A stretch of 64,000 nt of DNA from Bradyrhizobium sp. CCBAU 53340. GTDB lineage: Bacteria > Pseudomonadota > Alphaproteobacteria > Rhizobiales > Xanthobacteraceae. The notes beneath the pieces were generated by a model, which did no database searches, had not been told where the DNA came from, and saw nothing but the letters and a program-made list of their open reading frames with translations. Position 1 is the stretch's first letter; each line of letters starts with the position of its first letter. A program made the position numbers and the translations under genes. This document shows positions 1 through 64,000 of the stretch, piece by piece. Location: NCBI RefSeq assembly GCF_015291645.1, contig NZ_CP030055.1, forward strand, positions 7,086,001 through 7,150,000. The letters run 5' to 3'.

Positions 1-230
1 CCTTGCGGATTCTCTGGGAATTGCGCGGCGAGCCCCTCACCTCGCGCGCCTTGCGCACGGCCTGCGACAAGGCATCGCCGACGGTGCTGCAGACGCGGCT
101 GACGGAGTTGCGCGAGGCGGGGTTTGTGGATCTGGGTGACGGCGGAGGTTATGCGCTGACGCCGCTGGGGCGGGAGCTGTGCGAGATGGTCATGCCGCTG
201 CACCGGTTTGCGGAGAGGTGGAGGAAGTAA
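1..230 (+). CDS. HxlR/MarR-like winged-helix regulator, C-terminal part (truncated by window edge)
   Basis: This is the tail of a gene whose start lies left of the window. The frame is open from the first bases and ends in TAA. The roughly 75 visible residues fit the recognition helix and wing of a winged-helix regulator: LTSRALRTAC, then SPTVLQTRLTELREAGFVD, then a GYALTPLG wing and a C-terminal helix. This pattern is typical of HxlR-type one-domain repressors. A TTG at the left edge could be read as a start but would cut the fold, so truncation is more likely. Ligand and target are unknown. Confidence 0.75.
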   Translation, partial: LRILWELRGEPLTSRALRTACDKASPTVLQTRLTELREAGFVDLGDGGGYALTPLGRELCEMVMPLHRFAERWRK

Positions 231-237
231 GAGCGTT

Positions 238-400
238 TTCTTACCCTCCCCTGGAGGGGGAGGGTCGATGCGCATGAAGCGAAGCGAAATGCGCAGCGGG
301 GTGGGGTGACAGTCTGTCCCCGATGAACGCTGCCCGAGTGGAGGGATCACCCCACCCCGGCGCTACGCGCCGACCCTCGCCCTCCAGGGGAGGGTAAGAA
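238..400. repeat. Intergenic inverted repeat, family A copy 1
   Basis: The ends are near-perfect inverted copies: TTCTTACCCTCCCCTGGAGG at the left and its complement ending at 400. A less symmetric middle contains GAAGCGAAGCGAAATGCGCAGCGGGGTGGGGTGA. A second copy with the same ends and middle lies at 50401-50564. It abuts the stop of the NfeD gene, so it may act as a transcript-end hairpin or be a MITE/REP-like element. Confidence 0.85.
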
Positions 401-401
401 A

Positions 402-845
402 CTACGCCGCGGCGACCGTCAGGTTCGCACCGTCCACCTGCACCACTCTCACCCGCGTTCCCGCCGGCGTATCCGGGCCCGCGACGCGCCACACCGTGTC
501 GCCGATGCGGACCGTGCCGTTGCCGTCGATGATGGGCTTTTCCAGCGTGAACTCGCGGCCCAAGAGCGCCTCGCTGCGCTTGTTCAGGAAGGGGCTGGCG
601 CTGGCCTCCGGCTTCGGCCGGGCCAGCCGGCGCCACACCGGCACCGCGGCGGCTGCGAACACCGCGAACATCACCAGCTGGATCTGCCAGGAGATGACGG
701 CAGCGAACGAGATCAGGCCAACCAGAAGCGCGGCCAGCCCGAGCCAGAACAGGAACACGCCCGGCACAATCACCTCGAGCGCCATCAGGATGAAGCCGAA
801 GATCAGCCAATTCCAGTTGCCTAGCGATACGAACATGTCGGTCAT
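402..845 (-). CDS. NfeD-family membrane protein
   Basis: A 147-residue protein with about three hydrophobic segments in residues 8-75 followed by a compact beta-rich tail (about 83-147) that fits the OB-fold of NfeD proteins. NfeD proteins are encoded next to SPFH/stomatin proteins and are thought to assist membrane microdomain assembly. Here the SPFH gene lies 54 bp upstream on the same strand, so the two probably form an operon. The ATG at 845 was chosen because AGAGG lies 7 bases before it; an in-frame ATG at 863 lacks such a site. Confidence 0.88.
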   Translation of the reverse strand: MTDMFVSLGNWNWLIFGFILMALEVIVPGVFLFWLGLAALLVGLISFAAVISWQIQLVMFAVFAAAAVPVWRRLARPKPEASASPFLNKRSEALLGREFTLEKPIIDGNGTVRIGDTVWRVAGPDTPAGTRVRVVQVDGANLTVAAA

Positions 846-899
846 GACATGACCTCTTTCCATAAGCGCCGACCTTAGCAGAAGGTCACGCGCTATTGC

Positions 900-1904
900 T
901 TACCCCTGGCGCGGCGGTGGGGCCGGCGGCGTTGGGCCGGTCGGCGGCACTGAAGCGGTGCGGCGCGCGGCAGCGGTCGCGGACGCAGCACTTTCGCCAA
1001 ACGTCGCCTTCGCGATCTCGCCGATGCCGGCGAGCGAGCCGAGCATGCTGGTCGCCTCCATCGGCAGCATGATGATCTTCTGGTTCGGCGCATCCGCGAA
1101 CTGACCGAATGCCTTGATGTATTTATCGGCGATAAAATAGTTGAGCGCGGCGACGTCGCCCTTGGCGATGGCTTCCGACACGGCCTGCGTCGCTTTGGCC
1201 TCGGCTTCGGCCAGACGCTCACGCGCCTCGGCATCGCGGAAGGCGGCTTCGCGACGGCCCTCGGCCTGGAGGATCTGGCCCTGCTTGGCGCCCTCGGCGC
1301 GCAGGATCTCCGATTGGCGCTGGCCTTCGGCGGCGAGAATGTCGGCGCGCTTGACGCGCTCGGCCTTCATCTGCCGGCCCATCGCCTCGACGAGGTCGGC
1401 CGGTGGCACGATGTCCTTGATCTCGATACGGTTGACCTTGACGCCCCAGGGCGAGACCGCGGCGTCGACGACGCGCAAGAGGCGCTCGTTGATCTCGTCG
1501 CGATGCGACAGCACCTGGTCGAGATCCATCGAACCCATCACCGAACGGATGTTGGTCATGGTCAGCACCGTGATGGCCTGCGTCAGATTGGCGACCTCGT
1601 AGCTCGCCTTCGCCGCATCGAACACCTGGAAGAAGGCAACACCATCCACCGTCACGGTGGCGTTGTCCTTGGTGATGACCTCCTGCTCGGGGATGTCAAT
1701 CACCTGCTCCATCATGTTGATCTTGCGCCCGACGCGATCGAAATAGGGCACGATCAGATTGAGCCCGGGGCTCAGCGTCTGCGTGTATTTGCCGAACCGC
1801 TCGATGGTCCAGTCATAGCCCTGCGGCACCGTCTTCACGCCGGCAATCAGGGTGATGATGACGAGCAAGACCAGAACAATCGCGAAAATATCGAAACCGC
1901 TCAT
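900..1904 (-). CDS. SPFH/stomatin-like membrane protein (QmcA type)
   Basis: A 334-residue protein with an N-terminal membrane anchor (about residues 5-22), an SPFH/band-7 domain (about 24-190, starting VPQGYDWTIERFGKY) and a long Ala/Glu/Arg-rich coiled coil (about 180-250). The tail is Pro-rich. SPFH proteins oligomerise in the inner membrane and modulate proteases such as FtsH. The start at 1904 follows GGAGGAAAT; a longer frame to 1973 has no comparable site. It is the first gene of an SPFH-NfeD pair. QmcA-like is the best match, but HflK/C-type function cannot be excluded. Confidence 0.92.
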   Translation of the reverse strand: MSGFDIFAIVLVLLVIITLIAGVKTVPQGYDWTIERFGKYTQTLSPGLNLIVPYFDRVGRKINMMEQVIDIPEQEVITKDNATVTVDGVAFFQVFDAAKASYEVANLTQAITVLTMTNIRSVMGSMDLDQVLSHRDEINERLLRVVDAAVSPWGVKVNRIEIKDIVPPADLVEAMGRQMKAERVKRADILAAEGQRQSEILRAEGAKQGQILQAEGRREAAFRDAEARERLAEAEAKATQAVSEAIAKGDVAALNYFIADKYIKAFGQFADAPNQKIIMLPMEATSMLGSLAGIGEIAKATFGESAASATAAARRTASVPPTGPTPPAPPPRQG

Positions 1905-2122
1905 ATTTCCTCCAAAGCGGGAAAGAAGCCGGAAAAAAGCCCTTCCCGCGCTGCCATTGGTCGGGATCAGCACCCTACCGGTTCAGCGGTCGCTTTTCAC
2001 GTCGGCATCCAGGCCATTCTGCACAAGATAAGACGAGAGGGAACGGTCGCGATTATGTATTTGCGAACGGCTCTTGAAAGCGCGAAAGCGCAGACCTAAC
2101 GGCAAAAGTTGAGGATTCCGCC

Positions 2123-3103
2123 CTACTCGATGACGTCGTTCGCGATTGCGAGCAGGCCCGGGGAAAGCGTGACGCCAATCGCCTTGGCCGTCTTCAGGTT
2201 GACAGCCAGCTCGAACTTGGTGGGGTTCTGGACCGGGAGGTCCGCAGGCAGCGCACCCTTGAGGATACGATCGATATAGCCGGCGGCTCGGCGGAGCTGC
2301 TCGGCGCTGTCCGTGCTGTATGACATCAACCCACCCTCATCGACAAAGGCGCGAATGCAGAACACGGCCGGCAAATGCGCCTGCTCGATCGCCGCCAGCA
2401 GCGGCGCGCGATTCGCGATGGCGAAGAAATCCGGCAGCACCAGGAAGCCGCCGTCCCTGCGTGAGGCCAGCGCGGCGATCGAAGCGACGTCATGCACCGG
2501 CGCGGGCTCGACCGTCACATGCAGCGTCCGCGCAGCGTCTTCGATCGTGCGCAGCATCAGCGGCGCGAATGACGCGGTGGCGGGGTTGTAGACGACGAAG
2601 ACGCGCGAGACCCTTGGCGTGACCTGCGTCAGCATCTCCAGCCATTTGCCGGCGAGCGGACCATCGTAATCGGTGAAGCCGGTGATGTTGCCGCCGGGAC
2701 GGGCAAGGTTCTGGACAAAACCCTGGCTGACGGGATCGGTGACCACAGCAAACACGATCGGGATCGTCGTGGTGCGCTGGCGCAGTTCCTCCACCGACGG
2801 TGTGCCGATCGCAAGCAGGACGTCCGGCTTGAGTGCGATCAGCTGATCGGCAAGCCGGGCGATGGTCGCGCGGTCGCCGACCCCGCTCCGCCAGTCGATA
2901 TTGAGATTGTCCTGCTCTTTCCAGCCATGAACGGCGAGCGCCTCGGCCAGATGAGCCTCGCCGATCACATTATCCGCCGCGACGACCGAGAGCACACCGA
3001 GCCGGCGGGTCGCAGTCGGTTGCTGCGCCAGCACTGAGGCCGGCCATGCCGCGAGCGTCCCCAGAAGCGCCAGATAGTCGCGGCGGTTCATGGGAGGCGC
3101 CAT
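2123..3103 (-). CDS. ABC-type substrate-binding protein (COG2984/PF04392 type)
   Basis: A 326-residue exported binding protein. The N-terminus has RRDYLALLG followed by a hydrophobic stretch ending ASVLAQQ, so it may use the Tat or the Sec route. The body shows the family pattern: DVLLAIGTPSVEELRQRT, then IPIVFAVVTDPVSQGFVQNLARPGGNITGF. Relatives bind aromatic amino acids or unknown ligands. No permease or ATPase gene is adjacent, so it is an orphan here. Its ATG overlaps the hemH stop (ATGA), which suggests translational coupling; an ATG at 3091 is an alternative start. Confidence 0.85.
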   Translation of the reverse strand: MAPPMNRRDYLALLGTLAAWPASVLAQQPTATRRLGVLSVVAADNVIGEAHLAEALAVHGWKEQDNLNIDWRSGVGDRATIARLADQLIALKPDVLLAIGTPSVEELRQRTTTIPIVFAVVTDPVSQGFVQNLARPGGNITGFTDYDGPLAGKWLEMLTQVTPRVSRVFVVYNPATASFAPLMLRTIEDAARTLHVTVEPAPVHDVASIAALASRRDGGFLVLPDFFAIANRAPLLAAIEQAHLPAVFCIRAFVDEGGLMSYSTDSAEQLRRAAGYIDRILKGALPADLPVQNPTKFELAVNLKTAKAIGVTLSPGLLAIANDVIE

Positions 3104-4140
3104 CAGATCCAGCCCTGCAGCTCGCGCAGCACCAGCGTACGGATCACGTCCATGCCGGGGTCGCTGTCATTGAGGCAGGGGATCGCGGAAAAGTGCTCGC
3201 CGCCGTTATGCCTGAAGATCTCGGCATTCTCCTGCGCGATCTCCTCCAGGGTCTCCAGGCAATCGGCGGAAAAGCCCGGCGTCACCACCGCGATGCGGCG
3301 CACGCCTTCTTTCGCCAGCCGCTCCATCGTCTTGTCGGTGTAGGGCTGCAGCCACTCGTCATTGCCGAAGCGCGACTGGAAGGTCAGCAGCAGCTTTGTC
3401 TCATCCATGCCGAGCCGGCGGCGCAGCGCCTCGGTCGTCGCGATGCAATGGCTTTGATACGGATCACCCTTCTCGACATAGGATTTCGGCATGCCGTGGA
3501 AGGAGGCAACGATCAGCTCGGGCTTGAACGGCAGCGCTGCCAGATGCGCCTCGATCGAGACGGCGAGCGCCTCGATATAGGCCTCGTCCTCGTAGTAAGG
3601 CGGCGTCACCCGCAGCGTCGGCTGGTTGCGCAGGCGGGCGAGCACGCGGAACACCTCGTCGCAAACGGTCGCCGAGGTGGAGGCGGAATATTGCGGATAG
3701 AGCGGCACGGCAAGGATACGCTCGCAGCCCTTCGCGATCAGCGCATCAATGCCCGCCTTGATCGAGGGATTGCCGTAGCGCATTGCCCAATCCACCACGA
3801 CATGCGTGCTGTCACACAGCGCGGATGCGAGCTTGTCGGCTTGCGAGCGCGTGATCGTCTTCAGCGGCGACTCGTTCCGCTCGGTGTTCCAGATCTTCTG
3901 ATAGTCGAGCGCCTTGGTGCGGGGGCGGCTGCGCAGGATGATGCCGTTCAGCACGACCTTCCAGATCAGGCCCTGGTCCTCGATGACGCGGGCGTCGGAC
4001 AGGAATTCCTTGAGGTAGACCCGCACGCCCGGAGCATCGGCGGTGTCGGGTGTGCCGAGATTGACCAGCAGCACGCCAACGCGCGGCTGGGCCGATGGCG
4101 CTGCCGGTTTCGCTGAAACGATGGGGGCTAAGGTCGTCAT
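3103..4140 (-). CDS. hemH: Ferrochelatase
   Basis: A 345-residue enzyme of the last haem step, inserting Fe(II) into protoporphyrin IX. Recognisable segments are VGVLLVNLGTPD near the N-terminus, VYLKEFLSD, VDWAMRYGNPSI, the LYPQYSASTSA region, the VASFHGMP motif with the catalytic His, and TFQSRFG...WLQPYTD near the end. The length is normal for the family. I chose the ATG at 4140; a TTG at 4176 would add a 12-residue extension and coincides with a TTGACA that could be a -35 box. The stop overlaps the next gene (ATGA). Confidence 0.97.
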   Translation of the reverse strand: MTTLAPIVSAKPAAPSAQPRVGVLLVNLGTPDTADAPGVRVYLKEFLSDARVIEDQGLIWKVVLNGIILRSRPRTKALDYQKIWNTERNESPLKTITRSQADKLASALCDSTHVVVDWAMRYGNPSIKAGIDALIAKGCERILAVPLYPQYSASTSATVCDEVFRVLARLRNQPTLRVTPPYYEDEAYIEALAVSIEAHLAALPFKPELIVASFHGMPKSYVEKGDPYQSHCIATTEALRRRLGMDETKLLLTFQSRFGNDEWLQPYTDKTMERLAKEGVRRIAVVTPGFSADCLETLEEIAQENAEIFRHNGGEHFSAIPCLNDSDPGMDVIRTLVLRELQGWI

Positions 4141-4219
4141 GGTCAATTGCGTCGCGCGTTGCTCCGAACTTGTCAAGATGAGCCCGGTTTCGCTAGGGTC
4201 CAGCCTAGGGGGAGGGAAG

Positions 4220-4618
4220 ATGACACTCGCGGAATGGTGCGTTCTCGGAGCGCTGCTGCTCTATCTCGTCACGATCGTCTCGATCAAATGGATCCGGTTT
4301 CGCGGCTTCGACAATTCCCGGCCGCGCGATCCCGCCTTCTATGAGGATGCCATCGCGCAGCGCGCACTGGGCGCGCACCAGAACGGCATCGAGACCTTTC
4401 CGTTCTTCGCCTTCGCGGTCCTGCTCGCCGAATTCCGCGACTCGCCGCAACGCCTGATCGACGAGCTTGCCGTGCTGTTCGTGATCGTCCGGATCGCCTA
4501 TGTGCTGACCTATCTCGGCAACCGCCCGACCCTGCGCTCGATCCTCTGGAGCATCGGCTTTGCGATCAATCTGGCGATCTTCTTCATGCCGATGTTGAAG
4601 CGGTTCTTGCCGGTGTGA
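4220..4618 (+). CDS. MAPEG-family membrane protein
   Basis: A 132-residue integral membrane protein with four hydrophobic segments. The first segment is at residues 4-22. A polar loop with AQRALGAHQNGIETFPFFAFAVLLAEF follows, then two C-terminal segments. This is the pattern of MAPEG proteins (membrane-associated eicosanoid and glutathione metabolism). The start at 4220 follows GGGGGAGGGA. It is divergent from hemH. Substrate is unknown; bacterial members are often only loosely tied to glutathione. Confidence 0.85.
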   Translation: MTLAEWCVLGALLLYLVTIVSIKWIRFRGFDNSRPRDPAFYEDAIAQRALGAHQNGIETFPFFAFAVLLAEFRDSPQRLIDELAVLFVIVRIAYVLTYLGNRPTLRSILWSIGFAINLAIFFMPMLKRFLPV

Positions 4619-4640
4619 AGATGCACGGCTCCCTCCAAAT

Positions 4641-4772
4641 CCGTCATCCTGAGGCGCGAGGTCCACGGTGCAACGCACCGTGGAACGAGCCTCGAAGGAT
4701 GACCGGCCTCGATGCAGCCGGGCCGTCGCCCTTCGAGGGCCGCTGAAGAAGGCGGCCACCTCAGGGTGACGG
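4641..4772. repeat. Intergenic inverted repeat, family E
   Basis: The left part has CGTCATCCTGAGGCGCGAG, an inner hairpin GTCCACGGTG...CACCGTGGAAC, then CCTCGAAGGATGACGG and an outer CCTCAGGGTGACGG. The arms pair with one another to form a multi-stem structure. It lies between two convergent genes (MAPEG and NicO) and could end transcription from both sides. Confidence 0.75.
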
Positions 4773-4794
4773 GACTAGCTGATCGCAGCCCGCC

Positions 4795-5895
4795 TCAAAA
4801 ACACGTCGTCCGCTCAGCCGCGATGTAGCCGAACAGCAGCCCCGCCCCGAACAGCAGAACCATAGCCGCGGCGCCGAATTCGATGCCGCGCATGAACAGC
4901 GCACCACCGCCGTCGCGCCCCGCGCTGAGGCGGCCAGCGATGTCCTTGGCGGAAACGGCGACGACCGCGATGGCCGCAACGGTGATGGCGGTGCCCAGCC
5001 CCATCAGCAAGGTTGCGGCAATGCCGGCCCAGAACAGGCCTTGGACGAGTGCGAACACCAGCACCAGGATCGCGCCCGAGCAGGGGCGGATGCCGACGGT
5101 GAGGATCGCAGCAAACCCGCGCCGCCAGCCGCCGGGACCGGCGAGCTCGCTCGGGGTTGGACCGTGGGAATGGCCGCAATGCTCGTCGTGGACGTGGTCA
5201 TGCCCATGATCGTGATCAGCGTGCGCGCGATCGTGATGCTGGTGATCATGCATATCATGATGGTGATGGCCATGATCATGATGCTCATGCGGCACGCCCG
5301 CGATCGCCGGCACCGGCTGCGTGGTCTGGAGCGCGCGGATGAACGTGCGCCCCTTGACCCAGACCAGGCGCAGGCCGAACAGCGCGATCAGGGCGTAGCT
5401 TGCGATCTCGATCGCCCCCTCCGCCTTGCACATGGTCCTGGCGGTGGCGTTCAGGATCCAGGCCGAGATGCCGACGATCAGGATCGCGACCAGCGACTGC
5501 ATCAGCGCCGAGGCGAACGACAGCGCGATGCCGCGCCGCGCGGTCTCGCGGTTGGCGACCAGATAAGAAGCGATCACCGCCTTGCCGTGGCCGGGGCCCG
5601 CGGCATGGAAAATGCCGTAAGCAAAGGAGATGAAGAGCAGCGTCCACACCGCCGAGCCGTCGGACTTGGCGGCGCGGATGGTCGACGACATCTGGCGATA
5701 GAATTCCGACTGCTTTGCCAGCAGCCAGCCGATCAGGCCACTGGCCTCGGGCGCCGCCGCCGGTGCCTGCTTCGGCGCGCCGAATGGATTTTGCGCGAGG
5801 ACCTCGTGAAGCACCGCATCGGCTGCGCCCGCGACCAGGAGCACGGCGAGGCAGGCAATCAGCCCACGCACGAGCGGCGGGAGATGCGGCTTCAA
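4795..5895 (-). CDS. NicO/RcnA-type nickel-cobalt exporter with His-rich loop
   Basis: A 366-residue inner-membrane protein with about seven hydrophobic segments, the NicO motif GPGHGKAVIASYL and the second motif GIRPCSGAILVLVFALVQG. Between them is a loop very rich in His and Asp (about residues 175-220), a likely Ni/Co/Zn-binding region. The upstream gene ends with TGA, which overlaps a TTG in this frame (TTGA), so I take the TTG at 5895 as the start. The frame stays open far upstream, but that part lies inside the DUF1007 and peptidase genes. With DUF1007 it forms a common metal-export pair. Confidence 0.88.
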   Translation of the reverse strand: MKPHLPPLVRGLIACLAVLLVAGAADAVLHEVLAQNPFGAPKQAPAAAPEASGLIGWLLAKQSEFYRQMSSTIRAAKSDGSAVWTLLFISFAYGIFHAAGPGHGKAVIASYLVANRETARRGIALSFASALMQSLVAILIVGISAWILNATARTMCKAEGAIEIASYALIALFGLRLVWVKGRTFIRALQTTQPVPAIAGVPHEHHDHGHHHHDMHDHQHHDRAHADHDHGHDHVHDEHCGHSHGPTPSELAGPGGWRRGFAAILTVGIRPCSGAILVLVFALVQGLFWAGIAATLLMGLGTAITVAAIAVVAVSAKDIAGRLSAGRDGGGALFMRGIEFGAAAMVLLFGAGLLFGYIAAERTTCF

Positions 5896-6524
5896 GGGCA
5901 ATCCACCGTGATCTTGTTGGCGAACATCATGCCGAAATTGGCGTTCGGGCCGTCGGTGAAGGTCTGCTCGTTGAGCTTCTGCGCGGTCGCGGTGCCGTCG
6001 CTGGGACGATCGAGCTTCATCTGGCAGGCGGAGGGCGCGCCGACCAGCTTGACCGGATTGTCCTTGGCCATCTGGAAATCGATGAAGAAGGAACGGTCGA
6101 ACACTTCGAGCACCAGCTGCTTGGGCTTGAGCGGGTTCTTCAGCGGCAGCGTGAAGTGCAGGGTGAGCACCGTATCCTTGTAGTCGAGGAAGTAGTCGAC
6201 CGGTTCGCCAAAGCGCTCCTTCTTGCCGTCGGCTTTGGCGAATGTGAAGTAGGCATATTCCTTCAGCGACTCGACATTGGTCTGCGCCAGCGGCCCCAGT
6301 TCCTCGCGGGTGTAGGCGCCCTTGGTCTTGCTCTCCAGGCCCTGCACCGCATAGGCCGAGAACATGTCGTCGAAGGTCCAGGCGTGGCGCACGCCAGTGA
6401 TCGAGCCATCCTCGGCATAGAGCAATTCGCTTGTCGCGGTGATCCAGACATGCGGATGCGCGCTCGCCGCGCCTGATGCGAGCATCATGGCGGCGGCGAG
6501 CAGCCGTCCCAGCAGGGCGCGCAT
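5892..6524 (-). CDS. DUF1007-family periplasmic protein
   Basis: A 210-residue protein with a signal peptide (residues 1-20, LLAAAMMLASGAASA) and then HPHVWITATSELLY, the typical start of mature DUF1007 proteins. The His pair could bind metal. DUF1007 genes are regularly found next to NicO exporters, and here the stop overlaps the NicO start. The ATG at 6524 lies 5 bp after the peptidase stop, with GGCTTGACCGGC before it. The function is probably periplasmic help to Ni/Co transport, which is an inference from context. Confidence 0.88.
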   Translation of the reverse strand: MRALLGRLLAAAMMLASGAASAHPHVWITATSELLYAEDGSITGVRHAWTFDDMFSAYAVQGLESKTKGAYTREELGPLAQTNVESLKEYAYFTFAKADGKKERFGEPVDYFLDYKDTVLTLHFTLPLKNPLKPKQLVLEVFDRSFFIDFQMAKDNPVKLVGAPSACQMKLDRPSDGTATAQKLNEQTFTDGPNANFGMMFANKITVDCP

Positions 6525-6529
6525 GCCGG

Positions 6530-8608
6530 TCAAGCCGCCTTGTCGTCGAGCAGGCCGCGACGGCGCAGCAGCGCGTCGGGCTCGGGCGGGCGACCACGGA
6601 AGGCCTCGTAGGCTGCTTCCGGATCGACCGATCCGCCGCTCGAATAGATGTCGTCGTGCAGGCGTTTTGCCACCGCAGGATCGAAGATGTTGCCGGCCTC
6701 CTCGAAGGCACCGAAGGCGTCGGCGTCCATCACCTCGGACCACATGTAGCTGTAATAGCCGGCCGCATAGTGGTCGCCGGAGAAGATGTGGCCGAATTGC
6801 GTGGGCCGGTGCCGCATCGAGATTTCCTCGGGCATGCCGATCTTCTCCAGCTCCCTTTTCTCGAAGGCCCGGACGTCCTGCGCGTCCGCGGCTGGCTGGG
6901 AGTGGAATTCGAGATCGACCAGCGCCGAGGAGACGAATTCGACGGTGGCAAAGCCCTGGTTGAACTTGCGCGCGGCCAGGAAGCGCTTGAGCAGATCGTC
7001 CGGCAAGGGCTCGCCGGTCTGGTAGTGACGGGCGAATTTCTGCAGCACTTCGGGCCGCTCCTGCCAGTGCTCGTAGAGCTGCGAGGGCAGCTCCACGAAG
7101 TCGGTGAAGACAGAGGTGCCCGACAGCGACGGATAGGTCACGTTGGAGAGCATGCCGTGCAGGCCGTGGCCGAACTCGTGGAACAGGGTCCGGGCATCGT
7201 CGGGCGACAGCAGCGAGGGCTCAGCTCCGGTGCCCTTGGCGAAATTGCAGACGTTGATGATGAGCGGCGCGATCTCGCCGTCGAGCTTCTGCTGGTCGCG
7301 CAGCGAGGTCATCCAGGCGCCGGAGCGTTTTGATGGCCGGGCGTAGTAGTCGCCGTAGAACAGCGCCTTGTGCTTGCCGTCCGGTCCCTTCACCTCCCAA
7401 ACCCGGACGTCGGGGTGCCAGACCGGCACGTCCTTGCGCTCCTCGAAGGTGATGCCGAACAGGCGGGTGGCGCAGTCGAAGGCGGCGGCGATCATGTGGT
7501 CGAGCGTGAGGTACGGCTTGATCGCGGCATCGTCGAAATTGGCGCGCTGCAGGCGCAGCTTCTCGGCGTAGAAGCGCCAGTCCCACGGCGCGAGCTTGAA
7601 ATTGCCGCCCTCCTCCGTGATCAGCGCCTGCATTTCGTCGCGGTCGGCGAGCGCCCGCGCCCGGGCCGGCTTCCAGACCCGCTCCAGCAGGCCGCGCACG
7701 GCGTCCGGCGTCTTGGCCATGGAATCCTCGAGCCGGTAGGCGGCAAAGGTCGGGTAGCCCAGGAGCTTGGCGCTCTCCTCGCGCAGCTTCAAAATCTCGC
7801 CGATGGCGGTGTTGTTGTCGTTGGCATTGCCGTTGTCGCCACGCGCTGTGAAGGCCTTGTAGACCTTCTCGCGCAGGTCGCGCCTCGCCGAACTCTTCAG
7901 GAACGGCTCGGCCGAGGAGCGCGACAGCGTCACGATGGCCTTGCCGGCCATGCCGCGATCTTCTGCCGCAGCCTTGGCGGCGGCGACGAAGCTCTCCGGC
8001 AGGCCCTGGCGATCGGCCTCCCCCAGCTCCATGAACCAGTCCTGCTCGTCGCCGAGCAGATGATGGCTGAAGCCGGTCGCGAGCTGGGCCAGCTTCTCGT
8101 TGATCTCCGCCATCCGCGTCTTGGCCTCGTCCGACAGGCCGGCGCCGGCGCGGTGGAAGCGGGTATAGGTGCGCTCCAAGAGGCGGAGCTGCTCCGGGGT
8201 GAGGCCGAGATTGGCGCGGTTCTCGTGCAGCTGGGCGATGCGGCCAAACAGCACGGCGTTCATCATGATCGGATTCCAGTGCCGCGCCATCCGCAAGGAG
8301 ACCTCCTTGTCGATGTCGAGAATGGCCGGGTTGGAATGCGCCGAGACGAGATCGTAGAAGACCGCGGCGACCTTGTTCAGTAGCTTGCCGGAGCGCTCCA
8401 GCGCCGTGATCGTGTTGGCGAAGTCTGGTGCGGCGGGATCGTTGGTGATCGCCGCGATCTCGGCAGCGTGGTCGGCGAAGGCCTGCTCGAAGCCCGGGAG
8501 GAAGTGCTCTGGCTTGATCTCGTCGAAGGGCGGGGTCGCAAACGGCGTCACCCAGGCCTTCAGCAGCGGGTTGGTCTCGGCGTCCGTAGTTTGGCGGGGT
8601 TCTGACAT
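6530..8608 (-). CDS. M3-family zinc metallopeptidase (oligopeptidase A / Dcp type)
   Basis: A 692-residue cytoplasmic peptidase. The zinc motif HEFGH is at about residues 477-481, preceded by LSPDDARTLF and followed by GLHGMLSNVTYPSLSGTSVFTDFVELPSQLYEHW with the downstream Glu ligand region. The length fits oligopeptidase A or peptidyl-dipeptidase Dcp, which degrade short peptides. The start at 8608 (MSEPRQTTDAE) is supported by homology at that point; an in-frame ATG at 8746 would add a basic, low-homology extension. It is the first gene of the NicO operon, an odd pairing without an obvious functional link. Confidence 0.93.
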   Translation of the reverse strand: MSEPRQTTDAETNPLLKAWVTPFATPPFDEIKPEHFLPGFEQAFADHAAEIAAITNDPAAPDFANTITALERSGKLLNKVAAVFYDLVSAHSNPAILDIDKEVSLRMARHWNPIMMNAVLFGRIAQLHENRANLGLTPEQLRLLERTYTRFHRAGAGLSDEAKTRMAEINEKLAQLATGFSHHLLGDEQDWFMELGEADRQGLPESFVAAAKAAAEDRGMAGKAIVTLSRSSAEPFLKSSARRDLREKVYKAFTARGDNGNANDNNTAIGEILKLREESAKLLGYPTFAAYRLEDSMAKTPDAVRGLLERVWKPARARALADRDEMQALITEEGGNFKLAPWDWRFYAEKLRLQRANFDDAAIKPYLTLDHMIAAAFDCATRLFGITFEERKDVPVWHPDVRVWEVKGPDGKHKALFYGDYYARPSKRSGAWMTSLRDQQKLDGEIAPLIINVCNFAKGTGAEPSLLSPDDARTLFHEFGHGLHGMLSNVTYPSLSGTSVFTDFVELPSQLYEHWQERPEVLQKFARHYQTGEPLPDDLLKRFLAARKFNQGFATVEFVSSALVDLEFHSQPAADAQDVRAFEKRELEKIGMPEEISMRHRPTQFGHIFSGDHYAAGYYSYMWSEVMDADAFGAFEEAGNIFDPAVAKRLHDDIYSSGGSVDPEAAYEAFRGRPPEPDALLRRRGLLDDKAA

Positions 8609-8744
8609 CACAAGTCCCGATTTTCGAGGCAATTTATTGGAGCCAGCTATAGCACGCGATCGGGCTTTTTTGGGCCATTTGGCCTTGCTCCCGCCCGCCT
8701 TTTCGGGGAGATTGCGGCCCTCGAAACCACGGACCTCAACGCCC

Positions 8745-8999
8745 ATGAATGCGCCCTCCTCGTCCTCCCGTCAGATCGTCTGGCCGAGCGTCATCACCGT
8801 CGTCAGCGCCGCCATCCTGATCGGCGCCGAGGTGTTCGGCGCAGCGTTCGCCGGCGGCTGGGCGCTCGCGATTCTGTTCGGGCTCGGTGACCAGGGCGCG
8901 CACATCCTCCAGGCCGTGCTGTTCACACTCGGCGTGCTGGTCATGACCGCCTTCCTCCGCGCAGCTCAGCGCGTCGAGCCGTTCTTCAAGCGCGGCTGA
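8745..8999 (+). CDS. Small two-helix membrane protein
   Basis: An 84-residue protein with two hydrophobic segments (about residues 16-36 and 40-68, with a short GDQGAH turn) and a basic tail RAAQRVEPFFKRG. It is divergent from the M3 peptidase, with about 136 bp between the starts. The family is not recognised. The codon pattern and the in-frame hydrophobic helices support a real gene. Confidence 0.7.
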   Translation: MNAPSSSSRQIVWPSVITVVSAAILIGAEVFGAAFAGGWALAILFGLGDQGAHILQAVLFTLGVLVMTAFLRAAQRVEPFFKRG

Positions 9000-9189
9000 G
9001 GCGTCTTGCGCGACAGAGTTACGCGCGCGACACAGAAAACTTAACGCGCGTTCATCTTCCGCGTCGCTCGCGCAACACCGCGCAAGCAGATGTTAGGCAA
9101 TTCTGTTCTCAGCCTAAAAAAATTCTTGCGAAGCCGAGTCAAAACGCTTATGTGCGGACTTGCCCAATTTCGCACGTGCCTGTGGTCGT

Positions 9190-9440
9190 GTGTCAGTCGG
9201 TAGGTATCCGGACAAGAGGCCGGACAGCCGCCAAGGGGTGAAGAAGCCGAGGGGCTCTTCGGAAGTGCAGAAGTCTGGGACCGAAAGGTCGAACGGCTGA
9301 AAGCAAACCCGGAGCGTCCAGCATCTCTCTCAAAGAGATGCCTTGTCGAAGGTGACTTCGCTCTTTGCAACCGTGACTGGCAGCCGGAGGCGAACCGGCG
9401 CACCCCGCTCTCAACGGGGGACGCGACTTAAAGCAACGAC
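9190..9440 (+). ncRNA. Candidate speF-type leader RNA
   Basis: The 675-bp gap before the decarboxylase holds no convincing gene. It has a G+A-rich structured region with GTAGGTATCCGGACAAGAGG, AAGCCGAGGGGCTCTTCGG and CATCTCTCTCAAAGAGATG (hairpin near 9320-9341). Near the end is CCCCGCTCTCAACGGGG (hairpin), then a T-run at about 9450-9456. Alphaproteobacterial ornithine decarboxylase genes are known to carry the conserved speF leader. Position and character fit, but I matched it by context, not by covariance, so the limits are approximate. Confidence 0.6.
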
Positions 9441-9674
9441 GGATCGGGCTTTTTTGGTCTCTACCGGCATTCCACCGCCGGCGCGGGCTACTGAAAAGGC
9501 TTGTCCTTCATTGCCAGGTGAGCGGGCGGGAAACTCTCCCAACCAATCCACGGCAGCACAGTCTGGTTTGAGTTTTTTGGCTTCAGCGCGCCTCCATCGC
9601 GCGATGTGGCCGAAGCGCTCTTATCCGACGTCACGTTGATGCGGATCCTGTCGCTGGGACCGTTGGAGAGTGCC

Positions 9675-10817
9675 ATGACCGAACGTATCCAGGAATTCCT
9701 GCGTAACCGCCGCAAGGAAGGTCTCGACACCGAGCCGTGCCTCGTCGTCGACCTCGAGGTCGTGCGCGACAATTACCAGAGCTTCGCCAAGGCGCTGCCC
9801 GACAGCCGTGTGTTTTACGCCGTCAAGGCGAACCCGGCGCCGGAAGTGCTCTCGCTGCTCGCCTCCATGGGCTCCTGCTTCGACACCGCGACGGTCGCCG
9901 AGATCGAGATGGCGCTGGCCGCTGGTGCCACGCCCGACCGCATCTCCTTCGGCAACACGATCAAGAAGGAGCGCGACATCGCGCGCGCCTTCGCGCTTGG
10001 CATCCGCCTGTTCGCCGTGGACTGCGTCCCCGAGGTCGAGAAGATCGCCCGTGCCGCCCCCGGCGCAAAGGTGTTCTGCCGCATCCTCTACGACTGCGCC
10101 GGCGCCGAGTGGCCGCTGTCGCGCAAGTTCGGCTGCGACCCGGAGATGGCCGTCGAGGTGCTCGACGTCGCCAAGCGCCTGGGCCTGGAGCCGTGCGGCA
10201 TCTCCTTCCATGTCGGCTCGCAGCAGCGCAAGGTGAAGGCATGGGACCGTGCGCTGGCGATGGCCTCGCAGGTGTTCCGCGACTGCGCCGAGCGCGGCAT
10301 CAACCTGACCATGGTCAACATGGGCGGCGGCTTCCCGACCAAGTATCTGAAGGACGTGCCGCCGGTTGTCACCTACGGCCGTTCGATCTTCCGTGCGCTG
10401 CGCAAGCACTTCGGCAACCAGATCCCGGAGACCATCATCGAGCCGGGTCGCGGCATGGTGGGCAACGCCGGCATCATCGAATCCGAGGTCGTGCTCATCT
10501 CCAAGAAGAGCGACGAGGACGAGGTGCGCTGGGTGTACCTGGACATCGGCAAGTTCGGCGGTCTCGCCGAGACCATGGACGAGTCGATCCGCTACGCCAT
10601 CCGCACCCCGCATGACGGCGCGGACATGACCCCGTGCGTGCTCGCCGGCCCGACCTGCGACAGCGCCGACGTGCTGTACGAGAAGACCCCGTATCCGCTC
10701 CCCGTCACGCTCGAGATCGGTGACAAGCTGCTGATCGAAGGCACCGGGGCCTATACGTCGACCTACTCGGCGGTGGCGTTCAACGGCATCCCGCCGCTGA
10801 AGACGTACCACATCTAA
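9675..10817 (+). CDS. Ornithine/lysine decarboxylase, PLP fold III (alanine-racemase-like)
   Basis: A 380-residue enzyme making putrescine or cadaverine. The PLP lysine is K51 in YAVKANP. Other motifs are FHVGSQQ, the Gly-rich phosphate loop MGGGFPTKY, IEPGRGMVGNAG and the active-site Cys in GPTCDSADV. The length is typical of the short bacterial fold-III ODC/LDC. The ATG at 9675 follows TGGAGAG. It sits downstream of a speF-like leader and upstream of homospermidine synthase, which favours ornithine as substrate. Dual ornithine/lysine use is common in this group. Confidence 0.95.
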   Translation: MTERIQEFLRNRRKEGLDTEPCLVVDLEVVRDNYQSFAKALPDSRVFYAVKANPAPEVLSLLASMGSCFDTATVAEIEMALAAGATPDRISFGNTIKKERDIARAFALGIRLFAVDCVPEVEKIARAAPGAKVFCRILYDCAGAEWPLSRKFGCDPEMAVEVLDVAKRLGLEPCGISFHVGSQQRKVKAWDRALAMASQVFRDCAERGINLTMVNMGGGFPTKYLKDVPPVVTYGRSIFRALRKHFGNQIPETIIEPGRGMVGNAGIIESEVVLISKKSDEDEVRWVYLDIGKFGGLAETMDESIRYAIRTPHDGADMTPCVLAGPTCDSADVLYEKTPYPLPVTLEIGDKLLIEGTGAYTSTYSAVAFNGIPPLKTYHI

Positions 10818-10847
10818 GCGCCTCTCCTTCCGGAGGCCTGACGAACC

Positions 10848-10878
10848 CGGGAGCCGGTTTGCCGGCTCCTTCCTCACA
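10848..10878 (+). terminator. Rho-independent terminator after the decarboxylase
   Basis: The hairpin GGGAGCCGG-TTTG-CCGGCTCC is followed by TTCCTCAC, about 30 bp after the decarboxylase stop. The T-run is short, so strength is uncertain. Confidence 0.7.
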
Positions 10879-10950
10879 TCTCTGATTTCTGACGACGCCT
10901 TGAACCGGGCGTGCCGCGCGCACGTCGGTTCAAGCGGGGACCGACGCGCC

Positions 10951-11538
10951 ATGACTACTCTTCGGAAGCCACAAGTCGCCCTCACCTCGAAAGCCGCCCC
11001 GTTCGCGATCCGAGCGGAACGTGCTGCCGACGTCGCGATGCGTGAAGCGCTGCTGGATGCGTGCTTTGGCGAGAACCGCCACGGCCGCACCTGCCAGCGC
11101 CTGCGCGACGGACGCGCGCCCGCCACAGGCCTTGCCCTGTCGGCCGTGCGCGAGGGGACGCTCGTGGGAACCGTGCGGTTGTGGCACGTCAGCGCCGGAG
11201 GCAGGCCCGCTCTGGTCCTCGGACCATTGGCGGTGGACCCTGCCTGCCGCGAGCTCGGGATCGGCGCCGCGCTGATGAATCAAGCGCTGGCCGCCGCCCG
11301 GGCGCGCGGGCATGACGCCGTGATCCTGCTCGGCGATGCCCCCTACTACGCCCGTTTCGGCTTCTCGGCCGAGAAGACCGGCGCGCTGCTGCTGCCCGGT
11401 CCGTTCGAGCGCTACCGCCTGCTGGCGATCGAATTCACCGACGGCGCGCTCGATGGCGCCGAAGGGATGATCGTCCCGACCGGCGCGGCCCTGCCCAAAC
11501 GGAGGGTAGTTCGTCCCCTCCAGGCGCGCGCGGCGTAA
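10951..11538 (+). CDS. GNAT-family N-acetyltransferase (YhbS-like)
   Basis: A 195-residue protein with the GNAT core: AIRAERAADVAMREALLDACFG, the beta-4 strand LVLGPLAVDP, the acetyl-CoA loop RELGIGAALM and the terminal YYARFGF. The start at 10951 was taken as the ATG after GGGGACCGACGCGCC; upstream sequence is non-homologous. It lies inside the polyamine locus, so a polyamine or amine substrate is possible but unproven. Confidence 0.85.
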   Translation: MTTLRKPQVALTSKAAPFAIRAERAADVAMREALLDACFGENRHGRTCQRLRDGRAPATGLALSAVREGTLVGTVRLWHVSAGGRPALVLGPLAVDPACRELGIGAALMNQALAAARARGHDAVILLGDAPYYARFGFSAEKTGALLLPGPFERYRLLAIEFTDGALDGAEGMIVPTGAALPKRRVVRPLQARAA

Positions 11539-11684
11539 GGACTTGCCATGATGGCGACGACCGGTGCCGCGCCACGCGGCAATGCCCGGCCGCGCCTTCG
11601 CTAAGCCTGTTCCTTTGGGGTTGCGTGAGCCGCGGAAACGCCCTTTAACCCCACGAAACTCCCCTTTCAGTCGAGGCCGAAACG

Positions 11685-12074
11685 ATGTCCCGTCGCCTGA
11701 TTTCCACTGGCTCCCCTTTCGAGAAGACCGCCGGCTACAGCCGCGCCGTGGTCGACGGCGAGTTCTGCTTCGTCGCGGGAACCACCGGCTATGACTACAC
11801 GACGATGACGATGCCTGATGATGTCACGAGCCAGTCACGCAACTGCTTCAAGACCATCGAAGCGGCCCTGAAGGAGGGCGGTTTCGAGATGGCCGACATC
11901 GTCCGCGCGACCTACTACATCACCGACGCCAAGGACGCCGACGCCCACTTCGCGGTCTGCGGCGAAGTCCTCGGCGAGATCCGCCCGGCCGCCACGCTCC
12001 TCGTCGTCTCGGCGCTTTTGAAGCCCGAGATGAAGGTCGAGATCGAAGTCACCGCCAAGCGCCGCAGTATCTAA
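11685..12074 (+). CDS. RidA-family (YjgF/YER057c) protein
   Basis: A 129-residue member of the RidA family. Visible motifs are STGSPFEKTAGYSRAVVDGEFCFVAGTTG, NCFKTIEAALKEGG, DIVRATYYITD and the C-terminal IRPAATLLVVSALLKPEMKVEIEVTA. RidA proteins hydrolyse reactive enamines/imines released by PLP enzymes. Its place between a PLP decarboxylase and homospermidine synthase suggests protection of that pathway. The segment IRPAATLLV departs from the classic RidA Arg motif, so another Rid subclass is possible. Confidence 0.88.
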   Translation: MSRRLISTGSPFEKTAGYSRAVVDGEFCFVAGTTGYDYTTMTMPDDVTSQSRNCFKTIEAALKEGGFEMADIVRATYYITDAKDADAHFAVCGEVLGEIRPAATLLVVSALLKPEMKVEIEVTAKRRSI

Positions 12075-12134
12075 TAGGCGCCGCAGCGCCTGATCCACCC
12101 ACCAATTGTCCGTTAGCACGTTTCGGAGAAACCT

Positions 12135-13577
12135 ATGAGCCCCCCCTCGCAGATCTACGCGAAGATCACCGGTCCCATCGTCATGGTCGGCTTCGGCTCC
12201 ATCGGCAAAGGCACCTTGCCGATGATCGAGCGGCATCTCGACTACGACAAGTCGCGCGTCACCGTGATCGATCCCAAGGACGAGGGCCGCAAGGCGCATT
12301 GCGAGAAGCAGAATGTGCGCTTCATCCAGAAGGCCGTCACGAGGGACAATTACCGCGAACTGCTGACCCCGCTGCTCACCGAAGGCGGCGGCCAGGGCTT
12401 TTGCGTCAATCTTTCTGTCGACACCGGCTCGACCGATATCATGGAGCTCTGCAACGAGATTGGCGCGCTCTATATCGACACCGTCAACGAGCCCTGGCTC
12501 GGCTTCTATTTCGACGCCTCGAAGGGCCCCGAAGCGCGCTCCAACTACGCGCTGCGCGAAGTGACGCTGGCCGCCAAGAAGGCGCGCCCGGCGGGCTCGA
12601 CCACGGCTGTCTCCTGCTGCGGCGCCAATCCCGGCATGGTCTCGTTCTTCGTCAAGCAGGCGCTGCTCAATGTCGCCGCCGATCTGAAGCTCAATGCCCC
12701 CAAGCCGAAGACCAAGGCCGAATGGGCGGACCTGATGCGGCAGGCCGGCATCAAGGGCATCCACATTGCCGAGCGCGACACCCAGCGCGCGAAGAAGCCG
12801 AAGGAGCCTGACGTCTTCGTCAACACCTGGTCGGTGGAAGGTTTCCTGTCGGAGGGCATGCAGCCGTCGGAGCTCGGCTGGGGCACCCATGAGAAGTGGA
12901 TGCCCGAGAATGCGCATACCCACGAAGCCGGCTGCGGCGCTGCGATCTATCTGATGCAGCCCGGCGCCAACACGCGCGTGCGCACCTGGTGCCCGACCCG
13001 CGGCGCGCAATACGGCTTCCTGGTCACCCACAACGAGTCGATCTCGATCGCCGATTATTTCACGGTGCGCGACGCATCGGGCAAGGCGATCTACCGGCCG
13101 ACCTGCCACTACGCCTATCATCCAGCCGACGACGCCGTGCTGTCGCTGCACGAACTGTTCGGCCGCGCCGGCAAGATGCAGGAGAAGCACCACATCCTCG
13201 AAGAGGACGAGATCGTCGACGGCATTGACGAGCTCGGCGTGCTGCTGTTCGGTCATGACAACAACGCGTACTGGTACGGCTCGCAGCTCTCGATCGAAGA
13301 GACCCGCGAACTCGCCCCCTATCAGAACGCCACCGCCCTGCAGGTGACCTCCGCCGTGCTCGGCGGGATGGTGTGGGCGCTGGAGAATCCGAACGAAGGC
13401 ATCGTCGAAGCCGACGAGATGGATTTCGATCGCCTGCTGGAAATCCAGCTGCCCTATCTCGGCCCGGTGAAGGGCTTTTACACCGATTGGACGCCGCTGA
13501 CGGACCGTCCCGGCCTGTTCCCGGAAGACATCGACACCAGCGATCCCTGGCAGTTCAAGAATATTCTGGTGCGCTGA
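12135..13577 (+). CDS. hss: Homospermidine synthase
   Basis: A 480-residue NAD-dependent enzyme joining two putrescines to sym-homospermidine, the main polyamine of rhizobia. The N-terminal Rossmann motif is VMVGFGSIGKG (residues 17-24), with VIDPKDEGRK after the second strand. Family blocks include SVDTGSTDIMELCNEIGALYIDTVNEPWLGFY, CCGANPGMVSFFVKQAL, WSVEGFLSEGMQPSELGWGTHE and YHPADDAVLSLHE. The length is standard. It follows the decarboxylase, GNAT and RidA genes on the same strand, with its own GGAGAAACCT before the ATG. Confidence 0.97.
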   Translation: MSPPSQIYAKITGPIVMVGFGSIGKGTLPMIERHLDYDKSRVTVIDPKDEGRKAHCEKQNVRFIQKAVTRDNYRELLTPLLTEGGGQGFCVNLSVDTGSTDIMELCNEIGALYIDTVNEPWLGFYFDASKGPEARSNYALREVTLAAKKARPAGSTTAVSCCGANPGMVSFFVKQALLNVAADLKLNAPKPKTKAEWADLMRQAGIKGIHIAERDTQRAKKPKEPDVFVNTWSVEGFLSEGMQPSELGWGTHEKWMPENAHTHEAGCGAAIYLMQPGANTRVRTWCPTRGAQYGFLVTHNESISIADYFTVRDASGKAIYRPTCHYAYHPADDAVLSLHELFGRAGKMQEKHHILEEDEIVDGIDELGVLLFGHDNNAYWYGSQLSIEETRELAPYQNATALQVTSAVLGGMVWALENPNEGIVEADEMDFDRLLEIQLPYLGPVKGFYTDWTPLTDRPGLFPEDIDTSDPWQFKNILVR

Positions 13578-13601
13578 CAGGCGCACCTATCCGAGCCGCA
13601 A

Positions 13602-13630
13602 CTGACGGGAGGCTAATAGCCTTCCGTCAG
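13602..13630 (+). terminator. Hairpin after homospermidine synthase
   Basis: The 13-bp stem CTGACGGGAGGCT / AGCCTTCCGTCAG has an AAT loop and one G-T wobble, and starts 24 bp after the hss stop. No T-run follows, so it could be a terminator without U-tract or an mRNA-stabilising hairpin. Confidence 0.6.
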
Positions 13631-13678
13631 CCCGGGTGCTAACCAACCGCCCGGTCGCACGGCAACCGGGAGGTCCGC

Positions 13679-15286
13679 ATGAAACTTATCGTCTGCATCG
13701 CGGGAGGCGTCAGCCTCCTGATCGCGTCGCACGCCTTGGCCGCGGACACCGGTCAGCTACCCTGCAAGACCACGCAGGAATGCAACGAAAACGCCGCCAA
13801 GATCGGCGCCAACGCCCCCAGGGACGCGCAGCCTTCGACCAGCAAATCCGACGCCGCAGAGGACCAGTTCTACTGGCTCAACAAGATCAACAAGGCCTCC
13901 ACCGTGATGCTGGTGGAGGAAGGCATCTTCCCGAAAGATACCGGCCAGCTGATCGCCTCCGGCGTGGACTACACGATCCGCCAGGCGCGTGAGCCCGATG
14001 GCAAGCGCCCGAGCGACGTCCTTCAGATCGAGAAGATCATGACTGACAAGGTCGGCGAGGAGGCCTCCGTCATCCATGCCGGGCGCAGCCGTCAGGACAT
14101 GTACGCGACCTTTCGCGCTGCCAAGCTGCGCAACCAGACGCTGGATTTCGCCGAGGCGCTGCTCGGCCTGCGCGCCAAGATGCTCGCCAAGGCGGCCGAC
14201 AATCTCGATGCATTGATGCCCGGCTACACCAACGGCGTACAGGCGGTGCCGATCACCTATGGTCATTACCTGCTGGCCTATGAGGAAGCGTTCGAGCGCG
14301 ACCAGCAGCGCGTCAGCGAGGCTTATCGCCGGCTCAATCTCAGCCCGATGGGTGTCGGCGTCATGTCCGACTCGATCTGGCCGCTGAACCGAACACGTCT
14401 CGCCCAGCTGCTCGGCTTTGACGGCATCGTCGAGAATTCGATGGACGCCAACCAGGTGATCCCATTCGACAACCAGCTCGAGGCCACCGCGATCGCCAAT
14501 TCGGCCGCTATCCGCATCGGCGCGATGATGCAGGACCTGCATACGCAATACGCCGAGGTGCGACCGTGGCTATTGCTGCAGGAGGGCTCGACCTACACCA
14601 GCAGCTCGATGCCGCAGAAGCGCAATCCGGGCCTGATCACGCAGGCGAGGATCGCAGCTTCAGATGTGGTGGGGCTGTCGGGGGCGGTGTCGATCCGCGC
14701 TCACAACGTCATGTCGGGCATGGTCGATTCCAAGTCTCAGTCCGAGGACATCGGCCTGTTCCCGCGTGCCATCAAGATGGTCACCGCGACCGACCGGGTG
14801 TTCGATGCGATCGTGGTCAACAAGGCCCGCGCCAGGGAAGAGCTGGAGAGCGACTGGACCTCGACCATGAACCTCGCCGAACTGCTGTTGCAGGCGCACC
14901 AGATCCCGTTCCGCGTCGGACATGGCTTTGCATCACAAATGGTCAGCTACGCACGGCCGCTGGATCTCACGCCCAAAACCATCCCCTTCAGCCAAGTGAC
15001 CGACCTCTTCGACAAGACGCTTGCCAAATTCAACATGCCGGCGAGGCCCTTCCCGATGAGCGAGGCTGAATTCAGGGAGGTGATGTCACCGCAATGGATC
15101 GTGGCGCACACCAAGGGCGTCGGCGGTCCGCAGCCGGAGGAGACTGCACGCATGCTCAAGGCGGCCCAGCAGCGCCTCGATGCCGACAAGATCTGGCTTG
15201 CCGCCCAGCGCGACAAGCTCGCGAAGGCCGATACCGCGCTCGATCAGGCATTTGCGGCGCTCTTGCCGAACGACGCGGCACATTAG
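13679..15286 (+). CDS. Exported argininosuccinate-lyase-like protein (fumarase/aspartase superfamily)
   Basis: A 535-residue protein. Residues 1-22 are a clear Sec signal peptide (LIVCIAGGVSLLIASHALAA). A linker to about 60 follows, holding two Cys (CKTTQEC). The lyase core has HAGRSRQDM (133-141, cf. ASL HTGRSRND), YGHYLLAYEEAFERD, and the signature loop TSSSMPQKRNPG (307-317) where the superfamily catalytic Ser lies. A MVDSKSQSEDIGL segment follows. True argininosuccinate lyases are cytoplasmic and about 460 residues long, so an exported member is unusual. The start follows GGGAGGTCCGC. Substrate unknown; it may act on periplasmic amino-acid conjugates. Confidence 0.9.
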   Translation: MKLIVCIAGGVSLLIASHALAADTGQLPCKTTQECNENAAKIGANAPRDAQPSTSKSDAAEDQFYWLNKINKASTVMLVEEGIFPKDTGQLIASGVDYTIRQAREPDGKRPSDVLQIEKIMTDKVGEEASVIHAGRSRQDMYATFRAAKLRNQTLDFAEALLGLRAKMLAKAADNLDALMPGYTNGVQAVPITYGHYLLAYEEAFERDQQRVSEAYRRLNLSPMGVGVMSDSIWPLNRTRLAQLLGFDGIVENSMDANQVIPFDNQLEATAIANSAAIRIGAMMQDLHTQYAEVRPWLLLQEGSTYTSSSMPQKRNPGLITQARIAASDVVGLSGAVSIRAHNVMSGMVDSKSQSEDIGLFPRAIKMVTATDRVFDAIVVNKARAREELESDWTSTMNLAELLLQAHQIPFRVGHGFASQMVSYARPLDLTPKTIPFSQVTDLFDKTLAKFNMPARPFPMSEAEFREVMSPQWIVAHTKGVGGPQPEETARMLKAAQQRLDADKIWLAAQRDKLAKADTALDQAFAALLPNDAAH

Positions 15287-15343
15287 CCACGGAGCGGAGC
15301 GCGTCATGCCGCGTCCCGCCTACGTCACCTCCAGCCGTCGCGG

Positions 15344-15676
15344 TTATTTCTTCTCAAGCGGCGGCGCGATCTTCTCGGCCGGTGCCGGCGGTAGTGCCGG
15401 CTTGGTCGCCGCGCCTTGCGTCTGCGGGTCGGGGCGCGCTGGCTCGGGCGCCGGCGTGGTCGGCCGGTCGCCGCCAGGCTTGGCCTCGGCGGGCGTCTTG
15501 GTCTGATCGTCGGAGGGCGTGCCCTGAAGCGGCTGGGTGGCCTGCGCCAGCTCCGTCCGGCTCTCGGCGCGGATCTGGGCCAGCGACATCACGGACACCA
15601 CGACACCCGCTGCAAACAGCGAACAGGCGATTGTGAGGTCGAGCTTCAAGTTTCGCTTGTTGTTCTGGCCGGTCAT
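15344..15676 (-). CDS. Small single-TM protein with Pro-rich tail
   Basis: A 110-residue protein: short basic N-terminus (TGQNNKRNLK), one hydrophobic segment (about residues 14-32, LTIACSLFAAGVVVSVMSLA), then a low-complexity Pro/Ala/Thr/Glu tail ending EKIAPPLEKK. It is probably an inner-membrane anchor with a periplasmic tail. No family is recognised. A TTG at 15706 would extend it by 10 residues. Confidence 0.65.
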   Translation of the reverse strand: MTGQNNKRNLKLDLTIACSLFAAGVVVSVMSLAQIRAESRTELAQATQPLQGTPSDDQTKTPAEAKPGGDRPTTPAPEPARPDPQTQGAATKPALPPAPAEKIAPPLEKK

Positions 15677-15776
15677 GTCGATCACCGCCTTTGTCCACGG
15701 GATCAACGAACTTCCACGACTGGGGTTCCGCGTCCGACGAGGCGGGAACTGCCGTTCCCGCGCCCAAACGCCGCGC

Positions 15777-16496
15777 CTATTCCGTAGTGCTCACTTCCCA
15801 GGTGGCGTGGCGCACACCGGGCAGGTGCTGGAGATCGGTCGCCACCGCGTTAAGCTCGTTCGGATCGACCGCGCTCGCAACCAGCCTTGCGACGATCTCC
15901 AGCAGGTCGTCATCTCCGATCTCGACCACATCGACATCGGCCACCGGATATTTGGCGGCCTCGAGCTTGTCGATGAGACGATCCCGCATGTCGGGCAAGG
16001 CGTCGGTCGTGACCGCAAGCTTGAAGTAATAGGTCGCCTCCAGCGCCTTCTCGTTCAGCGGGATGCGGTTGATGGCATTGACCAGCGGGCGCAGCATGGT
16101 GTTGCCGGCGATGACGAAGACGGTGAGCGCCGCGGCCTGCGCGACCATGTCGGCGCCGGCGCAGGAGCCGACCGCCGCCGAAGACCACAGCGTTGCAGCC
16201 GTGTTGAGGCCACGCACGTCCATGCCCTGCTTCATGATGACACCCGCGCCGAGGAAGCCGATGCCGGAGACGACATAGGCAATCACCCTGACAGCACCGT
16301 CAGCGCCGTCCAGATGCATGGCGAGGTCGACGAAGGCGGCAGCACCGACCGCGACCAGCACGTTGGTGCGCAGGCCCGCGGTGCGCTGGCGATATTGCCG
16401 CTCGGCGCCGATCAGCGTGCCGAGCACAAAGGCCGTGAACAGGCTGACCAGTGTATCGGCGAAATCGGCAAGCTGGAAGGTCGTCAGAAAGCGCAT
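15777..16496 (-). CDS. MgtC/SapB-family membrane protein
   Basis: About 239 residues. The N-terminal membrane half has the MgtC pattern: LGTLIGAERQYRQRTAGLRTNVLVAVGAAAFV, VVSGIGFLGAGVIMKQGMDVRGLNTAATLW, then AAVGSCAGADM. The C-terminal soluble domain (about 150-239) is ACT-like. MgtC proteins modulate Mg2+ homeostasis, F-ATPase or virulence in other bacteria. The ATG at 16496 (MRFLTTFQ) was chosen; a TTG at 16523 is in frame. Neither has an evident ribosome site. Confidence 0.9.
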   Translation of the reverse strand: MRFLTTFQLADFADTLVSLFTAFVLGTLIGAERQYRQRTAGLRTNVLVAVGAAAFVDLAMHLDGADGAVRVIAYVVSGIGFLGAGVIMKQGMDVRGLNTAATLWSSAAVGSCAGADMVAQAAALTVFVIAGNTMLRPLVNAINRIPLNEKALEATYYFKLAVTTDALPDMRDRLIDKLEAAKYPVADVDVVEIGDDDLLEIVARLVASAVDPNELNAVATDLQHLPGVRHATWEVSTTE

Positions 16497-16530
16497 GAGT
16501 GTCAGCTGCAGTAGAGTGGCCAAAGCGACT

Positions 16531-16632
16531 TGTCCGCCGTAGCTCGAAGAGCGAAGGCGGAAGCGTGCCCACGGCTTCCATCAAAGCAAGAGATCGTGGG
16601 CACGGCGCAAGGGCGCCTTTGCCCACCCTACG
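16531..16632. repeat. Intergenic inverted repeat, family F copy 1
   Basis: Contains CGTGCCCACGGCTTCC...CGTGGGCACG as inner arms and ends in CTTTGCCCACCCTACGG. The GTGGGCA and GCCCACCCTA words recur in the copy at 43540-43633. It separates the WD40 gene from mgtC. Confidence 0.65.
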
Positions 16633-16649
16633 GCCGGAACGATGACGAA

Positions 16650-17669
16650 TTAAAGCTCGAGAAGCCCGCCATCCCCATTTTCGTCGGCAAAGGCCAGCAG
16701 CGTGCCCTTGGCGTTCCAGGCGAGTGCGGCGACGGGCGGCGTGCCGTTGCGGCGGACCAGGATTTCGGCGCCGTCTTCCAGCCGCACCATCAGCACGGTG
16801 CCGTCACTGTAGCCGGCGGCGAGGATATCGTTCTTGGGGTGACAGGCGACCACGGCGACGCGCGCCTGCAACGGCGCCAGCATCGCGGGCTCCTTGCCCA
16901 TCGGACCATCCTTGCTGCCGAACGGCCAGATGATGACGGTGTCAGCCCCGGAGGTCGCCAGCCCCTTGCCGCCAGTACTCCAGGACATGGAGCGGACACG
17001 GCCGGGATAGCCGGTCATGCGCATGTGCCTGTTGTCGGCGAGGCGCCAGCCGTGCAGCGCCGCCTCGTGCATCGAGGTGACCAGGAACTTGTTATCAGGG
17101 CTGAAGGTGACGCCGAGATGCGAACCGGCCCAGGGCAGGAATTCGGCTGAGCCCTCCATGTTCGGAAACCACAGCGTGGCGCCGTTGTAATGCGCGATCG
17201 CGAGCCGCAATCCCTTAGGCGCGAAGGCGAGACCGCCGACGGTCGAGGGCACCTCGAGCGACTTCTCCTCGTTCTTGCCGCTCTTGACGGTTGCCGTCTT
17301 GCCGGCCGACCAGGCGAAGGCACCATCGGGATGCAGCGCCACCGCGTCGATCCAGCGCCGCTTCGGGTCAGTGGCGAGCAGCGTCACCTCGCCCTTGGCA
17401 TCGAGTGCGACGACCTTGCCGTCGTCGCCGCCCATGACAAGGCGCTTGCCGTCGGAGGCAGCCGAGAGGATGCCGCCGCTGTGCACGGCGACGGTGATGA
17501 TTTCACCCTTGTCGTCGACGAAGGCGACGTTCTCTTCCCCGCCGACGAAGGCGGCACGATCCCTGAGGAAATGCACCGAGGTCACGGCCATGCCGAGCTT
17601 AACCGGCTTGACGCGGTCGGTGACGGAGACGATCGAGGCGGAATCGGGGGCCGGCGTAAACTCTTTCAT
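16650..17669 (-). CDS. WD40 repeat beta-propeller protein coupled to the COG0523 GTPase
   Basis: A 339-residue protein without signal peptide, made of seven or so repeats. Examples are VTSVHFLRDRAAFVGGEENVAFVD, GKRLVMGGDDGKVVALD, AVALHPDGAFAWSAGKTATVK, LGVTFSPDNKFLVTSMHEAALHGW, RVRSMSWSTGGKGLATSGADTVIIWPF and VVACHPKNDILAAGYSDGTVLMV. This fits a WD40 propeller acting as a scaffold. Its ATG shares the A of the GTPase stop (TGATG), so the two are translationally coupled. A role in zinc handling is inferred from context. Confidence 0.88.
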   Translation of the reverse strand: MKEFTPAPDSASIVSVTDRVKPVKLGMAVTSVHFLRDRAAFVGGEENVAFVDDKGEIITVAVHSGGILSAASDGKRLVMGGDDGKVVALDAKGEVTLLATDPKRRWIDAVALHPDGAFAWSAGKTATVKSGKNEEKSLEVPSTVGGLAFAPKGLRLAIAHYNGATLWFPNMEGSAEFLPWAGSHLGVTFSPDNKFLVTSMHEAALHGWRLADNRHMRMTGYPGRVRSMSWSTGGKGLATSGADTVIIWPFGSKDGPMGKEPAMLAPLQARVAVVACHPKNDILAAGYSDGTVLMVRLEDGAEILVRRNGTPPVAALAWNAKGTLLAFADENGDGGLLEL

Positions 17670-18718
17670 CACGAGACGATGCAGCTCTCGAAACCTTCGC
17701 GAATGGCCTTCTCAGGCAGGTCGCGACCGATGAAGACGAGGCGGCTCTCGCGCTTCTCGCCCTTCTTCCATTTCCGCTGGTGGTCGCCCTCCAGCATCAT
17801 GTGGACGCCCTGAAAGACGTAGCGGTCGTCATCGTCGTGGAAGGCGAGGATGCCCTTGGAGCGCAGGATCTTGCCGCCCTCGACCTGCACCAGGTTCTGC
17901 AGCCAGGGCATGAACACGTTCGGATTGAGCGGCTTGTCGGTCTTGAGCGACAGCGACTGCATGTCCTCGTCGTGATAGTGCTTCAGCCCGTGGCCGTGAT
18001 CATGGTGATGATGGTCGTGGTCGTGATGGTGGTGGTGATCATGGTCGTGATCATGATCATCGGCCTCGAGGAAGTCAGGCTCGATGTCGAGGATGCGGTC
18101 GAGGTCAAACGCGCCGCGGTCGAGCACGTCGGCCAGCGCCACCGAACAGCGCTCGGTGCGATGCAGTTTCGCATAGGGGTTGATGCCGCGGATGCGGGCC
18201 TCGACCTCGGCGAGCTCGCCCTTGGTGACGAGATCGGTCTTGTTCAGCACGATGACGTCGGCGAAGGCGATCTGGTTCTTGGCCTCGGGCGCATCCTTGA
18301 GCCGGTCGGACAGCCATTTGGCGTCGGCAACGGTGACCACCGCATCGAGCCGGGCGTTCTTCTGCACGTCCTCGTCGACGAAGAAGGTCTGGGCGACGGG
18401 CGCGGGATCGGCAAGGCCCGTGGTCTCGACGATGATGGCGTCGAACTTGCCCTTGCGCTTCATCAGACCGTCCATGATGCGTACGAGGTCGCCGCGCACC
18501 GTGCAGCAGATGCAGCCGTTGTTCATCTCGAACACTTCCTCATCGGCGCCGATGATGAGGTCGTTGTCGATGCCGATCTCGCCGAATTCGTTGACGATGA
18601 CGGCGTATTTCTTGCCGTGGTTTTCCGACAGGATGCGGTTGAGCAGCGTGGTCTTGCCGGCACCGAGGTAGCCGGTCAGGACGGTCACGGGAATCTTCTG
18701 GGCGGTCGCTTCAGACAT
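17669..18718 (-). CDS. COG0523/CobW-family GTPase, His-rich (zinc chaperone type)
   Basis: A 349-residue G3E GTPase. Walker A is GYLGAGKT (16-23), the metal motif CICC (69-72) follows MNNG, the Walker B/switch region is VETTGLADPAPV and the guanine motif is NKTD. A run of His and Asp lies at about 218-247, then the CobW C-terminal domain with GILAFHDDDDRYVFQGV. The CxCC motif and His loop fit Zn-transfer members (ZNG1/ZigA-like). It lies 55 bp after a ZnuA-like gene whose operon begins with a Zur-type palindrome, supporting a zinc role over cobalamin. Confidence 0.92.
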   Translation of the reverse strand: MSEATAQKIPVTVLTGYLGAGKTTLLNRILSENHGKKYAVIVNEFGEIGIDNDLIIGADEEVFEMNNGCICCTVRGDLVRIMDGLMKRKGKFDAIIVETTGLADPAPVAQTFFVDEDVQKNARLDAVVTVADAKWLSDRLKDAPEAKNQIAFADVIVLNKTDLVTKGELAEVEARIRGINPYAKLHRTERCSVALADVLDRGAFDLDRILDIEPDFLEADDHDHDHDHHHHHDHDHHHHDHGHGLKHYHDEDMQSLSLKTDKPLNPNVFMPWLQNLVQVEGGKILRSKGILAFHDDDDRYVFQGVHMMLEGDHQRKWKKGEKRESRLVFIGRDLPEKAIREGFESCIVS

Positions 18719-18773
18719 AACAACTCCGGACTATCGGGCTTTTCGCGCGACGCCAGGCGGGGTGGCCCCTGCC

Positions 18774-19643
18774 CTATTGGTCAAGCGCGCTGGTCAGGGC
18801 CTTTATATTGTGCCTGACCATGTCAATGTAAGTGGGTGCGGGCCCCTTTTCGCCGGTCAAACCGTCCGAAATCAGGGTCCCTCCGACCTTTGCGCCGGTC
18901 TCGGCCGCGATCCGCCGGATCAGGCGGTCATCGCTGATATTTTCCAGAAATACCGCCGGGATCCTCGCGGCCTTGATCTGGCCGATGATGACGGCGATGT
19001 CCCGGGCGCTGGGCTCGGTTTCCGTGGAGACGCCCAAGGGGGCAATGAACTGGATGCCATATTCGGCGGCGAAATAACCGAAGGCATCATGGGTCGAGAT
19101 CACCTTGCGCCGCTCGGCCGGAATTTTGCCCATGGCTTCGCGCACCTCGCGATCCAGCGCTTCGAGCTTTTCCAGATAGGCTTTTGCCTGGGCGCGGAAA
19201 AACTCCGCGTTATCCGGATCAGCAGCGGTTAGTGCGTTGGCGATGTCGGCCACATAGATTTTGGCATTCGGCACGGACTGCCAGGCGTGGGGATCGGCCG
19301 CCGAGCCCAGCTTTAAGGGCGCGATGCCGGCGCTCGCGGTGATGATTTGTGCCTTGCTGCCTGCAGATTGCACCAGACGCGGCAGCCAGCCCTCGAGGCC
19401 AAGCCCGTTGACGATGACGAGCTTTGCCGCCGCGATCCGCTTCGCATCTGATGGCGCCGGCGTGTAGACATGCACGTCGCTGTCGGTGCCGACCAGCGTG
19501 GTCAGGTTGATGCGGTCACCTCCGACATTGCGGACGAAGTCGGCGAGGATCGAGAAGCTCGCGACGACGTTGAGCCGTTCCGCGGCGTGCAGCGGCGAGA
19601 CAATCAGAAGCGAGGCCAGGAGCAGCAGGACGCGCACCGTCAC
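18774..19643 (-). CDS. znuA: Zinc-type ABC transporter substrate-binding protein (ZnuA-like)
   Basis: A 289-residue cluster A-I binding protein with a signal peptide (about 1-20). Likely metal ligands are H58 (SDVHVYTP), H119 (ADPHAW), H185 (STHDAFGYF) and D260 (LISDGL). A third His instead of Glu is the pattern of zinc rather than manganese binders. No long His/Asp loop is present, unlike E. coli ZnuA, but a separate His-rich peptide is encoded at the operon head. The GTG start overlaps the permease stop (GTGA). The frame runs open further upstream inside the permease and ATPase genes; that part is not coding. Confidence 0.9.
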   Translation of the reverse strand: MTVRVLLLLASLLIVSPLHAAERLNVVASFSILADFVRNVGGDRINLTTLVGTDSDVHVYTPAPSDAKRIAAAKLVIVNGLGLEGWLPRLVQSAGSKAQIITASAGIAPLKLGSAADPHAWQSVPNAKIYVADIANALTAADPDNAEFFRAQAKAYLEKLEALDREVREAMGKIPAERRKVISTHDAFGYFAAEYGIQFIAPLGVSTETEPSARDIAVIIGQIKAARIPAVFLENISDDRLIRRIAAETGAKVGGTLISDGLTGEKGPAPTYIDMVRHNIKALTSALDQ

Positions 19644-20509
19644 GCCTCCAGATGCCGGCCGGGAAACATCTGCCTGACGATGCCGCCGACGCGGCCGAAC
19701 AGGACGGAGACGATGTAGAGCACCGTCGCCACGAGAATGATCGCAGGACCTGACGGCACGCGGGTCTGGAACGACAGCACGAGACCGGCATAGCCCGAGA
19801 GCGCGGCAGCGGCGACCGCGATGCAGATCATCGCCGTGAGATCGCGCGACCAGAACCGCGCAATGCCGGCCGGCAGGATCATCAAGCCGACGGCCAGCAA
19901 CGTGCCGAGGGCCTGAAAGCCGTTGACGAGATTGATGACGACGAGCGCAAGGAAGGCGAGATGCGCTGGCCCGCCGGCGCGGCTGACGGTGCGCAAGAAC
20001 AACGGATCGACGCTCTCGATCACCAGCGGGCGATAGATCACCGCGAGCACTAGCAGCGTGACCGTGGCGTTGAAGGCGACCACCAGCAGCGTCTGGTCGT
20101 CCATCGCGAGGATATTGCCGAACAAGACGTGAAGGAGGTCGATATTGGTGCCCTTGATCGAGACGATGGTGACGCCGAGCGCGAGCGAGGCGAGATAGAA
20201 GGTCGCGAGCGAGGCGTCCTCCTTCAGCCCGGTCGAGCGCGCGACGACGCCGGCGAGGATGGCCACCGCAAAGCCCGCGATCAGGCCGCCCGCCGTCATC
20301 GCAAACAAATTGAGGCCCGAAAGCAGAAAGCCGACCGCAGCACCAGGCAGGATCGCGTGCGCCATGGCGTCGCCGACAAGGCTCATCCGCCGCAGCATCA
20401 GGAACACGCCAATCGGCGCGCCCGCCAGCGACAGCGCGATCACGGCCGCGAGCGCGCGCCGCATGAACTCGAATTCGGTGAACGGTCCGATCAGCGCGTC
20501 GTAGATCAT
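19640..20509 (-). CDS. znuB: Zinc-type ABC transporter permease (ZnuB-like)
   Basis: A 289-residue inner-membrane protein with about eight hydrophobic segments and the ABC-3 family pattern: ALAAVIALSLAGAPIGVFLMLRRMSLVGDAMAHAILPGAAVGFLLSG, then TGLKEDASLATFYLASLALGVTIVSIKGTNIDLLHVLFGNILAM. The C-terminal segment is AGLVLSFQTRVPSGPAIIL. It lies 6 bp after the ATPase gene and its stop overlaps the ZnuA start. Confidence 0.94.
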   Translation of the reverse strand: MIYDALIGPFTEFEFMRRALAAVIALSLAGAPIGVFLMLRRMSLVGDAMAHAILPGAAVGFLLSGLNLFAMTAGGLIAGFAVAILAGVVARSTGLKEDASLATFYLASLALGVTIVSIKGTNIDLLHVLFGNILAMDDQTLLVVAFNATVTLLVLAVIYRPLVIESVDPLFLRTVSRAGGPAHLAFLALVVINLVNGFQALGTLLAVGLMILPAGIARFWSRDLTAMICIAVAAAALSGYAGLVLSFQTRVPSGPAIILVATVLYIVSVLFGRVGGIVRQMFPGRHLEA

Positions 20510-20515
20510 CTGCGA

Positions 20516-21271
20516 TCACGCCGCCCGTGAACGGACATCGTCGGCGGCGCAGGCCGCGGCGCCGTCGTCGAAGGCCTCGCACATCCGCATCGCGACCGTC
20601 AGATTCTCCGGCGTCAGCACCTCCGCCGTCGGCCCCCAAGCCACGGGGCCACGCGCCAAGATCAACGTTTCGCTGAAATGCGCGCGCACCATCTCCATGT
20701 CGTGAAGCGCGGCGAGCACAGTGCGGCCCTCGGCGTGCCAGTGCTTCACCAGCGCGAGCAGGTCGGCCGTGGTCTTGCTGTCGATGGCGTTGAAGGGCTC
20801 GTCGAGCACGATCAGGCGCGCATCCTGGAGCAGCACGCGGGCGAACAGCACGCGCTGCATTTGCCCGCCGGAGAGCGTGCCGATCGGGCGGTTCTCGAAA
20901 CCGTTGAGGCCGACGGCGGCGATCGCGCGAAGAATCTTGTCGCGCGCGGCCTTGCCGATGCCGCCAAACAGGCCCGTCCCGCGCCACAGCCCGGTGCCGA
21001 CGAAGTCGAACACCGAGATCGGGAAGCTGCGGTCGATGTCGGCGCTCTGCGGCAGATAGGCGATGTCGCGGGCATCCAGCCCGCCGAGATGGATGCTGCC
21101 GTCGAGCGGCTTGAGGATTCCGACAATGCCGCGCAGCAGCGTCGACTTGCCGGCGCCGTTCGGACCAATCACCGCGACCAGCGCGCCTGATGCAACCTCG
21201 CCATTGAGATGATGCACGGCCGGATGCCGGTCATAGCCGAGCGTGACGTTACGGAAGGCAAGTTGGGCCAT
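20516..21271 (-). CDS. znuC: Zinc-type ABC transporter ATPase (ZnuC-like)
   Basis: A 251-residue ATPase: Walker A GPNGAGKST, Q-loop YLPQSADIDRSFPISVFDFV, signature LSGGQMQRVLFARVLLQDA, Walker B LIVLDEPF and the switch His in AALHDMEMV. A short C-terminal tail carries several Cys. The ATG at 21271 lies 2 bp after the stop of the His-rich gene. A longer frame to 21370 overlaps that gene and has no homology. Confidence 0.95.
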   Translation of the reverse strand: MAQLAFRNVTLGYDRHPAVHHLNGEVASGALVAVIGPNGAGKSTLLRGIVGILKPLDGSIHLGGLDARDIAYLPQSADIDRSFPISVFDFVGTGLWRGTGLFGGIGKAARDKILRAIAAVGLNGFENRPIGTLSGGQMQRVLFARVLLQDARLIVLDEPFNAIDSKTTADLLALVKHWHAEGRTVLAALHDMEMVRAHFSETLILARGPVAWGPTAEVLTPENLTVAMRMCEAFDDGAAACAADDVRSRAA

Positions 21272-21273
21272 CG

Positions 21274-21534
21274 TCACCTCATCGCCAGAAAGACGATGCC
21301 CCAGAGCACGGCGCAGACGGCCGTCGCGGCCGCGAGGCGCTCGGCCATGGTCATCCGCAGGATCGACCAAGGCGCGTCCTGGGCCGGATGCGGTGAGGCC
21401 GCGTCGTGGACATGGGCGTGGGTGTGATCGTGGCCGTGCGAATGCCCGTGGGCGTGCGAATGACCATGGGAATGACCATGGGAATGACCATGAGCATGGT
21501 CGTGATGGGGGGCATGGGACGCGGCGGGAACCAT
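21274..21534 (-). CDS. His-rich membrane-anchored small protein, first gene of the Zur operon
   Basis: An 86-residue protein: residues 6-50 alternate His with Gly/Ser/Ala/Asp (about 24 His), then a linker and one hydrophobic segment (about 66-85) ending LAMR. It looks like a metal-collecting peptide tethered to the membrane. Its ATG is only 6 bp from the Zur-type palindrome and lacks an evident ribosome site, so the mRNA may be leaderless or nearly so. It is followed after 2 bp by znuC. Named homologues are not known to me. Confidence 0.8.
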   Translation of the reverse strand: MVPAASHAPHHDHAHGHSHGHSHGHSHAHGHSHGHDHTHAHVHDAASPHPAQDAPWSILRMTMAERLAAATAVCAVLWGIVFLAMR

Positions 21535-21540
21535 CTAATA

Positions 21541-21557
21541 ATGTTATATTATAACAT
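21541..21557. promoter_or_regulatory. Zur-type operator, perfect palindrome
   Basis: ATGTTATATTATAACAT is a perfect inverted repeat (8-1-8) matching the core of the Zur box known from proteobacteria. It stands just upstream of the His-rich/znuCBA operon. On the minus strand it contains TATAAT, a possible -10 element, so Zur would cover the promoter. Confidence 0.85.
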
Positions 21558-21577
21558 AACGTCTGTCCACGCCCCGT

Positions 21578-22078
21578 TCAGGGCTTGCCGATCACCATCG
21601 CAATGGCGGCCGCCACGAAGGGGAACGGGACCGAGACGGCACAGCGGAACCAGACGAAACGGGCCGGCATGAACGGAATCTCCCACAGGATCACCCGCTG
21701 GAAGGCGAACAGGGCCCAGGCCACGACATAAGCGACCACCTGGGGCACTCCGCCACCCGACTTCAGCGCCACCGTCCCGATGGAAAAGCCGATCACCGGG
21801 CCGCCGGGCGTGGCGGCGCCGGCGACCACGGCGGTCGCAACCCCGAGCCAGCCGCTGTCCGGGCCGAGCCAGCCGGTAATGACCTCCTGCGGGATGATGG
21901 CGGCGATGTAGCCGGAGCCGATCACACCCAGCGCGATCCGCGGCACGATGTTGATGAAGTCCATCGAGCCCTCGCGCAGCGAGGCCTTGAACACCGGAGG
22001 GCCACGGCGAAAGGCGATCAGGCCGACGCCGAACACCGAGCCCCACAGCAGGATGTCGATCAGGAGCGCCGCGCTCAT
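21578..22078 (-). CDS. Half-size permease (ArsP_1/DUF318-like), C-terminal partner
   Basis: A 166-residue membrane protein with about four hydrophobic segments, the loop PQEVITGWLGPDSGWLGVATAVVAGAATPGGPVIGFSIGTVALKSGG and AWALFAFQRVILWEIPFM. The TPGGP motif recurs as LPGGP in the preceding gene, and both end with a WEIP(F/I)M pattern. Full-length ArsP_1 permeases carry both halves in one chain. The ATG overlaps the stop of the partner gene (ATGA). Substrate unknown. Confidence 0.8.
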   Translation of the reverse strand: MSAALLIDILLWGSVFGVGLIAFRRGPPVFKASLREGSMDFINIVPRIALGVIGSGYIAAIIPQEVITGWLGPDSGWLGVATAVVAGAATPGGPVIGFSIGTVALKSGGGVPQVVAYVVAWALFAFQRVILWEIPFMPARFVWFRCAVSVPFPFVAAAIAMVIGKP

Positions 22079-22686
22079 GCGGCATCCTCATCGCTTTCGC
22101 GCTTCGGATAGAGCCGGACATAGACGAAGCGGCCGAGCGCGCCTGCGAGCACCGGCAGCGGCAGCGAGATCACGATCCGCCACAGCGTGAAATCGGTGCC
22201 CATGATCGGGATTTCCCAGGCCACCGCCCGGCCGTAGCCGATCAGGGTCCAGCTCACGACCATGGCGATGGTGGCACCGAAATCGGCGCCGACGGCGAGC
22301 AGCGCGCTCGCCACGGGATAGGCGGTGAAGGGACCGCCGGGCAGGATCGCACCGAAGGCGGTGCCGATCAAAAGACCCATCAGGCCGGATTTCGGCCCGA
22401 GCGAGCGCGAGACTTTTTCGTGCGGCAGGATTTCGGAGATGAAGGCGCCAAGCAGGCAGCCCGCCAGCACGCGCGGCAGAATGCCTGAGAACAGCGACAG
22501 GTCGTGGGTGAGAATATCAAGAACGCCGTCAGTGCCGTCGCGCCGCCAGACCAGCGCTGCGCTCACGGCGACCAGCACTGCGATGATGATGGTCGACCAG
22601 CCGATCGGCTTGCGCACACGCCCCGGCCGCGGCTCGGATTCCGCATCCTCGGCTGGCGCAGGACTGTTCGGGGAAGGGTCTGACAA
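22075..22686 (-). CDS. Half-size permease (ArsP_1/DUF318-like), N-terminal partner
   Basis: A 203-residue protein with a polar Pro/Glu-rich N-terminus (about 28 residues), a first hydrophobic segment (IIIAVLVAVSAALVW), then LPRVLAGCLLGAFISEILPHEKVSRSLGPKSGLMGLLIGTAFGAILPGGPFTAYPVASALLAVGADFG. It ends YPKRESDEDAA. It is translationally coupled to the second half-permease and is similar to it across the PGGP loop, suggesting a heterodimer from an internal duplication. Confidence 0.8.
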   Translation of the reverse strand: MSDPSPNSPAPAEDAESEPRPGRVRKPIGWSTIIIAVLVAVSAALVWRRDGTDGVLDILTHDLSLFSGILPRVLAGCLLGAFISEILPHEKVSRSLGPKSGLMGLLIGTAFGAILPGGPFTAYPVASALLAVGADFGATIAMVVSWTLIGYGRAVAWEIPIMGTDFTLWRIVISLPLPVLAGALGRFVYVRLYPKRESDEDAA

Positions 22687-22812
22687 CGGGCGTGGGCGGC
22701 TCGAGGGCGATGCCCATCCTGATTAAGGGCGCCGCCGAGGTGATGCAAACGGTACGATGACAGACCCGTGCGCGCGCGACGCAGGACTGTTTCATCAGCC
22801 AATTCCGCACAG

Positions 22813-22840
22813 CAAAAAGGCGGCCGCGTGAGCGACCGCC
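22813..22840 (-). terminator. Terminator of sodB
   Basis: On the minus strand, GGCGGTCGC-TCAC-GCGGCCGCC is followed by TTTTTG, 26 bp after the sodB stop. This fits a Rho-independent terminator. Confidence 0.75.
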
Positions 22841-22865
22841 TTTCCGTTTCCGACGGTGTAAGACC

Positions 22866-23462
22866 TCAGGCCTTCTCGAACAGGGACTCGACATATTCCC
22901 AGTTCACGAGATTCTCGACGAACGCCTTGAGATAATCGGGACGGCGGTTGCGATAGTCGATGTAGTAGGAGTGCTCCCAGACGTCGCAGCCGAGGATCGG
23001 GGTGGCGCCGTGCACCAGCGGATTCTCGCCGTTCGGGGTCTTGGAGATCTCGAGCTTGCCGTTCTTGACCTGGAGCCAGCACCAACCGGAGCCGAACTGG
23101 CCGACGCCGGCCGCCTGGAAGTCGGTCTTGAACTTCTCGAAGCCGCCGAGGTCCTCGTTGATCTTCTTCTCGAGCTTGCCCGGCAGCTTGGTGCCGCCGC
23201 CATTGGGCTTCATCCAGCTCCAGAAGTGGATGTGGTTGTAGTGCTGGCCGGCGTTGTTGAACACCGCGGGATTCTTGCCAAACGAGCCCTTGACGATCTC
23301 CTCAAGGGACTTGCCTTCCCATTCGGTGCCCTTGAGCGCGTTATTGCCGTTGGTGACGTAAGCCTGGTGGTGCTTGTCGTGGTGGAATTCGAGCGTTTCC
23401 TTCGACATGAACTGGCCGAGGGCGTCATAGGCGTACGGGAGTGGGGGCAGCGTAAAGGTCAT
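22866..23462 (-). CDS. sodB: Iron/manganese superoxide dismutase
   Basis: A 198-residue SOD (2 superoxide to O2 and H2O2). Ligands are His27 (LEFHHDKHHQAYV), the His in FNNAGQHYNHIHFW, and Asp/His in CDVWEHSYYIDYRN. The GQFGSGWCWL block and Q in AAGVGQFGSGW are typical of the Fe type, but the metal cannot be set from sequence alone. The ATG at 23462 (MTFTLPPLPY) was taken; a longer frame to 23504 has no family match. Confidence 0.96.
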   Translation of the reverse strand: MTFTLPPLPYAYDALGQFMSKETLEFHHDKHHQAYVTNGNNALKGTEWEGKSLEEIVKGSFGKNPAVFNNAGQHYNHIHFWSWMKPNGGGTKLPGKLEKKINEDLGGFEKFKTDFQAAGVGQFGSGWCWLQVKNGKLEISKTPNGENPLVHGATPILGCDVWEHSYYIDYRNRRPDYLKAFVENLVNWEYVESLFEKA

Positions 23463-23699
23463 GGGTTCTTGTCCGCAACTGGTGGGGAACGTTTCAACGG
23501 TCACCCCTTATAGAAGGTTCCTGCGCCGTAAAATACCGTCAATTTGCGAAAAGGCGCGATGCGACCCGCGCGGATGGATTGCGCAACTTCGCCGCAGGCA
23601 AATGAGGGCCCAACCAAACGCGCCGAAAAATGTCATTGCCTTTGAAGCGCTTATGACAGAACCAATGCATCACGCAGCCGGGGCTGCTAGGTAGAAGCC

Positions 23700-24227
23700 A
23701 TGAGCATCGAGATCGACATTTTGAACGGCGACGCCTCGTGGCCGATCGCCAGGCCACTGCATCAGGCGGTCTGGGGACCTGACATCGTCGAGAAGCTGCC
23801 CTGGGGCCATGTCAAATGGGCCAATGCCGATCTGCGCGTGCTGATCGAGACGCCCGAGGACGGGCTGGTCTGCCATGTCGGCATCTATTTCCGCACCATC
23901 ACCTGGAATGGACAGAAGGTGCATGTCGGCGGGATCGGCGGCGTCTGCACGCGCGAGGATCGCCGTGGCCGCGGCTATGCGACGCTGGCGATCGACGCCG
24001 CCGTGCACACCATGCGCGCCAACGAGGCGGTTCGCTTTGCACTGCTGTTCTGCGAGCCGCACAATTTCGCGTTCTACCAGGCCCGCAGCTGGCTGCCCTT
24101 CAAGGGCGAGGTCTATTGCGAGCAGCCGGAGGGACGAATCCGCTTCGACTATATGGCACCCTATGTCTTCAACATCGTTCGCGCACCGACCCTCGGCACC
24201 ATCGATCTTTGCGGCCTGCCCTGGTGA
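23700..24227 (+). CDS. GNAT-family N-acetyltransferase
   Basis: A 175-residue protein with the GNAT pattern: VHVGGIGGVCTREDRRGRGYATLAIDAAVHTMRANEAVRFALLFC, where RRGRGYAT binds acetyl-CoA, then FYQARSWLPF. The C-terminus IRFDYMAPYVFNIVRAP resembles aminoglycoside-type GNATs. Substrate unknown. It is divergent from sodB. Confidence 0.85.
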   Translation: MSIEIDILNGDASWPIARPLHQAVWGPDIVEKLPWGHVKWANADLRVLIETPEDGLVCHVGIYFRTITWNGQKVHVGGIGGVCTREDRRGRGYATLAIDAAVHTMRANEAVRFALLFCEPHNFAFYQARSWLPFKGEVYCEQPEGRIRFDYMAPYVFNIVRAPTLGTIDLCGLPW

Positions 24228-24328
24228 GAGGTTCGCGGGGCAAATGAGCGTGGGAATTTGATTCCATCAGGCGTTGCACGATTCTGATTTGCTGCTATGG
24301 AGACGCCTCCATTTTCGAGGTTCCTCCC

Positions 24329-24769
24329 ATGTCCCGCAGATTTGCTATCCTCTCCGTCCTCCTGGCTGCCCTGTCGGGCGCGACAACAGCCCAGGCGCAG
24401 AACGCCGAGGCGAGCGGGACCTGGCTAACTCAGGCTGGCGACGCCCGCGTGAAGATCAGCAAATGCGGCGGCGGCATCTGCGGCGTGATCGTCTGGCTGA
24501 AGGAGCCTTACGACACTGCAACCGGCAAGCCGGCGACCGACAGCAAGAATCCCAATCCAGCGCTCGCCAAGCGATCGATGATCGGACTGCCGCTGTTCTC
24601 CGGCATGCAGCCGACAGGATCGAACAAATGGTCGGGCCAGATCTACAACGCCGACGACGGCAACACCTATGCCAGCAGCATCACCGTGTCAGGCGCTGAG
24701 ACGCTGCGGGTCGAAGGTTGCGTCGGCGCGCTCTGCGGCGGCGAGACCTGGACGCGTGCGGGACGCTAA
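24329..24769 (+). CDS. DUF2147-family exported protein
   Basis: A 146-residue protein with a signal peptide (1-23, ending TTAQAQ). The mature part follows the DUF2147 pattern: ASGTWLTQAGDARVKISKCGGGICGVIVWLKEPYDTATGKPATDSKNPNPALAKRSMIGLPLF, then WSGQIYNADDGNTYASSITVSGAETLRVEGCVGALCGGETWTR. Four Cys may form disulfides. Function unknown; members act in the periplasm. Its stop overlaps the stop of the convergent DUF3095 gene. Confidence 0.9.
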   Translation: MSRRFAILSVLLAALSGATTAQAQNAEASGTWLTQAGDARVKISKCGGGICGVIVWLKEPYDTATGKPATDSKNPNPALAKRSMIGLPLFSGMQPTGSNKWSGQIYNADDGNTYASSITVSGAETLRVEGCVGALCGGETWTRAGR

Positions 24770-25920
24770 CTCGAAGCCGCCATCGCCTTCAGCGCCGTCG
24801 CCGCCGAAGCATAGCCGCCCCGCGCGCCGTCGATGAAGTGGACGTGGTCGCTGCGCAGCGCCGAAGGGGTGAAGCAGGTCATCATCGCGGCATCCTGCTG
24901 ATAAAGGCCGTAGCGCACGACACCGTCGCGCGCGGCAGCGGCGAGACGATCGCTCAGCGCGCGCTCGAGCTCGGGCGTGCAATCGAGGATCATGCGCAGG
25001 CCGTCGTCATATTTTCGGAAGTCGGAATTCTCGACGACCTGGCGCTTGTAGACTTTTGGCAGGAAGCCGCCGACCTTGATGTCGAAGCGCATCAGGATGT
25101 AGGCGAAAAACGTGAAGGCGAGCAGGCCGGCGCGGCGCTTGAACAACGACCCGCCACGGATCGCTCGCGCCTCATAGTCCAGCCCCTGCGGCGGCCATTT
25201 GAGCGGCGGCCCCTGCGGCGGTACCGGACGCCCCGAATCCGGACTGCGTTCGACGAGATGGATGATGTCCTCGATCACCTTGCGGAAGGCCGGCGCGTCG
25301 GCGCCAACCACCGGCATCACCAGCACCGACAGGATCAATCCGCGCGAGGCCGGCATCACCTCGAAGCGGCAGGATAGGCCGGAGAGATCGGGCTGGGTCC
25401 CCGGGGGTGCTTCTGCGACGGCAAACTCGCCGCGCTTCATCGCGGCGTCGGCGAAGGCGAGCCCACCTCCGGAGAACATAGCATAGGACAGATTGGCCGA
25501 CGGACCGAAGCGCGCTACCCGTACGTCGAGGCCTTGCGCACGGATCGCACTCACGGGCACCAGCGCGACGCGCATTTTCAGATCGAGGTCTTCCCGCACC
25601 CAGGTCGCGGTCGCGGCCAACGCCTGGCGCGCCGCGTCGAGATCGCCAGGTGCGACCGCAAAGCTCGCGCCGTCACCGCCGAACACAAAGGGAAATTCGC
25701 GCCCCTCCAGCGCATTCGTCACCGCCGCGATCACGGCGGCACCGGCCATGTTGACCGCCTTGTAGCGCTGCGCCGCGATCGCCTTGGTGGAATCGACGAT
25801 GTCGGCGACGCCGATGCTCCAGTCCTCCGGCAGCGGCGAATAGAGTTTCGGCTCCATCAGGCTGGTGAAGCCGCGGAAGACGGGGATGCTGCCGTAGAAG
25901 GATTCGCCTGAGGTCATCAC
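24766..25920 (-). CDS. DUF3095 protein with class III nucleotidyl-cyclase-like motifs
   Basis: A 384-residue cytoplasmic protein matching the DUF3095 pattern (FYGSIPVFRGFTSLMEPKLYSPLPEDWSIGVADIVDSTKAIAAQRYKAVNMAGAAVIAAV). Residues 39-45 (ADIVDST) and 80-87 (FGGDGASF) resemble the two metal-binding Asp segments of class III adenylate cyclases and GGDEF folds. A C-terminal region (about 250-384) is family-specific with YGLYQQDAAMMTCF. Enzymatic activity is not established. The start is the first or second Met at 25920/25917. Confidence 0.85.
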   Translation of the reverse strand: MMTSGESFYGSIPVFRGFTSLMEPKLYSPLPEDWSIGVADIVDSTKAIAAQRYKAVNMAGAAVIAAVTNALEGREFPFVFGGDGASFAVAPGDLDAARQALAATATWVREDLDLKMRVALVPVSAIRAQGLDVRVARFGPSANLSYAMFSGGGLAFADAAMKRGEFAVAEAPPGTQPDLSGLSCRFEVMPASRGLILSVLVMPVVGADAPAFRKVIEDIIHLVERSPDSGRPVPPQGPPLKWPPQGLDYEARAIRGGSLFKRRAGLLAFTFFAYILMRFDIKVGGFLPKVYKRQVVENSDFRKYDDGLRMILDCTPELERALSDRLAAAARDGVVRYGLYQQDAAMMTCFTPSALRSDHVHFIDGARGGYASAATALKAMAASS

Positions 25921-26149
25921 CTGATGCCGGATGGTTGGAAAACGCGTCCGAACGAGATACGTGGCAGGATCGATCGGGGTTCGCCTGGGCGTCCCGCTTC
26001 GAGACCCCGATCATTGGCCGAAACGGCGCCGGACAACAAGGTCGCGCCGCGCCGCAATGCCGCACGTCGTCATTGATCGGCATCAAACAGCGGGCCGGCC
26101 AGCGCGTTTACGATCCGCTTACCTTAGAAGGTTGCACGGGACATCAGGG

Positions 26150-26533
26150 GTGCCTGACTTCGGCAGTAAGAATTCCGATCTGCCGGTACGTCGACGTACC
26201 GGCCTCGACATCATCAGTGCCGTCAAGATGCCGGAGGGGCTGACTGCGGCCGTGGACGCCTGGGCTGAGGCGCATCAGCTGTCACGCGCGGTTGCCATCT
26301 GCAAACTGGTCGAGCTGGGTCTCAGGAGCGCGCCGCCAGTGCCCGTGTCATCACACGTGACGACGGTCGCGTCGGACGCCGCCAAAATCGAAGAAATCGC
26401 CGTGCACGAGATCGAGGGATTGCTCGATCCCACCCTCCCCGCGGACGAACGCGAACGCCGCATTCGCCGCCTGACAGAGGGACCGCCGGAATTCTCGCAC
26501 GAGCGGATTGATCTGCCGAAACCCCAGACGTAG
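26150..26533 (+). CDS. Ribbon-helix-helix-like small protein
   Basis: About 127 residues from a GTG at 26150. The region LDIISAVKMPEGLTAAVDAWAEAHQLSRAVAICKLVELGL has the strand-helix-helix pattern of RHH DNA-binding proteins. A Glu/Arg-rich tail follows (LPADERERRIRRLTEGPPEFSHERIDLP). The start is uncertain: the frame is open to 25931, and an ATG at 26228 would cut the RHH strand. A perfect palindrome lies at 26183-26202. Confidence 0.65.
   Translation: MPDFGSKNSDLPVRRRTGLDIISAVKMPEGLTAAVDAWAEAHQLSRAVAICKLVELGLRSAPPVPVSSHVTTVASDAAKIEEIAVHEIEGLLDPTLPADERERRIRRLTEGPPEFSHERIDLPKPQT
26183..26202. promoter_or_regulatory. Perfect 20-bp palindrome near the RHH gene start
   Basis: CCGGTACGTCGACGTACCGG is a perfect inverted repeat. 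It may be an operator if the RHH gene starts downstream, or sits in its first codons if the GTG start is right. Confidence 0.5.
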
Positions 26534-26546
26534 GCGCTTGCGCGCG

Positions 26547-26762
26547 CTAATGCAGCTTCTCGTCCTGGCGCTTGCGCAAGCTCGGTGCCGGCACATCATG
26601 ACAGCCAATCAGCCGCACGAATTGCTGCGGATACATTTCATGGCCGTGGCTGCCGGAGTTTTGATGCGCCATCGGCGGGCAGCGGACATCGTCCAGTTTC
26701 GCGGGCGATGGCTCCGCAGGAGTCCGGCCTGGATTCGCAACGGTCACATGAAGACTGGCCAT
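26547..26762 (-). CDS. Hypothetical small protein
   Basis: A 71-residue frame starting MASLHVTVANPGRTPAEP with AGGGAGCAG before the ATG, rich in His, Pro and Ser, ending RKRQDEKLH. No family or membrane segment is seen. The ribosome site and its isolated position support it, but codon evidence is weak. It lies in a 356-bp gap between the RHH gene and the SDR gene. Confidence 0.45.
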   Translation of the reverse strand: MASLHVTVANPGRTPAEPSPAKLDDVRCPPMAHQNSGSHGHEMYPQQFVRLIGCHDVPAPSLRKRQDEKLH

Positions 26763-26889
26763 AGACTGCTCCCTGTCGTTTAGGGCAGTTCGATTGACGT
26801 AACCCAATCGATTACGAGGCATCTTACGACCAAATCCGGCTGGCTGTCATTGGGCCGGATCAACCCGATTGCGACGGCAGAGTTCCGCC

Positions 26890-27612
26890 TCAAGCCGTAT
26901 TCCCGGCATCGATCGTGAACACGGTGCCGGTGACATTGCGGCCGCCCTCGCCGAGCAGATATTCGACCATGCGCGCGACGTCGTCGGTCTCGGGCAAGCG
27001 GCGCAGCGCGCTGCGGCCAGCGATGCGCTTGCGCCCGTCGTCCGAGAGATTGTGCGTCAGCTCCGTATCGATGAAGCCGGGCGCAATCGCGTTCACGGTG
27101 ATGCCGAGCTTGCCGACCTCGCGCGCGAGCGAGCGGGTGAAGCCGGTCGCTGCCGCCTTGGTCGCACCATAGACCGAGAGGCCATTATAGCCCGTGGTCG
27201 CGATGATCGAGGAGATGTTGATGATGCGGCCGGCGCCGTCCGCCATCATCTGACGCGCGACATATTTGGTGAGGATGATCGGCGACAGCACGTTGAGCTG
27301 CACCAGCGCCTCGATCTCCGAATTGTGCATGGTTGCGAGCAGGCCTTCGGTGCCGAGGCCGGCATTGTTGACGAGGCCGTAGATCGGACCGAACTCGTCG
27401 CGCACGAGCTTTGCGAAGGCCGGGATCGCGTCGATCACGGCAAGGTCGCAGCTGCGGAAATGCAGGCGCCCCTCGGACTCGACGATAGCAGCCTTGAGCT
27501 CATCGCTCTCGCGCCGCGCCGCCGCGATCACGTTGTAGCCGGCGCTGGCCAGGCGCCTGCCGATCGCAAGACCAATGCCGCGGCTGCCGCCGGTGACGAG
27601 GACATTATGCAT
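26890..27612 (-). CDS. SDR-family 3-oxoacyl-ACP reductase-like (FabG-like)
   Basis: A 240-residue short-chain dehydrogenase: TGGSRGIG at residues 7-14 for NAD(P), LVNNAGLG, the catalytic Ser in NISSI, YGATKAAA with the catalytic Tyr and Lys, and IAPGFIDTELT. FabG-like enzymes reduce 3-oxoacyl-ACP. It is the third gene of an ACP-ligase-reductase operon and overlaps the ligase stop by 8 bp, which supports an ACP-linked role. Confidence 0.9.
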   Translation of the reverse strand: MHNVLVTGGSRGIGLAIGRRLASAGYNVIAAARRESDELKAAIVESEGRLHFRSCDLAVIDAIPAFAKLVRDEFGPIYGLVNNAGLGTEGLLATMHNSEIEALVQLNVLSPIILTKYVARQMMADGAGRIINISSIIATTGYNGLSVYGATKAAATGFTRSLAREVGKLGITVNAIAPGFIDTELTHNLSDDGRKRIAGRSALRRLPETDDVARMVEYLLGEGGRNVTGTVFTIDAGNTA

Positions 27613-28987
27613 CGGTGCGCGCCAGTTTGCCGGCCGGGGTGACGTCGAGCGCCTCGACGAAGCGGATCACCGCCGGCACCTTGTGGGAGGCGAGCTGGCT
27701 GCGGCACTGATCCAGGATCTGGTCGCGGATCTCCTTCGCCCGCGCCGGATCGGTGCCCTCAGTGAGGATCACGTCGGCCACGACGATGCCGCCGGTGATG
27801 GGACTGCGGCGCGATTTCGCCCGCGACATCCGCACATCAGGATGGCGGTTGATCGCTGCTTCGATCTCCTCGGGGTGAACCTTCAGCCCGCCGATATTGA
27901 TGATGCCGCCGCGGCGGCCGACGAAATAATAGCGATCGCCCCGCAACTCGACGATATCGCCGCTGTCGACGAAACCGTCGCCATCGGTCAGCGCGGCCGC
28001 GTTGCGGCCGATATAGGCGTGCGCCGTGCGGGTCGAGCGGATGCGCAGCGAGCCGTCGACGACCTTCATCTCGACGCCGTTGCGGTTGCCGAGATAGTTG
28101 GCCGGGAAACCTTCGAGCCCGTCATTGACCGCGAAGCCGACGCCGGCCTCGGTCGAGGCGTAGGCATGGCCGACGGAGGCATTAGGAAACGCCGCCTTCA
28201 GGCCGTCGAGCACCGCCTGATCGGCGATCTCGCCGGAGAGACGAACATAGCCTGGCGCAAACTGCGCGGCCGAACCGCTCATCAAGAGCTTGCGCCAATG
28301 CGAAGGCGTGCCGGAGATGTGGGACACCGCGCGCGCGTTCAGCCGCGCAACGTGATCGGCGAGCGCCTCGTGCGGATCGGACAGCACCATGGAGCCGCCG
28401 GAAAGAATGGCGCGGAGGAAGATCTGCAGGCCGCCATAGCGGCGAATGTCGTAGAACGTCGCCCAGACCGGTGCGGGACCCTTCGCAGGGCCCTCGGCGA
28501 CGATGGCGCCGGTGAGTGCCTCCAGCGTATGGCCGGCGATTTTCGGCACGCCAGAGGTGCCCGAGGTGAGCATCAGCCATTCGGTCGCCCGCTCGGTCCT
28601 GGCGGGCGTCGCGGCTTGAAGCGGCAATTGTGCGGTGACGACCAGCGACACGCCGGTGCCGGCCCAGCGATCAGGCTCGTCGGTGACGACGGCATCGATC
28701 CCGGCATCCGCGATCAGCGCATCCAGATGCGCGGGATTGAGGTCCGGCGGGCACAGCAGCATGCGACGGGCGATGCCATCGAGCTCGATCATGGCAAGGC
28801 CCGAGCGGAGCTGGTCCGACAGCCTCAGCAGGACGGCGCAGCCGGACAGCTCGCGCAGGCGGCCGCCCAGCACGGTCTGCGACAGGATGTCGGTCAGCGA
28901 CACGACATCGTGTGCATCCGACAGCGTGCGGCCCTTCAGCTCGGCGCCGAGATGGTCGCGAAGCGCAAAGATCTCACGCGGGGACAT
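27605..28987 (-). CDS. AMP-binding acyl-ACP/acyl-CoA ligase-like enzyme
   Basis: A 460-residue adenylate-forming enzyme. The P-loop is LMLTSGTSGVPKIAGHT, followed by the A5 region GHAYASTEAGVGFAV, A7 DSGDIVE, A8 RRGGIINIGGLKVHPEEIEAAI and the terminal Lys in TPAGKLART. The N-terminal domain is short, and the length is below that of typical acyl-CoA ligases (about 500-550). It overlaps the ACP gene by 14 bp, so it probably loads an acid onto that ACP. An ATG at 29011 is also in frame. Confidence 0.85.
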   Translation of the reverse strand: MSPREIFALRDHLGAELKGRTLSDAHDVVSLTDILSQTVLGGRLRELSGCAVLLRLSDQLRSGLAMIELDGIARRMLLCPPDLNPAHLDALIADAGIDAVVTDEPDRWAGTGVSLVVTAQLPLQAATPARTERATEWLMLTSGTSGVPKIAGHTLEALTGAIVAEGPAKGPAPVWATFYDIRRYGGLQIFLRAILSGGSMVLSDPHEALADHVARLNARAVSHISGTPSHWRKLLMSGSAAQFAPGYVRLSGEIADQAVLDGLKAAFPNASVGHAYASTEAGVGFAVNDGLEGFPANYLGNRNGVEMKVVDGSLRIRSTRTAHAYIGRNAAALTDGDGFVDSGDIVELRGDRYYFVGRRGGIINIGGLKVHPEEIEAAINRHPDVRMSRAKSRRSPITGGIVVADVILTEGTDPARAKEIRDQILDQCRSQLASHKVPAVIRFVEALDVTPAGKLARTDA

Positions 28988-29219
28988 TTTCGTAGGCCCG
29001 CACGAAATCACCGACGGTGGCGGGGAACGCTGCGTCCTCGGAGATGGTGAAGGGATCGACGCCGGTCTCGTCCTCGAGACGCGCGACCAGGATCGCGAAA
29101 GCGAGCGAGTCGAACCCGGTCTCGTGCAGGGACAGATCGTCCGAAAGGGCGGGAAGCGTGACGTGTTGTTCCTTAGCGATCTGCTGGATCGCTTCGATGA
29201 CCTTGGACCGTACCGACAT
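28974..29219 (-). CDS. Acyl carrier protein
   Basis: An 81-residue acidic helical protein with the phosphopantetheine site GFDSLAF (Ser38). It differs from primary AcpP in sequence and lies at the head of the ACP-ligase-SDR operon, so it is likely dedicated to a special acyl chain. An operator-like sequence at 29237-29256 lies upstream. Confidence 0.92.
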   Translation of the reverse strand: MSVRSKVIEAIQQIAKEQHVTLPALSDDLSLHETGFDSLAFAILVARLEDETGVDPFTISEDAAFPATVGDFVRAYENVPA

Positions 29220-29236
29220 GGCTGTTCGCCTCTTGC

Positions 29237-29256
29237 TTAGTTAATCGATCGTATGT
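29237..29256. promoter_or_regulatory. Operator-like site upstream of the ACP operon
   Basis: TTAGTTAATCGATCGTATGT shares TTAGTT-ATCGAT with the palindrome at 52116-52135 next to the TetR gene. It is only partly symmetric. A shared regulator is a hypothesis. Confidence 0.35.
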
Positions 29257-29370
29257 CTTGCGGCGGCTCATGATGACCGCCTCCCATGGCCGCCTGTTTA
29301 CCCGACAGAAGTAAATGGCCTCTTGGACAATTCAGATAAAATTTGACCTATCTGGCGGATTTTGCTGCGG

Positions 29371-31176
29371 CTACAACCTGATCGTACCGTTCGCGATCTG
29401 CGCAAACATCCAGGCATCGAGTGCGACATAGCTTGCGGATTTCAGATCGAGCATGAACATCGGATCCGTCACCGCGCCCGGGTCAAAACCTTCGCGAGCG
29501 AGCTCGCCCTTCTTCTGCTTGAACGTCTCGGTCGCGTCGAGCTCGCGTGAGATGCGGATAAAGACCGGGCGGGCATAGGCGGGCAAGCGCGATGCGAGAT
29601 GCGCGGGCAACGCCGCGACATCGAATCCCTCGTTCACGACGATTGCGCTCATGCCGGCGCGGCCGTCGGCGCCGGGGATGCTGACGCCATAGGTGGTGGC
29701 ATCGACCACGCCAGTGAAATCGCGCACGGCATCGTTGACCTCCGAGGTCGCGACGTTCTCGCCCTTCCAGCGGAAGGTGTCGCCGATCCGATCGACAAAA
29801 TGGAAGAAGCCCTTGTCGTCGAGCCGCATCAGATCGCCAGTGCGGAACCAGGCATCGCCCTTGGCGAAGACGTCGCGCAAAATCTTCTTCTCGGTCTCAC
29901 CGGCGTCGGTATAGCCCTCGAAGCGGCCACCGCCCTCGTCCGCCTTGCCGATGCGGCCGATGGCTTCGCCCGCTTCACCGCGGGTACATGCGATGCAAAA
30001 TCCCTCTTCGTTGCGGAGCGGCGTGCCGCTGCCCGGATCGAGCTTGACGAGCCCTGCAGGAAAGCGATGCGCCAGCAGCGGCGGGATGCGGCCGATGGCG
30101 CCCGGCTGGCCCTCGACATTGAACAGCGAGAAATTGCCCTCGGTCGCGGCATAGAATTCGAGAATGCGGGGAATGGCAAAGCGCGACTGAAAATCCTCCC
30201 AGATGTCGCCGCGCAGGCCGTTGCCGCACGCCAGTCGCAGCTGATGGCGGTTCTCATATTCCGACGGCGGCGCCTTGAGCAGGTAACGGCAGAGCTCGCC
30301 GATATACTGGAACAGCGTGCACTCGTGGCGCACGACGTCGGGCCAGAAGTTCGAGGCCGAGAACTTTTCCGCGATGACCACCGTCCCGCCGGCAGCGAGC
30401 ATGCTGCACGGCGCGACGACGCCGCCAACCGAGTGGAATAGCGGCAGACAATCATAGAGCCGGTCCTGCGGCGTCGCGCCGGTGAGGCCGGCAAACCAAA
30501 AACCCCAGTTGAGGATGCGGCGATGGCTGATGCTAGCGGCCTTGGGCAGGCCGGTGGTGCCCGAGGTAAAGATCAGCAGGGCGCGATCATCGATCGTGAC
30601 GTCGCCGCGCTCCTCCGGCGACAGCCGCCCGTCGTCGAGCGCGGCGAGCGCAATATCGATCGCACGCTCGCTGCGGGCATCGCCATGAGTCCAGATCTTG
30701 GCTTCGGTCTTCAGATGCGGTGTTGCGCTCTCCAGCGTCTCCGCAAGCCCATGCGCGACGATGATGTGCGCGGGCCTGGCGACGTCGATGCAATGCGCGA
30801 GAGATGTTCCGACAAGCCTGGTGTTGATCAGCGCCACCGCACCGCCGATTCGGCTGATGCCGAGCCAGGCTGCGACATAATCGACGCCGTTCGGCATGAT
30901 CAGGCCGACGGTAACGCCTTTGCTCACACCGACCGAGCGCGCCCAGCGCGCATAGCGGTTGATACGTCGCGACAGACCATCGTAGTCGAGCGTTGCCTCG
31001 TCCACGACCAGCGCGACGCGGTCGGGCTGGCGCCGCGCCCAATCGTCGACGACGTCCGCGAACAAGCGGCCCGGCAGCGTCTCGATCCGCGCGGTCAACT
31101 CGATCGCCTTCAGCCAGATCTTTGAGGCCGAGGGCGCGCGCGCGGCTTTGGGTTGCTCGATGACGCCAGTGGTCAT
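29371..31176 (-). CDS. Long-/very-long-chain acyl-CoA synthetase (FATP-like)
   Basis: A 601-residue AMP-forming ligase. Segments are LLIFTSGTTGLPKAASISHRRI (P-loop), LYDCLPLFHSVGGV, EFYAATEGNFSLFNVEGQPGAIGRIP, FRTGDLMRLDDKGFFHFVDRIGDTFRWKGENVATSEV and FKQKKGELAREGFDP. The ATEGN motif and C-terminal pattern fit the FATP/ACSVL group, which activates long-chain or bile-acid-like acids. It is monocistronic here, convergent with nothing and divergent from the Bug-type gene. Confidence 0.93.
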   Translation of the reverse strand: MTTGVIEQPKAARAPSASKIWLKAIELTARIETLPGRLFADVVDDWARRQPDRVALVVDEATLDYDGLSRRINRYARWARSVGVSKGVTVGLIMPNGVDYVAAWLGISRIGGAVALINTRLVGTSLAHCIDVARPAHIIVAHGLAETLESATPHLKTEAKIWTHGDARSERAIDIALAALDDGRLSPEERGDVTIDDRALLIFTSGTTGLPKAASISHRRILNWGFWFAGLTGATPQDRLYDCLPLFHSVGGVVAPCSMLAAGGTVVIAEKFSASNFWPDVVRHECTLFQYIGELCRYLLKAPPSEYENRHQLRLACGNGLRGDIWEDFQSRFAIPRILEFYAATEGNFSLFNVEGQPGAIGRIPPLLAHRFPAGLVKLDPGSGTPLRNEEGFCIACTRGEAGEAIGRIGKADEGGGRFEGYTDAGETEKKILRDVFAKGDAWFRTGDLMRLDDKGFFHFVDRIGDTFRWKGENVATSEVNDAVRDFTGVVDATTYGVSIPGADGRAGMSAIVVNEGFDVAALPAHLASRLPAYARPVFIRISRELDATETFKQKKGELAREGFDPGAVTDPMFMLDLKSASYVALDAWMFAQIANGTIRL

Positions 31177-31410
31177 GCCGTTTGTTCTTTCGGACGGTAT
31201 CTGCTTGTTCCGGCAGCTTAGCCCGCACGCCCTGCCCAGGTGTTAAGAGACAAGGTAAAACGCGGTTAGCTCCCGATTAACTGCAATCATCCTTTACCAA
31301 GCCGATCGGAACGACGTGCGGGTTGGTGTAATTCTTGCGATAGCAATTCCACTCATTCGGGCGCGCCATGCGCGTCCTCTCGCTCTGCGAGCAATGAACT
31401 GGAGGCCACG

Positions 31411-32391
31411 ATGATCACCAGGCGACATTTCCTTCAGACAGCCGCGTGCGTCGCGGCCACGCTCGCCGCTCCGCGCGCCTTTGCGATCGGCAATCCGTCC
31501 TACCCGTCGCGCAGCGTGAAATGGGTGGTGCCTTACGCGCCGGGCGGAGCCACCGACGTGCTGTCGCGCCTGATCTGCCAGCGCTTGTCCGAACGGCTCG
31601 GGCAGACCTTCGTGGTCGAGAACAAGCCCGGCGCCGGCAGCAATATCGGCACCCAAGCGGTGATCGCGTCCGCGCCGGACGGTTACACGCTACTGCTGAC
31701 CTCGACCGCGAATGCGATCAACGCTTCCTTCGATCCAGCACTGCCATACGACTTCGCCAAGGGCATCACGCCGGTTGCCGGCGTTGCGCGCATTCCGCTG
31801 GTGCTGGTCGTCAACAACGATCTGCCCGTGAAGAGCCTCGCCGCCTTCATCGCTTACGCCAAGGCCAATCCCGGCAAGATGTCGATCGCCTCTTCCGGCA
31901 TCGGCACTTCGCTGCATCTCTCCGGCGAGCTGTTCAAGTCGATGGCCGGCGTGCAGTTCACCCATGTGCCGTATCGCGGCTCGGCGCCGGGCCTGACCGA
32001 CGTGATGAGCGGTCAGATCCAGGGCATGTTCGACAACGTCACCTCGTCCTTCGAATTGGTGCGTGCCGGCAAGCTGCGCGCGCTCGGCATCACCACGCGC
32101 GAGCGTTCGGAGACCTTACCCGACGTGCCGCCGATCGCGGATACCCTGCCCGGCTACGAGACATCCTCCTTCTACGGCGTCGGCGCGCCCTACGACACGC
32201 CGCGCGAGATCGTCGAGCTCCTCAATCGCGAGGTCGACACGGCGCTGTCAGATCCGGCCATCAAGGCTCGCATCGCCGAGCTCGGCGCGATCCCGCTGCA
32301 TGGCAATGCAGGTGAGTTCGGCGGCATGCTCACCGCCGAAACCGAGCGCTGGCGCAGGGTGGTCGAGCTGTCGGGGATCAAGAAGGAATAG
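31411..32391 (+). CDS. Bug-family (tripartite tricarboxylate-type) substrate-binding protein
   Basis: A 326-residue exported protein. The N-terminus ITRRHFLQTAACVAATLAAPRAFA fits a Tat signal. The mature part has the Bug pattern WVVPYAPGGATDVLSRLICQRLSERLGQTFVVENKPGAGSNIGTQAV, then ITPVAGVARIPLVLVVN and FTHVPYRGSAPGLTDVMSGQIQGMFDNV. Bug proteins bind small carboxylates. No TctA/TctB membrane genes are adjacent, as is common for Bug orphans. Confidence 0.93.
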   Translation: MITRRHFLQTAACVAATLAAPRAFAIGNPSYPSRSVKWVVPYAPGGATDVLSRLICQRLSERLGQTFVVENKPGAGSNIGTQAVIASAPDGYTLLLTSTANAINASFDPALPYDFAKGITPVAGVARIPLVLVVNNDLPVKSLAAFIAYAKANPGKMSIASSGIGTSLHLSGELFKSMAGVQFTHVPYRGSAPGLTDVMSGQIQGMFDNVTSSFELVRAGKLRALGITTRERSETLPDVPPIADTLPGYETSSFYGVGAPYDTPREIVELLNREVDTALSDPAIKARIAELGAIPLHGNAGEFGGMLTAETERWRRVVELSGIKKE

Positions 32392-32430
32392 GCCACGGCC
32401 GCCCCCGCCGGGACGAGTGATCGCCTGGCT

Positions 32431-32724
32431 TTAGCCAGTTCTCCTGTGGCGTGGCCGCGACGGCCGCCCGCTGACCGGATAATACGGATTGAGATCGCAG
32501 GTCGCGGCCTGGCCCGACGCGGTCGCACGACACTGCGACAGCGATGTGAAGGAGCAGTCATACCACTCCCCACCGCCGCCGCTTGCGCCGGAATAGACGT
32601 GCATGCAGACGGGAAAACGGGAGTCAAAGGTCTGGGCCTGTGACGGCACAGCCAGGAGCAATGCGCCGACCGTCACGACCAGAGCGAGCGGGCGGAAAAT
32701 CAGGATGTCCGCCGAGATCCGCAT
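32431..32724 (-). CDS. DUF3551-family secreted protein, copy 2
   Basis: A 97-residue protein with a signal peptide (about 1-30, ending PSQAQ) and the pattern FPVCMHVYSGASGGGGEWYDCSFTSLSQCRATASGQAATCDLNPYY, with four Cys. The tail is Arg/Pro-rich. DUF3551 is common in Bradyrhizobium; function unknown. It starts 9 bp after the stop of the paralogue. Confidence 0.85.
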   Translation of the reverse strand: MRISADILIFRPLALVVTVGALLLAVPSQAQTFDSRFPVCMHVYSGASGGGGEWYDCSFTSLSQCRATASGQAATCDLNPYYPVSGRPSRPRHRRTG

Positions 32725-32733
32725 CGCGGACCC

Positions 32734-33021
32734 TCAGTACGCCCTCTTGTGACGCCTGCGCGGCGGAGGCGGCGGAGGCGGCGGTTCATCGAAGGCGTAA
32801 TAGGGATTGAGGTCGCAGCTTGCGGAGCGGCCCGCAGCCGAGGCATGGCATTGCGGCAGCGAGGTGAAGGAGCAATCGAAATAGTCGCCGCCGCCGCCGA
32901 AGCCGCCGGTCGTGAATATGTGCATGCACACCGGGTAATGCGGATCATAGGTCTGCGCGCTGGCATCTGCCGCCACGAACAGCGTTGCAATCGCGGTGAG
33001 AGTCAGAAGAGGCAGACGCAT
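32734..33021 (-). CDS. DUF3551-family secreted protein, copy 1
   Basis: A 95-residue paralogue: signal peptide (1-22, ending DASAQ), then YPVCMHIFTTGGFGGGGDYFDCSFTSLPQCHASAAGRSASCDLNPYY with the same four Cys, then a Pro run and RRRHKRAY. The ATG at 33021 follows CGAGGAAATATCCG; the open frame to 33246 upstream has no signal or homology. Confidence 0.85.
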   Translation of the reverse strand: MRLPLLTLTAIATLFVAADASAQTYDPHYPVCMHIFTTGGFGGGGDYFDCSFTSLPQCHASAAGRSASCDLNPYYAFDEPPPPPPPPRRRHKRAY

Positions 33022-33448
33022 CGGATATTTCCTCGAATCGATGGTAACGGCACGCGTTATGCCATTTCGATATGGCACAACAACGCGGAAGAAGCGATCC
33101 TTCCTATTTATACCTCTCTCGCTTGTGACACGCACCAAAAACGATGCGACACAGCGCCGTAATGATCCGAAACCGCAAAGATGCTCCGTATCCGGCCTGC
33201 ATTCAACGCATATCTCGCCGCGGACATTCTTCGACAAAGGTCGCAAGCGATTGGCGCAGGAATCCGTTCGCAGGCTTGGGCGAACCGACTAGTCTTCCAC
33301 CCACAATGCTGGCCCCCGGACCAATGACGTTCCGGGGCAATCAACGAACATATGGGCTGAAGGAAACGCACATTCGCGCTCGGGCTCTCGAGCGCGGCTC
33401 CGCCCTGAGCGGGGAGAAGATGCGCGGGCCGGTCCGTGGTCTCAGGGC
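33022..33448. other. 427-bp intergenic region without a supported gene
   Basis: Divergent gap between the DUF3551 pair and the RND pump gene. No frame has homology or a ribosome site. It is likely to hold both promoters; no clear operator was seen. Confidence 0.5.
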
Positions 33449-36400
33449 ATGCAAGAGAGCATCTCGTCTCCGTTCATCCGCTACCCGATCGGCACCTCGC
33501 TGCTGATGGCCGGCATCCTGTTCGTAGGCCTGGTGGCCTACCCTCTGCTGCCAGTTGCACCGCTGCCGCAGGTCGACTTCCCCACCATCCAGGTTTCCGC
33601 GTCACTTCCGGGCGGCAGCCCCGAAACCATGGCCTCCTCCGTGGCGCAGCCGCTCGAGCGCCAGCTCGCACAGATCCCCGGCATCACGCAGATGACCTCG
33701 ACGAGCTCGCTCGGCTCGGCAGCGATCACCATCCAGTTCGATCTCAACCGCCTGATTGACGCTGCCGCCAACGACGTGCAGGCTGCGATCAACGCCGCGA
33801 GCGGCCAATTGCCGAAGAACCTGCCCTCGCCGCCGACCTACCGAAAGGTCAACCCGGCTGATTCCCCGATCATGATTCTGTCGGCGACCTCGGATACGCT
33901 GCCGCTGACCACCGTCAGCGACCGCACCGACGCCCAGCTCGCGCAGCAGATCAGCCAGATTCCCGGCGTCGCCCAGGTGTTCGTCGGCGGTCAGCAGAAG
34001 CCCTCGGTGCGTATCCAGATCGACCCGGCCAAGCTGGTGGCCAAGGGATTGTCGCTGGAAGATGTTCGCAGCCAGATCGCGACCGCGACCACCGACAGCC
34101 CGAAGGGCAACATCGATGGCGCAAGCCGCGCCTACACCGTCTATGCCAACGACCAGCTGCTCGAGCCCAGCCAATGGCAGGATGTGATCATCGCCTATCG
34201 CAACGGCGCACCGTTGCGGATTCGCGACATCGGCGAAGCGGTATCGGGACCGGAGGACATGAAGACAGCGGCCTGGGCCGACGGCAAGCGCGGTGTCTTC
34301 CTGGTCATCTTCAAGCAGCCCGGTGCCAACGTCATCGAGACGGTCGACCGTATCAAGCAGAAGCTGCCGCGGCTGATCGCGGCGATCCCGCCCGCGATCA
34401 GCATCAAGACCATCAGCGACCGGACCATCACCATCCGCGCCGCGGTCGACGACGTCCAGATCACGCTCATGATCACCATCGGTCTGGTGGTGATGGTGAT
34501 CTTCATCTTCCTGCGCAGCTTCTGGGCCACGATCATCCCGAGCATCACCGTGCCGCTGGCACTGCTCGGGGCCTGCTCGCTGATGTGGGTGTTCGGCTAC
34601 TCCTTGGACAATCTGTCGCTGATGGCGCTGACCATCGCGGTCGGTTTCGTGGTCGACGACGCCATCGTGATGCTGGAAAACATCACGCGCTATGTCGAGC
34701 GCGGCGAAAATCCTGTTACCGCCGCCTACAAGGGCGCCGCCGAGATCGGCTTCACCATCGTCTCCATCAGCATCTCGCTGGTTGCCGTGCTGATCCCGCT
34801 GCTGCTGATGGGCGGCATCATCGGTCGCCTGTTCCGCGAATTCGCGGTGACGCTGTCGATGGCCATCTTCGTCTCCCTCGTGGTGTCGCTGAGCCTGACG
34901 CCTATGATGGCCTCGCGCTTCCTGCGTTCCGATCACGAGGCTCGCCACGGCCGCGTGTACCAATGGAGCGAGCGGCTGTTCGAGCGCCTGCTTGGCGCCT
35001 ATGAGCGCGGGCTCGACGTCGCGCTGCGGCACAGTCTCATCACGCTCTGCGTCTTCTTCGCCACCGTCGCACTGTCCGCCCTGCTGTTCATCCTGATCCC
35101 CAAGGGTTTCTTTCCGCAGCAGGACAACGGGTTCCTCACCGCGGTGTCGGAGATGCCCCAGGACATCTCCTTTGCCGAGATGAAACGGCGGCAGGAGGAG
35201 CTCAATGCCATCGTACAGGCCGACCCGGCCGTCGATTCCATCGCGATGTTCATCGGCGGCGGCGGCACGGCGCTGAATTCGGGACGCATGTATGTCACGC
35301 TGAAGCCGATCGGGGAGCGCAACGCCAATGCGCAACAGATCATCGCACGGCTGCGGCCGAAGCTCGCCGAGGTCGAGGGCGCACGCCTCTATATGCAGGC
35401 TTCACAGGACGTCCGGCTCGGCGGCCGCGCCACCCGTACCCAGTTCGAGTTCACGCTGCAGGACGCCAATCTTTCGGAATTGAACGCGTGGGCGCCAAAA
35501 ATCCTGACGGAGATGAAGGGACTGCCGGAGCTTCGTGACGTCGCCACCGACCAGCAGACCGAGGGCACGACGCTGCAGCTCACGATCAATCGCGACACGG
35601 CGGCACGCTATGGCATCCAGCCGCAGCTGATCGACGACACGCTCTATGACGCTTTCGGCCAGCGTCAGGTGACGCAATATTTTACGCAGACCAACAGCTA
35701 TCACGTGGTGCTCGAGATCACGCCGGCGCTGCAAGGCAGGCTCGATACGCTCGACAAGCTCTACATCAAGTCCCCGCTGACCGGTGAGGAGGTCCCGCTC
35801 TCGGTCATCTGCAGCTGGAACAACGTGCCGGTGCGGCCGCTCGCGATCGCGCATCAGAGCCAATTTCCGGCAGTGACGATCAGCTTCAACCTCGCCGAGG
35901 GCGTTGCGCTCGGACAGGCGACCGTAGCCGTGATGCGCGCAGTGAGCGAGATGGGCGCGCCGCCGACGCTGTCAATGAGCTTCCAGGGGACTGCGCAGGC
36001 GTTCCAGCAGTCGCTGGGCACGGTGCCGATGCTGATCCTTGCCGCGCTCGTCGTGGTTTATCTGGTGCTGGGGGTGCTCTACGAGAGCTACATCCACCCG
36101 CTGACCATCCTGTCGACGCTGCCGTCGGCCGGCGTCGGCGCAATCGCGATCCTGATGGTCTCAGGCTTCGATTTCAGCCTGATTGCCCTGATCGGGATCA
36201 TCCTCCTGATCGGGATCGTCAAGAAGAACGGCATCATGATGGTGGATTTCGCTATCGCCGCCGAGCGCGAGCAGCATCTGACGCCGGAGCAATCGATCCG
36301 CCAAGCCGCGCTGCTGCGTTTCCGGCCGATCATGATGACGACGATGGCGGCCCTGCTCGGCGGCGTGCCGCTGATGCTCGGTCATGGCACCGGCGCCGAG

Positions 36401-36589
36401 ATCCGCCAACCGCTCGGCTACGCCATGGTCGGTGGTCTCGTCGTGAGCCAGGCGCTGACCTTGTTCACGACGCCCGTCGTCTATCTCTACCTCGACCGCT
36501 TCTCCAACGCGCTGTCACGCTGGATGGAGAAGAAGCCGGAGGCTGGGGTGGAGGTCGAGAGCGAAGAGCAGAAGGACGCCGCGGAGTGA
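33449..36589 (+). CDS. RND efflux transporter, HAE-1 type (MdtB/MdtC-like)
   Basis: A 1046-residue inner-membrane proton-drug antiporter of normal length. Marks: SPFIRYPIGTSLLMAGILFVGLVAYPLLPVAPLPQVDFPTIQVSASLPGGSPETM at the N-terminus, two large periplasmic loops, AVGFVVDDAIVMLENI with the paired Asp for proton relay, and GIVKKNGIMMVDFAI near the C-terminus. No membrane-fusion or outer-membrane partner gene is adjacent, so it is an orphan here. It is convergent with htpG, 12 bp apart. Confidence 0.95.
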   Translation: MQESISSPFIRYPIGTSLLMAGILFVGLVAYPLLPVAPLPQVDFPTIQVSASLPGGSPETMASSVAQPLERQLAQIPGITQMTSTSSLGSAAITIQFDLNRLIDAAANDVQAAINAASGQLPKNLPSPPTYRKVNPADSPIMILSATSDTLPLTTVSDRTDAQLAQQISQIPGVAQVFVGGQQKPSVRIQIDPAKLVAKGLSLEDVRSQIATATTDSPKGNIDGASRAYTVYANDQLLEPSQWQDVIIAYRNGAPLRIRDIGEAVSGPEDMKTAAWADGKRGVFLVIFKQPGANVIETVDRIKQKLPRLIAAIPPAISIKTISDRTITIRAAVDDVQITLMITIGLVVMVIFIFLRSFWATIIPSITVPLALLGACSLMWVFGYSLDNLSLMALTIAVGFVVDDAIVMLENITRYVERGENPVTAAYKGAAEIGFTIVSISISLVAVLIPLLLMGGIIGRLFREFAVTLSMAIFVSLVVSLSLTPMMASRFLRSDHEARHGRVYQWSERLFERLLGAYERGLDVALRHSLITLCVFFATVALSALLFILIPKGFFPQQDNGFLTAVSEMPQDISFAEMKRRQEELNAIVQADPAVDSIAMFIGGGGTALNSGRMYVTLKPIGERNANAQQIIARLRPKLAEVEGARLYMQASQDVRLGGRATRTQFEFTLQDANLSELNAWAPKILTEMKGLPELRDVATDQQTEGTTLQLTINRDTAARYGIQPQLIDDTLYDAFGQRQVTQYFTQTNSYHVVLEITPALQGRLDTLDKLYIKSPLTGEEVPLSVICSWNNVPVRPLAIAHQSQFPAVTISFNLAEGVALGQATVAVMRAVSEMGAPPTLSMSFQGTAQAFQQSLGTVPMLILAALVVVYLVLGVLYESYIHPLTILSTLPSAGVGAIAILMVSGFDFSLIALIGIILLIGIVKKNGIMMVDFAIAAEREQHLTPEQSIRQAALLRFRPIMMTTMAALLGGVPLMLGHGTGAEIRQPLGYAMVGGLVVSQALTLFTTPVVYLYLDRFSNALSRWMEKKPEAGVEVESEEQKDAAE

Positions 36590-36601
36590 GCCGGGCTGGC
36601 G

Positions 36602-38473
36602 TCAGCCCAGCCCCTGCAGCACCAGCCGGTTCAGCCTTGCCGCAAACGCAGCCGGATCCTCCGGCAGCTCGCCGTCCAGAATCTGCGCCTGTTCGAGCAG
36701 GAGCAGGCTGAGGTCATCGACCGTCTTGGAGCCGGCCTGCGCCCTGGTGATCGCCGTCACCATGGGATGGCGCAGATTGATCTCCAGGATCGGCTTGGTG
36801 CGCAAGCCGCGGTTCTGCTGCGCCAGGATGCGCTCGAGCTCGCGGCTCGGGCCCTGGCTGTCGGCGACGAGACAGGAGGCGGAACTGGTCAGGCGGGTCG
36901 AGGCCTTGACGTCGCTGACGCGCTCGCCGAGCGCTGCCTTGATCACCGCGATGGTGGCGGCCTCGTCCGCTGCGGGCTCGTCCTTCTTCTCGTCCTTCTC
37001 ATCGACACGCGGGATCAGGTCGAGATTGAGGTCGCCCTGGCTCAGCGACTTCAGCGGCTTGCCCTCGAACTCCGATGGCATCGAAGTCCAGAACGCATCG
37101 ACGGGATCGGACAACAGCAGCACCTCGATGCCGCGCGCGGCTGCGGCTTCCAGCCGCGGACTGGACTTCAGCCGCTCGATGCTGTCGCCGACGAGATAAT
37201 AGATCTCGGTCTGGTTCGGCTTGAAATCGGCGACGACGTCCTTGAGCGCGCGCTTCTCGCCGGTCGTGGTGGTGAAGCGCGACAGCGTGAGCAGCTTTTC
37301 GCGGCGCTCGAAATCCTCGTAAATGCCCTCTTTCAGCACCGCGCCGAAGGCATCCCAGATCTTGGCAAAATTCTCCGCATCCTTCTCGGCGAGGCTTTCG
37401 AGCTCGTTGACGACGCGTGTCGCCACCGCCTTGCGGATCTGCGCCAGCTGCGGGTTGTTCTGGAGCATCTCGCGCGAGATGTTGAGCGGAAGATCCTCGC
37501 TGTCGACGACGCCGCGGATGAAGCGCAGATATCCCGGCAGCAGGTCGGCATCATCGGTGATGAAGACGCGACGGACGTAGAGCTTGACGCGGCCCTTGCG
37601 GTTCGGCTCGAACAAATCGAACGGCTTTGTCGAGGGCGCAAACAGCAGCACCGCATAGGAGTATCGCCCCTCCGCACGATAGTGCAACGTCATTGCGGGA
37701 TCGTCAAAGGCGGACGCAATCTGCTGATAGGCCTTCTTGTAGTCTTCCGTCGAAAGCTCGGATTTCGAGCGCTGCCACAGCGCGCTCGCCGAGTTGATCT
37801 GGCGCGGCTCGCCTTCTTCCGGCACCAGTTCGATGGGAAACAGGATGTTGTCGGAATAGGCGCCGACGATGCGTTCGATCTCGTAAGTCTCGAGATATTT
37901 TTTCGCGTCGTCCTTCAAGTGCAGGACGATCTCGGTGCCGCGCACGACGCGCGAGGCTTCCTCATCGCTGGCGCGCGCGATCTCGAAGCCGGAGCCGCCC
38001 GATGACGTCCAGGTCCAGACGTCGCTCTCGCCGGCGCGGCGGCTGCCGACCACGATCTTCTCGGCGACCATGAAGGCGGAATAGAAACCAACGCCGAACT
38101 GGCCGATCAGGCCGAGGCCGTCCTTGGCCTCCTTCAGCTTCGAGACGAAGGCCTTGGTGCCGGAGCGGGCGATGGTGCCGAGATGGTCGATCAGCTCCTG
38201 CCGCTCCATGCCGATGCCGTTGTCGGCGATCGTGAGCGTTCCGGCCGCCTTGTTCGGGATGATGCGGATCTTGAGCGCGTCGCCCTCGCCCAGCAGGTCC
38301 GGATTGGCGATCGCCTCGTAGCGCAACTTGTCGCAGGCATCCGAGGCGTTGGAGACGAGCTCGCGCAGGAAAATGTCGGTCTCCGAATAGACCGAATGCA
38401 CCATCAGGTGCAAAAGCTCGGAAACCTCGGCCTGGAAAGGCTGCGTATGCGTGGCCGTATCGGACGTCGTCAT
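36602..38473 (-). CDS. htpG: Chaperone HtpG (Hsp90)
   Basis: A 623-residue Hsp90. The ATPase domain has [58 protein letters not shown] and SGTKAF. The middle domain has [11 protein letters not shown] and the ISREMLQ(N) region; the C-terminal domain ends near [10 protein letters not shown]. Length is normal. It is preceded by a 12-bp-stem hairpin of the neighbouring gene. Confidence 0.97.
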
Positions 38474-38543
38474 GCGTTTACCCGGTCAATCGGAAATGGA
38501 GAAAGCCGGGATATAACGCGGTGGGACAGGGGATCAAGTGGAC

Positions 38544-38582
38544 GTGCAAAACCGCCCTCCCAAAAGGAGCGCGGTTTTGCAC
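38544..38582. terminator. 12-bp-stem hairpin between htpG and the next minus-strand gene
   Basis: GTGCAAAACCGC and GCGGTTTTGCAC form a perfect 12-bp stem with a 15-nt loop. It is 15 bp after the stop of the upstream minus-strand gene. Without a T-run it is at best a weak terminator. Confidence 0.6.
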
Positions 38583-38597
38583 GGGGGCCGACGCGGA

Positions 38598-39029
38598 TCA
38601 GGTCACGCAGCGGCCGGGTTGGAGCAGTTTGGCGACCTCGGTCAGGGAACTGACCATCGGCTCGCAGGCGATCGTCGGCTTGCGGCCAGGCTTCAGCATC
38701 GAGGGGGCGGGCTTGGCGTTGCCGGTCTCGATGACCGCGGGGACGCGGAGCAGCACCGACGTGTCGGGCAGGTCGTTCAGCCGCATCGAGACGGTGCGGG
38801 TGGGAACCGCCGCCGGCTTCAGGTCGGCGAGCCGGTCGGACTTACCGGTGCGGTTGACGTTGTGACCTGGCAGGTTGCGACCTGAGGTTCGGCCCGGCTG
38901 GTCGGCGACCGCCTCCCAGCGGTCGGCCAGATCATGGCCGGAAGCCAGTTGCACGGCGCCCACCTGAACGGCACCAAGCGTCGCGGCGATGGCGACGGCA
39001 CCAAGAAAAACCTTTTGAATCTGTGACAT
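38598..39029 (-). CDS. Hypothetical secreted protein
   Basis: A 143-residue protein with an N-terminal signal-like segment (IQKVFLGAVAIAATLGAVQVGAVQLA). The C-terminal part has TRTVSMRLNDLPDTSVLLRVP and CEPMVSSLTEVAKLLQPGRCVT with two Cys. No family is recognised. Start at 39029 follows GAGGGACCGACAGCC. Confidence 0.65.
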   Translation of the reverse strand: MSQIQKVFLGAVAIAATLGAVQVGAVQLASGHDLADRWEAVADQPGRTSGRNLPGHNVNRTGKSDRLADLKPAAVPTRTVSMRLNDLPDTSVLLRVPAVIETGNAKPAPSMLKPGRKPTIACEPMVSSLTEVAKLLQPGRCVT

Positions 39030-39232
39030 GGCTGTCGGTCCCTCGCCCCATGGCGATCGCGGGAACAACGCGAGGGAAGGATCGGAGTTTCCCAGGCGTT
39101 AAGATCACTTAACCGTGTGCGAAAAAAAGCACCGCCTCAGAAAAATTTTGCAACCGCCTGGAACGACTCCCGCAGATGGGAGTCGTCTCAACAGCCGGCT
39201 ATTCCCCCCTGCCCCATAAGCCGGCGACGTAG

Positions 39233-39270
39233 GGCGCGACTGTGGTGATGCCAGTCGCGCCTTACTTTTA
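39233..39270 (+). terminator. Hairpin with T-rich tail
   Basis: GGCGCGACTG and CAGTCGCGCC flank a 9-nt loop, followed by TTACTTTTAT on the plus strand. The minus-strand gene at 39300 ends close by, so its role for either strand is uncertain. Confidence 0.5.
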
Positions 39271-39299
39271 TCTGGGGCCAGCCTGTGACCCGAACCGAA

Positions 39300-40154
39300 C
39301 TATGGGGTCTTCCCCGCTGAAGACGATTCAGGCCGCCTGAGATCCGCCGGAGGATAATTCGGCGCGAGCAGGCAATCCTGCATCCAGGGTTCATCATAAC
39401 CAGCCGGGCCATCGGGGTCATATTTCCAGAGGCTGCCGGCGCGCGGCGGAGCGAGATCGCCGGCCGATATCTGAGGGTTCGTGTCCCAGTGAGCGGCCGC
39501 CCCGATGTCGGGTTCTGGGCAGCTATGCCCCGCATAGCCTGTATAACAACTCGCGACTGGCTTGGGTTCGCCATTCGTCACAACGCTGACGAGCCGTCGC
39601 TCGGTCGTATGCCCGCTGGTCCACTCCTCTCCGACGCTACAGACTCGGTCCTTGTGCTGGCGATGCGTGGCGATCCAGCAAGCATACTCCCAATGACCAT
39701 AGCGCGGAGGCATGAAATCGCAGGGACCTTCATAGCCTGCGAACGGTCCACCGCCGTCCTTGGACGCGACTTTCCGCTGTAGCTCCATCGTGCGGATCGG
39801 TGCGTTGCCTTTCAAGAAACCGAGACGATCCTTCGTGACCTTCAGCAACACCTTGCGATCGTCGGGTTCTTCGTCTTGCTCTCCATCAATCCTCGGGACG
39901 CCGCGCGACCGCGCCTCGATCCATCGTCGTTGGCTGCGGATGAGAGCTTCGTGGAAGTCCGGGTCCGTGGTCCGACGCAGCAACGCGAAATAGGCGGCGC
40001 TCATCTCCTCGTCGGCCTGCTTCGCCTCTGGAAAAGCACAAATGAGCTTGTCCGCCTTCAGCGAGGCCTTGGCACAGTCCAGCGCATACAGAGGGGACGA
40101 AGAAACGACAGCGCAGGCGACCAAAGCCAGAGCGGAAACGAATGTCATGGCCAT
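39300..40154 (-). CDS. Exported protein with LprI-like (DUF1311) N-terminal domain
   Basis: About 284 residues with a signal peptide (ending PLYA). Residues after it, LDCAKASLKADKLICAFPEAKQADEEMSAAYFALLRRTTDPDFHEALIRSQRRWIEARSRG, match the DUF1311/LprI lysozyme-inhibitor-type pattern. The remaining 190 residues, with several Cys, Trp and Tyr, are not recognised. The ATG at 40154 is 7 bp after the upstream gene; 40148 is the alternative. Confidence 0.75.
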   Translation of the reverse strand: MAMTFVSALALVACAVVSSSPLYALDCAKASLKADKLICAFPEAKQADEEMSAAYFALLRRTTDPDFHEALIRSQRRWIEARSRGVPRIDGEQDEEPDDRKVLLKVTKDRLGFLKGNAPIRTMELQRKVASKDGGGPFAGYEGPCDFMPPRYGHWEYACWIATHRQHKDRVCSVGEEWTSGHTTERRLVSVVTNGEPKPVASCYTGYAGHSCPEPDIGAAAHWDTNPQISAGDLAPPRAGSLWKYDPDGPAGYDEPWMQDCLLAPNYPPADLRRPESSSAGKTP

Positions 40155-40161
40155 CCGCGGC

Positions 40162-40761
40162 TCACTTCGTCTTCCCCGCCAGCCAGTCCCGCCCCTCGCC
40201 ATAGAGCTTCTCGACCTCGGGGCCGATGAGGCCGGGCATGTCGCGCTTGACCTTGTAGCCGATCAGCTCCTGCATGTAGGCGAGGTGGCGGTAGCCTTCG
40301 GGGAGCGCGGCGAGCACTTTTTGATCGAGTTGAAGCATCGCGGCGGGGTTGACCGGGTCGATCCGGTCCTTCTCGTAAATCGGTTGGCGGCGGACGATGC
40401 CCCACTGGCCCTTTCGCTTCTCCAGGAAATCGTAGAAGCGGCCGGTGCAGACGACATCGCAGAGCACGTCGTGCACCAAGGCACGCTGCGAGATCGTCAT
40501 CTTGGTCTGCGCAATGGCCCGCTCGCCCGACAGGTCGATGCTGGTACCACCGAGGAAATGCAGGATGCGCACGCCCTTGGCAAAGCCCTCCTGGCTGACC
40601 CGCATGAACTCCCGCGCCGGCCCCTGAAACCAGGTGGCGGACATCCAGCCCTCTTCGTGCCAGACGGCGGCAAATCGCTCCCAATCGCCGGCATCGCGCC
40701 ACACCGCCCAATTCTCGACGAGGTCGCGGATGGCGAGGCGATCGAGAAGTTGCTGATCCAT
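40162..40761 (-). CDS. NTF2-like / SnoaL-type protein
   Basis: A 199-residue protein with LAIRDLVENWAVWRDAGDWERFAAVWHEEGWMSATWFQGPAREFM, the helix-then-sheet pattern of NTF2/SnoaL-like folds. Downstream are MTISQRALVHDVLCDVVCTGRFYDFLEKRKGQWGIVRRQPIYEKDRIDPV and a C-terminal helical extension. Such proteins are hydrolases, isomerases or ring-dioxygenase small subunits. Ligand unknown. It precedes the LprI-like gene by 7 bp. Confidence 0.78.
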   Translation of the reverse strand: MDQQLLDRLAIRDLVENWAVWRDAGDWERFAAVWHEEGWMSATWFQGPAREFMRVSQEGFAKGVRILHFLGGTSIDLSGERAIAQTKMTISQRALVHDVLCDVVCTGRFYDFLEKRKGQWGIVRRQPIYEKDRIDPVNPAAMLQLDQKVLAALPEGYRHLAYMQELIGYKVKRDMPGLIGPEVEKLYGEGRDWLAGKTK

Positions 40762-40933
40762 GGGCGCGTCTCCAATTCAGTGCAATAAGCGAGGTATGAG
40801 CGGCGAACGCGACGCTCGTCAAGCAGACGCGAAAAATCCGGCGCGCCTCGCAGCACGCCGGATTGGATCGTCTTTGCCAGATGGACCGCGGCCTCTTAGG
40901 CCGCAGCCGCCTTGTTATGACGCGGCCACCGTC

Positions 40934-41740
40934 TTATGCCGCCGGCGCCTTTGGCGTGCGGTTGCGCGAGTTGCGCTGGAAGAACAGCGCCTGGCTCGCC
41001 ACCGCCGACACCATCGCGGGCTGGAACGGCTTCGAGATCAGGAAGGCCGGCTCCGGGCGTTCGCCGGTGAGGAAACGCTCGGGATAGGCGGTGATGAACA
41101 CGACAGGAACCTCGAAGGTGCGGAGCAGCTCGTTGACCGCATCGAGGCCCGACGAGCCGTCGGCGAGCTGGATGTCGGCGAGGATGAGGCCGGGCCGCTT
41201 GTTCTTGGCCAGCGCCACCGCGTCGGCATGGGTGCGCGCGACGCCCACGACATTGTGACCGAGATTCTTCACCAGGCTCTCGAGGTCCATGGCGATGAAG
41301 GTCTCGTCCTCGATGATCAGGACGTCGGTTGCGATCTCCGCCGCCATCTCGCGGCCGGCAGCATCGGCCAGGCGCCGCGTCTCGGCGACATCGGTTGCGA
41401 GGATGTAGGCGACTTCCTCCTCCGAGAATCCTTCGAGCGAGAGCAACAGGAAGGCCTGCCGCGGCAGCGGCGTGATGTTGGACAGTCGCCGCTCCGGCGG
41501 CATCGGCAGCGTCGCCACCTCGGCATCGTCATTCACGGAGACGGAATTCCAGATCTGGGTGAACAGCCGAAACAGGCCGGCCCGCGGCCCATGGGTCTCG
41601 TCGAGCACGCTGGGATCCCCGAGCATGGCTTCCAACATGGCTGCGACATAGGCGTCGCCGGAGGCCTGGCTGCCCGTCAGGGCGCGCGCATACCGGCGCA
41701 ACAGCGGCAAGTGTTCAGCAACGAGCTGTGAACGGGACAT
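40934..41740 (-). CDS. phyR: General stress response regulator PhyR
   Basis: A 268-residue protein with an N-terminal sigma-like domain (about 1-130: LLRRYARALTGSQASGDAYV..., PRQAFLLLSLEGFSEEEVAYIL) and a C-terminal receiver domain. Phosphoacceptor Asp189 is in GLILADIQLADG, and the conserved Lys237 in FLISKPFQP. When phosphorylated PhyR binds NepR and frees EcfG. The start at 41740 follows GGAGTGGGG. It is divergent from nepR-ecfG, the standard arrangement in Bradyrhizobium. Confidence 0.96.
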   Translation of the reverse strand: MSRSQLVAEHLPLLRRYARALTGSQASGDAYVAAMLEAMLGDPSVLDETHGPRAGLFRLFTQIWNSVSVNDDAEVATLPMPPERRLSNITPLPRQAFLLLSLEGFSEEEVAYILATDVAETRRLADAAGREMAAEIATDVLIIEDETFIAMDLESLVKNLGHNVVGVARTHADAVALAKNKRPGLILADIQLADGSSGLDAVNELLRTFEVPVVFITAYPERFLTGERPEPAFLISKPFQPAMVSAVASQALFFQRNSRNRTPKAPAA

Positions 41741-41782
41741 CCCCACTCCATTCATCATCGGACCAACCTTGCAGAACCAGGC

Positions 41783-41806
41783 AACGTGAGGGGAGGCCCG
41801 GGTTCC
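41783..41806 (-). promoter_or_regulatory. Candidate EcfG-type promoter of phyR
   Basis: On the minus strand GGAAC (41806-41802) and CGTT (41786-41783) are 15 bp apart, close to the sigma-EcfG consensus. It is about 45 bp before the phyR start, fitting autoregulation. Confidence 0.55.
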
Positions 41807-41821
41807 CCTGCTGTAGCAGAC

Positions 41822-41846
41822 TACGCCCCAGGACAAGAAAAGTTCC
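41822..41846 (-). promoter_or_regulatory. Second EcfG-type promoter candidate for phyR
   Basis: On the minus strand GGAAC and CGTA are separated by 16 bp. The -10 differs by one base from CGTT, so it is a weaker candidate. Confidence 0.3.
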
Positions 41847-41950
41847 GCAGAGGTGGGAACTTTTTATCGAACCTGGAATTGTGCCTATCCAGGGAACGGC
41901 TCCCGGTTGAGAAAATTTCTCTATTTTGCAGTCACTTAACTCGGGGAAAC

Positions 41951-42196
41951 GTGGAACAGGTCATGAAAGATCTCAAGTCTCAAGCCAGCAAAAGCACGAC
42001 CCCCGGCAAGGGAGGGCTCACACCGGAGATCCAATCCCGGATTGGGCACCAATTGCGCGCCATGTACGACGACGTCGTACGGCAAGGGGTTCCGGACCGG
42101 TTCGCGGAGCTCATCAAAAAGCTTGATGCGCCGGGAGGCGGGTCCCAAAACGAGAATGGAGCTGGGGGCTCCAACGACAACCATGGGAGGGATTAA
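41951..42196 (+). CDS. nepR: Anti-sigma factor NepR
   Basis: About 81 residues. The two-helix core is LTPEIQSRIGHQLRAMYDDVVRQGVPDRFAELIKKLD, the part that holds EcfG or PhyR, followed by a disordered Gly/Asn tail. It inhibits EcfG in unstressed cells. The GTG at 41951 has GGGG upstream; the ATG at 41963 is an alternative. The stop shares its last A with the ecfG start (TAATG). Confidence 0.92.
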   Translation: MEQVMKDLKSQASKSTTPGKGGLTPEIQSRIGHQLRAMYDDVVRQGVPDRFAELIKKLDAPGGGSQNENGAGGSNDNHGRD

Positions 42197-42744
42197 TGCC
42201 TCTCACGAACTCCCTGCGTGACGACATCCTCGCGGCCGTGCCGAGCCTGCGCGCGTTTGCGATCTCGCTCAGCGGCAATGCGGACCGCGCCGACGATTTG
42301 GTGCAAGAGACGCTGCTCCGCGCGCTCGCCAACATCGATTCGTTCCAGCCTGGCTCCAACCTGCCGGCATGGCTGTTCACGATCCTGCGCAACCTGTTCC
42401 GCTCCGACTATCGCAAGCGGCGGCGCGAGGTCGAGGACGCCGAGGGCAACTATGCCAAAACACTGAAGACGCAGCCCTCGCAGAACGCCCATCTTGAATT
42501 CGAGGAGTTTCGCTCCGCGCTCGACAAGCTTCCGCAGGACCAGCGCGAAGCCTTGATCCTGGTCGGGGCCTCCGGCTTCTCCTATGAAGATGCGGCCTCG
42601 ATCTGCGGCTGCGCGGTCGGCACCATCAAGAGCCGCGTCAATCGCGCCCGCTCCAAGCTCGCCGCGCTGCTCTATGTCGACGGCGCCGAGGACTTCGGCC
42701 CCGATGAGACCGTGCGCGCCGTGATCGGCGGCAGCGGCGGATAG
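42196..42744 (+). CDS. ecfG: ECF sigma factor EcfG
   Basis: A 182-residue ECF sigma factor. Region 2: SGNADRADDLVQETLLRALANIDSFQPGSNLPAWLFTILRNLFRSDYRKRRRE. Region 4: LDKLPQDQREALILVGASGFSYEDAASICGCAVGTIKSRVNRARSKLAALL. It drives the general stress regulon. Translational coupling to NepR via TAATG fits its stoichiometric control. Confidence 0.96.
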   Translation: MPLTNSLRDDILAAVPSLRAFAISLSGNADRADDLVQETLLRALANIDSFQPGSNLPAWLFTILRNLFRSDYRKRRREVEDAEGNYAKTLKTQPSQNAHLEFEEFRSALDKLPQDQREALILVGASGFSYEDAASICGCAVGTIKSRVNRARSKLAALLYVDGAEDFGPDETVRAVIGGSGG

Positions 42745-42808
42745 CGCGTCAATCGACCCGGACGATGTGAAGGCGGCCGTTTACGCGGCCGTCCTTTCAC
42801 ATGTCTGA

Positions 42809-43522
42809 TCAGTGGTCGACGAACGTCACCGTGTCAGCGACTGATGCGCGTGAGGTGCGGTAACTGTTGACCTTGTGCGCATGATCGGCATAGCCGAACG
42901 AGATGCCGCAGACGACACGGCGGTCGTCGGACAGGTTGAATTGGCGGCGTATCAGGCCGGAATGGCGCGCCAGCGCGGCCTGCGGAATCGTGCCTAGGCC
43001 GAGCGCCTGGGCCGCGAGCATGAAATTGCTGACATACGCCCCACAGTCGATCGCGCCATAGATGCCGAGCGGCTCGTTGGTGTGGATGATCGCGACGTGC
43101 GGCGCGCCGAAGAAATTGTAATTCTCCAGCGCCTGCTTGGCGTAACCCATCTTGTCGCCGCGTGGGATGCCGAGCGTATTGTAGAGCTGAAAACCGCTCT
43201 CGCGGCGGCGCTCAAGATAGACCCCGACATATTCGCGCGGCGGGGTGAAGTCATAATCGTCGCCAAGGCCACCTGAGGCCTCCTTGTAGATCAGCTGGCG
43301 GAAGCGTTCCTTGGCCTCGCCGCTGGCGATGATCACCTGCCAGGGCTGGCTGTTGCACCAGGACGCTGTGCGCTGCGCCGTCGTCAGCACATGCTCGATG
43401 GTGGCGCGATCGACCTCCTTGGGCAGGAAGGCGCGCACGGAGTAACGCTCGTTGAGGAGTTCTTCGAGCACGCCAATGCGGTCGTCGCTCGAGTAACGGG
43501 CATTGGGTACTTTGGCGTCCAT
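42809..43522 (-). CDS. Nitroreductase-family FMN protein
   Basis: A 237-residue protein with the family start LLNERYSVRAFLPKEVDRATIEHVLTTAQRTASWCNSQPWQVIIASGEAKERFR and the later IYGAIDCGAYVSNFMLAAQALGLGTIPQAAL, then DRRVVCGISFGYAD. NfsB/BluB-like reductases use FMN and NAD(P)H to reduce nitro, quinone or flavin substrates. Substrate unknown. Confidence 0.92.
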   Translation of the reverse strand: MDAKVPNARYSSDDRIGVLEELLNERYSVRAFLPKEVDRATIEHVLTTAQRTASWCNSQPWQVIIASGEAKERFRQLIYKEASGGLGDDYDFTPPREYVGVYLERRRESGFQLYNTLGIPRGDKMGYAKQALENYNFFGAPHVAIIHTNEPLGIYGAIDCGAYVSNFMLAAQALGLGTIPQAALARHSGLIRRQFNLSDDRRVVCGISFGYADHAHKVNSYRTSRASVADTVTFVDH

Positions 43523-43539
43523 CAGTTTGCTCGCTCTCG

Positions 43540-43633
43540 TAGGGTGGGCAAAGGCGCGACAGCGCCGTGCCCACCGACAGACTTACCTCAGAGCATCTGT
43601 ATATGGTGGGCACGCTTCGCTTCGCCCACCCTA
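43540..43633. repeat. Intergenic inverted repeat, family F copy 2
   Basis: TAGGGTGGGCAAAGGCGC at the left is partly inverted by GCGAAGCGTGCCCACCATA and GCCCACCCTA at the right. It shares the GTGGGCA/GCCCACCCTA core with 16531-16632. Confidence 0.7.
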
Positions 43634-43655
43634 AAAGATGCGGCGAGAGTATAGA

Positions 43656-44900
43656 TCACCGCCCCTTGGTCGGGATCTTGTTGTAAGGCACATCCTTGTC
43701 GACGCGGATGTCGCCCGGCAGACCCAGCACCCGCTCGGCGATGATGTTGCGCAAAATCTCATCGGTGCCGCCGGCGATGCGCATCGAGGGCGAGGACAGC
43801 AGCATCTGCTGGAATTGTCCGTGCACCGTCTCCTCATCGGCTCCGGTGAGGACGCCGGCCGCGCCCTGGAGGTCCATGGCATAAGTCGCGATGTCCTGCA
43901 GCATCATGCCCGAGACCAGCTTGCCGATCGAGTTCTCCGGTCCCGGCCGCTCGCCCTTCGACAGCGCGGAGATCGCGCGGTAGCTGGTGTATTTCAGCCC
44001 GCTCGACTTCACGGCCCAGCTCGCGAGCTTCGAGCGCACCGCGGGATCGTCGATCGCAAGCCCGTCCTCCAGCATCAGGTTCGAGCAGAACTCGAACATT
44101 TCAGGCACGCCGGTCGCGAGCCGCGCGCCGATCGACATGCGCTCGTTCATCAGCGTGGTCAGCGACACGCTCCAGCCTTCGCCGACGGCTCCTAACCGCT
44201 GGCTGTCGGGGATCACGACATCGGTGAAATAGACCTCGTTGAACTCCTGCATGCCGTTGGCCTGCTTGATCGGGCGGACCTCGACGCCGGGGCTCTTCAT
44301 GTCCAGGAAGAACATGGTGAGGCCCTTGTGCTTGGGCACGTTGGGATCGGTGCGTGCGATCAACAGACCGTAGTCGGAATAATGCGCGCCCGACGTCCAG
44401 ATCTTCTGCCCGTTGACAACCCAGACGTCGCCCTTCTTCTCCGCGCGCGTGCGCAGGCCCGCGACATCGGAGCCGGCGGACGGCTCGGAGAACAGCTGAC
44501 ACCAGATCTCCTCGCCCGAGGCGAGCTTCGGCAAATAGCGGCGCTTGGCGTCTTCGCTGCCCCAGGCCATCACGGTCGGGCCGCACATGCCCTCGCCGAT
44601 CTGGAATGGCTGTGTCAGCTTGCCGTAGACGCCCTCTTCCTGCTGCCAGATCACGCGCTCGATCGGCGTCGCGCCACGGCCGCCATATTCCTTCGGCCAG
44701 TGCAGGCAGGTCCAGTTGCTTTCGAACTTCTTCTTCTGCCAGGCCTTGCCGACCTCGACCATGTCGTGCTTGGCAAGCCTGATGCGGCCGAGCGAGGATT
44801 TTGACAGCTCCTGCTCGAACTCCTTCGGCGCGTTGGCGGCGATCCATTTGCGCGCGGTCTCGCGGAATGCGGCTTCCTGCGGGGTGTCGTCGAAATTCAT
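43656..44900 (-). CDS. Acyl-CoA dehydrogenase, paralogue 1
   Basis: A 414-residue FAD enzyme of the acyl-CoA dehydrogenase superfamily. Segments: CQLFSEPSAGSDVAGLRTRAEKKGDVWVVNGQKIWTSGAHYSDYGLLIARTDPN (FAD/CoA region) and IAGGTDEILRNIIAERVLGLPGDIRVD at the C-terminus. It introduces a double bond in an acyl-CoA. It is closely similar to the next gene, and lies third in a row of dehydrogenases. The ATG at 44900 follows GGAGAGAGCGCC. Confidence 0.94.
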   Translation of the reverse strand: MNFDDTPQEAAFRETARKWIAANAPKEFEQELSKSSLGRIRLAKHDMVEVGKAWQKKKFESNWTCLHWPKEYGGRGATPIERVIWQQEEGVYGKLTQPFQIGEGMCGPTVMAWGSEDAKRRYLPKLASGEEIWCQLFSEPSAGSDVAGLRTRAEKKGDVWVVNGQKIWTSGAHYSDYGLLIARTDPNVPKHKGLTMFFLDMKSPGVEVRPIKQANGMQEFNEVYFTDVVIPDSQRLGAVGEGWSVSLTTLMNERMSIGARLATGVPEMFEFCSNLMLEDGLAIDDPAVRSKLASWAVKSSGLKYTSYRAISALSKGERPGPENSIGKLVSGMMLQDIATYAMDLQGAAGVLTGADEETVHGQFQQMLLSSPSMRIAGGTDEILRNIIAERVLGLPGDIRVDKDVPYNKIPTKGR

Positions 44901-44916
44901 GGCGCTCTCTCCTCTC

Positions 44917-45035
44917 TCGTGCCCCGGACGCTGCGCAGCACGAAGTGATGCGCTGCTGAGCCGGGGCCCATTGTAGCTTTCTGGGTCCCGGCTCTGCGAA
45001 GCAGCACTGCGTGCTGCATCGCGTCCGGGACACGA
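44917..45035. repeat. Intergenic inverted repeat, family B copy 1
   Basis: TCGTGCCCCGGACGC at the left, GCGTCCGGGACACGA at the right, with internal arms (GAAGTGATGCGCTGC... and GAAGCAGCACTGCG). It lies between two dehydrogenase paralogues. Copies are at 46296-46412 and 59199-59332. Confidence 0.85.
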
Positions 45036-45037
45036 AC

Positions 45038-46279
45038 TCATCTTCCCCTCGTCGGGATCTTGTTGAACGGCACGTCCTTGTCGACCCTGATGTCGCCGGG
45101 CAGGCCCAGCACCCGTTCAGCGATGATGTTGCGCATGATCTCGTCGGTGCCGCCTTCGACGCGCGTGCCGGGCGCACGCAGCAGCATGGCCTGGAAACGA
45201 CCGGCGAGTTCGGCATCCTCACCACTGACAACGCCGCTCGCGCCCTGCAGATCGAGCGCGTAGGTTGCGACGTCCTGGATCATCGAGCCCGCGACCAGCT
45301 TGCCGATGGAATTTTCCGGCCCCGGACGCTCGCCCTTCGACAGCGCGGAGATCGCGCGCATGCTGGTGTATTTCAGCCCGCTCGCCTTCACCGCCCAGTT
45401 CGCGAGCTTCGAGCGTACCGCGCGATCTTCGATCGCCGGGCCATCGTCGAGCATCAGGCTGGAGCAATATTCGAACAGTTCGGGGAAACCGGTCGAGACG
45501 GCCGCGCCGATCGCACTGCGCTCGTTCATCAGCGTGGTCAGCGAAACGTTCCAGCCGTCACCGACCTCGCCGAGGCGCTGATGGTCGGGGATGCGGACAT
45601 TGGTGAAATAAACTTCGTTGAAGTCGGAGGCACCGCTCGCTTGCTTGATCGGCCGCACCTCGACGCCAGGACTCTTCATATCCAGGAAGAACATGGTGAG
45701 GCCTTTGTGCTTGGGCACGGTGGGGTCGGTGCGGGTCAGCAAAATGCCGTAGTCGGAATAATGCGCGCCCGAGGTCCAGATCTTCTGACCGTTGATGACC
45801 CAGTCGTCGCCATCCCTCTCCGCGCGCGTACGGAGCCCTGCGACGTCCGAGCCGCCGGCCGGCTCGGAGAACAGCTGGCACCACACCTTCTCGCCGGAGG
45901 CGAGCGGTGGCAGATAGGTGCGCTTATGCTCCTCGCGCGCGAACGCCATCATGGTCGGCCCGCACATGCCGTGGCCAATGATGAACATGCGGGAGAGCTG
46001 GCCGAACGGCCCCTCTTCCTGCTGCCAGATCACGCGCTCGATCGGCGATGAGCCACGGCCGCCATACTCCTTCGGCCAATGCAGGCAGGCCCAGCCGGCA
46101 TCGGCCTTCTTCTTCTGCCAGGCCTTTGCAACCTCGAGAATGTCAGCGTTCTTGAGCACGGTGCGGCCGAGCGAGGATTTGCGCAGATCCTCCTCATATT
46201 GCTTCGGTGCGTTGGCGCCGATCCAGGCGCGCGCGATGGCGCGGAATTCGGCTTCCTGCGGAGTATCGTCGAAGTTCAT
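45038..46279 (-). CDS. Acyl-CoA dehydrogenase, paralogue 2
   Basis: A 413-residue acyl-CoA dehydrogenase, roughly three quarters identical by eye to the previous one along its full length (e.g. NFDDTPQEA..., IERVIWQQEEG, FNEVYFT, SALSKGERPGPENSIGKLV, GGTDEIMRNIIAERVLGLPGDIRVD). It probably arose by tandem duplication. The ATG at 46279 follows GAGATGAGACC. Confidence 0.94.
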   Translation of the reverse strand: MNFDDTPQEAEFRAIARAWIGANAPKQYEEDLRKSSLGRTVLKNADILEVAKAWQKKKADAGWACLHWPKEYGGRGSSPIERVIWQQEEGPFGQLSRMFIIGHGMCGPTMMAFAREEHKRTYLPPLASGEKVWCQLFSEPAGGSDVAGLRTRAERDGDDWVINGQKIWTSGAHYSDYGILLTRTDPTVPKHKGLTMFFLDMKSPGVEVRPIKQASGASDFNEVYFTNVRIPDHQRLGEVGDGWNVSLTTLMNERSAIGAAVSTGFPELFEYCSSLMLDDGPAIEDRAVRSKLANWAVKASGLKYTSMRAISALSKGERPGPENSIGKLVAGSMIQDVATYALDLQGASGVVSGEDAELAGRFQAMLLRAPGTRVEGGTDEIMRNIIAERVLGLPGDIRVDKDVPFNKIPTRGR

Positions 46280-46295
46280 GGTCTCATCTCTCGGT

Positions 46296-46412
46296 TCGTT
46301 CCCCGGACGCTGCGCAGCACGAAGTGATGCGCTGCAGATCCGGGGTCTATGCGGCCCCTGGGTCCCGGTTCTGCGAAGCGGCACTGCGTGCCGCATCGCG
46401 TCCGGGACACGC
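46296..46412. repeat. Intergenic inverted repeat, family B copy 2
   Basis: Same ends and internal arms as 44917-45035 (TCGTTCCCCGGACGC ... GCGTCCGGGACACG). Located on the 5' side of the second paralogue, as the first copy is for the first. Confidence 0.85.
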
Positions 46413-46420
46413 GTGGCTAG

Positions 46421-47548
46421 TTACGCCGCGTTCTTCTTGCGCATGCGGTCAATCAGCTGGTCTTCCCAATAGGTGAGGCTGCCGAGCCCGAGTGCCATCG
46501 CGTTGGCGCGGCGGTAGTACATGTGGCAGTCGAACTCCCAAGTGAAACCCATGCCGCCGTGAACCTGGATGTTGTTCTTGGCGCAGTGCTGGAACGCCTG
46601 CGTCGCGCTGATGCGCGCGGCGGCGGCGGCTTCCGGCAGTTCGGCGGCGTTGGTCGAGAGCGCCCAGGCGCCGTAATAGCTGTTGGAGCGCGCCAGCGTC
46701 GCCGACACATACATGTCGGCCAGCATGTGCTTGATCGCCTGGAACGAGCCGATCTGGCGGCCGAAGGCGATACGGTCGAGCGCGTAGTCGCGGCCCATCT
46801 CCAGCGCGCGGTCTGCACCGCCGACCTGCTCGAAGGCGCACAGAACCGCGGCGCGGTCGAGCACCTGGGTCAAGATGCTCCAGCCTTCACCGGCAGCGCC
46901 CAGCGGCTCGGCTTTAGCGTCCTTGAAAGTAATCTCGGCCTGCCCGCGGGTCGGATCAAGATTGGTGAGGCTTTTCACCTCGACGCCACCGGCCTTGAGG
47001 TCGACCAGGAACAACGAGATATCGCCATCGCGCCCGCTCGATCCCGTGCGCGCAGCAACCACTGCGAAGTCGGCGATCGCCCCGTCGGCCACCGGCTTCT
47101 TCACGCCGTTGAGCACGCCATTCGCGGCCGTCAGCTTGACGTTCTTCGGCGCTGGATTGCCCTTACCCTCGAACAGCGCCAGCGTGCCGATCGCTTCGCC
47201 CGAAGCGATCGCGGGCAGCCACTTCTTCTTTTGCGCGTCACTGCCGGCGATCAGCAGCGCCTCGGCGGCGAGGTAGACGGTCGAGGAGAACGGCACCGGC
47301 GCGTTGGCCCGGCCCATCTCCTCCGCGATCACGCAGAGTTCGAGATGGCCCGCACCCGCACCGCCGAACTCCTCAGGGATGGCGACACCGAGGAAGCCCA
47401 TTTCTGCGAGGCCCCTCCAGAGCTCCTTGTCGTACGGCGCCTTGCCGTCGAGCACGACACGCACCGCCTTGGGTGAGCATTTTTCAGTGAGGAATTTGCG
47501 CGCCTGATCGCGGAGCTGTTTCTGGTCGTCAGAGAAATCGAAGTTCAT
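46421..47548 (-). CDS. Acyl-CoA dehydrogenase, short form
   Basis: A 375-residue acyl-CoA dehydrogenase, distinct from the two paralogues (N-terminal NFDFSDDQKQLRDQARKFLTEKC, PEEFGGAGAGHLELCVIAEEMGRANAPVPF, C-terminal QVHGGMGFTWEFDCHMYYRRANAMALGLGS). QVHGGMGFTWE is the conserved C-terminal region. It may form a heteromer with one of the longer paralogues, as seen in some steroid and side-chain catabolic pathways (inference). Confidence 0.93.
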   Translation of the reverse strand: MNFDFSDDQKQLRDQARKFLTEKCSPKAVRVVLDGKAPYDKELWRGLAEMGFLGVAIPEEFGGAGAGHLELCVIAEEMGRANAPVPFSSTVYLAAEALLIAGSDAQKKKWLPAIASGEAIGTLALFEGKGNPAPKNVKLTAANGVLNGVKKPVADGAIADFAVVAARTGSSGRDGDISLFLVDLKAGGVEVKSLTNLDPTRGQAEITFKDAKAEPLGAAGEGWSILTQVLDRAAVLCAFEQVGGADRALEMGRDYALDRIAFGRQIGSFQAIKHMLADMYVSATLARSNSYYGAWALSTNAAELPEAAAAARISATQAFQHCAKNNIQVHGGMGFTWEFDCHMYYRRANAMALGLGSLTYWEDQLIDRMRKKNAA

Positions 47549-47588
47549 GGCGGCTTACCCTTGCTTATTCATTGTTTTCATTGGTGCC

Positions 47589-47626
47589 GTCATTCCGGGG
47601 CGCGCGCAGCGCGAGCCCGGAATGAC
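47589..47626. repeat. Intergenic hairpin, family G
   Basis: GTCATTCCGGG and CCCGGAATGAC form a perfect 11-bp stem, with a GCGCGCGCAGCGCGAG loop. It lies between the acyl-CoA ligase and the short dehydrogenase genes. Confidence 0.75.
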
Positions 47627-47646
47627 GAGGTGAGAGAGTTGCGCAC

Positions 47647-49518
47647 TCATCGCAGCACGATCACACCCTGGTCCGGCTTGTCCGCATAGAGCCGCTCCAC
47701 CAGCGCCGCGCGACGCTCGAGGCCGGCGCGCTGGTTGATATAGCCCTTGTCGGTGAGCTCGTTGCCGTCGATCGAAGGCGGCTCGGCCATCAGCATCGCA
47801 CGCGCGATGATGCGGCTGCTGGCGCCCTCGCATTCCGTGTTGTGCGCTTCCAGTCCGCGCTTGAAGCAGGCGATCACCTCGGGATGCTTCACCGCGTCCT
47901 CGAAATTGAGATCGGGATTGCCGACGAGCTGGCGGCAGGCATGCAGGTTCGGCCAGGCAAGGAGCCCGATGAAGGCGCGATCCTGCCCCGCGACCAGCGC
48001 GTCATGCACGACGGGCGTCGCGGCGGCGATGGCGTCAGTGCGGAGCGATCCGACATGGACGAACGTGCCGGTGGTGAGCTTGAAGTCCTCGACCACGCGA
48101 CCGGCAAAGATGATGCCTTTCACCGGATCGGCATCGTCAACGAAAATGCCGGCGTCTCCGATGCAGTAAAAGCCTTCTTCGTCGAACATCTTCTTGGTGA
48201 GATCGGGCTGGCCGAAATAGCCGGGCGTGACGTTGACGCCGCGCAGCCGCAATTCGTATTTCGAGCCGCACGGCACCATCTTCAACTCGACGCCGGGGAA
48301 TGGCAGGCCGATCAGGCCGACACGTTCGGTGTCCCAATAGGTGCCGGTCGAGGTCGGCGCGGTCTCGGTCGAACCCCAGCCCGTGTAGAACACGATGCGC
48401 TCGCCGGTGGTCTTCACCGCGAGCGCCTGCATGCGCTCGTAGAGATCGTCAGGCAGTCGCGCGCCGCCATAGGCCATGATCGACAGATTCTTGAAGAAGG
48501 AGCGGCACAGCGCATCGTCCTTCTCCATCGCTGCCGCCAACGCAGCATAGCCGGCCGGCACGTTGGCGTAGTAAGTCGGCGAGATCTCGCGAAGATTCCT
48601 GATCGTCTCCTCGAGCTGTCCCGGCATCGGCCGGCCGTCGTCGATATAGAGCGTGCCGCCGTCCACCAGCACCGGGTGGAACGCGGCATTGCCGCCCATG
48701 GTGTGATTCCAGGGCATCCAGTCGAGCACCGTGGCGAGCGGACCGCCCGGCATCCGCGGCCGCACCTGCATCATCATCGCGGCATTGGCGCACATCATCT
48801 CTTGCGTATTGATGACGGCCTTGGGCATACCGGTCGAGCCCGACGTGAACAGCAGCTTGCCGACAGTGTCGGGTGTGATCTTTGCAATCGACGCGTCGAC
48901 GTCGGCCGTCACCGGCGTGGCCGCAAGCTCGGCAAAGCTGACGCTCTTGACGCCCTCGCAGGGTCGGACGACGTGAACGACGGTGACGCCGGTAAGATCG
49001 AGCGCCTTCAGCGCCTTTTCGAACGTCGGGCCGTCCTGCACCATTACCAAGGCCGGCTTGATCAGGTCGAAAAGATACTTCAGCTTGACGTGATCATGGC
49101 TCATCAGCGAATAGGCCGGCGACACCGGAGCGGCTGGCGAACGGGCCTGCATCGCCGCCTGCGTCATCAGCGCATGCTCGATCGAATTGCCGGAGAGGAT
49201 CGCGACCGAGCGGCCGTCAAGCTTGAGATTCAGCAGCGCCTGCGTCAGCGCATCGACCGTGCGCTTGGCTTCGCCATAGGACACCTTGCGCCACTCGCGG
49301 TTCGGGCCGCCGCGCTGCGCCAGCCAGATGCGCTCCGGCGCTTCCTTCGCCCATTTCGCCAGCGAAGCCGGAAGATGCTTCTCGTAAGCCTGCAGCGGAA
49401 TGCGCGACTTCAGCACCAGCGTGCCGTCGGCGCGGCGCTCGACGTCGATGTCACGTGCCAGCCACTCGACCTTGCGAAAGGCGGGCTTTCCCATCACCGC
49501 CGCCGCGCTTCCACTCAT
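47647..49518 (-). CDS. Feruloyl-CoA synthase-like AMP-binding enzyme
   Basis: A 623-residue adenylate-forming enzyme resembling feruloyl-CoA/caffeoyl-CoA ligase. The P-loop is LLFTSGSTGMPKAVINTQEM, followed by WMPWNHTMGGNAAFHPVLVDGGTLYIDDGRP, TGWGSTETAP and FKLTTGTFVHVGSLR. Feruloyl-CoA synthases often keep these motifs. It starts at 49518 after GGGAGACGCAAA. Aromatic acid activation is likely but the substrate is not fixed by sequence. Confidence 0.88.
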   Translation of the reverse strand: MSGSAAAVMGKPAFRKVEWLARDIDVERRADGTLVLKSRIPLQAYEKHLPASLAKWAKEAPERIWLAQRGGPNREWRKVSYGEAKRTVDALTQALLNLKLDGRSVAILSGNSIEHALMTQAAMQARSPAAPVSPAYSLMSHDHVKLKYLFDLIKPALVMVQDGPTFEKALKALDLTGVTVVHVVRPCEGVKSVSFAELAATPVTADVDASIAKITPDTVGKLLFTSGSTGMPKAVINTQEMMCANAAMMMQVRPRMPGGPLATVLDWMPWNHTMGGNAAFHPVLVDGGTLYIDDGRPMPGQLEETIRNLREISPTYYANVPAGYAALAAAMEKDDALCRSFFKNLSIMAYGGARLPDDLYERMQALAVKTTGERIVFYTGWGSTETAPTSTGTYWDTERVGLIGLPFPGVELKMVPCGSKYELRLRGVNVTPGYFGQPDLTKKMFDEEGFYCIGDAGIFVDDADPVKGIIFAGRVVEDFKLTTGTFVHVGSLRTDAIAAATPVVHDALVAGQDRAFIGLLAWPNLHACRQLVGNPDLNFEDAVKHPEVIACFKRGLEAHNTECEGASSRIIARAMLMAEPPSIDGNELTDKGYINQRAGLERRAALVERLYADKPDQGVIVLR

Positions 49519-49561
49519 TTTGCGTCTCCCGGAATTATCGTCCTTTGCGGATCTTTGTCGT

Positions 49562-50368
49562 TCAGCGTTTGATATAGACAGGCTTTCGCTTCTCAAGGAA
49601 GGCCCTGATGCCTTCCGAAAACTCTTCCGAGCGGCTGCACAGGACCTGATTGCGGTCCTCCATCGCGATCACAGCTTCCAGCGATCCGGCATCGACACTC
49701 ATGTTGAGACATTCCTTTGACAGGCGCAGCCCCACGGGCGAGGTCGTCATCATCGCATCGACATAAGGCTCAGCCGCGGCATCGAGCTTGTCTTCGTCGA
49801 CGACCTCCGAGACGAGCCCAACCGCAACGGCGCGCTCGGCTCCGATGAAGCGTCCAGTGAGGATCAACTCTGAGGCCACCGAGACGCCAACGAGCCGCGG
49901 CAGAAAATAGCTGGTGCCGATGTCGCAGCCGCCAAGGCCGAGCTTGATGAAAGCGCAGTTCATCCGCGCCGATTTGGTGGCGATACGGATGTCGGAGGCG
50001 AGTGCCAGCGCAAAGCCGCCGCCGGCCGCCGCGCCCTGCACCAACGACAGGATCGGCTGCGGACAGCGCCGCATCAGCATGACGATGTCGGCGATGCGGC
50101 GTTGCGAATCCAGGGATTCGGTGACGCCAGGCGGCTCCTGCTGCCCTGCGCGGCGCGCGATCGCCGCCTTGAGATCGAGGCCTGCGCAGAAGTTCTTCCC
50201 CGCACCCTTCAGCACCACAACGCGCGTATCGCGATTGCGCTGCAGGCCCTGGAAATAAACGTTGAGCGCATCGATCAGCGCAGGATCGAGCGCGTTGAGG
50301 CTGTCAGGACGATTGAGCGTCACCCGGTCGACGCCGTCGTCATGCTCGATCAGCAGCGGTTGGGACAT
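49562..50368 (-). CDS. Enoyl-CoA hydratase/isomerase family protein
   Basis: A 268-residue crotonase-fold enzyme: VTLNRPDSLNALDPALID, FCAGLDLKAAI, PQPILSLVQGAAAGGGFALALASDIRIATKSARMNCAFIKLGLGGCDIGTSYFLPRLVG. The C-terminal LSKECLNMSVDAGSLEAVIAMEDRNQVLCSRSEEFSEGIRAFLEKRKPVY is typical. It could hydrate an enoyl-CoA or act as isomerase. The start at 50368 follows AGGAGCGCCCC; the 3' end overlaps the ligase upstream region. Confidence 0.92.
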   Translation of the reverse strand: MSQPLLIEHDDGVDRVTLNRPDSLNALDPALIDALNVYFQGLQRNRDTRVVVLKGAGKNFCAGLDLKAAIARRAGQQEPPGVTESLDSQRRIADIVMLMRRCPQPILSLVQGAAAGGGFALALASDIRIATKSARMNCAFIKLGLGGCDIGTSYFLPRLVGVSVASELILTGRFIGAERAVAVGLVSEVVDEDKLDAAAEPYVDAMMTTSPVGLRLSKECLNMSVDAGSLEAVIAMEDRNQVLCSRSEEFSEGIRAFLEKRKPVYIKR

Positions 50369-50400
50369 GGGGCGCTCCTGCATCCGCAACGTTGGTGCTC

Positions 50401-50564
50401 TTCTTACCCTCCCCTAGAGGGAGAGGGTCGCTTCGCATGGAGCGAAGCGAAATGCGGAGCGGGGTGAAGGTCTCTCCACATCGAACACTGCCCGTGTTGA
50501 GAAATCACCCCACCCCGCTCGCGCTGCGCGCGATCGACCCTCCCCCTCCAGGGGAGGGTAAGAA
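50401..50564. repeat. Intergenic inverted repeat, family A copy 2
   Basis: Ends TTCTTACCCTCCCCTAGAGG / CCTCCAGGGGAGGGTAAGAA and the same middle GAAGCGAAATGCGGAGCGGGGTG as copy 1. It separates the hydratase and the 3-hydroxyacyl-CoA dehydrogenase genes. Confidence 0.85.
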
Positions 50565-50574
50565 AGTCCAGCGC

Positions 50575-51333
50575 CTACCGCGGAGCCATACGAATGGCGC
50601 CGTCGAGGCGGATGGTTTCGCCATTCAGCATCGCGTTCTCGACGATGTGCACCGCGAGTGCGCCGTATTCCTTGGCATCGCCGAGGCGCGAAGGATGCGG
50701 CACCTGGGCGCCCAGGCTCTTGCGGGCTTCCTCGTTCAGGCCCATCAGCAGCGGCGTGAAGAACAGGCCGGGCGCGATGGTGTTGACGCGAATCTTCTGG
50801 CTGGCGAGGTCGCGCGCAGCCGGCAAGGTCAGGCCGACGACACCGCCCTTCGAGGCCGAGTAGGCGATCTGGCCGATCTGGCCTTCATAGGCGGCCACCG
50901 ACGCGGTGTTGATGATGACGCCGCGCTCCTCACCAACAGGCTCGATGGTGACGAGGCGCTCTGCGAACAGCCGCAGGCAGTTGAAAGTGCCGATCAGATT
51001 GACGTTGATGATGCGCGCAAACTTTTCCAGCGGGTAGACGCCGTCGCGACCGACGATGCGCTGCGAGCCGCCGATGCCGGCGCAGTTCATCAGCACGCGG
51101 GCAACGCCATGGGCGGCTTCCGCCTTCGCGATCGCGGCCTTGATCTGCTCTTCGCTGGTGACGTCGGCATGCAGCGCGATGCCCTTCACCTCGGCGGCGA
51201 CCTTCTCGGCATTCTCCTTGTTCTGGTCGATCACGCCGATCTTGGCGCCCTTGGCCGCCATCGCGCGCGCGGTCGCTTCGCCGAGACCCGAGCCACCACC
51301 GGTGATGAGAACGGCTACGTCTTTCAATTCCAT
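50575..51333 (-). CDS. SDR 3-hydroxyacyl-CoA dehydrogenase-like
   Basis: A 252-residue short-chain dehydrogenase: TGGGSGLGEATARAMAAKGAKIGVIDQN (NAD binding), MNCAGIGG, the Ser in NTASVAAYEGQIGQ, YSASKGGV. The pattern resembles type II (HSD17B10-like) 3-hydroxyacyl-CoA dehydrogenase, the third step of beta-oxidation. It sits between the hydratase and the TetR gene. Confidence 0.92.
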   Translation of the reverse strand: MELKDVAVLITGGGSGLGEATARAMAAKGAKIGVIDQNKENAEKVAAEVKGIALHADVTSEEQIKAAIAKAEAAHGVARVLMNCAGIGGSQRIVGRDGVYPLEKFARIINVNLIGTFNCLRLFAERLVTIEPVGEERGVIINTASVAAYEGQIGQIAYSASKGGVVGLTLPAARDLASQKIRVNTIAPGLFFTPLLMGLNEEARKSLGAQVPHPSRLGDAKEYGALAVHIVENAMLNGETIRLDGAIRMAPR

Positions 51334-51388
51334 GACAAGCTACCTTTCCTTGGGCGTTTCTTCTCTAGACTTATGAGTGATGGCCGGA

Positions 51389-52048
51389 TTATCCGGCCAC
51401 GGCGGCTTCCTCGGCTTGCGTGAGGATGCCGCCGCAAATCAGCGTTTCCATGTGCTTGATGTATTGCCGGCAGACTTCGTCGGTGACCGGGCCGACGCCG
51501 GTTGCGCGAGACATCGCGTGCCGGCCGAAGAACAAATGATCGCAGGCGCCGATCAGGCTGGTGTAGAACAGCACCGGATCGGTTTGGCGGAACTCGCCAC
51601 GGCTGACGCCTTCGTCGAGCAGGCGACGATGAAAGTCGAGCAGCGGCGCGACGAAAAATTTCGAGACTTCGTCCGCGGAGCCCGCGACGCTCTCATGCAG
51701 CAGATAATGAATCAGCCGGTTCATATAGGGGAACCGGTGATAGGCGCGGATGATGCCGCCAATGTGCAGTTTCAGCTTCGCCGTCGACGTGATCGGTTGC
51801 GCCAGCAGATATTCGAGATTGGACATTTCGGTCGCGGCATCCCGCGCGAGCAGGGCCAGCAGCAGGCCGTCCTTGTTGCCGAAATGATATTTGACCAGCG
51901 CGGCATTGGCGCCCGATTTCTGCGCGATGTCGGAGAGCGAGATCTCGATCGAGGAGCGCTCGATCATCAGCTCGCTGGCGGCCACGAGCAATTTCTCTGC
52001 CGTGGAATTTTTTCCGCTGGGGAGCCGGTTCGGTACGCTGGTAGCCAC
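51389..52048 (-). CDS. TetR-family repressor of the beta-oxidation cluster
   Basis: A 219-residue regulator with the N-terminal HTH: AEKLLVAASELMIERSSIEISLSDIAQKSGANAALVKYHFGNKDGLLLALL. The C-terminal ligand domain is helical. It is divergent from the thiolase gene, with a palindrome (52116-52135) in between. Ligand is likely an acyl-CoA (inference). Confidence 0.92.
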   Translation of the reverse strand: MATSVPNRLPSGKNSTAEKLLVAASELMIERSSIEISLSDIAQKSGANAALVKYHFGNKDGLLLALLARDAATEMSNLEYLLAQPITSTAKLKLHIGGIIRAYHRFPYMNRLIHYLLHESVAGSADEVSKFFVAPLLDFHRRLLDEGVSRGEFRQTDPVLFYTSLIGACDHLFFGRHAMSRATGVGPVTDEVCRQYIKHMETLICGGILTQAEEAAVAG

Positions 52049-52115
52049 GGAGATCCCTGTTCTCGCCGCTTGAAGCGGGCTGCAGATAAGCCGAAGCAGC
52101 GCCTCATCACAAGAG

Positions 52116-52135
52116 TTAGTTGATCGATTGACTAA
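52116..52135. promoter_or_regulatory. Candidate TetR operator
   Basis: TTAGTTGATCGATTGACTAA is a 16-of-20 palindrome lying between tetR and the thiolase gene. A related word lies at 29237-29256. Confidence 0.6.
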
Positions 52136-52205
52136 ATCATATCGTGCCCGTTTAATCCGCGCCCGACAACCAAACCTATCCAGAAGAATCCAGGGAGAAA
52201 CCGAA

Positions 52206-53378
52206 ATGGCCGAGGCTTACATCGTCGCCGCTGCGCGTACCGCGGGCGGGCGCAAGGGGGGCCGCCTCGCCGGCTGGCATCCGGCCGATCTCGCCGCGAA
52301 AGTGCTGGACGAGCTGGTCGATCGCACCAAGGTCGATCCTGCGCTGGTCGAGGACGTGATCATGGGCTGCGTGATGCAGGTCGGCGAGCAGTCCAATAAC
52401 GTCGCGCGCAACGCGATCATGGCCTCGAAGCTGCCGGAGAGCGTGCCGGGCACCTCGATCGACCGTCAGTGCGGTTCCTCGCAGCAGGCGCTGCACTTTG
52501 CCGCACAGGCCGTGATGTCCGGCACCATGGACGTGGTGATCGCCGCCGGCGTGGAATCGATGACGCGCGTGCCAATGGGCCTGTCCTCGCAGCTCGCCGC
52601 CAAGAACGGCTTCGGCCACTACAAGAGCCCGGGCATCGAGGCGAGATATCCGAACATCGTGTTCAGCCAGTTCACCGGCGCCGAGATGATGGCCGAGAAG
52701 TACGGCCTGTCGAAAGATGATCTCGACGAATATTCCTTCCAGAGCCATCAGCGGGCGATCGCCGCGACGCAAGCCGGTCACTTCAAGAAGGAGATCGTGC
52801 CGCTCGAAATCACCCGAGCCGACGGAAGCAAAGACACCCACCACATCGACGAAGGCATCCGCTTCGACGTGACTCTCGACGGCATCAAGGGCGTCAAGCT
52901 GATTGCCGAGAACGGCAAGCTCACCGCGGCCAGCGCGAGCCAGATCTGCGACGGCGCCTCGGGCGTCATGGTGGTCAACGAGCGCGGCCTCAAGCAGCTC
53001 GGCGTCAAGCCGCTCGCACGCATCCATCACATGACCATGACCGGCGGCGATCCCGTCATCATGCTGGATGCCCCACTGCACGCCACCAAGAAAGCGCTGG
53101 AGAAGGCCGGCATGACGGTCGACGAGATCGACCTGTTCGAGGTCAACGAGGCGTTCGCCTCGGTGCCGACAGGCTGGCTGAAGACCACCGGCGCCGATCC
53201 GGCCCGCCTCAATGTCAATGGCGGCGCGATTGCGCTCGGCCATCCGCTCGGCGGCTCCGGCACCAAGCTGATGACGACGCTGGTCCATGCCCTGCACCAG
53301 CGCGGCAAGCGCTACGGCCTGCAGACCATGTGCGAAGGCGGCGGCATGGCCAACGTGACGATCGTGGAGCGGCTGTAG
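52206..53378 (+). CDS. Acetyl-CoA acetyltransferase / 3-ketoacyl-CoA thiolase
   Basis: A 390-residue thiolase with the nucleophile Cys in SIDRQCGSSQQALHFAAQA, the GGAIALGHPLGGSGTKLM motif and the second Cys in TMCEGGGMANVT. It would cleave a 3-oxoacyl-CoA in the local pathway. The ATG at 52206 follows GGGAGAAACCGAA. Confidence 0.95.
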   Translation: MAEAYIVAAARTAGGRKGGRLAGWHPADLAAKVLDELVDRTKVDPALVEDVIMGCVMQVGEQSNNVARNAIMASKLPESVPGTSIDRQCGSSQQALHFAAQAVMSGTMDVVIAAGVESMTRVPMGLSSQLAAKNGFGHYKSPGIEARYPNIVFSQFTGAEMMAEKYGLSKDDLDEYSFQSHQRAIAATQAGHFKKEIVPLEITRADGSKDTHHIDEGIRFDVTLDGIKGVKLIAENGKLTAASASQICDGASGVMVVNERGLKQLGVKPLARIHHMTMTGGDPVIMLDAPLHATKKALEKAGMTVDEIDLFEVNEAFASVPTGWLKTTGADPARLNVNGGAIALGHPLGGSGTKLMTTLVHALHQRGKRYGLQTMCEGGGMANVTIVERL

Positions 53379-53400
53379 ACCGAGACATCGCTACACCAAA

Positions 53401-53528
53401 GGCGTCGTCCCGGCGAAAGCCGGGACCCATAACCACAAATGTCTGTGGTCGGGGCGAGCTGGGGCGACATCGCGTTTCGACAATCTAGATAGGTGGTTAT
53501 GGATCCCGGCTTTCGCCGGGATGACGCC
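53401..53528. repeat. Intergenic inverted repeat, family C
   Basis: GGCGTCGTCCCGGCGAAAGC at the left and GCTTTCGCCGGGATGACGCC at the right, with inner AACCAC/GTGGTT arms. It separates the thiolase from the acyl-CoA synthetase gene. Confidence 0.85.
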
Positions 53529-53551
53529 GTTATTGTTGCGAGATCTCGACC

Positions 53552-55096
53552 ATGACTCACCCGTCCATCTACGCCCGCGCCACACCCGACAAGATCGCCT
53601 ACCGGATGGCCGGGACCGGCAAGGCGATCACTTATCGCGAGCTCGACGAGCTCTCGAACCAGGGCGCGCAGCTATTCCGCTCGCTAGGCCTGAAGGCCGG
53701 CGATCACATCGCGCTGCTGATGGAGAACCGGTTGGCCTTCATGGAAATCTGCTGGGCGGCGCAACGGAGCGGGCTCTATTACACCGCGATCAGCCGCTAT
53801 CTGAAGCAGGACGAGATCGACTACATCATCGGCGATTGCGGCGCCAAGGTCGTGATCACCACGCCGAAATGCGCCGAGCAGATCAAGGACCTGGTCAAGG
53901 GCAAGCCAGGCGAGCCGATCTTCTACATGGTCGACGAACCCCTGCCCGGCTTCCGCTCTTACGACAAGGAAGCATCCGCGCAGCCGACAACCCCAATCGC
54001 GGACGAAGTCGCCGGCTACGACATGCTATATTCGTCGGGCACCACCGGCCGTCCCAAGGGCATCAAGAAAGCATTCGAAGGCAACAAGATCGACGTGCCA
54101 AACGCGTTCCTGCGCGTGCTCTGCGCCGACATGTGCGGCATGAACGCCGAGAGCATCTACCTCTCGCCGGCGCCGCTCTATCATGCGGCTCCCCTGCGCT
54201 TCAACATGATGGCGATCGTGCTCGGCGGCACCTCCATCATCATGGAGCATTTCGACGCCGAGGAGTTTCTCAGGCTCGTCGAGAAATACAAGGTCACCCA
54301 ATCGCAGCTCGTACCGACCATGTTCGTGCGCATGCTGAAGCTGCCGGACGACATCCGCACGAAATACAACGTCTCGACGCTGAAGGGCGCGATCCACGCC
54401 GCTGCGCCCTGCCCGGTCGACGTCAAGGCCAAGATGATCGAGTGGTGGGGTCCGATCCTGATCGAGTATTACGCCGGCTCGGAAGGCAACGGCGTCACCG
54501 TCTGCAACTCGCAGCAATGGCTGGAGCATCGCGGCAGCGTCGGCCGCGCCGTGGTCGGCAAGATCAAGATTCTGGACGAGAACGACGAGGAGCAGCCGGT
54601 GGGTGAGATCGGCACGGTGTATTTCGCCGACGCACCCGCCTTCACCTATCACAACGATCCAGAGAAGACGAAGAAGGCCTACAACTCCAAGGGATGGTCG
54701 ACGCTCGGGGATGTCGGCTATCTCGACAAGGACGGCTTCCTCTATCTCACCGACCGCAAGTCCTACATGATCATCTCCGGCGGCGTGAACATCTACCCGC
54801 AGGAGACCGAGGACGTGCTCATCACCCACCCTGACATCGCCGACGTCGCGGTATTCGGCGTGCCGAACGAGGAGATGGGCGAGGAGGTCAAGGCGGTCGT
54901 GCAGCCGCACGACATGGCGCGCGCCGGCAAGGCGCTAGAGGCCGAGCTGATCGCCTACTGCAGGGCCCGCCTCTCCGCGATCAAGTGCCCGCGCTCGATC
55001 GATTTCGAAGCCGAGCTGCCGCGTACGCCGACGGGCAAGCTGGTGAAGCGGCACTTGCGCGACCGGTATTGGTCGAAGACGGTGGCGAAGCTTTAG
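53552..55096 (+). CDS. AMP-binding acyl-CoA synthetase
   Basis: A 514-residue adenylate-forming enzyme: MLYSSGTTGRPKGIKKAF (P-loop), YYAGSEGNGVTV, STLGDVGYLDKDGFLYLTDRKSYMIISGGVNIYPQETEDVL and the Lys of RTPTGKLVKRHL. It activates a carboxylic acid to its CoA thioester, possibly feeding the dehydrogenases above. Substrate unknown. Confidence 0.94.
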   Translation: MTHPSIYARATPDKIAYRMAGTGKAITYRELDELSNQGAQLFRSLGLKAGDHIALLMENRLAFMEICWAAQRSGLYYTAISRYLKQDEIDYIIGDCGAKVVITTPKCAEQIKDLVKGKPGEPIFYMVDEPLPGFRSYDKEASAQPTTPIADEVAGYDMLYSSGTTGRPKGIKKAFEGNKIDVPNAFLRVLCADMCGMNAESIYLSPAPLYHAAPLRFNMMAIVLGGTSIIMEHFDAEEFLRLVEKYKVTQSQLVPTMFVRMLKLPDDIRTKYNVSTLKGAIHAAAPCPVDVKAKMIEWWGPILIEYYAGSEGNGVTVCNSQQWLEHRGSVGRAVVGKIKILDENDEEQPVGEIGTVYFADAPAFTYHNDPEKTKKAYNSKGWSTLGDVGYLDKDGFLYLTDRKSYMIISGGVNIYPQETEDVLITHPDIADVAVFGVPNEEMGEEVKAVVQPHDMARAGKALEAELIAYCRARLSAIKCPRSIDFEAELPRTPTGKLVKRHLRDRYWSKTVAKL

Positions 55097-55099
55097 GGC

Positions 55100-55642
55100 T
55101 CAATCAAACAAGCTCGGCGTGTGGTTCACCAGCGCGCCTTCGATCTCCAGCATCTTCAGCTTGGTCACGACACCGCCATTCGCCGAGAAGCCGCCGGGCT
55201 TGTTGCCGGCCGCAAGCACACGGTGGCAGGGCACGACGATCGGGCACGGGTTGCGGCCGAGCGCCTGGCCGACATCGCGCGACAGCTGGACACCGCCGAG
55301 CTGCTTGGCGATATCGCCATAAGTGACGGTCTTGCCGGGCGGAATGGCGCGGGCGATCTCGTAGACGCCGCGGTTGAACTCGGGCACGCCGTCGAGATCG
55401 AGTTCGATATCGGTGAGGTCGTCGTGTTCGCCCGCGAGCAGTTTTGTCATACGGTCGATGGCGTGCTGCACCTCGGGGGTCGGCTCGGCCTCGGTGGCGT
55501 CGGCGTGGCGCTGGCTGATGCGGGTGCGGATCTTCTGCTCGCCGCCCATCGGTAGCTGCGTGCCGTTGATGCCGCGCGGGCCCCAGGCGATGGCACAGAG
55601 GCCGATCCTGGTGTCGAACAGGGCAAAATGCTGGTCGGTCAT
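55100..55642 (-). CDS. ogt: Methylated-DNA-protein-cysteine methyltransferase
   Basis: A 180-residue repair protein that removes alkyl groups from O6-alkylguanine in a suicide reaction. The acceptor Cys is Cys139 in VVPCHRVLAAGNKPGGFSANGGVVTKLKMLEIEG, preceded by the helix VYEIARAIPPGKTVTYGDIAKQLGG. Start at 55642 follows CAGGAACCAAGCC. It is convergent with the acyl-CoA synthetase. Confidence 0.94.
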   Translation of the reverse strand: MTDQHFALFDTRIGLCAIAWGPRGINGTQLPMGGEQKIRTRISQRHADATEAEPTPEVQHAIDRMTKLLAGEHDDLTDIELDLDGVPEFNRGVYEIARAIPPGKTVTYGDIAKQLGGVQLSRDVGQALGRNPCPIVVPCHRVLAAGNKPGGFSANGGVVTKLKMLEIEGALVNHTPSLFD

Positions 55643-55780
55643 GGCTTGGTTCCTGAGCTTGCGTCCTTCTCGCATGCCCCCCTTGTCATCTGGGCCTAAA
55701 TCTAGGCTTGGAAATAGTTGCGATCCACCCGGTTTCCGGGAATCTTGCATAGGAGTTCCGCCCCGTTTCACGAGCCCAGA

Positions 55781-56599
55781 ATGCAAAGCCTCCACGTCTT
55801 TGGATATGACATGCCCTATCTCGACGTGGGCGAAGACAGAGGCCGGCCGCCGCTGGTCTGCGTGCATGGTTCGCTCAACGACTTCCGCGTCTGGGGCTGC
55901 GTGCTCGGGCCACTGACGCAGCGGCATCGGGTGATCGCCGTCAGCCTGCGCCACTTCTTCCCGGAAAAATGGGATGGTGTCGGCAACACCTATTCGATCG
56001 CCCAACATGTCCAGGACGTCATCGCCTTCATCGAGAAGCTCGACGTTGGCCCGGTCGACCTGATGGGGCATTCCCGCGGCGGCCATATCTGCTTTCGCGT
56101 GGCGCAGCAGCGGCCCGACCTGTTGCGACGGCTGATCCTTGCGGAGCCCGGCGGCGAGCTCGATGCGAGCCTTGATCCCGATTATGCCGGCGGTCCCTCG
56201 CCGCTACTGGCCCGGTTCACGGCGTCGGCCGAGAAGATCGCGGCCGGCGATGTCGACGGCGGCCTTGCGGTGTTCGTCGACACGCTGGAGGGCGTCGGCA
56301 CCTGGCCGCGACTGCCGGCGCTGGTGAAGCAGAATTTGCGCGACAACGCTTATACGCTGATCGGCCAGGTCCGCGACAATCGCCCGCCATTCTCGAAGGC
56401 GGATGCCGAGTCCATCAAGATGCCGACGTTGTTCATCCTGGGCGCGCGGACCAAGGGCCTCTTGCCAAAGGTGCTGCACGCGCTGGCCGCGCACGTGCCT
56501 TACGCCAAGACGGCGATCATCCCGAACGCGACGCATCCGATGTTCGAGCAGGCGCCGCAAAAATACTCCGAAGTCGTTCTCGATTTCCTGGCGAGCTGA
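55781..56599 (+). CDS. Alpha/beta hydrolase, tandem copy 1
   Basis: A 272-residue hydrolase with the nucleophile Ser in MGHSRGGHICFRVA, the oxyanion His in CVHGSLND and the catalytic His near NATHPMFEQAP. Its function is unknown; its paralogue starts 3 bp after its stop. Confidence 0.9.
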   Translation: MQSLHVFGYDMPYLDVGEDRGRPPLVCVHGSLNDFRVWGCVLGPLTQRHRVIAVSLRHFFPEKWDGVGNTYSIAQHVQDVIAFIEKLDVGPVDLMGHSRGGHICFRVAQQRPDLLRRLILAEPGGELDASLDPDYAGGPSPLLARFTASAEKIAAGDVDGGLAVFVDTLEGVGTWPRLPALVKQNLRDNAYTLIGQVRDNRPPFSKADAESIKMPTLFILGARTKGLLPKVLHALAAHVPYAKTAIIPNATHPMFEQAPQKYSEVVLDFLAS

Positions 56600-56601
56600 C
56601 C

Positions 56602-57414
56602 ATGCAGAGCTTTCGCGTCAACGGTTACGACATGGCCTATCTCGACGTCGGCGAGGGCCATCCGCTGGTCTGCGTGCACGGCACGCTCGGCGATTTCCGC
56701 ACCTGGTATCCGGTGCTCGGTCCGCTGTCGAAGAACCATCGCGTGATCGCGGTCAGTCTGCGGCATTTCTTTCCCGAGCATTGGGACGCCGTCGGCGACG
56801 ACTACAAGATGGCGCAGCACGTCTCCGACATGATCGCGTTCATCGAGCAGGTGAAGCCGGGTCCGGTCGATCTGATGGGCCATTCGCGCGGCGGGCACAT
56901 CGCCTTTCGCGTCGCGCAGGCGCGGCCTGATCTGGTGCGAAAGCTGGTGCTGGCCGAGCCCGGCGGCGATCTCGACACGAGCCTGCCGGTGCCGGAAGGC
57001 ACGCCCGCGTATCCCCCGCTCGCGGCGAAGACGATGCGTTCGGTCGAGATGATCCGCGCCGGCGACATCGAGGGCGCGCTGCAGAATTTCTACGACGGCA
57101 TCGAAGGCGACGGCTCGTGGCGGCGGGTGCCGGCGGCGGCCAAGCAGCAACTGCGTGACAATACGCTCACCTTGCTCGGCCAGATCAACGAGCAGCGCCG
57201 TCCCTACACGCTCGCGGATGCGCAGGCGATCAAGACGCCGACATTGCTGATCGGCGGCGGCGCGACCACCGGCAGCCTGTCGGTGATGTGGCGCGTGCTG
57301 GCCGCGCATATCGCGGGCAGCAAGACGGCGGTGATTGCGAATGCCGGCCACTGGATGTTCGAGCAGGCGCCGCTCGAATTCGGCGAGGTGGTGAGCCGCT
57401 TCCTGGCGGAGTAG
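56602..57414 (+). CDS. Alpha/beta hydrolase, tandem copy 2
   Basis: A 270-residue paralogue of the preceding gene (MQSFRVNGYDMAYLDVGEG, LMGHSRGGHIAFRVAQARPDLVRKLVLAEPGG, NAGHWMFEQAP). The two share the order and motifs through most of their length, pointing to tandem duplication and possibly different acyl specificities. Confidence 0.9.
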   Translation: MQSFRVNGYDMAYLDVGEGHPLVCVHGTLGDFRTWYPVLGPLSKNHRVIAVSLRHFFPEHWDAVGDDYKMAQHVSDMIAFIEQVKPGPVDLMGHSRGGHIAFRVAQARPDLVRKLVLAEPGGDLDTSLPVPEGTPAYPPLAAKTMRSVEMIRAGDIEGALQNFYDGIEGDGSWRRVPAAAKQQLRDNTLTLLGQINEQRRPYTLADAQAIKTPTLLIGGGATTGSLSVMWRVLAAHIAGSKTAVIANAGHWMFEQAPLEFGEVVSRFLAE

Positions 57415-57535
57415 CTGCCCCGCCTGACTTTGCCGAAAACAACCCCATGCACAGTAGACCCGCCCTAACGAAATCAAGGGCTTGCCGGCCGCTGACGCAT
57501 AAGCATTGACGGCCTCCCCCTCCTGCGATACCGTC

Positions 57536-57555
57536 GAATACGGAATTCCGTATTC
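57536..57555. promoter_or_regulatory. Perfect 20-bp palindrome upstream of the GntR gene
   Basis: GAATACGGAATTCCGTATTC is a perfect inverted repeat, 20 bp before the chosen GTG start. It is a strong candidate operator for autoregulation by the GntR protein. Confidence 0.75.
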
Positions 57556-57574
57556 CATTTATGGAGCTGCCGGC

Positions 57575-58252
57575 GTGATCCCTCTCGACCCGCTCCCGAA
57601 TCTGATCGACCAGGTCTACGCCCGGATCCTGGAGGCGATCTCCGACCGCACGCTCCAGCCCGGCCAGCGCATTCGCCAGAACGAGCTCGCCGACAAGCTC
57701 GGCGTCTCGCGCCAGCCGGTGTCGCATGCGCTGCATCTGTTGCATCGTCAGGGTCTCGTCGCCGAAAGCGGCAAGCGCGGCTTTGAAGTCACCCAGCTCG
57801 ATCCTGCGCGCATCCGCCAGCTCTACGAGGTGCGCGGCGCCATCGACGCGCTCGCGGCCAGGCTTGCAGCCGAACGCGCGGCAACCGACGCAGCGGGCCG
57901 GGCGCGGCTCGAGGCGGCGCTCGCCGCCGGTCGTCGCATCGATCGCAAGACAGAGCTCGGCGAGCTGATCTCGCTCGACGTCGAATTTCATCGCGCCATC
58001 TATCAGCTCGCCGGCAATCCCGTGATCGAGGAGACGATCACGCCGCAATGGCCGCATATGCGCCGCTCGATGGCGACCGTGCTGTCGGAGCTGGATTATC
58101 GCGGCAGCGCATGGTCGGAGCACGCGGACATCGCCAAGTTCATTTTCGCCGGCGACGCAAACGCCGCCGAACGCGCCGCGCTAGCGCATACACAGACAGC
58201 GGGACGGATGACTGAGGAGAGACTGAGGGCGACGGACGAGGTGGCGGCGTAA
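57575..58252 (+). CDS. GntR-family (FadR/VanR subfamily) regulator
   Basis: About 225 residues from the GTG at 57575, which has GGAG 8 bases upstream. The winged-helix domain is LIDQVYARILEAISDRTLQPGQRIRQNELADKLGVSRQPVSHALHLLHRQGLVAESGKRGFEV. The C-terminal FCD-type helical domain has IRQLYEVRGAIDALAARLAA and LISLDVEFHRAIYQLAGNPVIEE. The family binds small acids. It precedes the PhyH and oxidoreductase genes. Confidence 0.92.
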   Translation: MIPLDPLPNLIDQVYARILEAISDRTLQPGQRIRQNELADKLGVSRQPVSHALHLLHRQGLVAESGKRGFEVTQLDPARIRQLYEVRGAIDALAARLAAERAATDAAGRARLEAALAAGRRIDRKTELGELISLDVEFHRAIYQLAGNPVIEETITPQWPHMRRSMATVLSELDYRGSAWSEHADIAKFIFAGDANAAERAALAHTQTAGRMTEERLRATDEVAA

Positions 58253-58268
58253 GCCGCAAATGCCGCCG

Positions 58269-58359
58269 TCGTCATGGCCGGGCTTGACCCGGCCATCCAC
58301 GTCTTCGCTCCACGGTGAAGAAAGAACGTGGATGCCCGGGACAAGCCTGGGCATGACGA
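58269..58359. repeat. Intergenic inverted repeat, family D copy 1
   Basis: TCGTCATGGCCGGGCTTGAC and ACAAGCCTGGGCATGACGA at the ends with inner CCATCCACGT / ACGTGGATG arms. A related copy is at 62538-62652. Confidence 0.8.
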
Positions 58360-58390
58360 AAGAGAAACAAACAAAACAGGAGGACGACCC

Positions 58391-59191
58391 ATGAAATTGT
58401 CCCAGGAGCAACTGGAGTTCTTCCACCGCGAGGGCTGGCTGTTCCTGCCCGAACTGTTTGCCCAAGAGGAGGTCGATCTGCTGGCGCGCGAGGCGGTCGG
58501 CATCTATGACGCCAACCGGCCCGAAGTCTGGCGCGAGAAGAGCGGCGCACCGCGCACGGCCTTTGCGGCGCATCTCTACAATGAGGCGTTCCGCATCCTG
58601 GCTAAGCATCCGCGCATGATCGAGCCGGTCGAGCAATTGTTCGGCGAGCCTGTCTACATGCACCAGTTCAAGATCAACGCGAAATCGGCCTTCACCGGCG
58701 ATGTCTGGCAGTGGCACCAGGATTACGGCACCTGGAAGCGCGACGACGGCATGCCGGAGCCGCGCGCGATGAACATCGCGATCTTCCTCGACGAGGTGAT
58801 GCCGATCAACGGACCCCTGATGCTGGTGCCGCGCAGCCAGGACGCCGGCGATCTGGAAGCCTCGCACGACCTCGCCACGACGTCCTATCCGCTGTGGACG
58901 CTGGACGAGGACACGGTGACGCGCCTGGTCAAGCAGGGCGGCATCGTCGCGCCGACGGGAAAACCCGGCGGCATGCTGATGTTCCACGGCAATCTCGTGC
59001 ACGGCTCGAGCGGCAACATCACGCCCTACCCGCGCAAGATCGTGTACCTGACGCTGAACGCGGTCTCGAACTACATTCGCACCCCGACGCGGCCGGACTA
59101 CATCGCGCATCGCGATTTCACGCCGATCAAGACGGTGGATGATGATGCGCTGCTGCGGCTTGCGCGGGCGCCGCGGCAGGCGGCGGAGTGA
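58391..59191 (+). CDS. Phytanoyl-CoA dioxygenase (PhyH)-family 2-oxoglutarate/Fe(II) oxygenase
   Basis: A 266-residue protein with iron ligands His109 and Asp111 in WQWHQDYGTW and a distal His at about 204 in NLVHGSSGN, and Arg (about 215) for 2-oxoglutarate in TPYPRKIVY. PhyH enzymes hydroxylate acyl or small substrates (e.g. ectoine). Substrate unknown; the GntR regulator and the next gene suggest a small-acid pathway. Confidence 0.92.
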   Translation: MKLSQEQLEFFHREGWLFLPELFAQEEVDLLAREAVGIYDANRPEVWREKSGAPRTAFAAHLYNEAFRILAKHPRMIEPVEQLFGEPVYMHQFKINAKSAFTGDVWQWHQDYGTWKRDDGMPEPRAMNIAIFLDEVMPINGPLMLVPRSQDAGDLEASHDLATTSYPLWTLDEDTVTRLVKQGGIVAPTGKPGGMLMFHGNLVHGSSGNITPYPRKIVYLTLNAVSNYIRTPTRPDYIAHRDFTPIKTVDDDALLRLARAPRQAAE

Positions 59192-59198
59192 CTGAGTC

Positions 59199-59332
59199 TC
59201 GTGCCCCGGACGCAGCGCAACACGTCAGTGATGCGCCGCCGAGGCGGGGCCCATGCCACACGGACAGCTTGTCTTTCTGGGTCCCGGCTCTGCGGAGCGG
59301 CACTTCGCGCCGCACCGCGTCCGGGAACACGA
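59199..59332. repeat. Intergenic inverted repeat, family B copy 3
   Basis: TCGTGCCCCGGACGC at the left and GCGTCCGGGAACACGA at the right, like copies at 44917 and 46296. Confidence 0.8.
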
Positions 59333-59351
59333 TAGTTGATCGGATAGCAAC

Positions 59352-60665
59352 ATGAACCTCTTCCGTCTCCTCCAGGCCCGCGCATCCGCCGGCAAGCCTG
59401 TTCGCGTCGCGCTGATCGGCGCCGGCAAATTCGGCTCGATGTTTCTGGCGCAGGTGCCACATACGCCGGGGCTCGAAGTTCCCATCATCGCCGACATCGA
59501 CCGCGAGCGGGCGCGCGAGGCCTGCCGGACCGTCGGCTGGAGCACCGAGCGGATCGCGGCGACCGTCTTCACCGATGACGGGGTCCGCGCCATCGCTGGC
59601 GGCGCGATGGACGTTGTGGTCGAGGCGACCGGCAATCCCGCCGTCGGAATCCGCCACGCGCGCGCCGCGATTGCGGCGGGCAAGCACATCGTCATGGTCA
59701 ATGTCGAGGCGGACGTGCTTGCCGGCCCGCTGCTCGCCGAGGAAGCACGGAAGGCAGGCGTGGTCTATTCGCTCGCTTATGGTGACCAGCCGGCGCTGAC
59801 GGCCGAGATGGTCGACTGGGCGCGCGCCACAGGTTTTCGCGTCGTCGCCGCCGGCAAAGGGACGAAGTATCTGCCTGCTTATCACGACGTGACGCCTGAC
59901 GGCGTCTGGCAGCATTATGGTCTCACCGCGGGCGAAGCACAGTCGGCCGGCATGAACCCGCAGATGTTCAACTCCTTCCTCGACGGCACCAAATCGGCGA
60001 TCGAGATGGCCGCGATCGCAAATGCTTGCGCCCTCGACGTGCCCTCAGAGGGACTTCTGTTCCCGCCCTGCGGCGTCGACGACCTGCCGCACATCATGCG
60101 GCCACGGTCGCGCGGAGGCGTGCTGGAGCGATCGGGCGTGGTCGAGGTCGTCTCGTCGCTGGAGCGCGACGGTAGGCCGGTGTTTCGCGATTTGCGCTGG
60201 GGCGTCTATGTGGTGCTGGAGGCACCGAACGACTATGCCGCCGACTGTTTCAAGCAATATGGCCTGAAGACCGACGCCAGCGGGCGCTTCGCCGCGATGT
60301 ACAAGCCCTATCATCTGATCGGGCTCGAGCTGAACATCTCGGTGCTGTCGGCCGCGCTGCGGGGCGAGCCGACCGGCCAGGCTTTTGGCTTCCGCGGTGA
60401 CGTCGCCTCCGTGGCCAAACGAAACTTGCGCGCCGGCGAGATGCTGGATGGCGAAGGCGGCTACACGGTGTGGGGCAAGCTGGTGCCCGCAGCCGCGAGC
60501 CTCAAGGCCGGCGCGCTGCCGATCGGCCTCGCGCACCGCCTCACGCTGAAGCACGACGTCGCCCATGGCGAGATCGTGCGCTGGAGCGACGTCGCGTTCG
60601 ATGCAAACAATGAGACGATCAAGACAAGGAAGGCGATGGAGGCGGCCTTCGCGAAGCAGAGCTAG
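59352..60665 (+). CDS. NAD-dependent oxidoreductase with SAF-like C-terminal domain
   Basis: A 437-residue protein. The N-terminal Rossmann motif is VRVALIGAGKFGSMF, with EATGNPAVGIRHARAAIAAGKHIVMVNVEADVLAGPLLAEEA as in homoserine-dehydrogenase-like enzymes. The C-terminal part (about 340-430: VAKRNLRAGEMLDGEGGYTVWGKLVPA...LPIGLAHRLTLKHDVAHGEIVRWSDV) looks like a SAF domain. Such proteins occur in sugar-acid and tetronate catabolism. Substrate unknown. Confidence 0.85.
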   Translation: MNLFRLLQARASAGKPVRVALIGAGKFGSMFLAQVPHTPGLEVPIIADIDRERAREACRTVGWSTERIAATVFTDDGVRAIAGGAMDVVVEATGNPAVGIRHARAAIAAGKHIVMVNVEADVLAGPLLAEEARKAGVVYSLAYGDQPALTAEMVDWARATGFRVVAAGKGTKYLPAYHDVTPDGVWQHYGLTAGEAQSAGMNPQMFNSFLDGTKSAIEMAAIANACALDVPSEGLLFPPCGVDDLPHIMRPRSRGGVLERSGVVEVVSSLERDGRPVFRDLRWGVYVVLEAPNDYAADCFKQYGLKTDASGRFAAMYKPYHLIGLELNISVLSAALRGEPTGQAFGFRGDVASVAKRNLRAGEMLDGEGGYTVWGKLVPAAASLKAGALPIGLAHRLTLKHDVAHGEIVRWSDVAFDANNETIKTRKAMEAAFAKQS

Positions 60666-60872
60666 GTGTGGATTCATCAATTGGGATTCAACGACGTGGC
60701 TTGATCTGCGTCCGGTCTCCGATGCTTTGAGGACTCAAACCGAACATCGGCGAAGACCCATCGAGGGCCAGAAGCTGACGTCCGGGGTTAGGCCCCTTGC
60801 AGGTCCGAGTTCGAGCGGCGACGGCTCGAATATCTGCCTGTCCTCAACTGCAGAAAGGACAACAGGATTGAG

Positions 60873-61751
60873 CTACCGGGCCTCGGCGACCTTCGGTCCG
60901 GACGACAGCATCTGCGCGTTGGCTGCCGTGGGGCGTTTCGACGGCGAGGCCGGGTCCGGCGATCGGGAGGCGGCGTCGGGCGCCGCAGCCTGGGATGGTC
61001 CATGGGCTGCGGTTGCCGGAAGCACGATCACTTTCGCTCCGACTTTCACCCGATCATAGAGATCCTGAACGTCGTCATTGGTCAGCCGGATGCAGCCGGA
61101 CGAGACCCGCTTGCCGATCGTGTCGGGCTTGTTGGTGCCGTGAATGCGATATTCGGTCTCGCCCAGATACATCGCGCGAGCGCCGAGCGGATTGCCGGGA
61201 CCGCCTGCCATGAACCGCGGCAGATATGGCTGACGCGAAATCATCTCGGAAGGCGGACGCCAATCCGGCCATTCCATCTTGCGGGCCACAGTCTGCTCAC
61301 CGGACCAAGTGAAGCCTTCGCGGCCAACGCCGATGCCGTAACGCATCGCCTGACCGTCGTTCAGAACGAGATAGAGGAACGTGTTCCCGGTATCGATGAT
61401 GATGGTGCCCGGCGTCTGGTGGCTGGCGTAGTCTACGACCTGCCGCGCAAACTTTCCGGGGACGTCCGCAGCTTTTGGCGGTTCGACCAGAGCAGCCGGA
61501 GACGGCGTCGGAGCTGGAGCCTGAGCTGGAGCCTGAACCGGCGCCGCGACATGAGCCGGGGTCGCGACGTAGACCGGGGTCGAGGATGCCGCGGCCTGAT
61601 GCACAGCCGGCTTGCGCATCGGCTGAACGGTCGCCGGGCGAGACCACAAGACATATCCGCAGGCGGCAACGGCCGTGGCGCCAATTGCAACTCGTCCGAC
61701 CATCGGCAGCGCGAACGTCTTTGCCTTTCCACGTTTAGCCCGCTTGCCCAT
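60873..61751 (-). CDS. L,D-transpeptidase (YkuD family)
   Basis: A 292-residue protein with a membrane anchor at about 18-36, a Pro/Ala-rich linker (45-95) and a YkuD domain: IIIDTGNTFLYLVLNDGQAMRYGIGVGREGFTWSG, YRIHGTNKPDTIGKRVSSGCIRLTNDDVQDLYDRVKVGAKV with the catalytic Cys in SSGCIRL. It cross-links peptidoglycan (3-3 bonds) or attaches lipoprotein. Divergent from the double-glycine peptides. Confidence 0.95.
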   Translation of the reverse strand: MGKRAKRGKAKTFALPMVGRVAIGATAVAACGYVLWSRPATVQPMRKPAVHQAAASSTPVYVATPAHVAAPVQAPAQAPAPTPSPAALVEPPKAADVPGKFARQVVDYASHQTPGTIIIDTGNTFLYLVLNDGQAMRYGIGVGREGFTWSGEQTVARKMEWPDWRPPSEMISRQPYLPRFMAGGPGNPLGARAMYLGETEYRIHGTNKPDTIGKRVSSGCIRLTNDDVQDLYDRVKVGAKVIVLPATAAHGPSQAAAPDAASRSPDPASPSKRPTAANAQMLSSGPKVAEAR

Positions 61752-61892
61752 GTCTTTCCCCGTCTCGTTGCCTCGAAGGGGTAGCCCGCAAGTTTTAATA
61801 AACTTCGAAGTGCCGTCGGCTCGGACTGGAACCGTTAAGCGTCGTTAACGCCAGCTTCGTTCTGACCGGCAGGAACGGGCAGAAATTTCTCG

Positions 61893-61908
61893 TGTGACGC
61901 GCGTCACA
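61893..61908. promoter_or_regulatory. CRP-type perfect palindrome between ldt and the double-glycine genes
   Basis: TGTGACGCGCGTCACA is a perfect match to the CRP core TGTGA-N6-TCACA, 81 bp before the first peptide gene and 142 bp before the L,D-transpeptidase start. Confidence 0.7.
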
Positions 61909-61989
61909 GTCGAAACGAATTCGCCGCGGTACACCTGCGACCACGAAATGAGAGGGGATGGCACCCTCCTTCGACAGCGGGAGACACCA

Positions 61990-62169
61990 ATGACTGAGCA
62001 TAGCAATCGGAAGCATAAAGAGTTGGAAGAGCGTGAACTCGATACCGTGTGCGGTGGCTTCATCAACGATGGCGGCTGCATCGGCCCGTGGATCGTGAAT
62101 GGAAAGATCACGACCCATCAACCTCCCGGCCCGAACCCCTGGCTGCCAGGCGGCATCTTTCACGGCTGA
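61990..62169 (+). CDS. Double-glycine leader peptide precursor 1 (bacteriocin-like)
   Basis: A 59-residue small protein. The leader (1-23) ends ELEERELDTVCGG, matching the double-glycine motif for C39-peptidase export. The predicted 36-residue core starts FINDGG, has one Cys, and ends PGGIFHG; GIFHG is a GxxxG. The ATG follows GGGAGACACCA. No transporter or immunity gene was found in the window. It may be a class II bacteriocin or a RiPP-like peptide. Confidence 0.75.
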   Translation: MTEHSNRKHKELEERELDTVCGGFINDGGCIGPWIVNGKITTHQPPGPNPWLPGGIFHG

Positions 62170-62222
62170 ACCTCACGACCTCAACATTTCTGACACACAC
62201 AATCTGAACAGGAGCAACGACA

Positions 62223-62450
62223 ATGCTGAACTCTGACCATGTGAAATCTGGAATGATCGAACTGACCGATGCGGAGCTGGAGACGATCGTCGGCGGCAAC
62301 TGGCTCGGCGACGCCTTCCGTGCCATCGGCAGTGCCATCAAGGACGCCGTCACGTGGGTCGGCGGCCTGATCTTTGGTGGCTTGCAGGGCCCGGGCAACC
62401 AGCGCGGCCCGTTCGGCCCGGGGTCGGGCCCCGGCCAGCCGCCGTTCTGA
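62223..62450 (+). CDS. Double-glycine leader peptide precursor 2 (bacteriocin-like)
   Basis: A 75-residue protein. The leader (1-25) has IELTDAELETIVGG, a classic double-glycine end. The core (26-75) begins with an amphipathic stretch GDAFRAIGSAIKDAVTWVGGLIFGG (GLIFG is GxxxG), then a Gly/Pro tail ending PGQPPF. The ATG follows AGGAGCAACGACA. Together with gene 1, 53 bp upstream, it could form a two-peptide system. Confidence 0.78.
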   Translation: MLNSDHVKSGMIELTDAELETIVGGNWLGDAFRAIGSAIKDAVTWVGGLIFGGLQGPGNQRGPFGPGSGPGQPPF

Positions 62451-62490
62451 TCACGTCTTTTCTGACTTGCTCGAAAGCGGAAACGACGAA

Positions 62491-62518
62491 AGCCCCGGAG
62501 ATGTCTCCGGGGCTTTTT
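62491..62518 (+). terminator. Strong terminator after the double-glycine peptides
   Basis: AGCCCCGGAG-ATGT-CTCCGGGGCT followed by TTTT, 40 bp after the second peptide stop. It closes the small operon. Confidence 0.9.
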
Positions 62519-62537
62519 GATTATGCATCAGTGAAGG

Positions 62538-62652
62538 TGTCATCGCCCGGCTTGACCGGGCGATCCAGTATTCCAGAGGCTTGCGTTGGAGAGCTCGCTT
62601 TCGCGACGTCCGCGGCGGCGTACTGGATGCCCCGCCTTCGCGGGGCATGACA
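62538..62652. repeat. Intergenic inverted repeat, family D copy 2
   Basis: TGTCATCGCCCGGCTTGACC and TTCGCGGGGCATGACA with inner CCAGTA/TACTGG arms. It lies between the peptide operon terminator and the next minus-strand gene. Confidence 0.8.
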
Positions 62653-62660
62653 GCGAGAGC

Positions 62661-63251
62661 TCAATTCTGATCGTCACCCAGCGCCGCAACGAGCTTGTCG
62701 TAGTACTTGCCGACGAGATCGATGTTGCCCTTGTTCTCGACCGCGGGCGCCGGCGTCTTCAGCGCCTGGTTGAGCTCATCGAGCGCTTCCTTCTTGTCCT
62801 TGGCCGGCATCTTCTTGTCGGCCTCGACCTGCGCTATCTGCGATTTGATCACGGCGTCATTGCCGACATATTTCTTGGTCGCGGGATCGAAGCCGCCGAG
62901 CACGAGGCTGATGTTGTCGACGACGTTGTTGTAGTCGTCATAGCTGGCAAAGCCGTGCTTCTTGGCGACGCCGTCGAGCTGGGCGATCACCTTCGCGTCC
63001 GGCGCGGTGTTCTCCGGCAGTTTTTCGGTGATCGCATCCATGTCCTTCTGCGCGGCGAGCACGCCGTCGAGCTGCTTGTCGGTCAGCGCGATCTGCTTGA
63101 GCACGGGAGCCTGCGCGGGCGCGGCCTGTTGCGCCTGTGCGGGCTGCTGCTTGGCTTGCGCGAACGCGGCGCCGGAGGAGGCGAGCGATGCAGCGGACAC
63201 GAGGCACGCGACGCCGAACGCGGCGAGGGCGGGACGAAGCAATGCTGGCAT
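62661..63251 (-). CDS. Hypothetical secreted protein
   Basis: A 196-residue protein with a signal peptide (about 1-31, ending AAFAQA), a Gln/Ala/Pro stretch, and a helical part with LTDKQLDGVLAAQKDMDAITEKLPENTAPDAKVIAQLDGVAKKHGFASYDDYNNVVDNISLVLGGFD. It is similar to other Bradyrhizobium exported hypothetical proteins. Function unknown. Confidence 0.75.
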   Translation of the reverse strand: MPALLRPALAAFGVACLVSAASLASSGAAFAQAKQQPAQAQQAAPAQAPVLKQIALTDKQLDGVLAAQKDMDAITEKLPENTAPDAKVIAQLDGVAKKHGFASYDDYNNVVDNISLVLGGFDPATKKYVGNDAVIKSQIAQVEADKKMPAKDKKEALDELNQALKTPAPAVENKGNIDLVGKYYDKLVAALGDDQN

Positions 63252-63512
63252 GGGAGTCTCCTCCTGAAGGGGATGGCTGGTTTTGATCGCGGAAGGTTTG
63301 GCCGTGGAAGGTCTAGACCGTCGGAAACTAGGGAACTCGAAATGAACTCCGCATGAACTCCGCGTCCCTGCTAGCGGCCGATCATGGCTGAATGATCACA
63401 ACCCCGTGGTGATCCCGGCGATCACCAAACATTGTTCTGCGTGCAATTCGGCTGTTGCGCGACAGCTGCCTCTTCCCCGATGCTCGAGCGGTTCGAACAA
63501 GAAAGAGCATGC

Positions 63513-63911
63513 ATGCCGACCTATCATGGCGCCTGCCATTGCGGCGCTGTCACGTTCAGCCTGGTGTCAGATATCACCGAGCTCACGACCTGCGACTGCT
63601 CGCTGTGCAGGCAGAAGAACGCGCTGATGACGAAGGTGCATGAGAGCGCGCTCACCGTGTTTTCCGGCGAGGAGCTGCTGTCGGTCTACGAATGGAATAC
63701 GCGCCGCGCGAAGCACTTCTTCTGCTCGCGCTGCGGCATCTACACGTTCCATCGCAAGCGCGCCGCGCCGGATCATTTCGGAGTCAACGTGTTTTGTCTG
63801 GAAGATTTCGATGCGGCTTCGGTGCCGGTGCGCGCAACGGAGGGCATCGGCATGTCGGTTGTCGATCCGAACGCGCGGAGCGAGTGGCCCGGGCCGCGGG
63901 AAGTTGGCTAA
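63513..63911 (+). CDS. GFA-family (glutathione-dependent formaldehyde-activating-like) zinc protein
   Basis: A 132-residue protein with the GFA Cys pattern: HGACHCGAVTFSL, TTCDCSLCRQKNALM, and FFCSRCGIYTFHRKR. These Cys hold zinc in CENP-V/GFA proteins. The original S-hydroxymethylglutathione role is disputed, so function is open. The ATG at 63513 was chosen because GACHCGA begins the domain there. Confidence 0.92.
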   Translation: MPTYHGACHCGAVTFSLVSDITELTTCDCSLCRQKNALMTKVHESALTVFSGEELLSVYEWNTRRAKHFFCSRCGIYTFHRKRAAPDHFGVNVFCLEDFDAASVPVRATEGIGMSVVDPNARSEWPGPREVG

Positions 63912-64000
63912 GCCATAAACGCCCTGGACAGATTTCATCTCCCTGGAGGGATATGGGTAAGTTGAAGATGACCGGACTGATGGAAGTTGCGTTCAGCTAT

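Follow-up and report, generated by a model that had tools for sequence, protein, structure and literature searches.

Two small genes, which we designate A and B, lie next to each other in the window, i.e. the whole 64-kb stretch of DNA that we analysed, and each of them encodes a short precursor with a double-glycine (GG) leader (Table 1). Both open reading frames (ORFs) are exactly where the first-pass annotation had placed them. The good ribosome sites it had reported are found by direct reading, as GGGAG shortly 5' of the ATG of A and AGGAG shortly 5' of the ATG of B. The unit was also said to be closed by a strong terminator, and the folding agrees with this: the 86-nt stretch around the hairpin has a predicted energy of -38.6 kcal/mol, with a z score of -5.4 against 200 shuffles, and the hairpin itself was missed by a simple terminator scan. 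The ORF list holds no third gene between the start of A and the terminator. A relaxed GG-leader motif occurs four times in the six frames of the window. The two occurrences in small ORFs are those of A and B only, ~240 nt apart, and the remaining two lie in minus-strand frames of ~190-200 codons.

Table 1. Features of the A-B locus and of the exporter locus. Positions are those of the window, except for the last line, where they are those of locus L056.
Feature	Position	Strand	Remarks
Gene A	61990-62169	+	59-aa GG-leader precursor; leader 61990-62058, predicted core from 62059
Gene B	62223-62450	+	75-aa GG-leader precursor; leader 62223-62297, predicted core from 62298
A-B cassette	61889..62473	+	stretch common to copies at loci with unrelated flanks (blastn)
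CRP-type operator TGTGACGCGCGTCACA	61893..61908	.	0-1 mismatch in 24/24 copies
Candidate -10, TACACC	61930..61935	+	conserved TAC block at a fixed distance from the box (24-copy alignment)
Intrinsic terminator hairpin, then T run	62489..62516	+	from folding of the surrounding 86 nt
Secreted, probably helical protein	L056 10969-11508		adjoins the NHLM exporter

The leaders of A and B, with 23 and 25 residues respectively, follow the same pattern EL-x3-EL-x2-[VI]-x-GG. The GG is invariant in 23 of the 23 aligned A sequences and in 30 of the 30 aligned B sequences, so the double-glycine leaders proposed in the first pass are kept, with their ends conserved, across the homologues. We calculated dN/dS with Nei-Gojobori counts and the Jukes-Cantor correction on the means, and observed an average of 0.16 over the 45 pairs formed by 10 copies of A, and of 0.22 over the 105 pairs formed by 15 copies of B. 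The values are 0.26 and 0.30 for the leaders of A and B but 0.10 and 0.165 for their cores, and hence the cores are the more constrained part of both precursors. The A core has 36 aa, is rich in Gly and Pro with one cysteine, and shows no amphipathicity in the windows computed. The B core has 50 aa and consists of an amphipathic N-terminal stretch, predicted as a helix with muH 0.61 and a z score of 3.3 versus 500 shuffles, and a Gly/Pro-rich tail. The GxxxG motifs pointed out earlier are present in both cores, but such a motif means little in Gly-rich peptides and is not invariant among the B homologues.

Every match of A and B in Pfam and NCBIfam stays under the curated cut-off, and the earlier wording of a new family is fair for the two sequences. 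The absence of a family above cut-off and the non-adjacent exporter described below could be taken to mean that A and B have no function and are either ORFs that arose by chance or what is left of decayed genes. Against this, their dN/dS values are far under 1, they are found in many genomes, and the operator, the start region and the terminator are all conserved. We consider such a reading very improbable, and dropped it in view of the purifying selection, the homologues and the conserved operator; A and B are confirmed as real conserved genes under purifying selection.

The search for A and B across Bradyrhizobium that the first-pass annotation had suggested returned homologues of B in 11 of 146 Bradyrhizobium-group genomes and homologues of A in 11 of them, including a distant one in G012 (50% over 44 aa), which makes 12 genomes with A or B in all. 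In a large protein database 43 clusters match B and 13 match A. Scanning named genomes brought up 23 loci, of which 22 bear Bradyrhizobium in the title and the last belongs to a proteobacterial MAG. B has no match in the plasmid collection. A link to nodulation is not indicated by NodA, which is not enriched in the genomes with B (strong matches in 7/11 versus 85/146 overall).

The pair behaves as a cassette. In the fetched loci B comes after each of the A copies (19/19, where the two copies at contig ends of G111 are probably one), and B is found without A at six fetched loci. Two other GG peptides come after the distant A of G012; at about 1090-1680 of its locus, L039, there is an operon of three GG peptides, the first of which is this distant A (DGGCIPPW). 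When the window pair was compared with the fetched loci by blastn, its outer flanks were common only to L058 (G014), and the other A-B copies share ~560-585 bp with it and nothing outside. The copies of L059, L060, L062 and L063 and those flanking exporters match only from ~61889/61894 to 62450/62473.

No C39 exporter is encoded in the window, as had been stated, and the three PF03412 matches of the genome sit at two other loci. One of these, L056, lies at a distance of 1.18 Mb and is an operon of the NHLM type (HlyD/ABC1/ABC2). Its HlyD scores 304.5 bits with TIGR03794 (cut-off 156.2), its ABC1 1035.4 bits with TIGR03796 (cut-off 853.3) and its ABC2 846.5 bits with TIGR03797 (cut-off 709.4), and the C39 triad motifs ECG, NHF and NDP are seen by eye in ABC1. 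L056 is the one C39-peptidase ABC exporter with a catalytic cysteine in this genome, and the distant transporter is the better of the two guesses made in the first pass, which had named a C39 exporter elsewhere in the genome as the thing to look for. Two of the outcomes that the first pass had listed as refutations, leader ends not conserved and a genome lacking a C39 exporter, are thereby not observed. The second C39-like locus, L057, was rejected as an exporter of this kind, both of its domains being without the catalytic cysteine by eye. Both C39-like domains belong to one type I secretion ABC protein (5605-8268, minus strand), which is encoded next to a 715-aa ORF.

The link between this exporter and the A-B pair is seen in the relatives. 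ABC1 is present in 43 of the 146 genomes, and each of the 12 genomes that have A or B is one of them (hypergeometric probability 1.2e-7, with the genomes counted as independent of kinship). We compared the ABC1 identity for 34 of the exporters of these 43 genomes. Thirteen are at least 83.6% identical to the ABC1 of L056 and the next one has 73.1%; every one of the 11 genomes with B belongs to these 13, and none falls outside. G008 and G024 have the close exporter type and no B, the ABC2 of G008 being matched only in part. In six genomes (G034, G084, G078, G061, G063 and G111) inverted A-B copies lie on both sides of the exporter, in the order B-A (minus), secreted helical protein, HlyD, ABC1, ABC2 and A-B (plus), or its mirror image, with the last B of G111 cut by the contig end. 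The same inverted framing is seen in three loci from named genomes, L138, L142 (where ABC2 is split between two frames) and L145.

Within a genome, the inverted copies show an identity of 92.9-99.5% over 451-633 bp, and an exporter segment framed in this way may be invertible. The exporter segments of G061 (L052) and G063 (L053) are reversed relative to one outer flank (a match of 88.9% over 1783 bp and another of 87.0% over 370 bp); the comparison covers one flank, as the other ends with the contig. An inversion through recombination between the A-B copies is likely.

Of the 21 exporter loci, 19 have the secreted and probably helical protein next to the exporter, amid very different cargos. 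This protein has 511 database matches with no named family, only weak matches in Pfam (the best being HTH_41, E 0.0017, in 12 of 25 members) and no relative among the solved sequences. Its predicted model is all helical with a mean pLDDT of 71.9, and gave no Foldseek match at E <= 0.001. A role as a specific immunity protein is not favoured, because it accompanies very different cargos, and for the same reason an accessory protein is the better fit.

A CRP-type box, TGTGA-N6-TCACA with 0-1 mismatch, is present upstream of all 24 copies (18 A-B and 6 solo B), 77-81 nt before A and roughly 101-108 nt before solo B. The 8.7-Mb genome has its strict form, TGTGAC-N4-GTCACA, at only two places, one preceding the pair in the window and the other the solo B of L055, and both of these are B-family loci. 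The genome has 19 sites of TGTGA-N6-TCACA versus 0 for the reversed pattern, and 66 sites of YGTGA-N6-TCACR versus 9. These 66 sites look like a CRP-type regulon reaching beyond GG peptides. If TACACC is the -10 element, the operator would be centred at -41.5, the class II CRP position in E. coli. CRP reads TGTGA with R-E-x-x-x-R; HTH_Crp_2 has 24 matches over cut-off in the genome, and a CRP-like recognition helix, R-E-S-x-N-[KR], is found in 2 of the 21 helices read (L178 and L185). A perfect TGTGA-N6-TCACA also lies at 11772 of L056, with the secreted helical protein on one side and a GG peptide on the other.

A and B are not the only candidate cargos. Near 16 of the 21 exporters fetched (20 loci plus L056) we found a total of 35 small ORFs that carry the GG motif and whose cores are unrelated, and none near the other five exporters (L103, L105, L117, L119 and L120, including G036's own). 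A box stands within 60-260 nt upstream of the leader motif in 15 of the 35, compared with 0.011 expected per window of this size. The distance from box to leader motif in these 15 is 114-131 nt (119 for A of the window, about 150 for solo B), and it is nearly constant although the start codons differ, suggesting that operator and leader may be inherited as one module. The remaining 20 ORFs have no such box; some of them are later genes of tandem arrays and others have no such excuse. At L111, L114 and L115, near NHLM exporters, we observed several near-identical 70-aa GG peptides with Q/N/G-rich cores, in tandem in L111 and L114, and a CRP-type box heads each array.

We also started from the boxes. 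We read 53 of the 66 sites in the genome, and five lead to GG-motif ORFs, three already known and two new, L207 (G000:C1:3796554) and L210 (G000:C1:4051009). The GG-motif rate at 20000 random positions is 1.05%, in a pool that includes the true loci, and the two new ORFs are modest evidence on their own. None of the other 48 boxes leads to a GG peptide, and hence the regulator appears to serve other genes too.

Our analysis suggests, with a probability of roughly 0.78, that the A-B pair is one cargo cassette of a dispersed and co-regulated GG-peptide system made up of cassette, exporter and operator. This probability does not extend to the activity of the peptides. A and B would be the precursors of two small secreted peptides, and a CRP-family regulator may bind the palindrome before A and activate a single A-B transcript. 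The distant NHLM-type exporter would recognise the leader motif of A and B, its C39 domain would cut the precursors after Gly-Gly, and HlyD, ABC1 and ABC2 would probably export the cores in trans, steps that we infer from the conservation and the linkage in relatives. The window would then carry one of several scattered cargo cassettes with a common operator, spacing and leader code.

As to what the peptides do, we tentatively consider a bacteriocin- or microcin-like secreted pair, with B as the helical membrane-active partner, to be the most likely activity. The first-pass annotation had proposed a two-peptide bacteriocin. In the strict class IIb-like form, A and B would both be needed, would form a joint pore in related bacteria and would be accompanied by an immunity protein. 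The GG leaders, the C39 exporter and the constant presence of B after A in the fetched loci agree with the proposal, as does the amphipathic helix of the B core. In G012 the partnership of the distant A is kept with the partner changed, and some B homologues are automatically annotated as bacteriocin-like or as members of the lactobin A/cerein 7B family (P0004, P0043). However, both cores should be amphipathic in class IIb, and the B core is while the A core is not in the windows computed; solo B, with its own operator, occurs at six fetched loci, and the cores are more conserved than the leaders. In addition, all class II models stay under cut-off (among the best, TIGR01847 with 14.5 of 15.7 bits, Bacteriocin_IIc with 13.9 of 27.1), and no immunity gene was identified, the helical protein beside the exporter fitting an accessory better. 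We regard the strict form as rather unlikely, and a two-peptide bacteriocin as no more than a possibility for A-B.

Kin signalling or self-directed action ranks next to a bacteriocin- or microcin-like activity and is, in our view, doubtful. The peptides could be secreted signals or self-acting peptides under CRP control, serving kin signalling, biofilm or autolysis with no killing of competitors. The strong conservation of the cores is consistent with such a role, and so are the lack of an immunity gene among those found, the several copies per genome and the shared operator; the Neisseria Nap peptides considered below offer a precedent, at least as the consulted part of that paper describes them. 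The amphipathic B core speaks against it by suggesting a membrane target. A related view, which we think improbable, is a dispersed regulon in which one exporter serves many unrelated cores at scattered loci, jointly switched by a CRP-family regulator through the constant module of operator, spacing and leader, with peptides that signal to kin or plant and are not bacteriocins. The near-invariant A core contains a P-x-G-P-N-P stretch that may resemble the centre of the plant CLE hormones, although the terminal residues typical of CLE peptides are not evident.

The favoured reading, a dispersed cargo cassette served by an NHLM-type exporter, has parallels in known systems. In the portion consulted, Haft et al. 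2010 (PMC2887384) foresaw both further peptide families for the NHLM exporter and precursors far from the export genes, and the exporters here match the three models of that system above cut-off. The NHLP and N11P leaders described there are long, with the GG at average positions of 83 and 70 in the two families new in that paper, whereas those of A and B are short. An NHLP/N11P precursor was rejected for A and B, as TIGR03793 and TIGR03798 are absent from their NCBIfam matches at E <= 1. Unlike in the NHLM/NHLP system, the ORFs that we read next to the exporter in L049 and L056 showed no modification enzyme. Many diverse cyanobacterial GG peptides around C39 ABC transporters are reported in the part of Wang et al. 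2011 (PMC3140520) available to us; their leader consensus resembles the A and B leaders and their cores differ, and we did not find in that part scattered orphan cassettes with a common CRP-type operator.

Class II microcins and class IIb bacteriocins have in common with A-B the GG leader, the short core, two adjacent genes and a helical B, and differ in that here every model scores under its cut-off, A is non-amphipathic in the windows computed, export would be of the NHLM type and no immunity gene was identified. The Neisseria Nap peptides (PMC11798529), in the excerpt consulted, carry GG leaders and class II microcin features, have no detectable antimicrobial activity and promote autolysis. 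As in the present case, a C39 peptidase goes together with several GG peptides that show features of bacteriocins, a likeness drawn from the description. Unlike in the present case, one island holds regulator, peptidase and export channel, whereas the A-B cargo and its exporter can be distant. In the open-licence literature we found no paper on this system of GG peptides and NHLM exporters in Bradyrhizobium, and the genus is not mentioned in the consulted part of PMC13174018. The parts are known, and their arrangement is apparently undescribed.

An orphan gene pair becomes a testable system, and the operator with its spacing gives a route to further cargo genes, two more candidates having been found in the same genome. 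How inoculant strains compete with native ones is a question on which the peptides secreted by nodule and soil bacteria have a bearing. With its inverted A-B copies, and with the exporter segment reversed in one pair of relatives, the exporter locus is a natural example of secretion genes flanked by their own cargo. In three genomes (L050, L052 and L053) the B copies to the left and right of the exporter differ in the core in the same way, WVGGLIFGG versus WVGGFIAGG, while the rest of the repeats is very similar.
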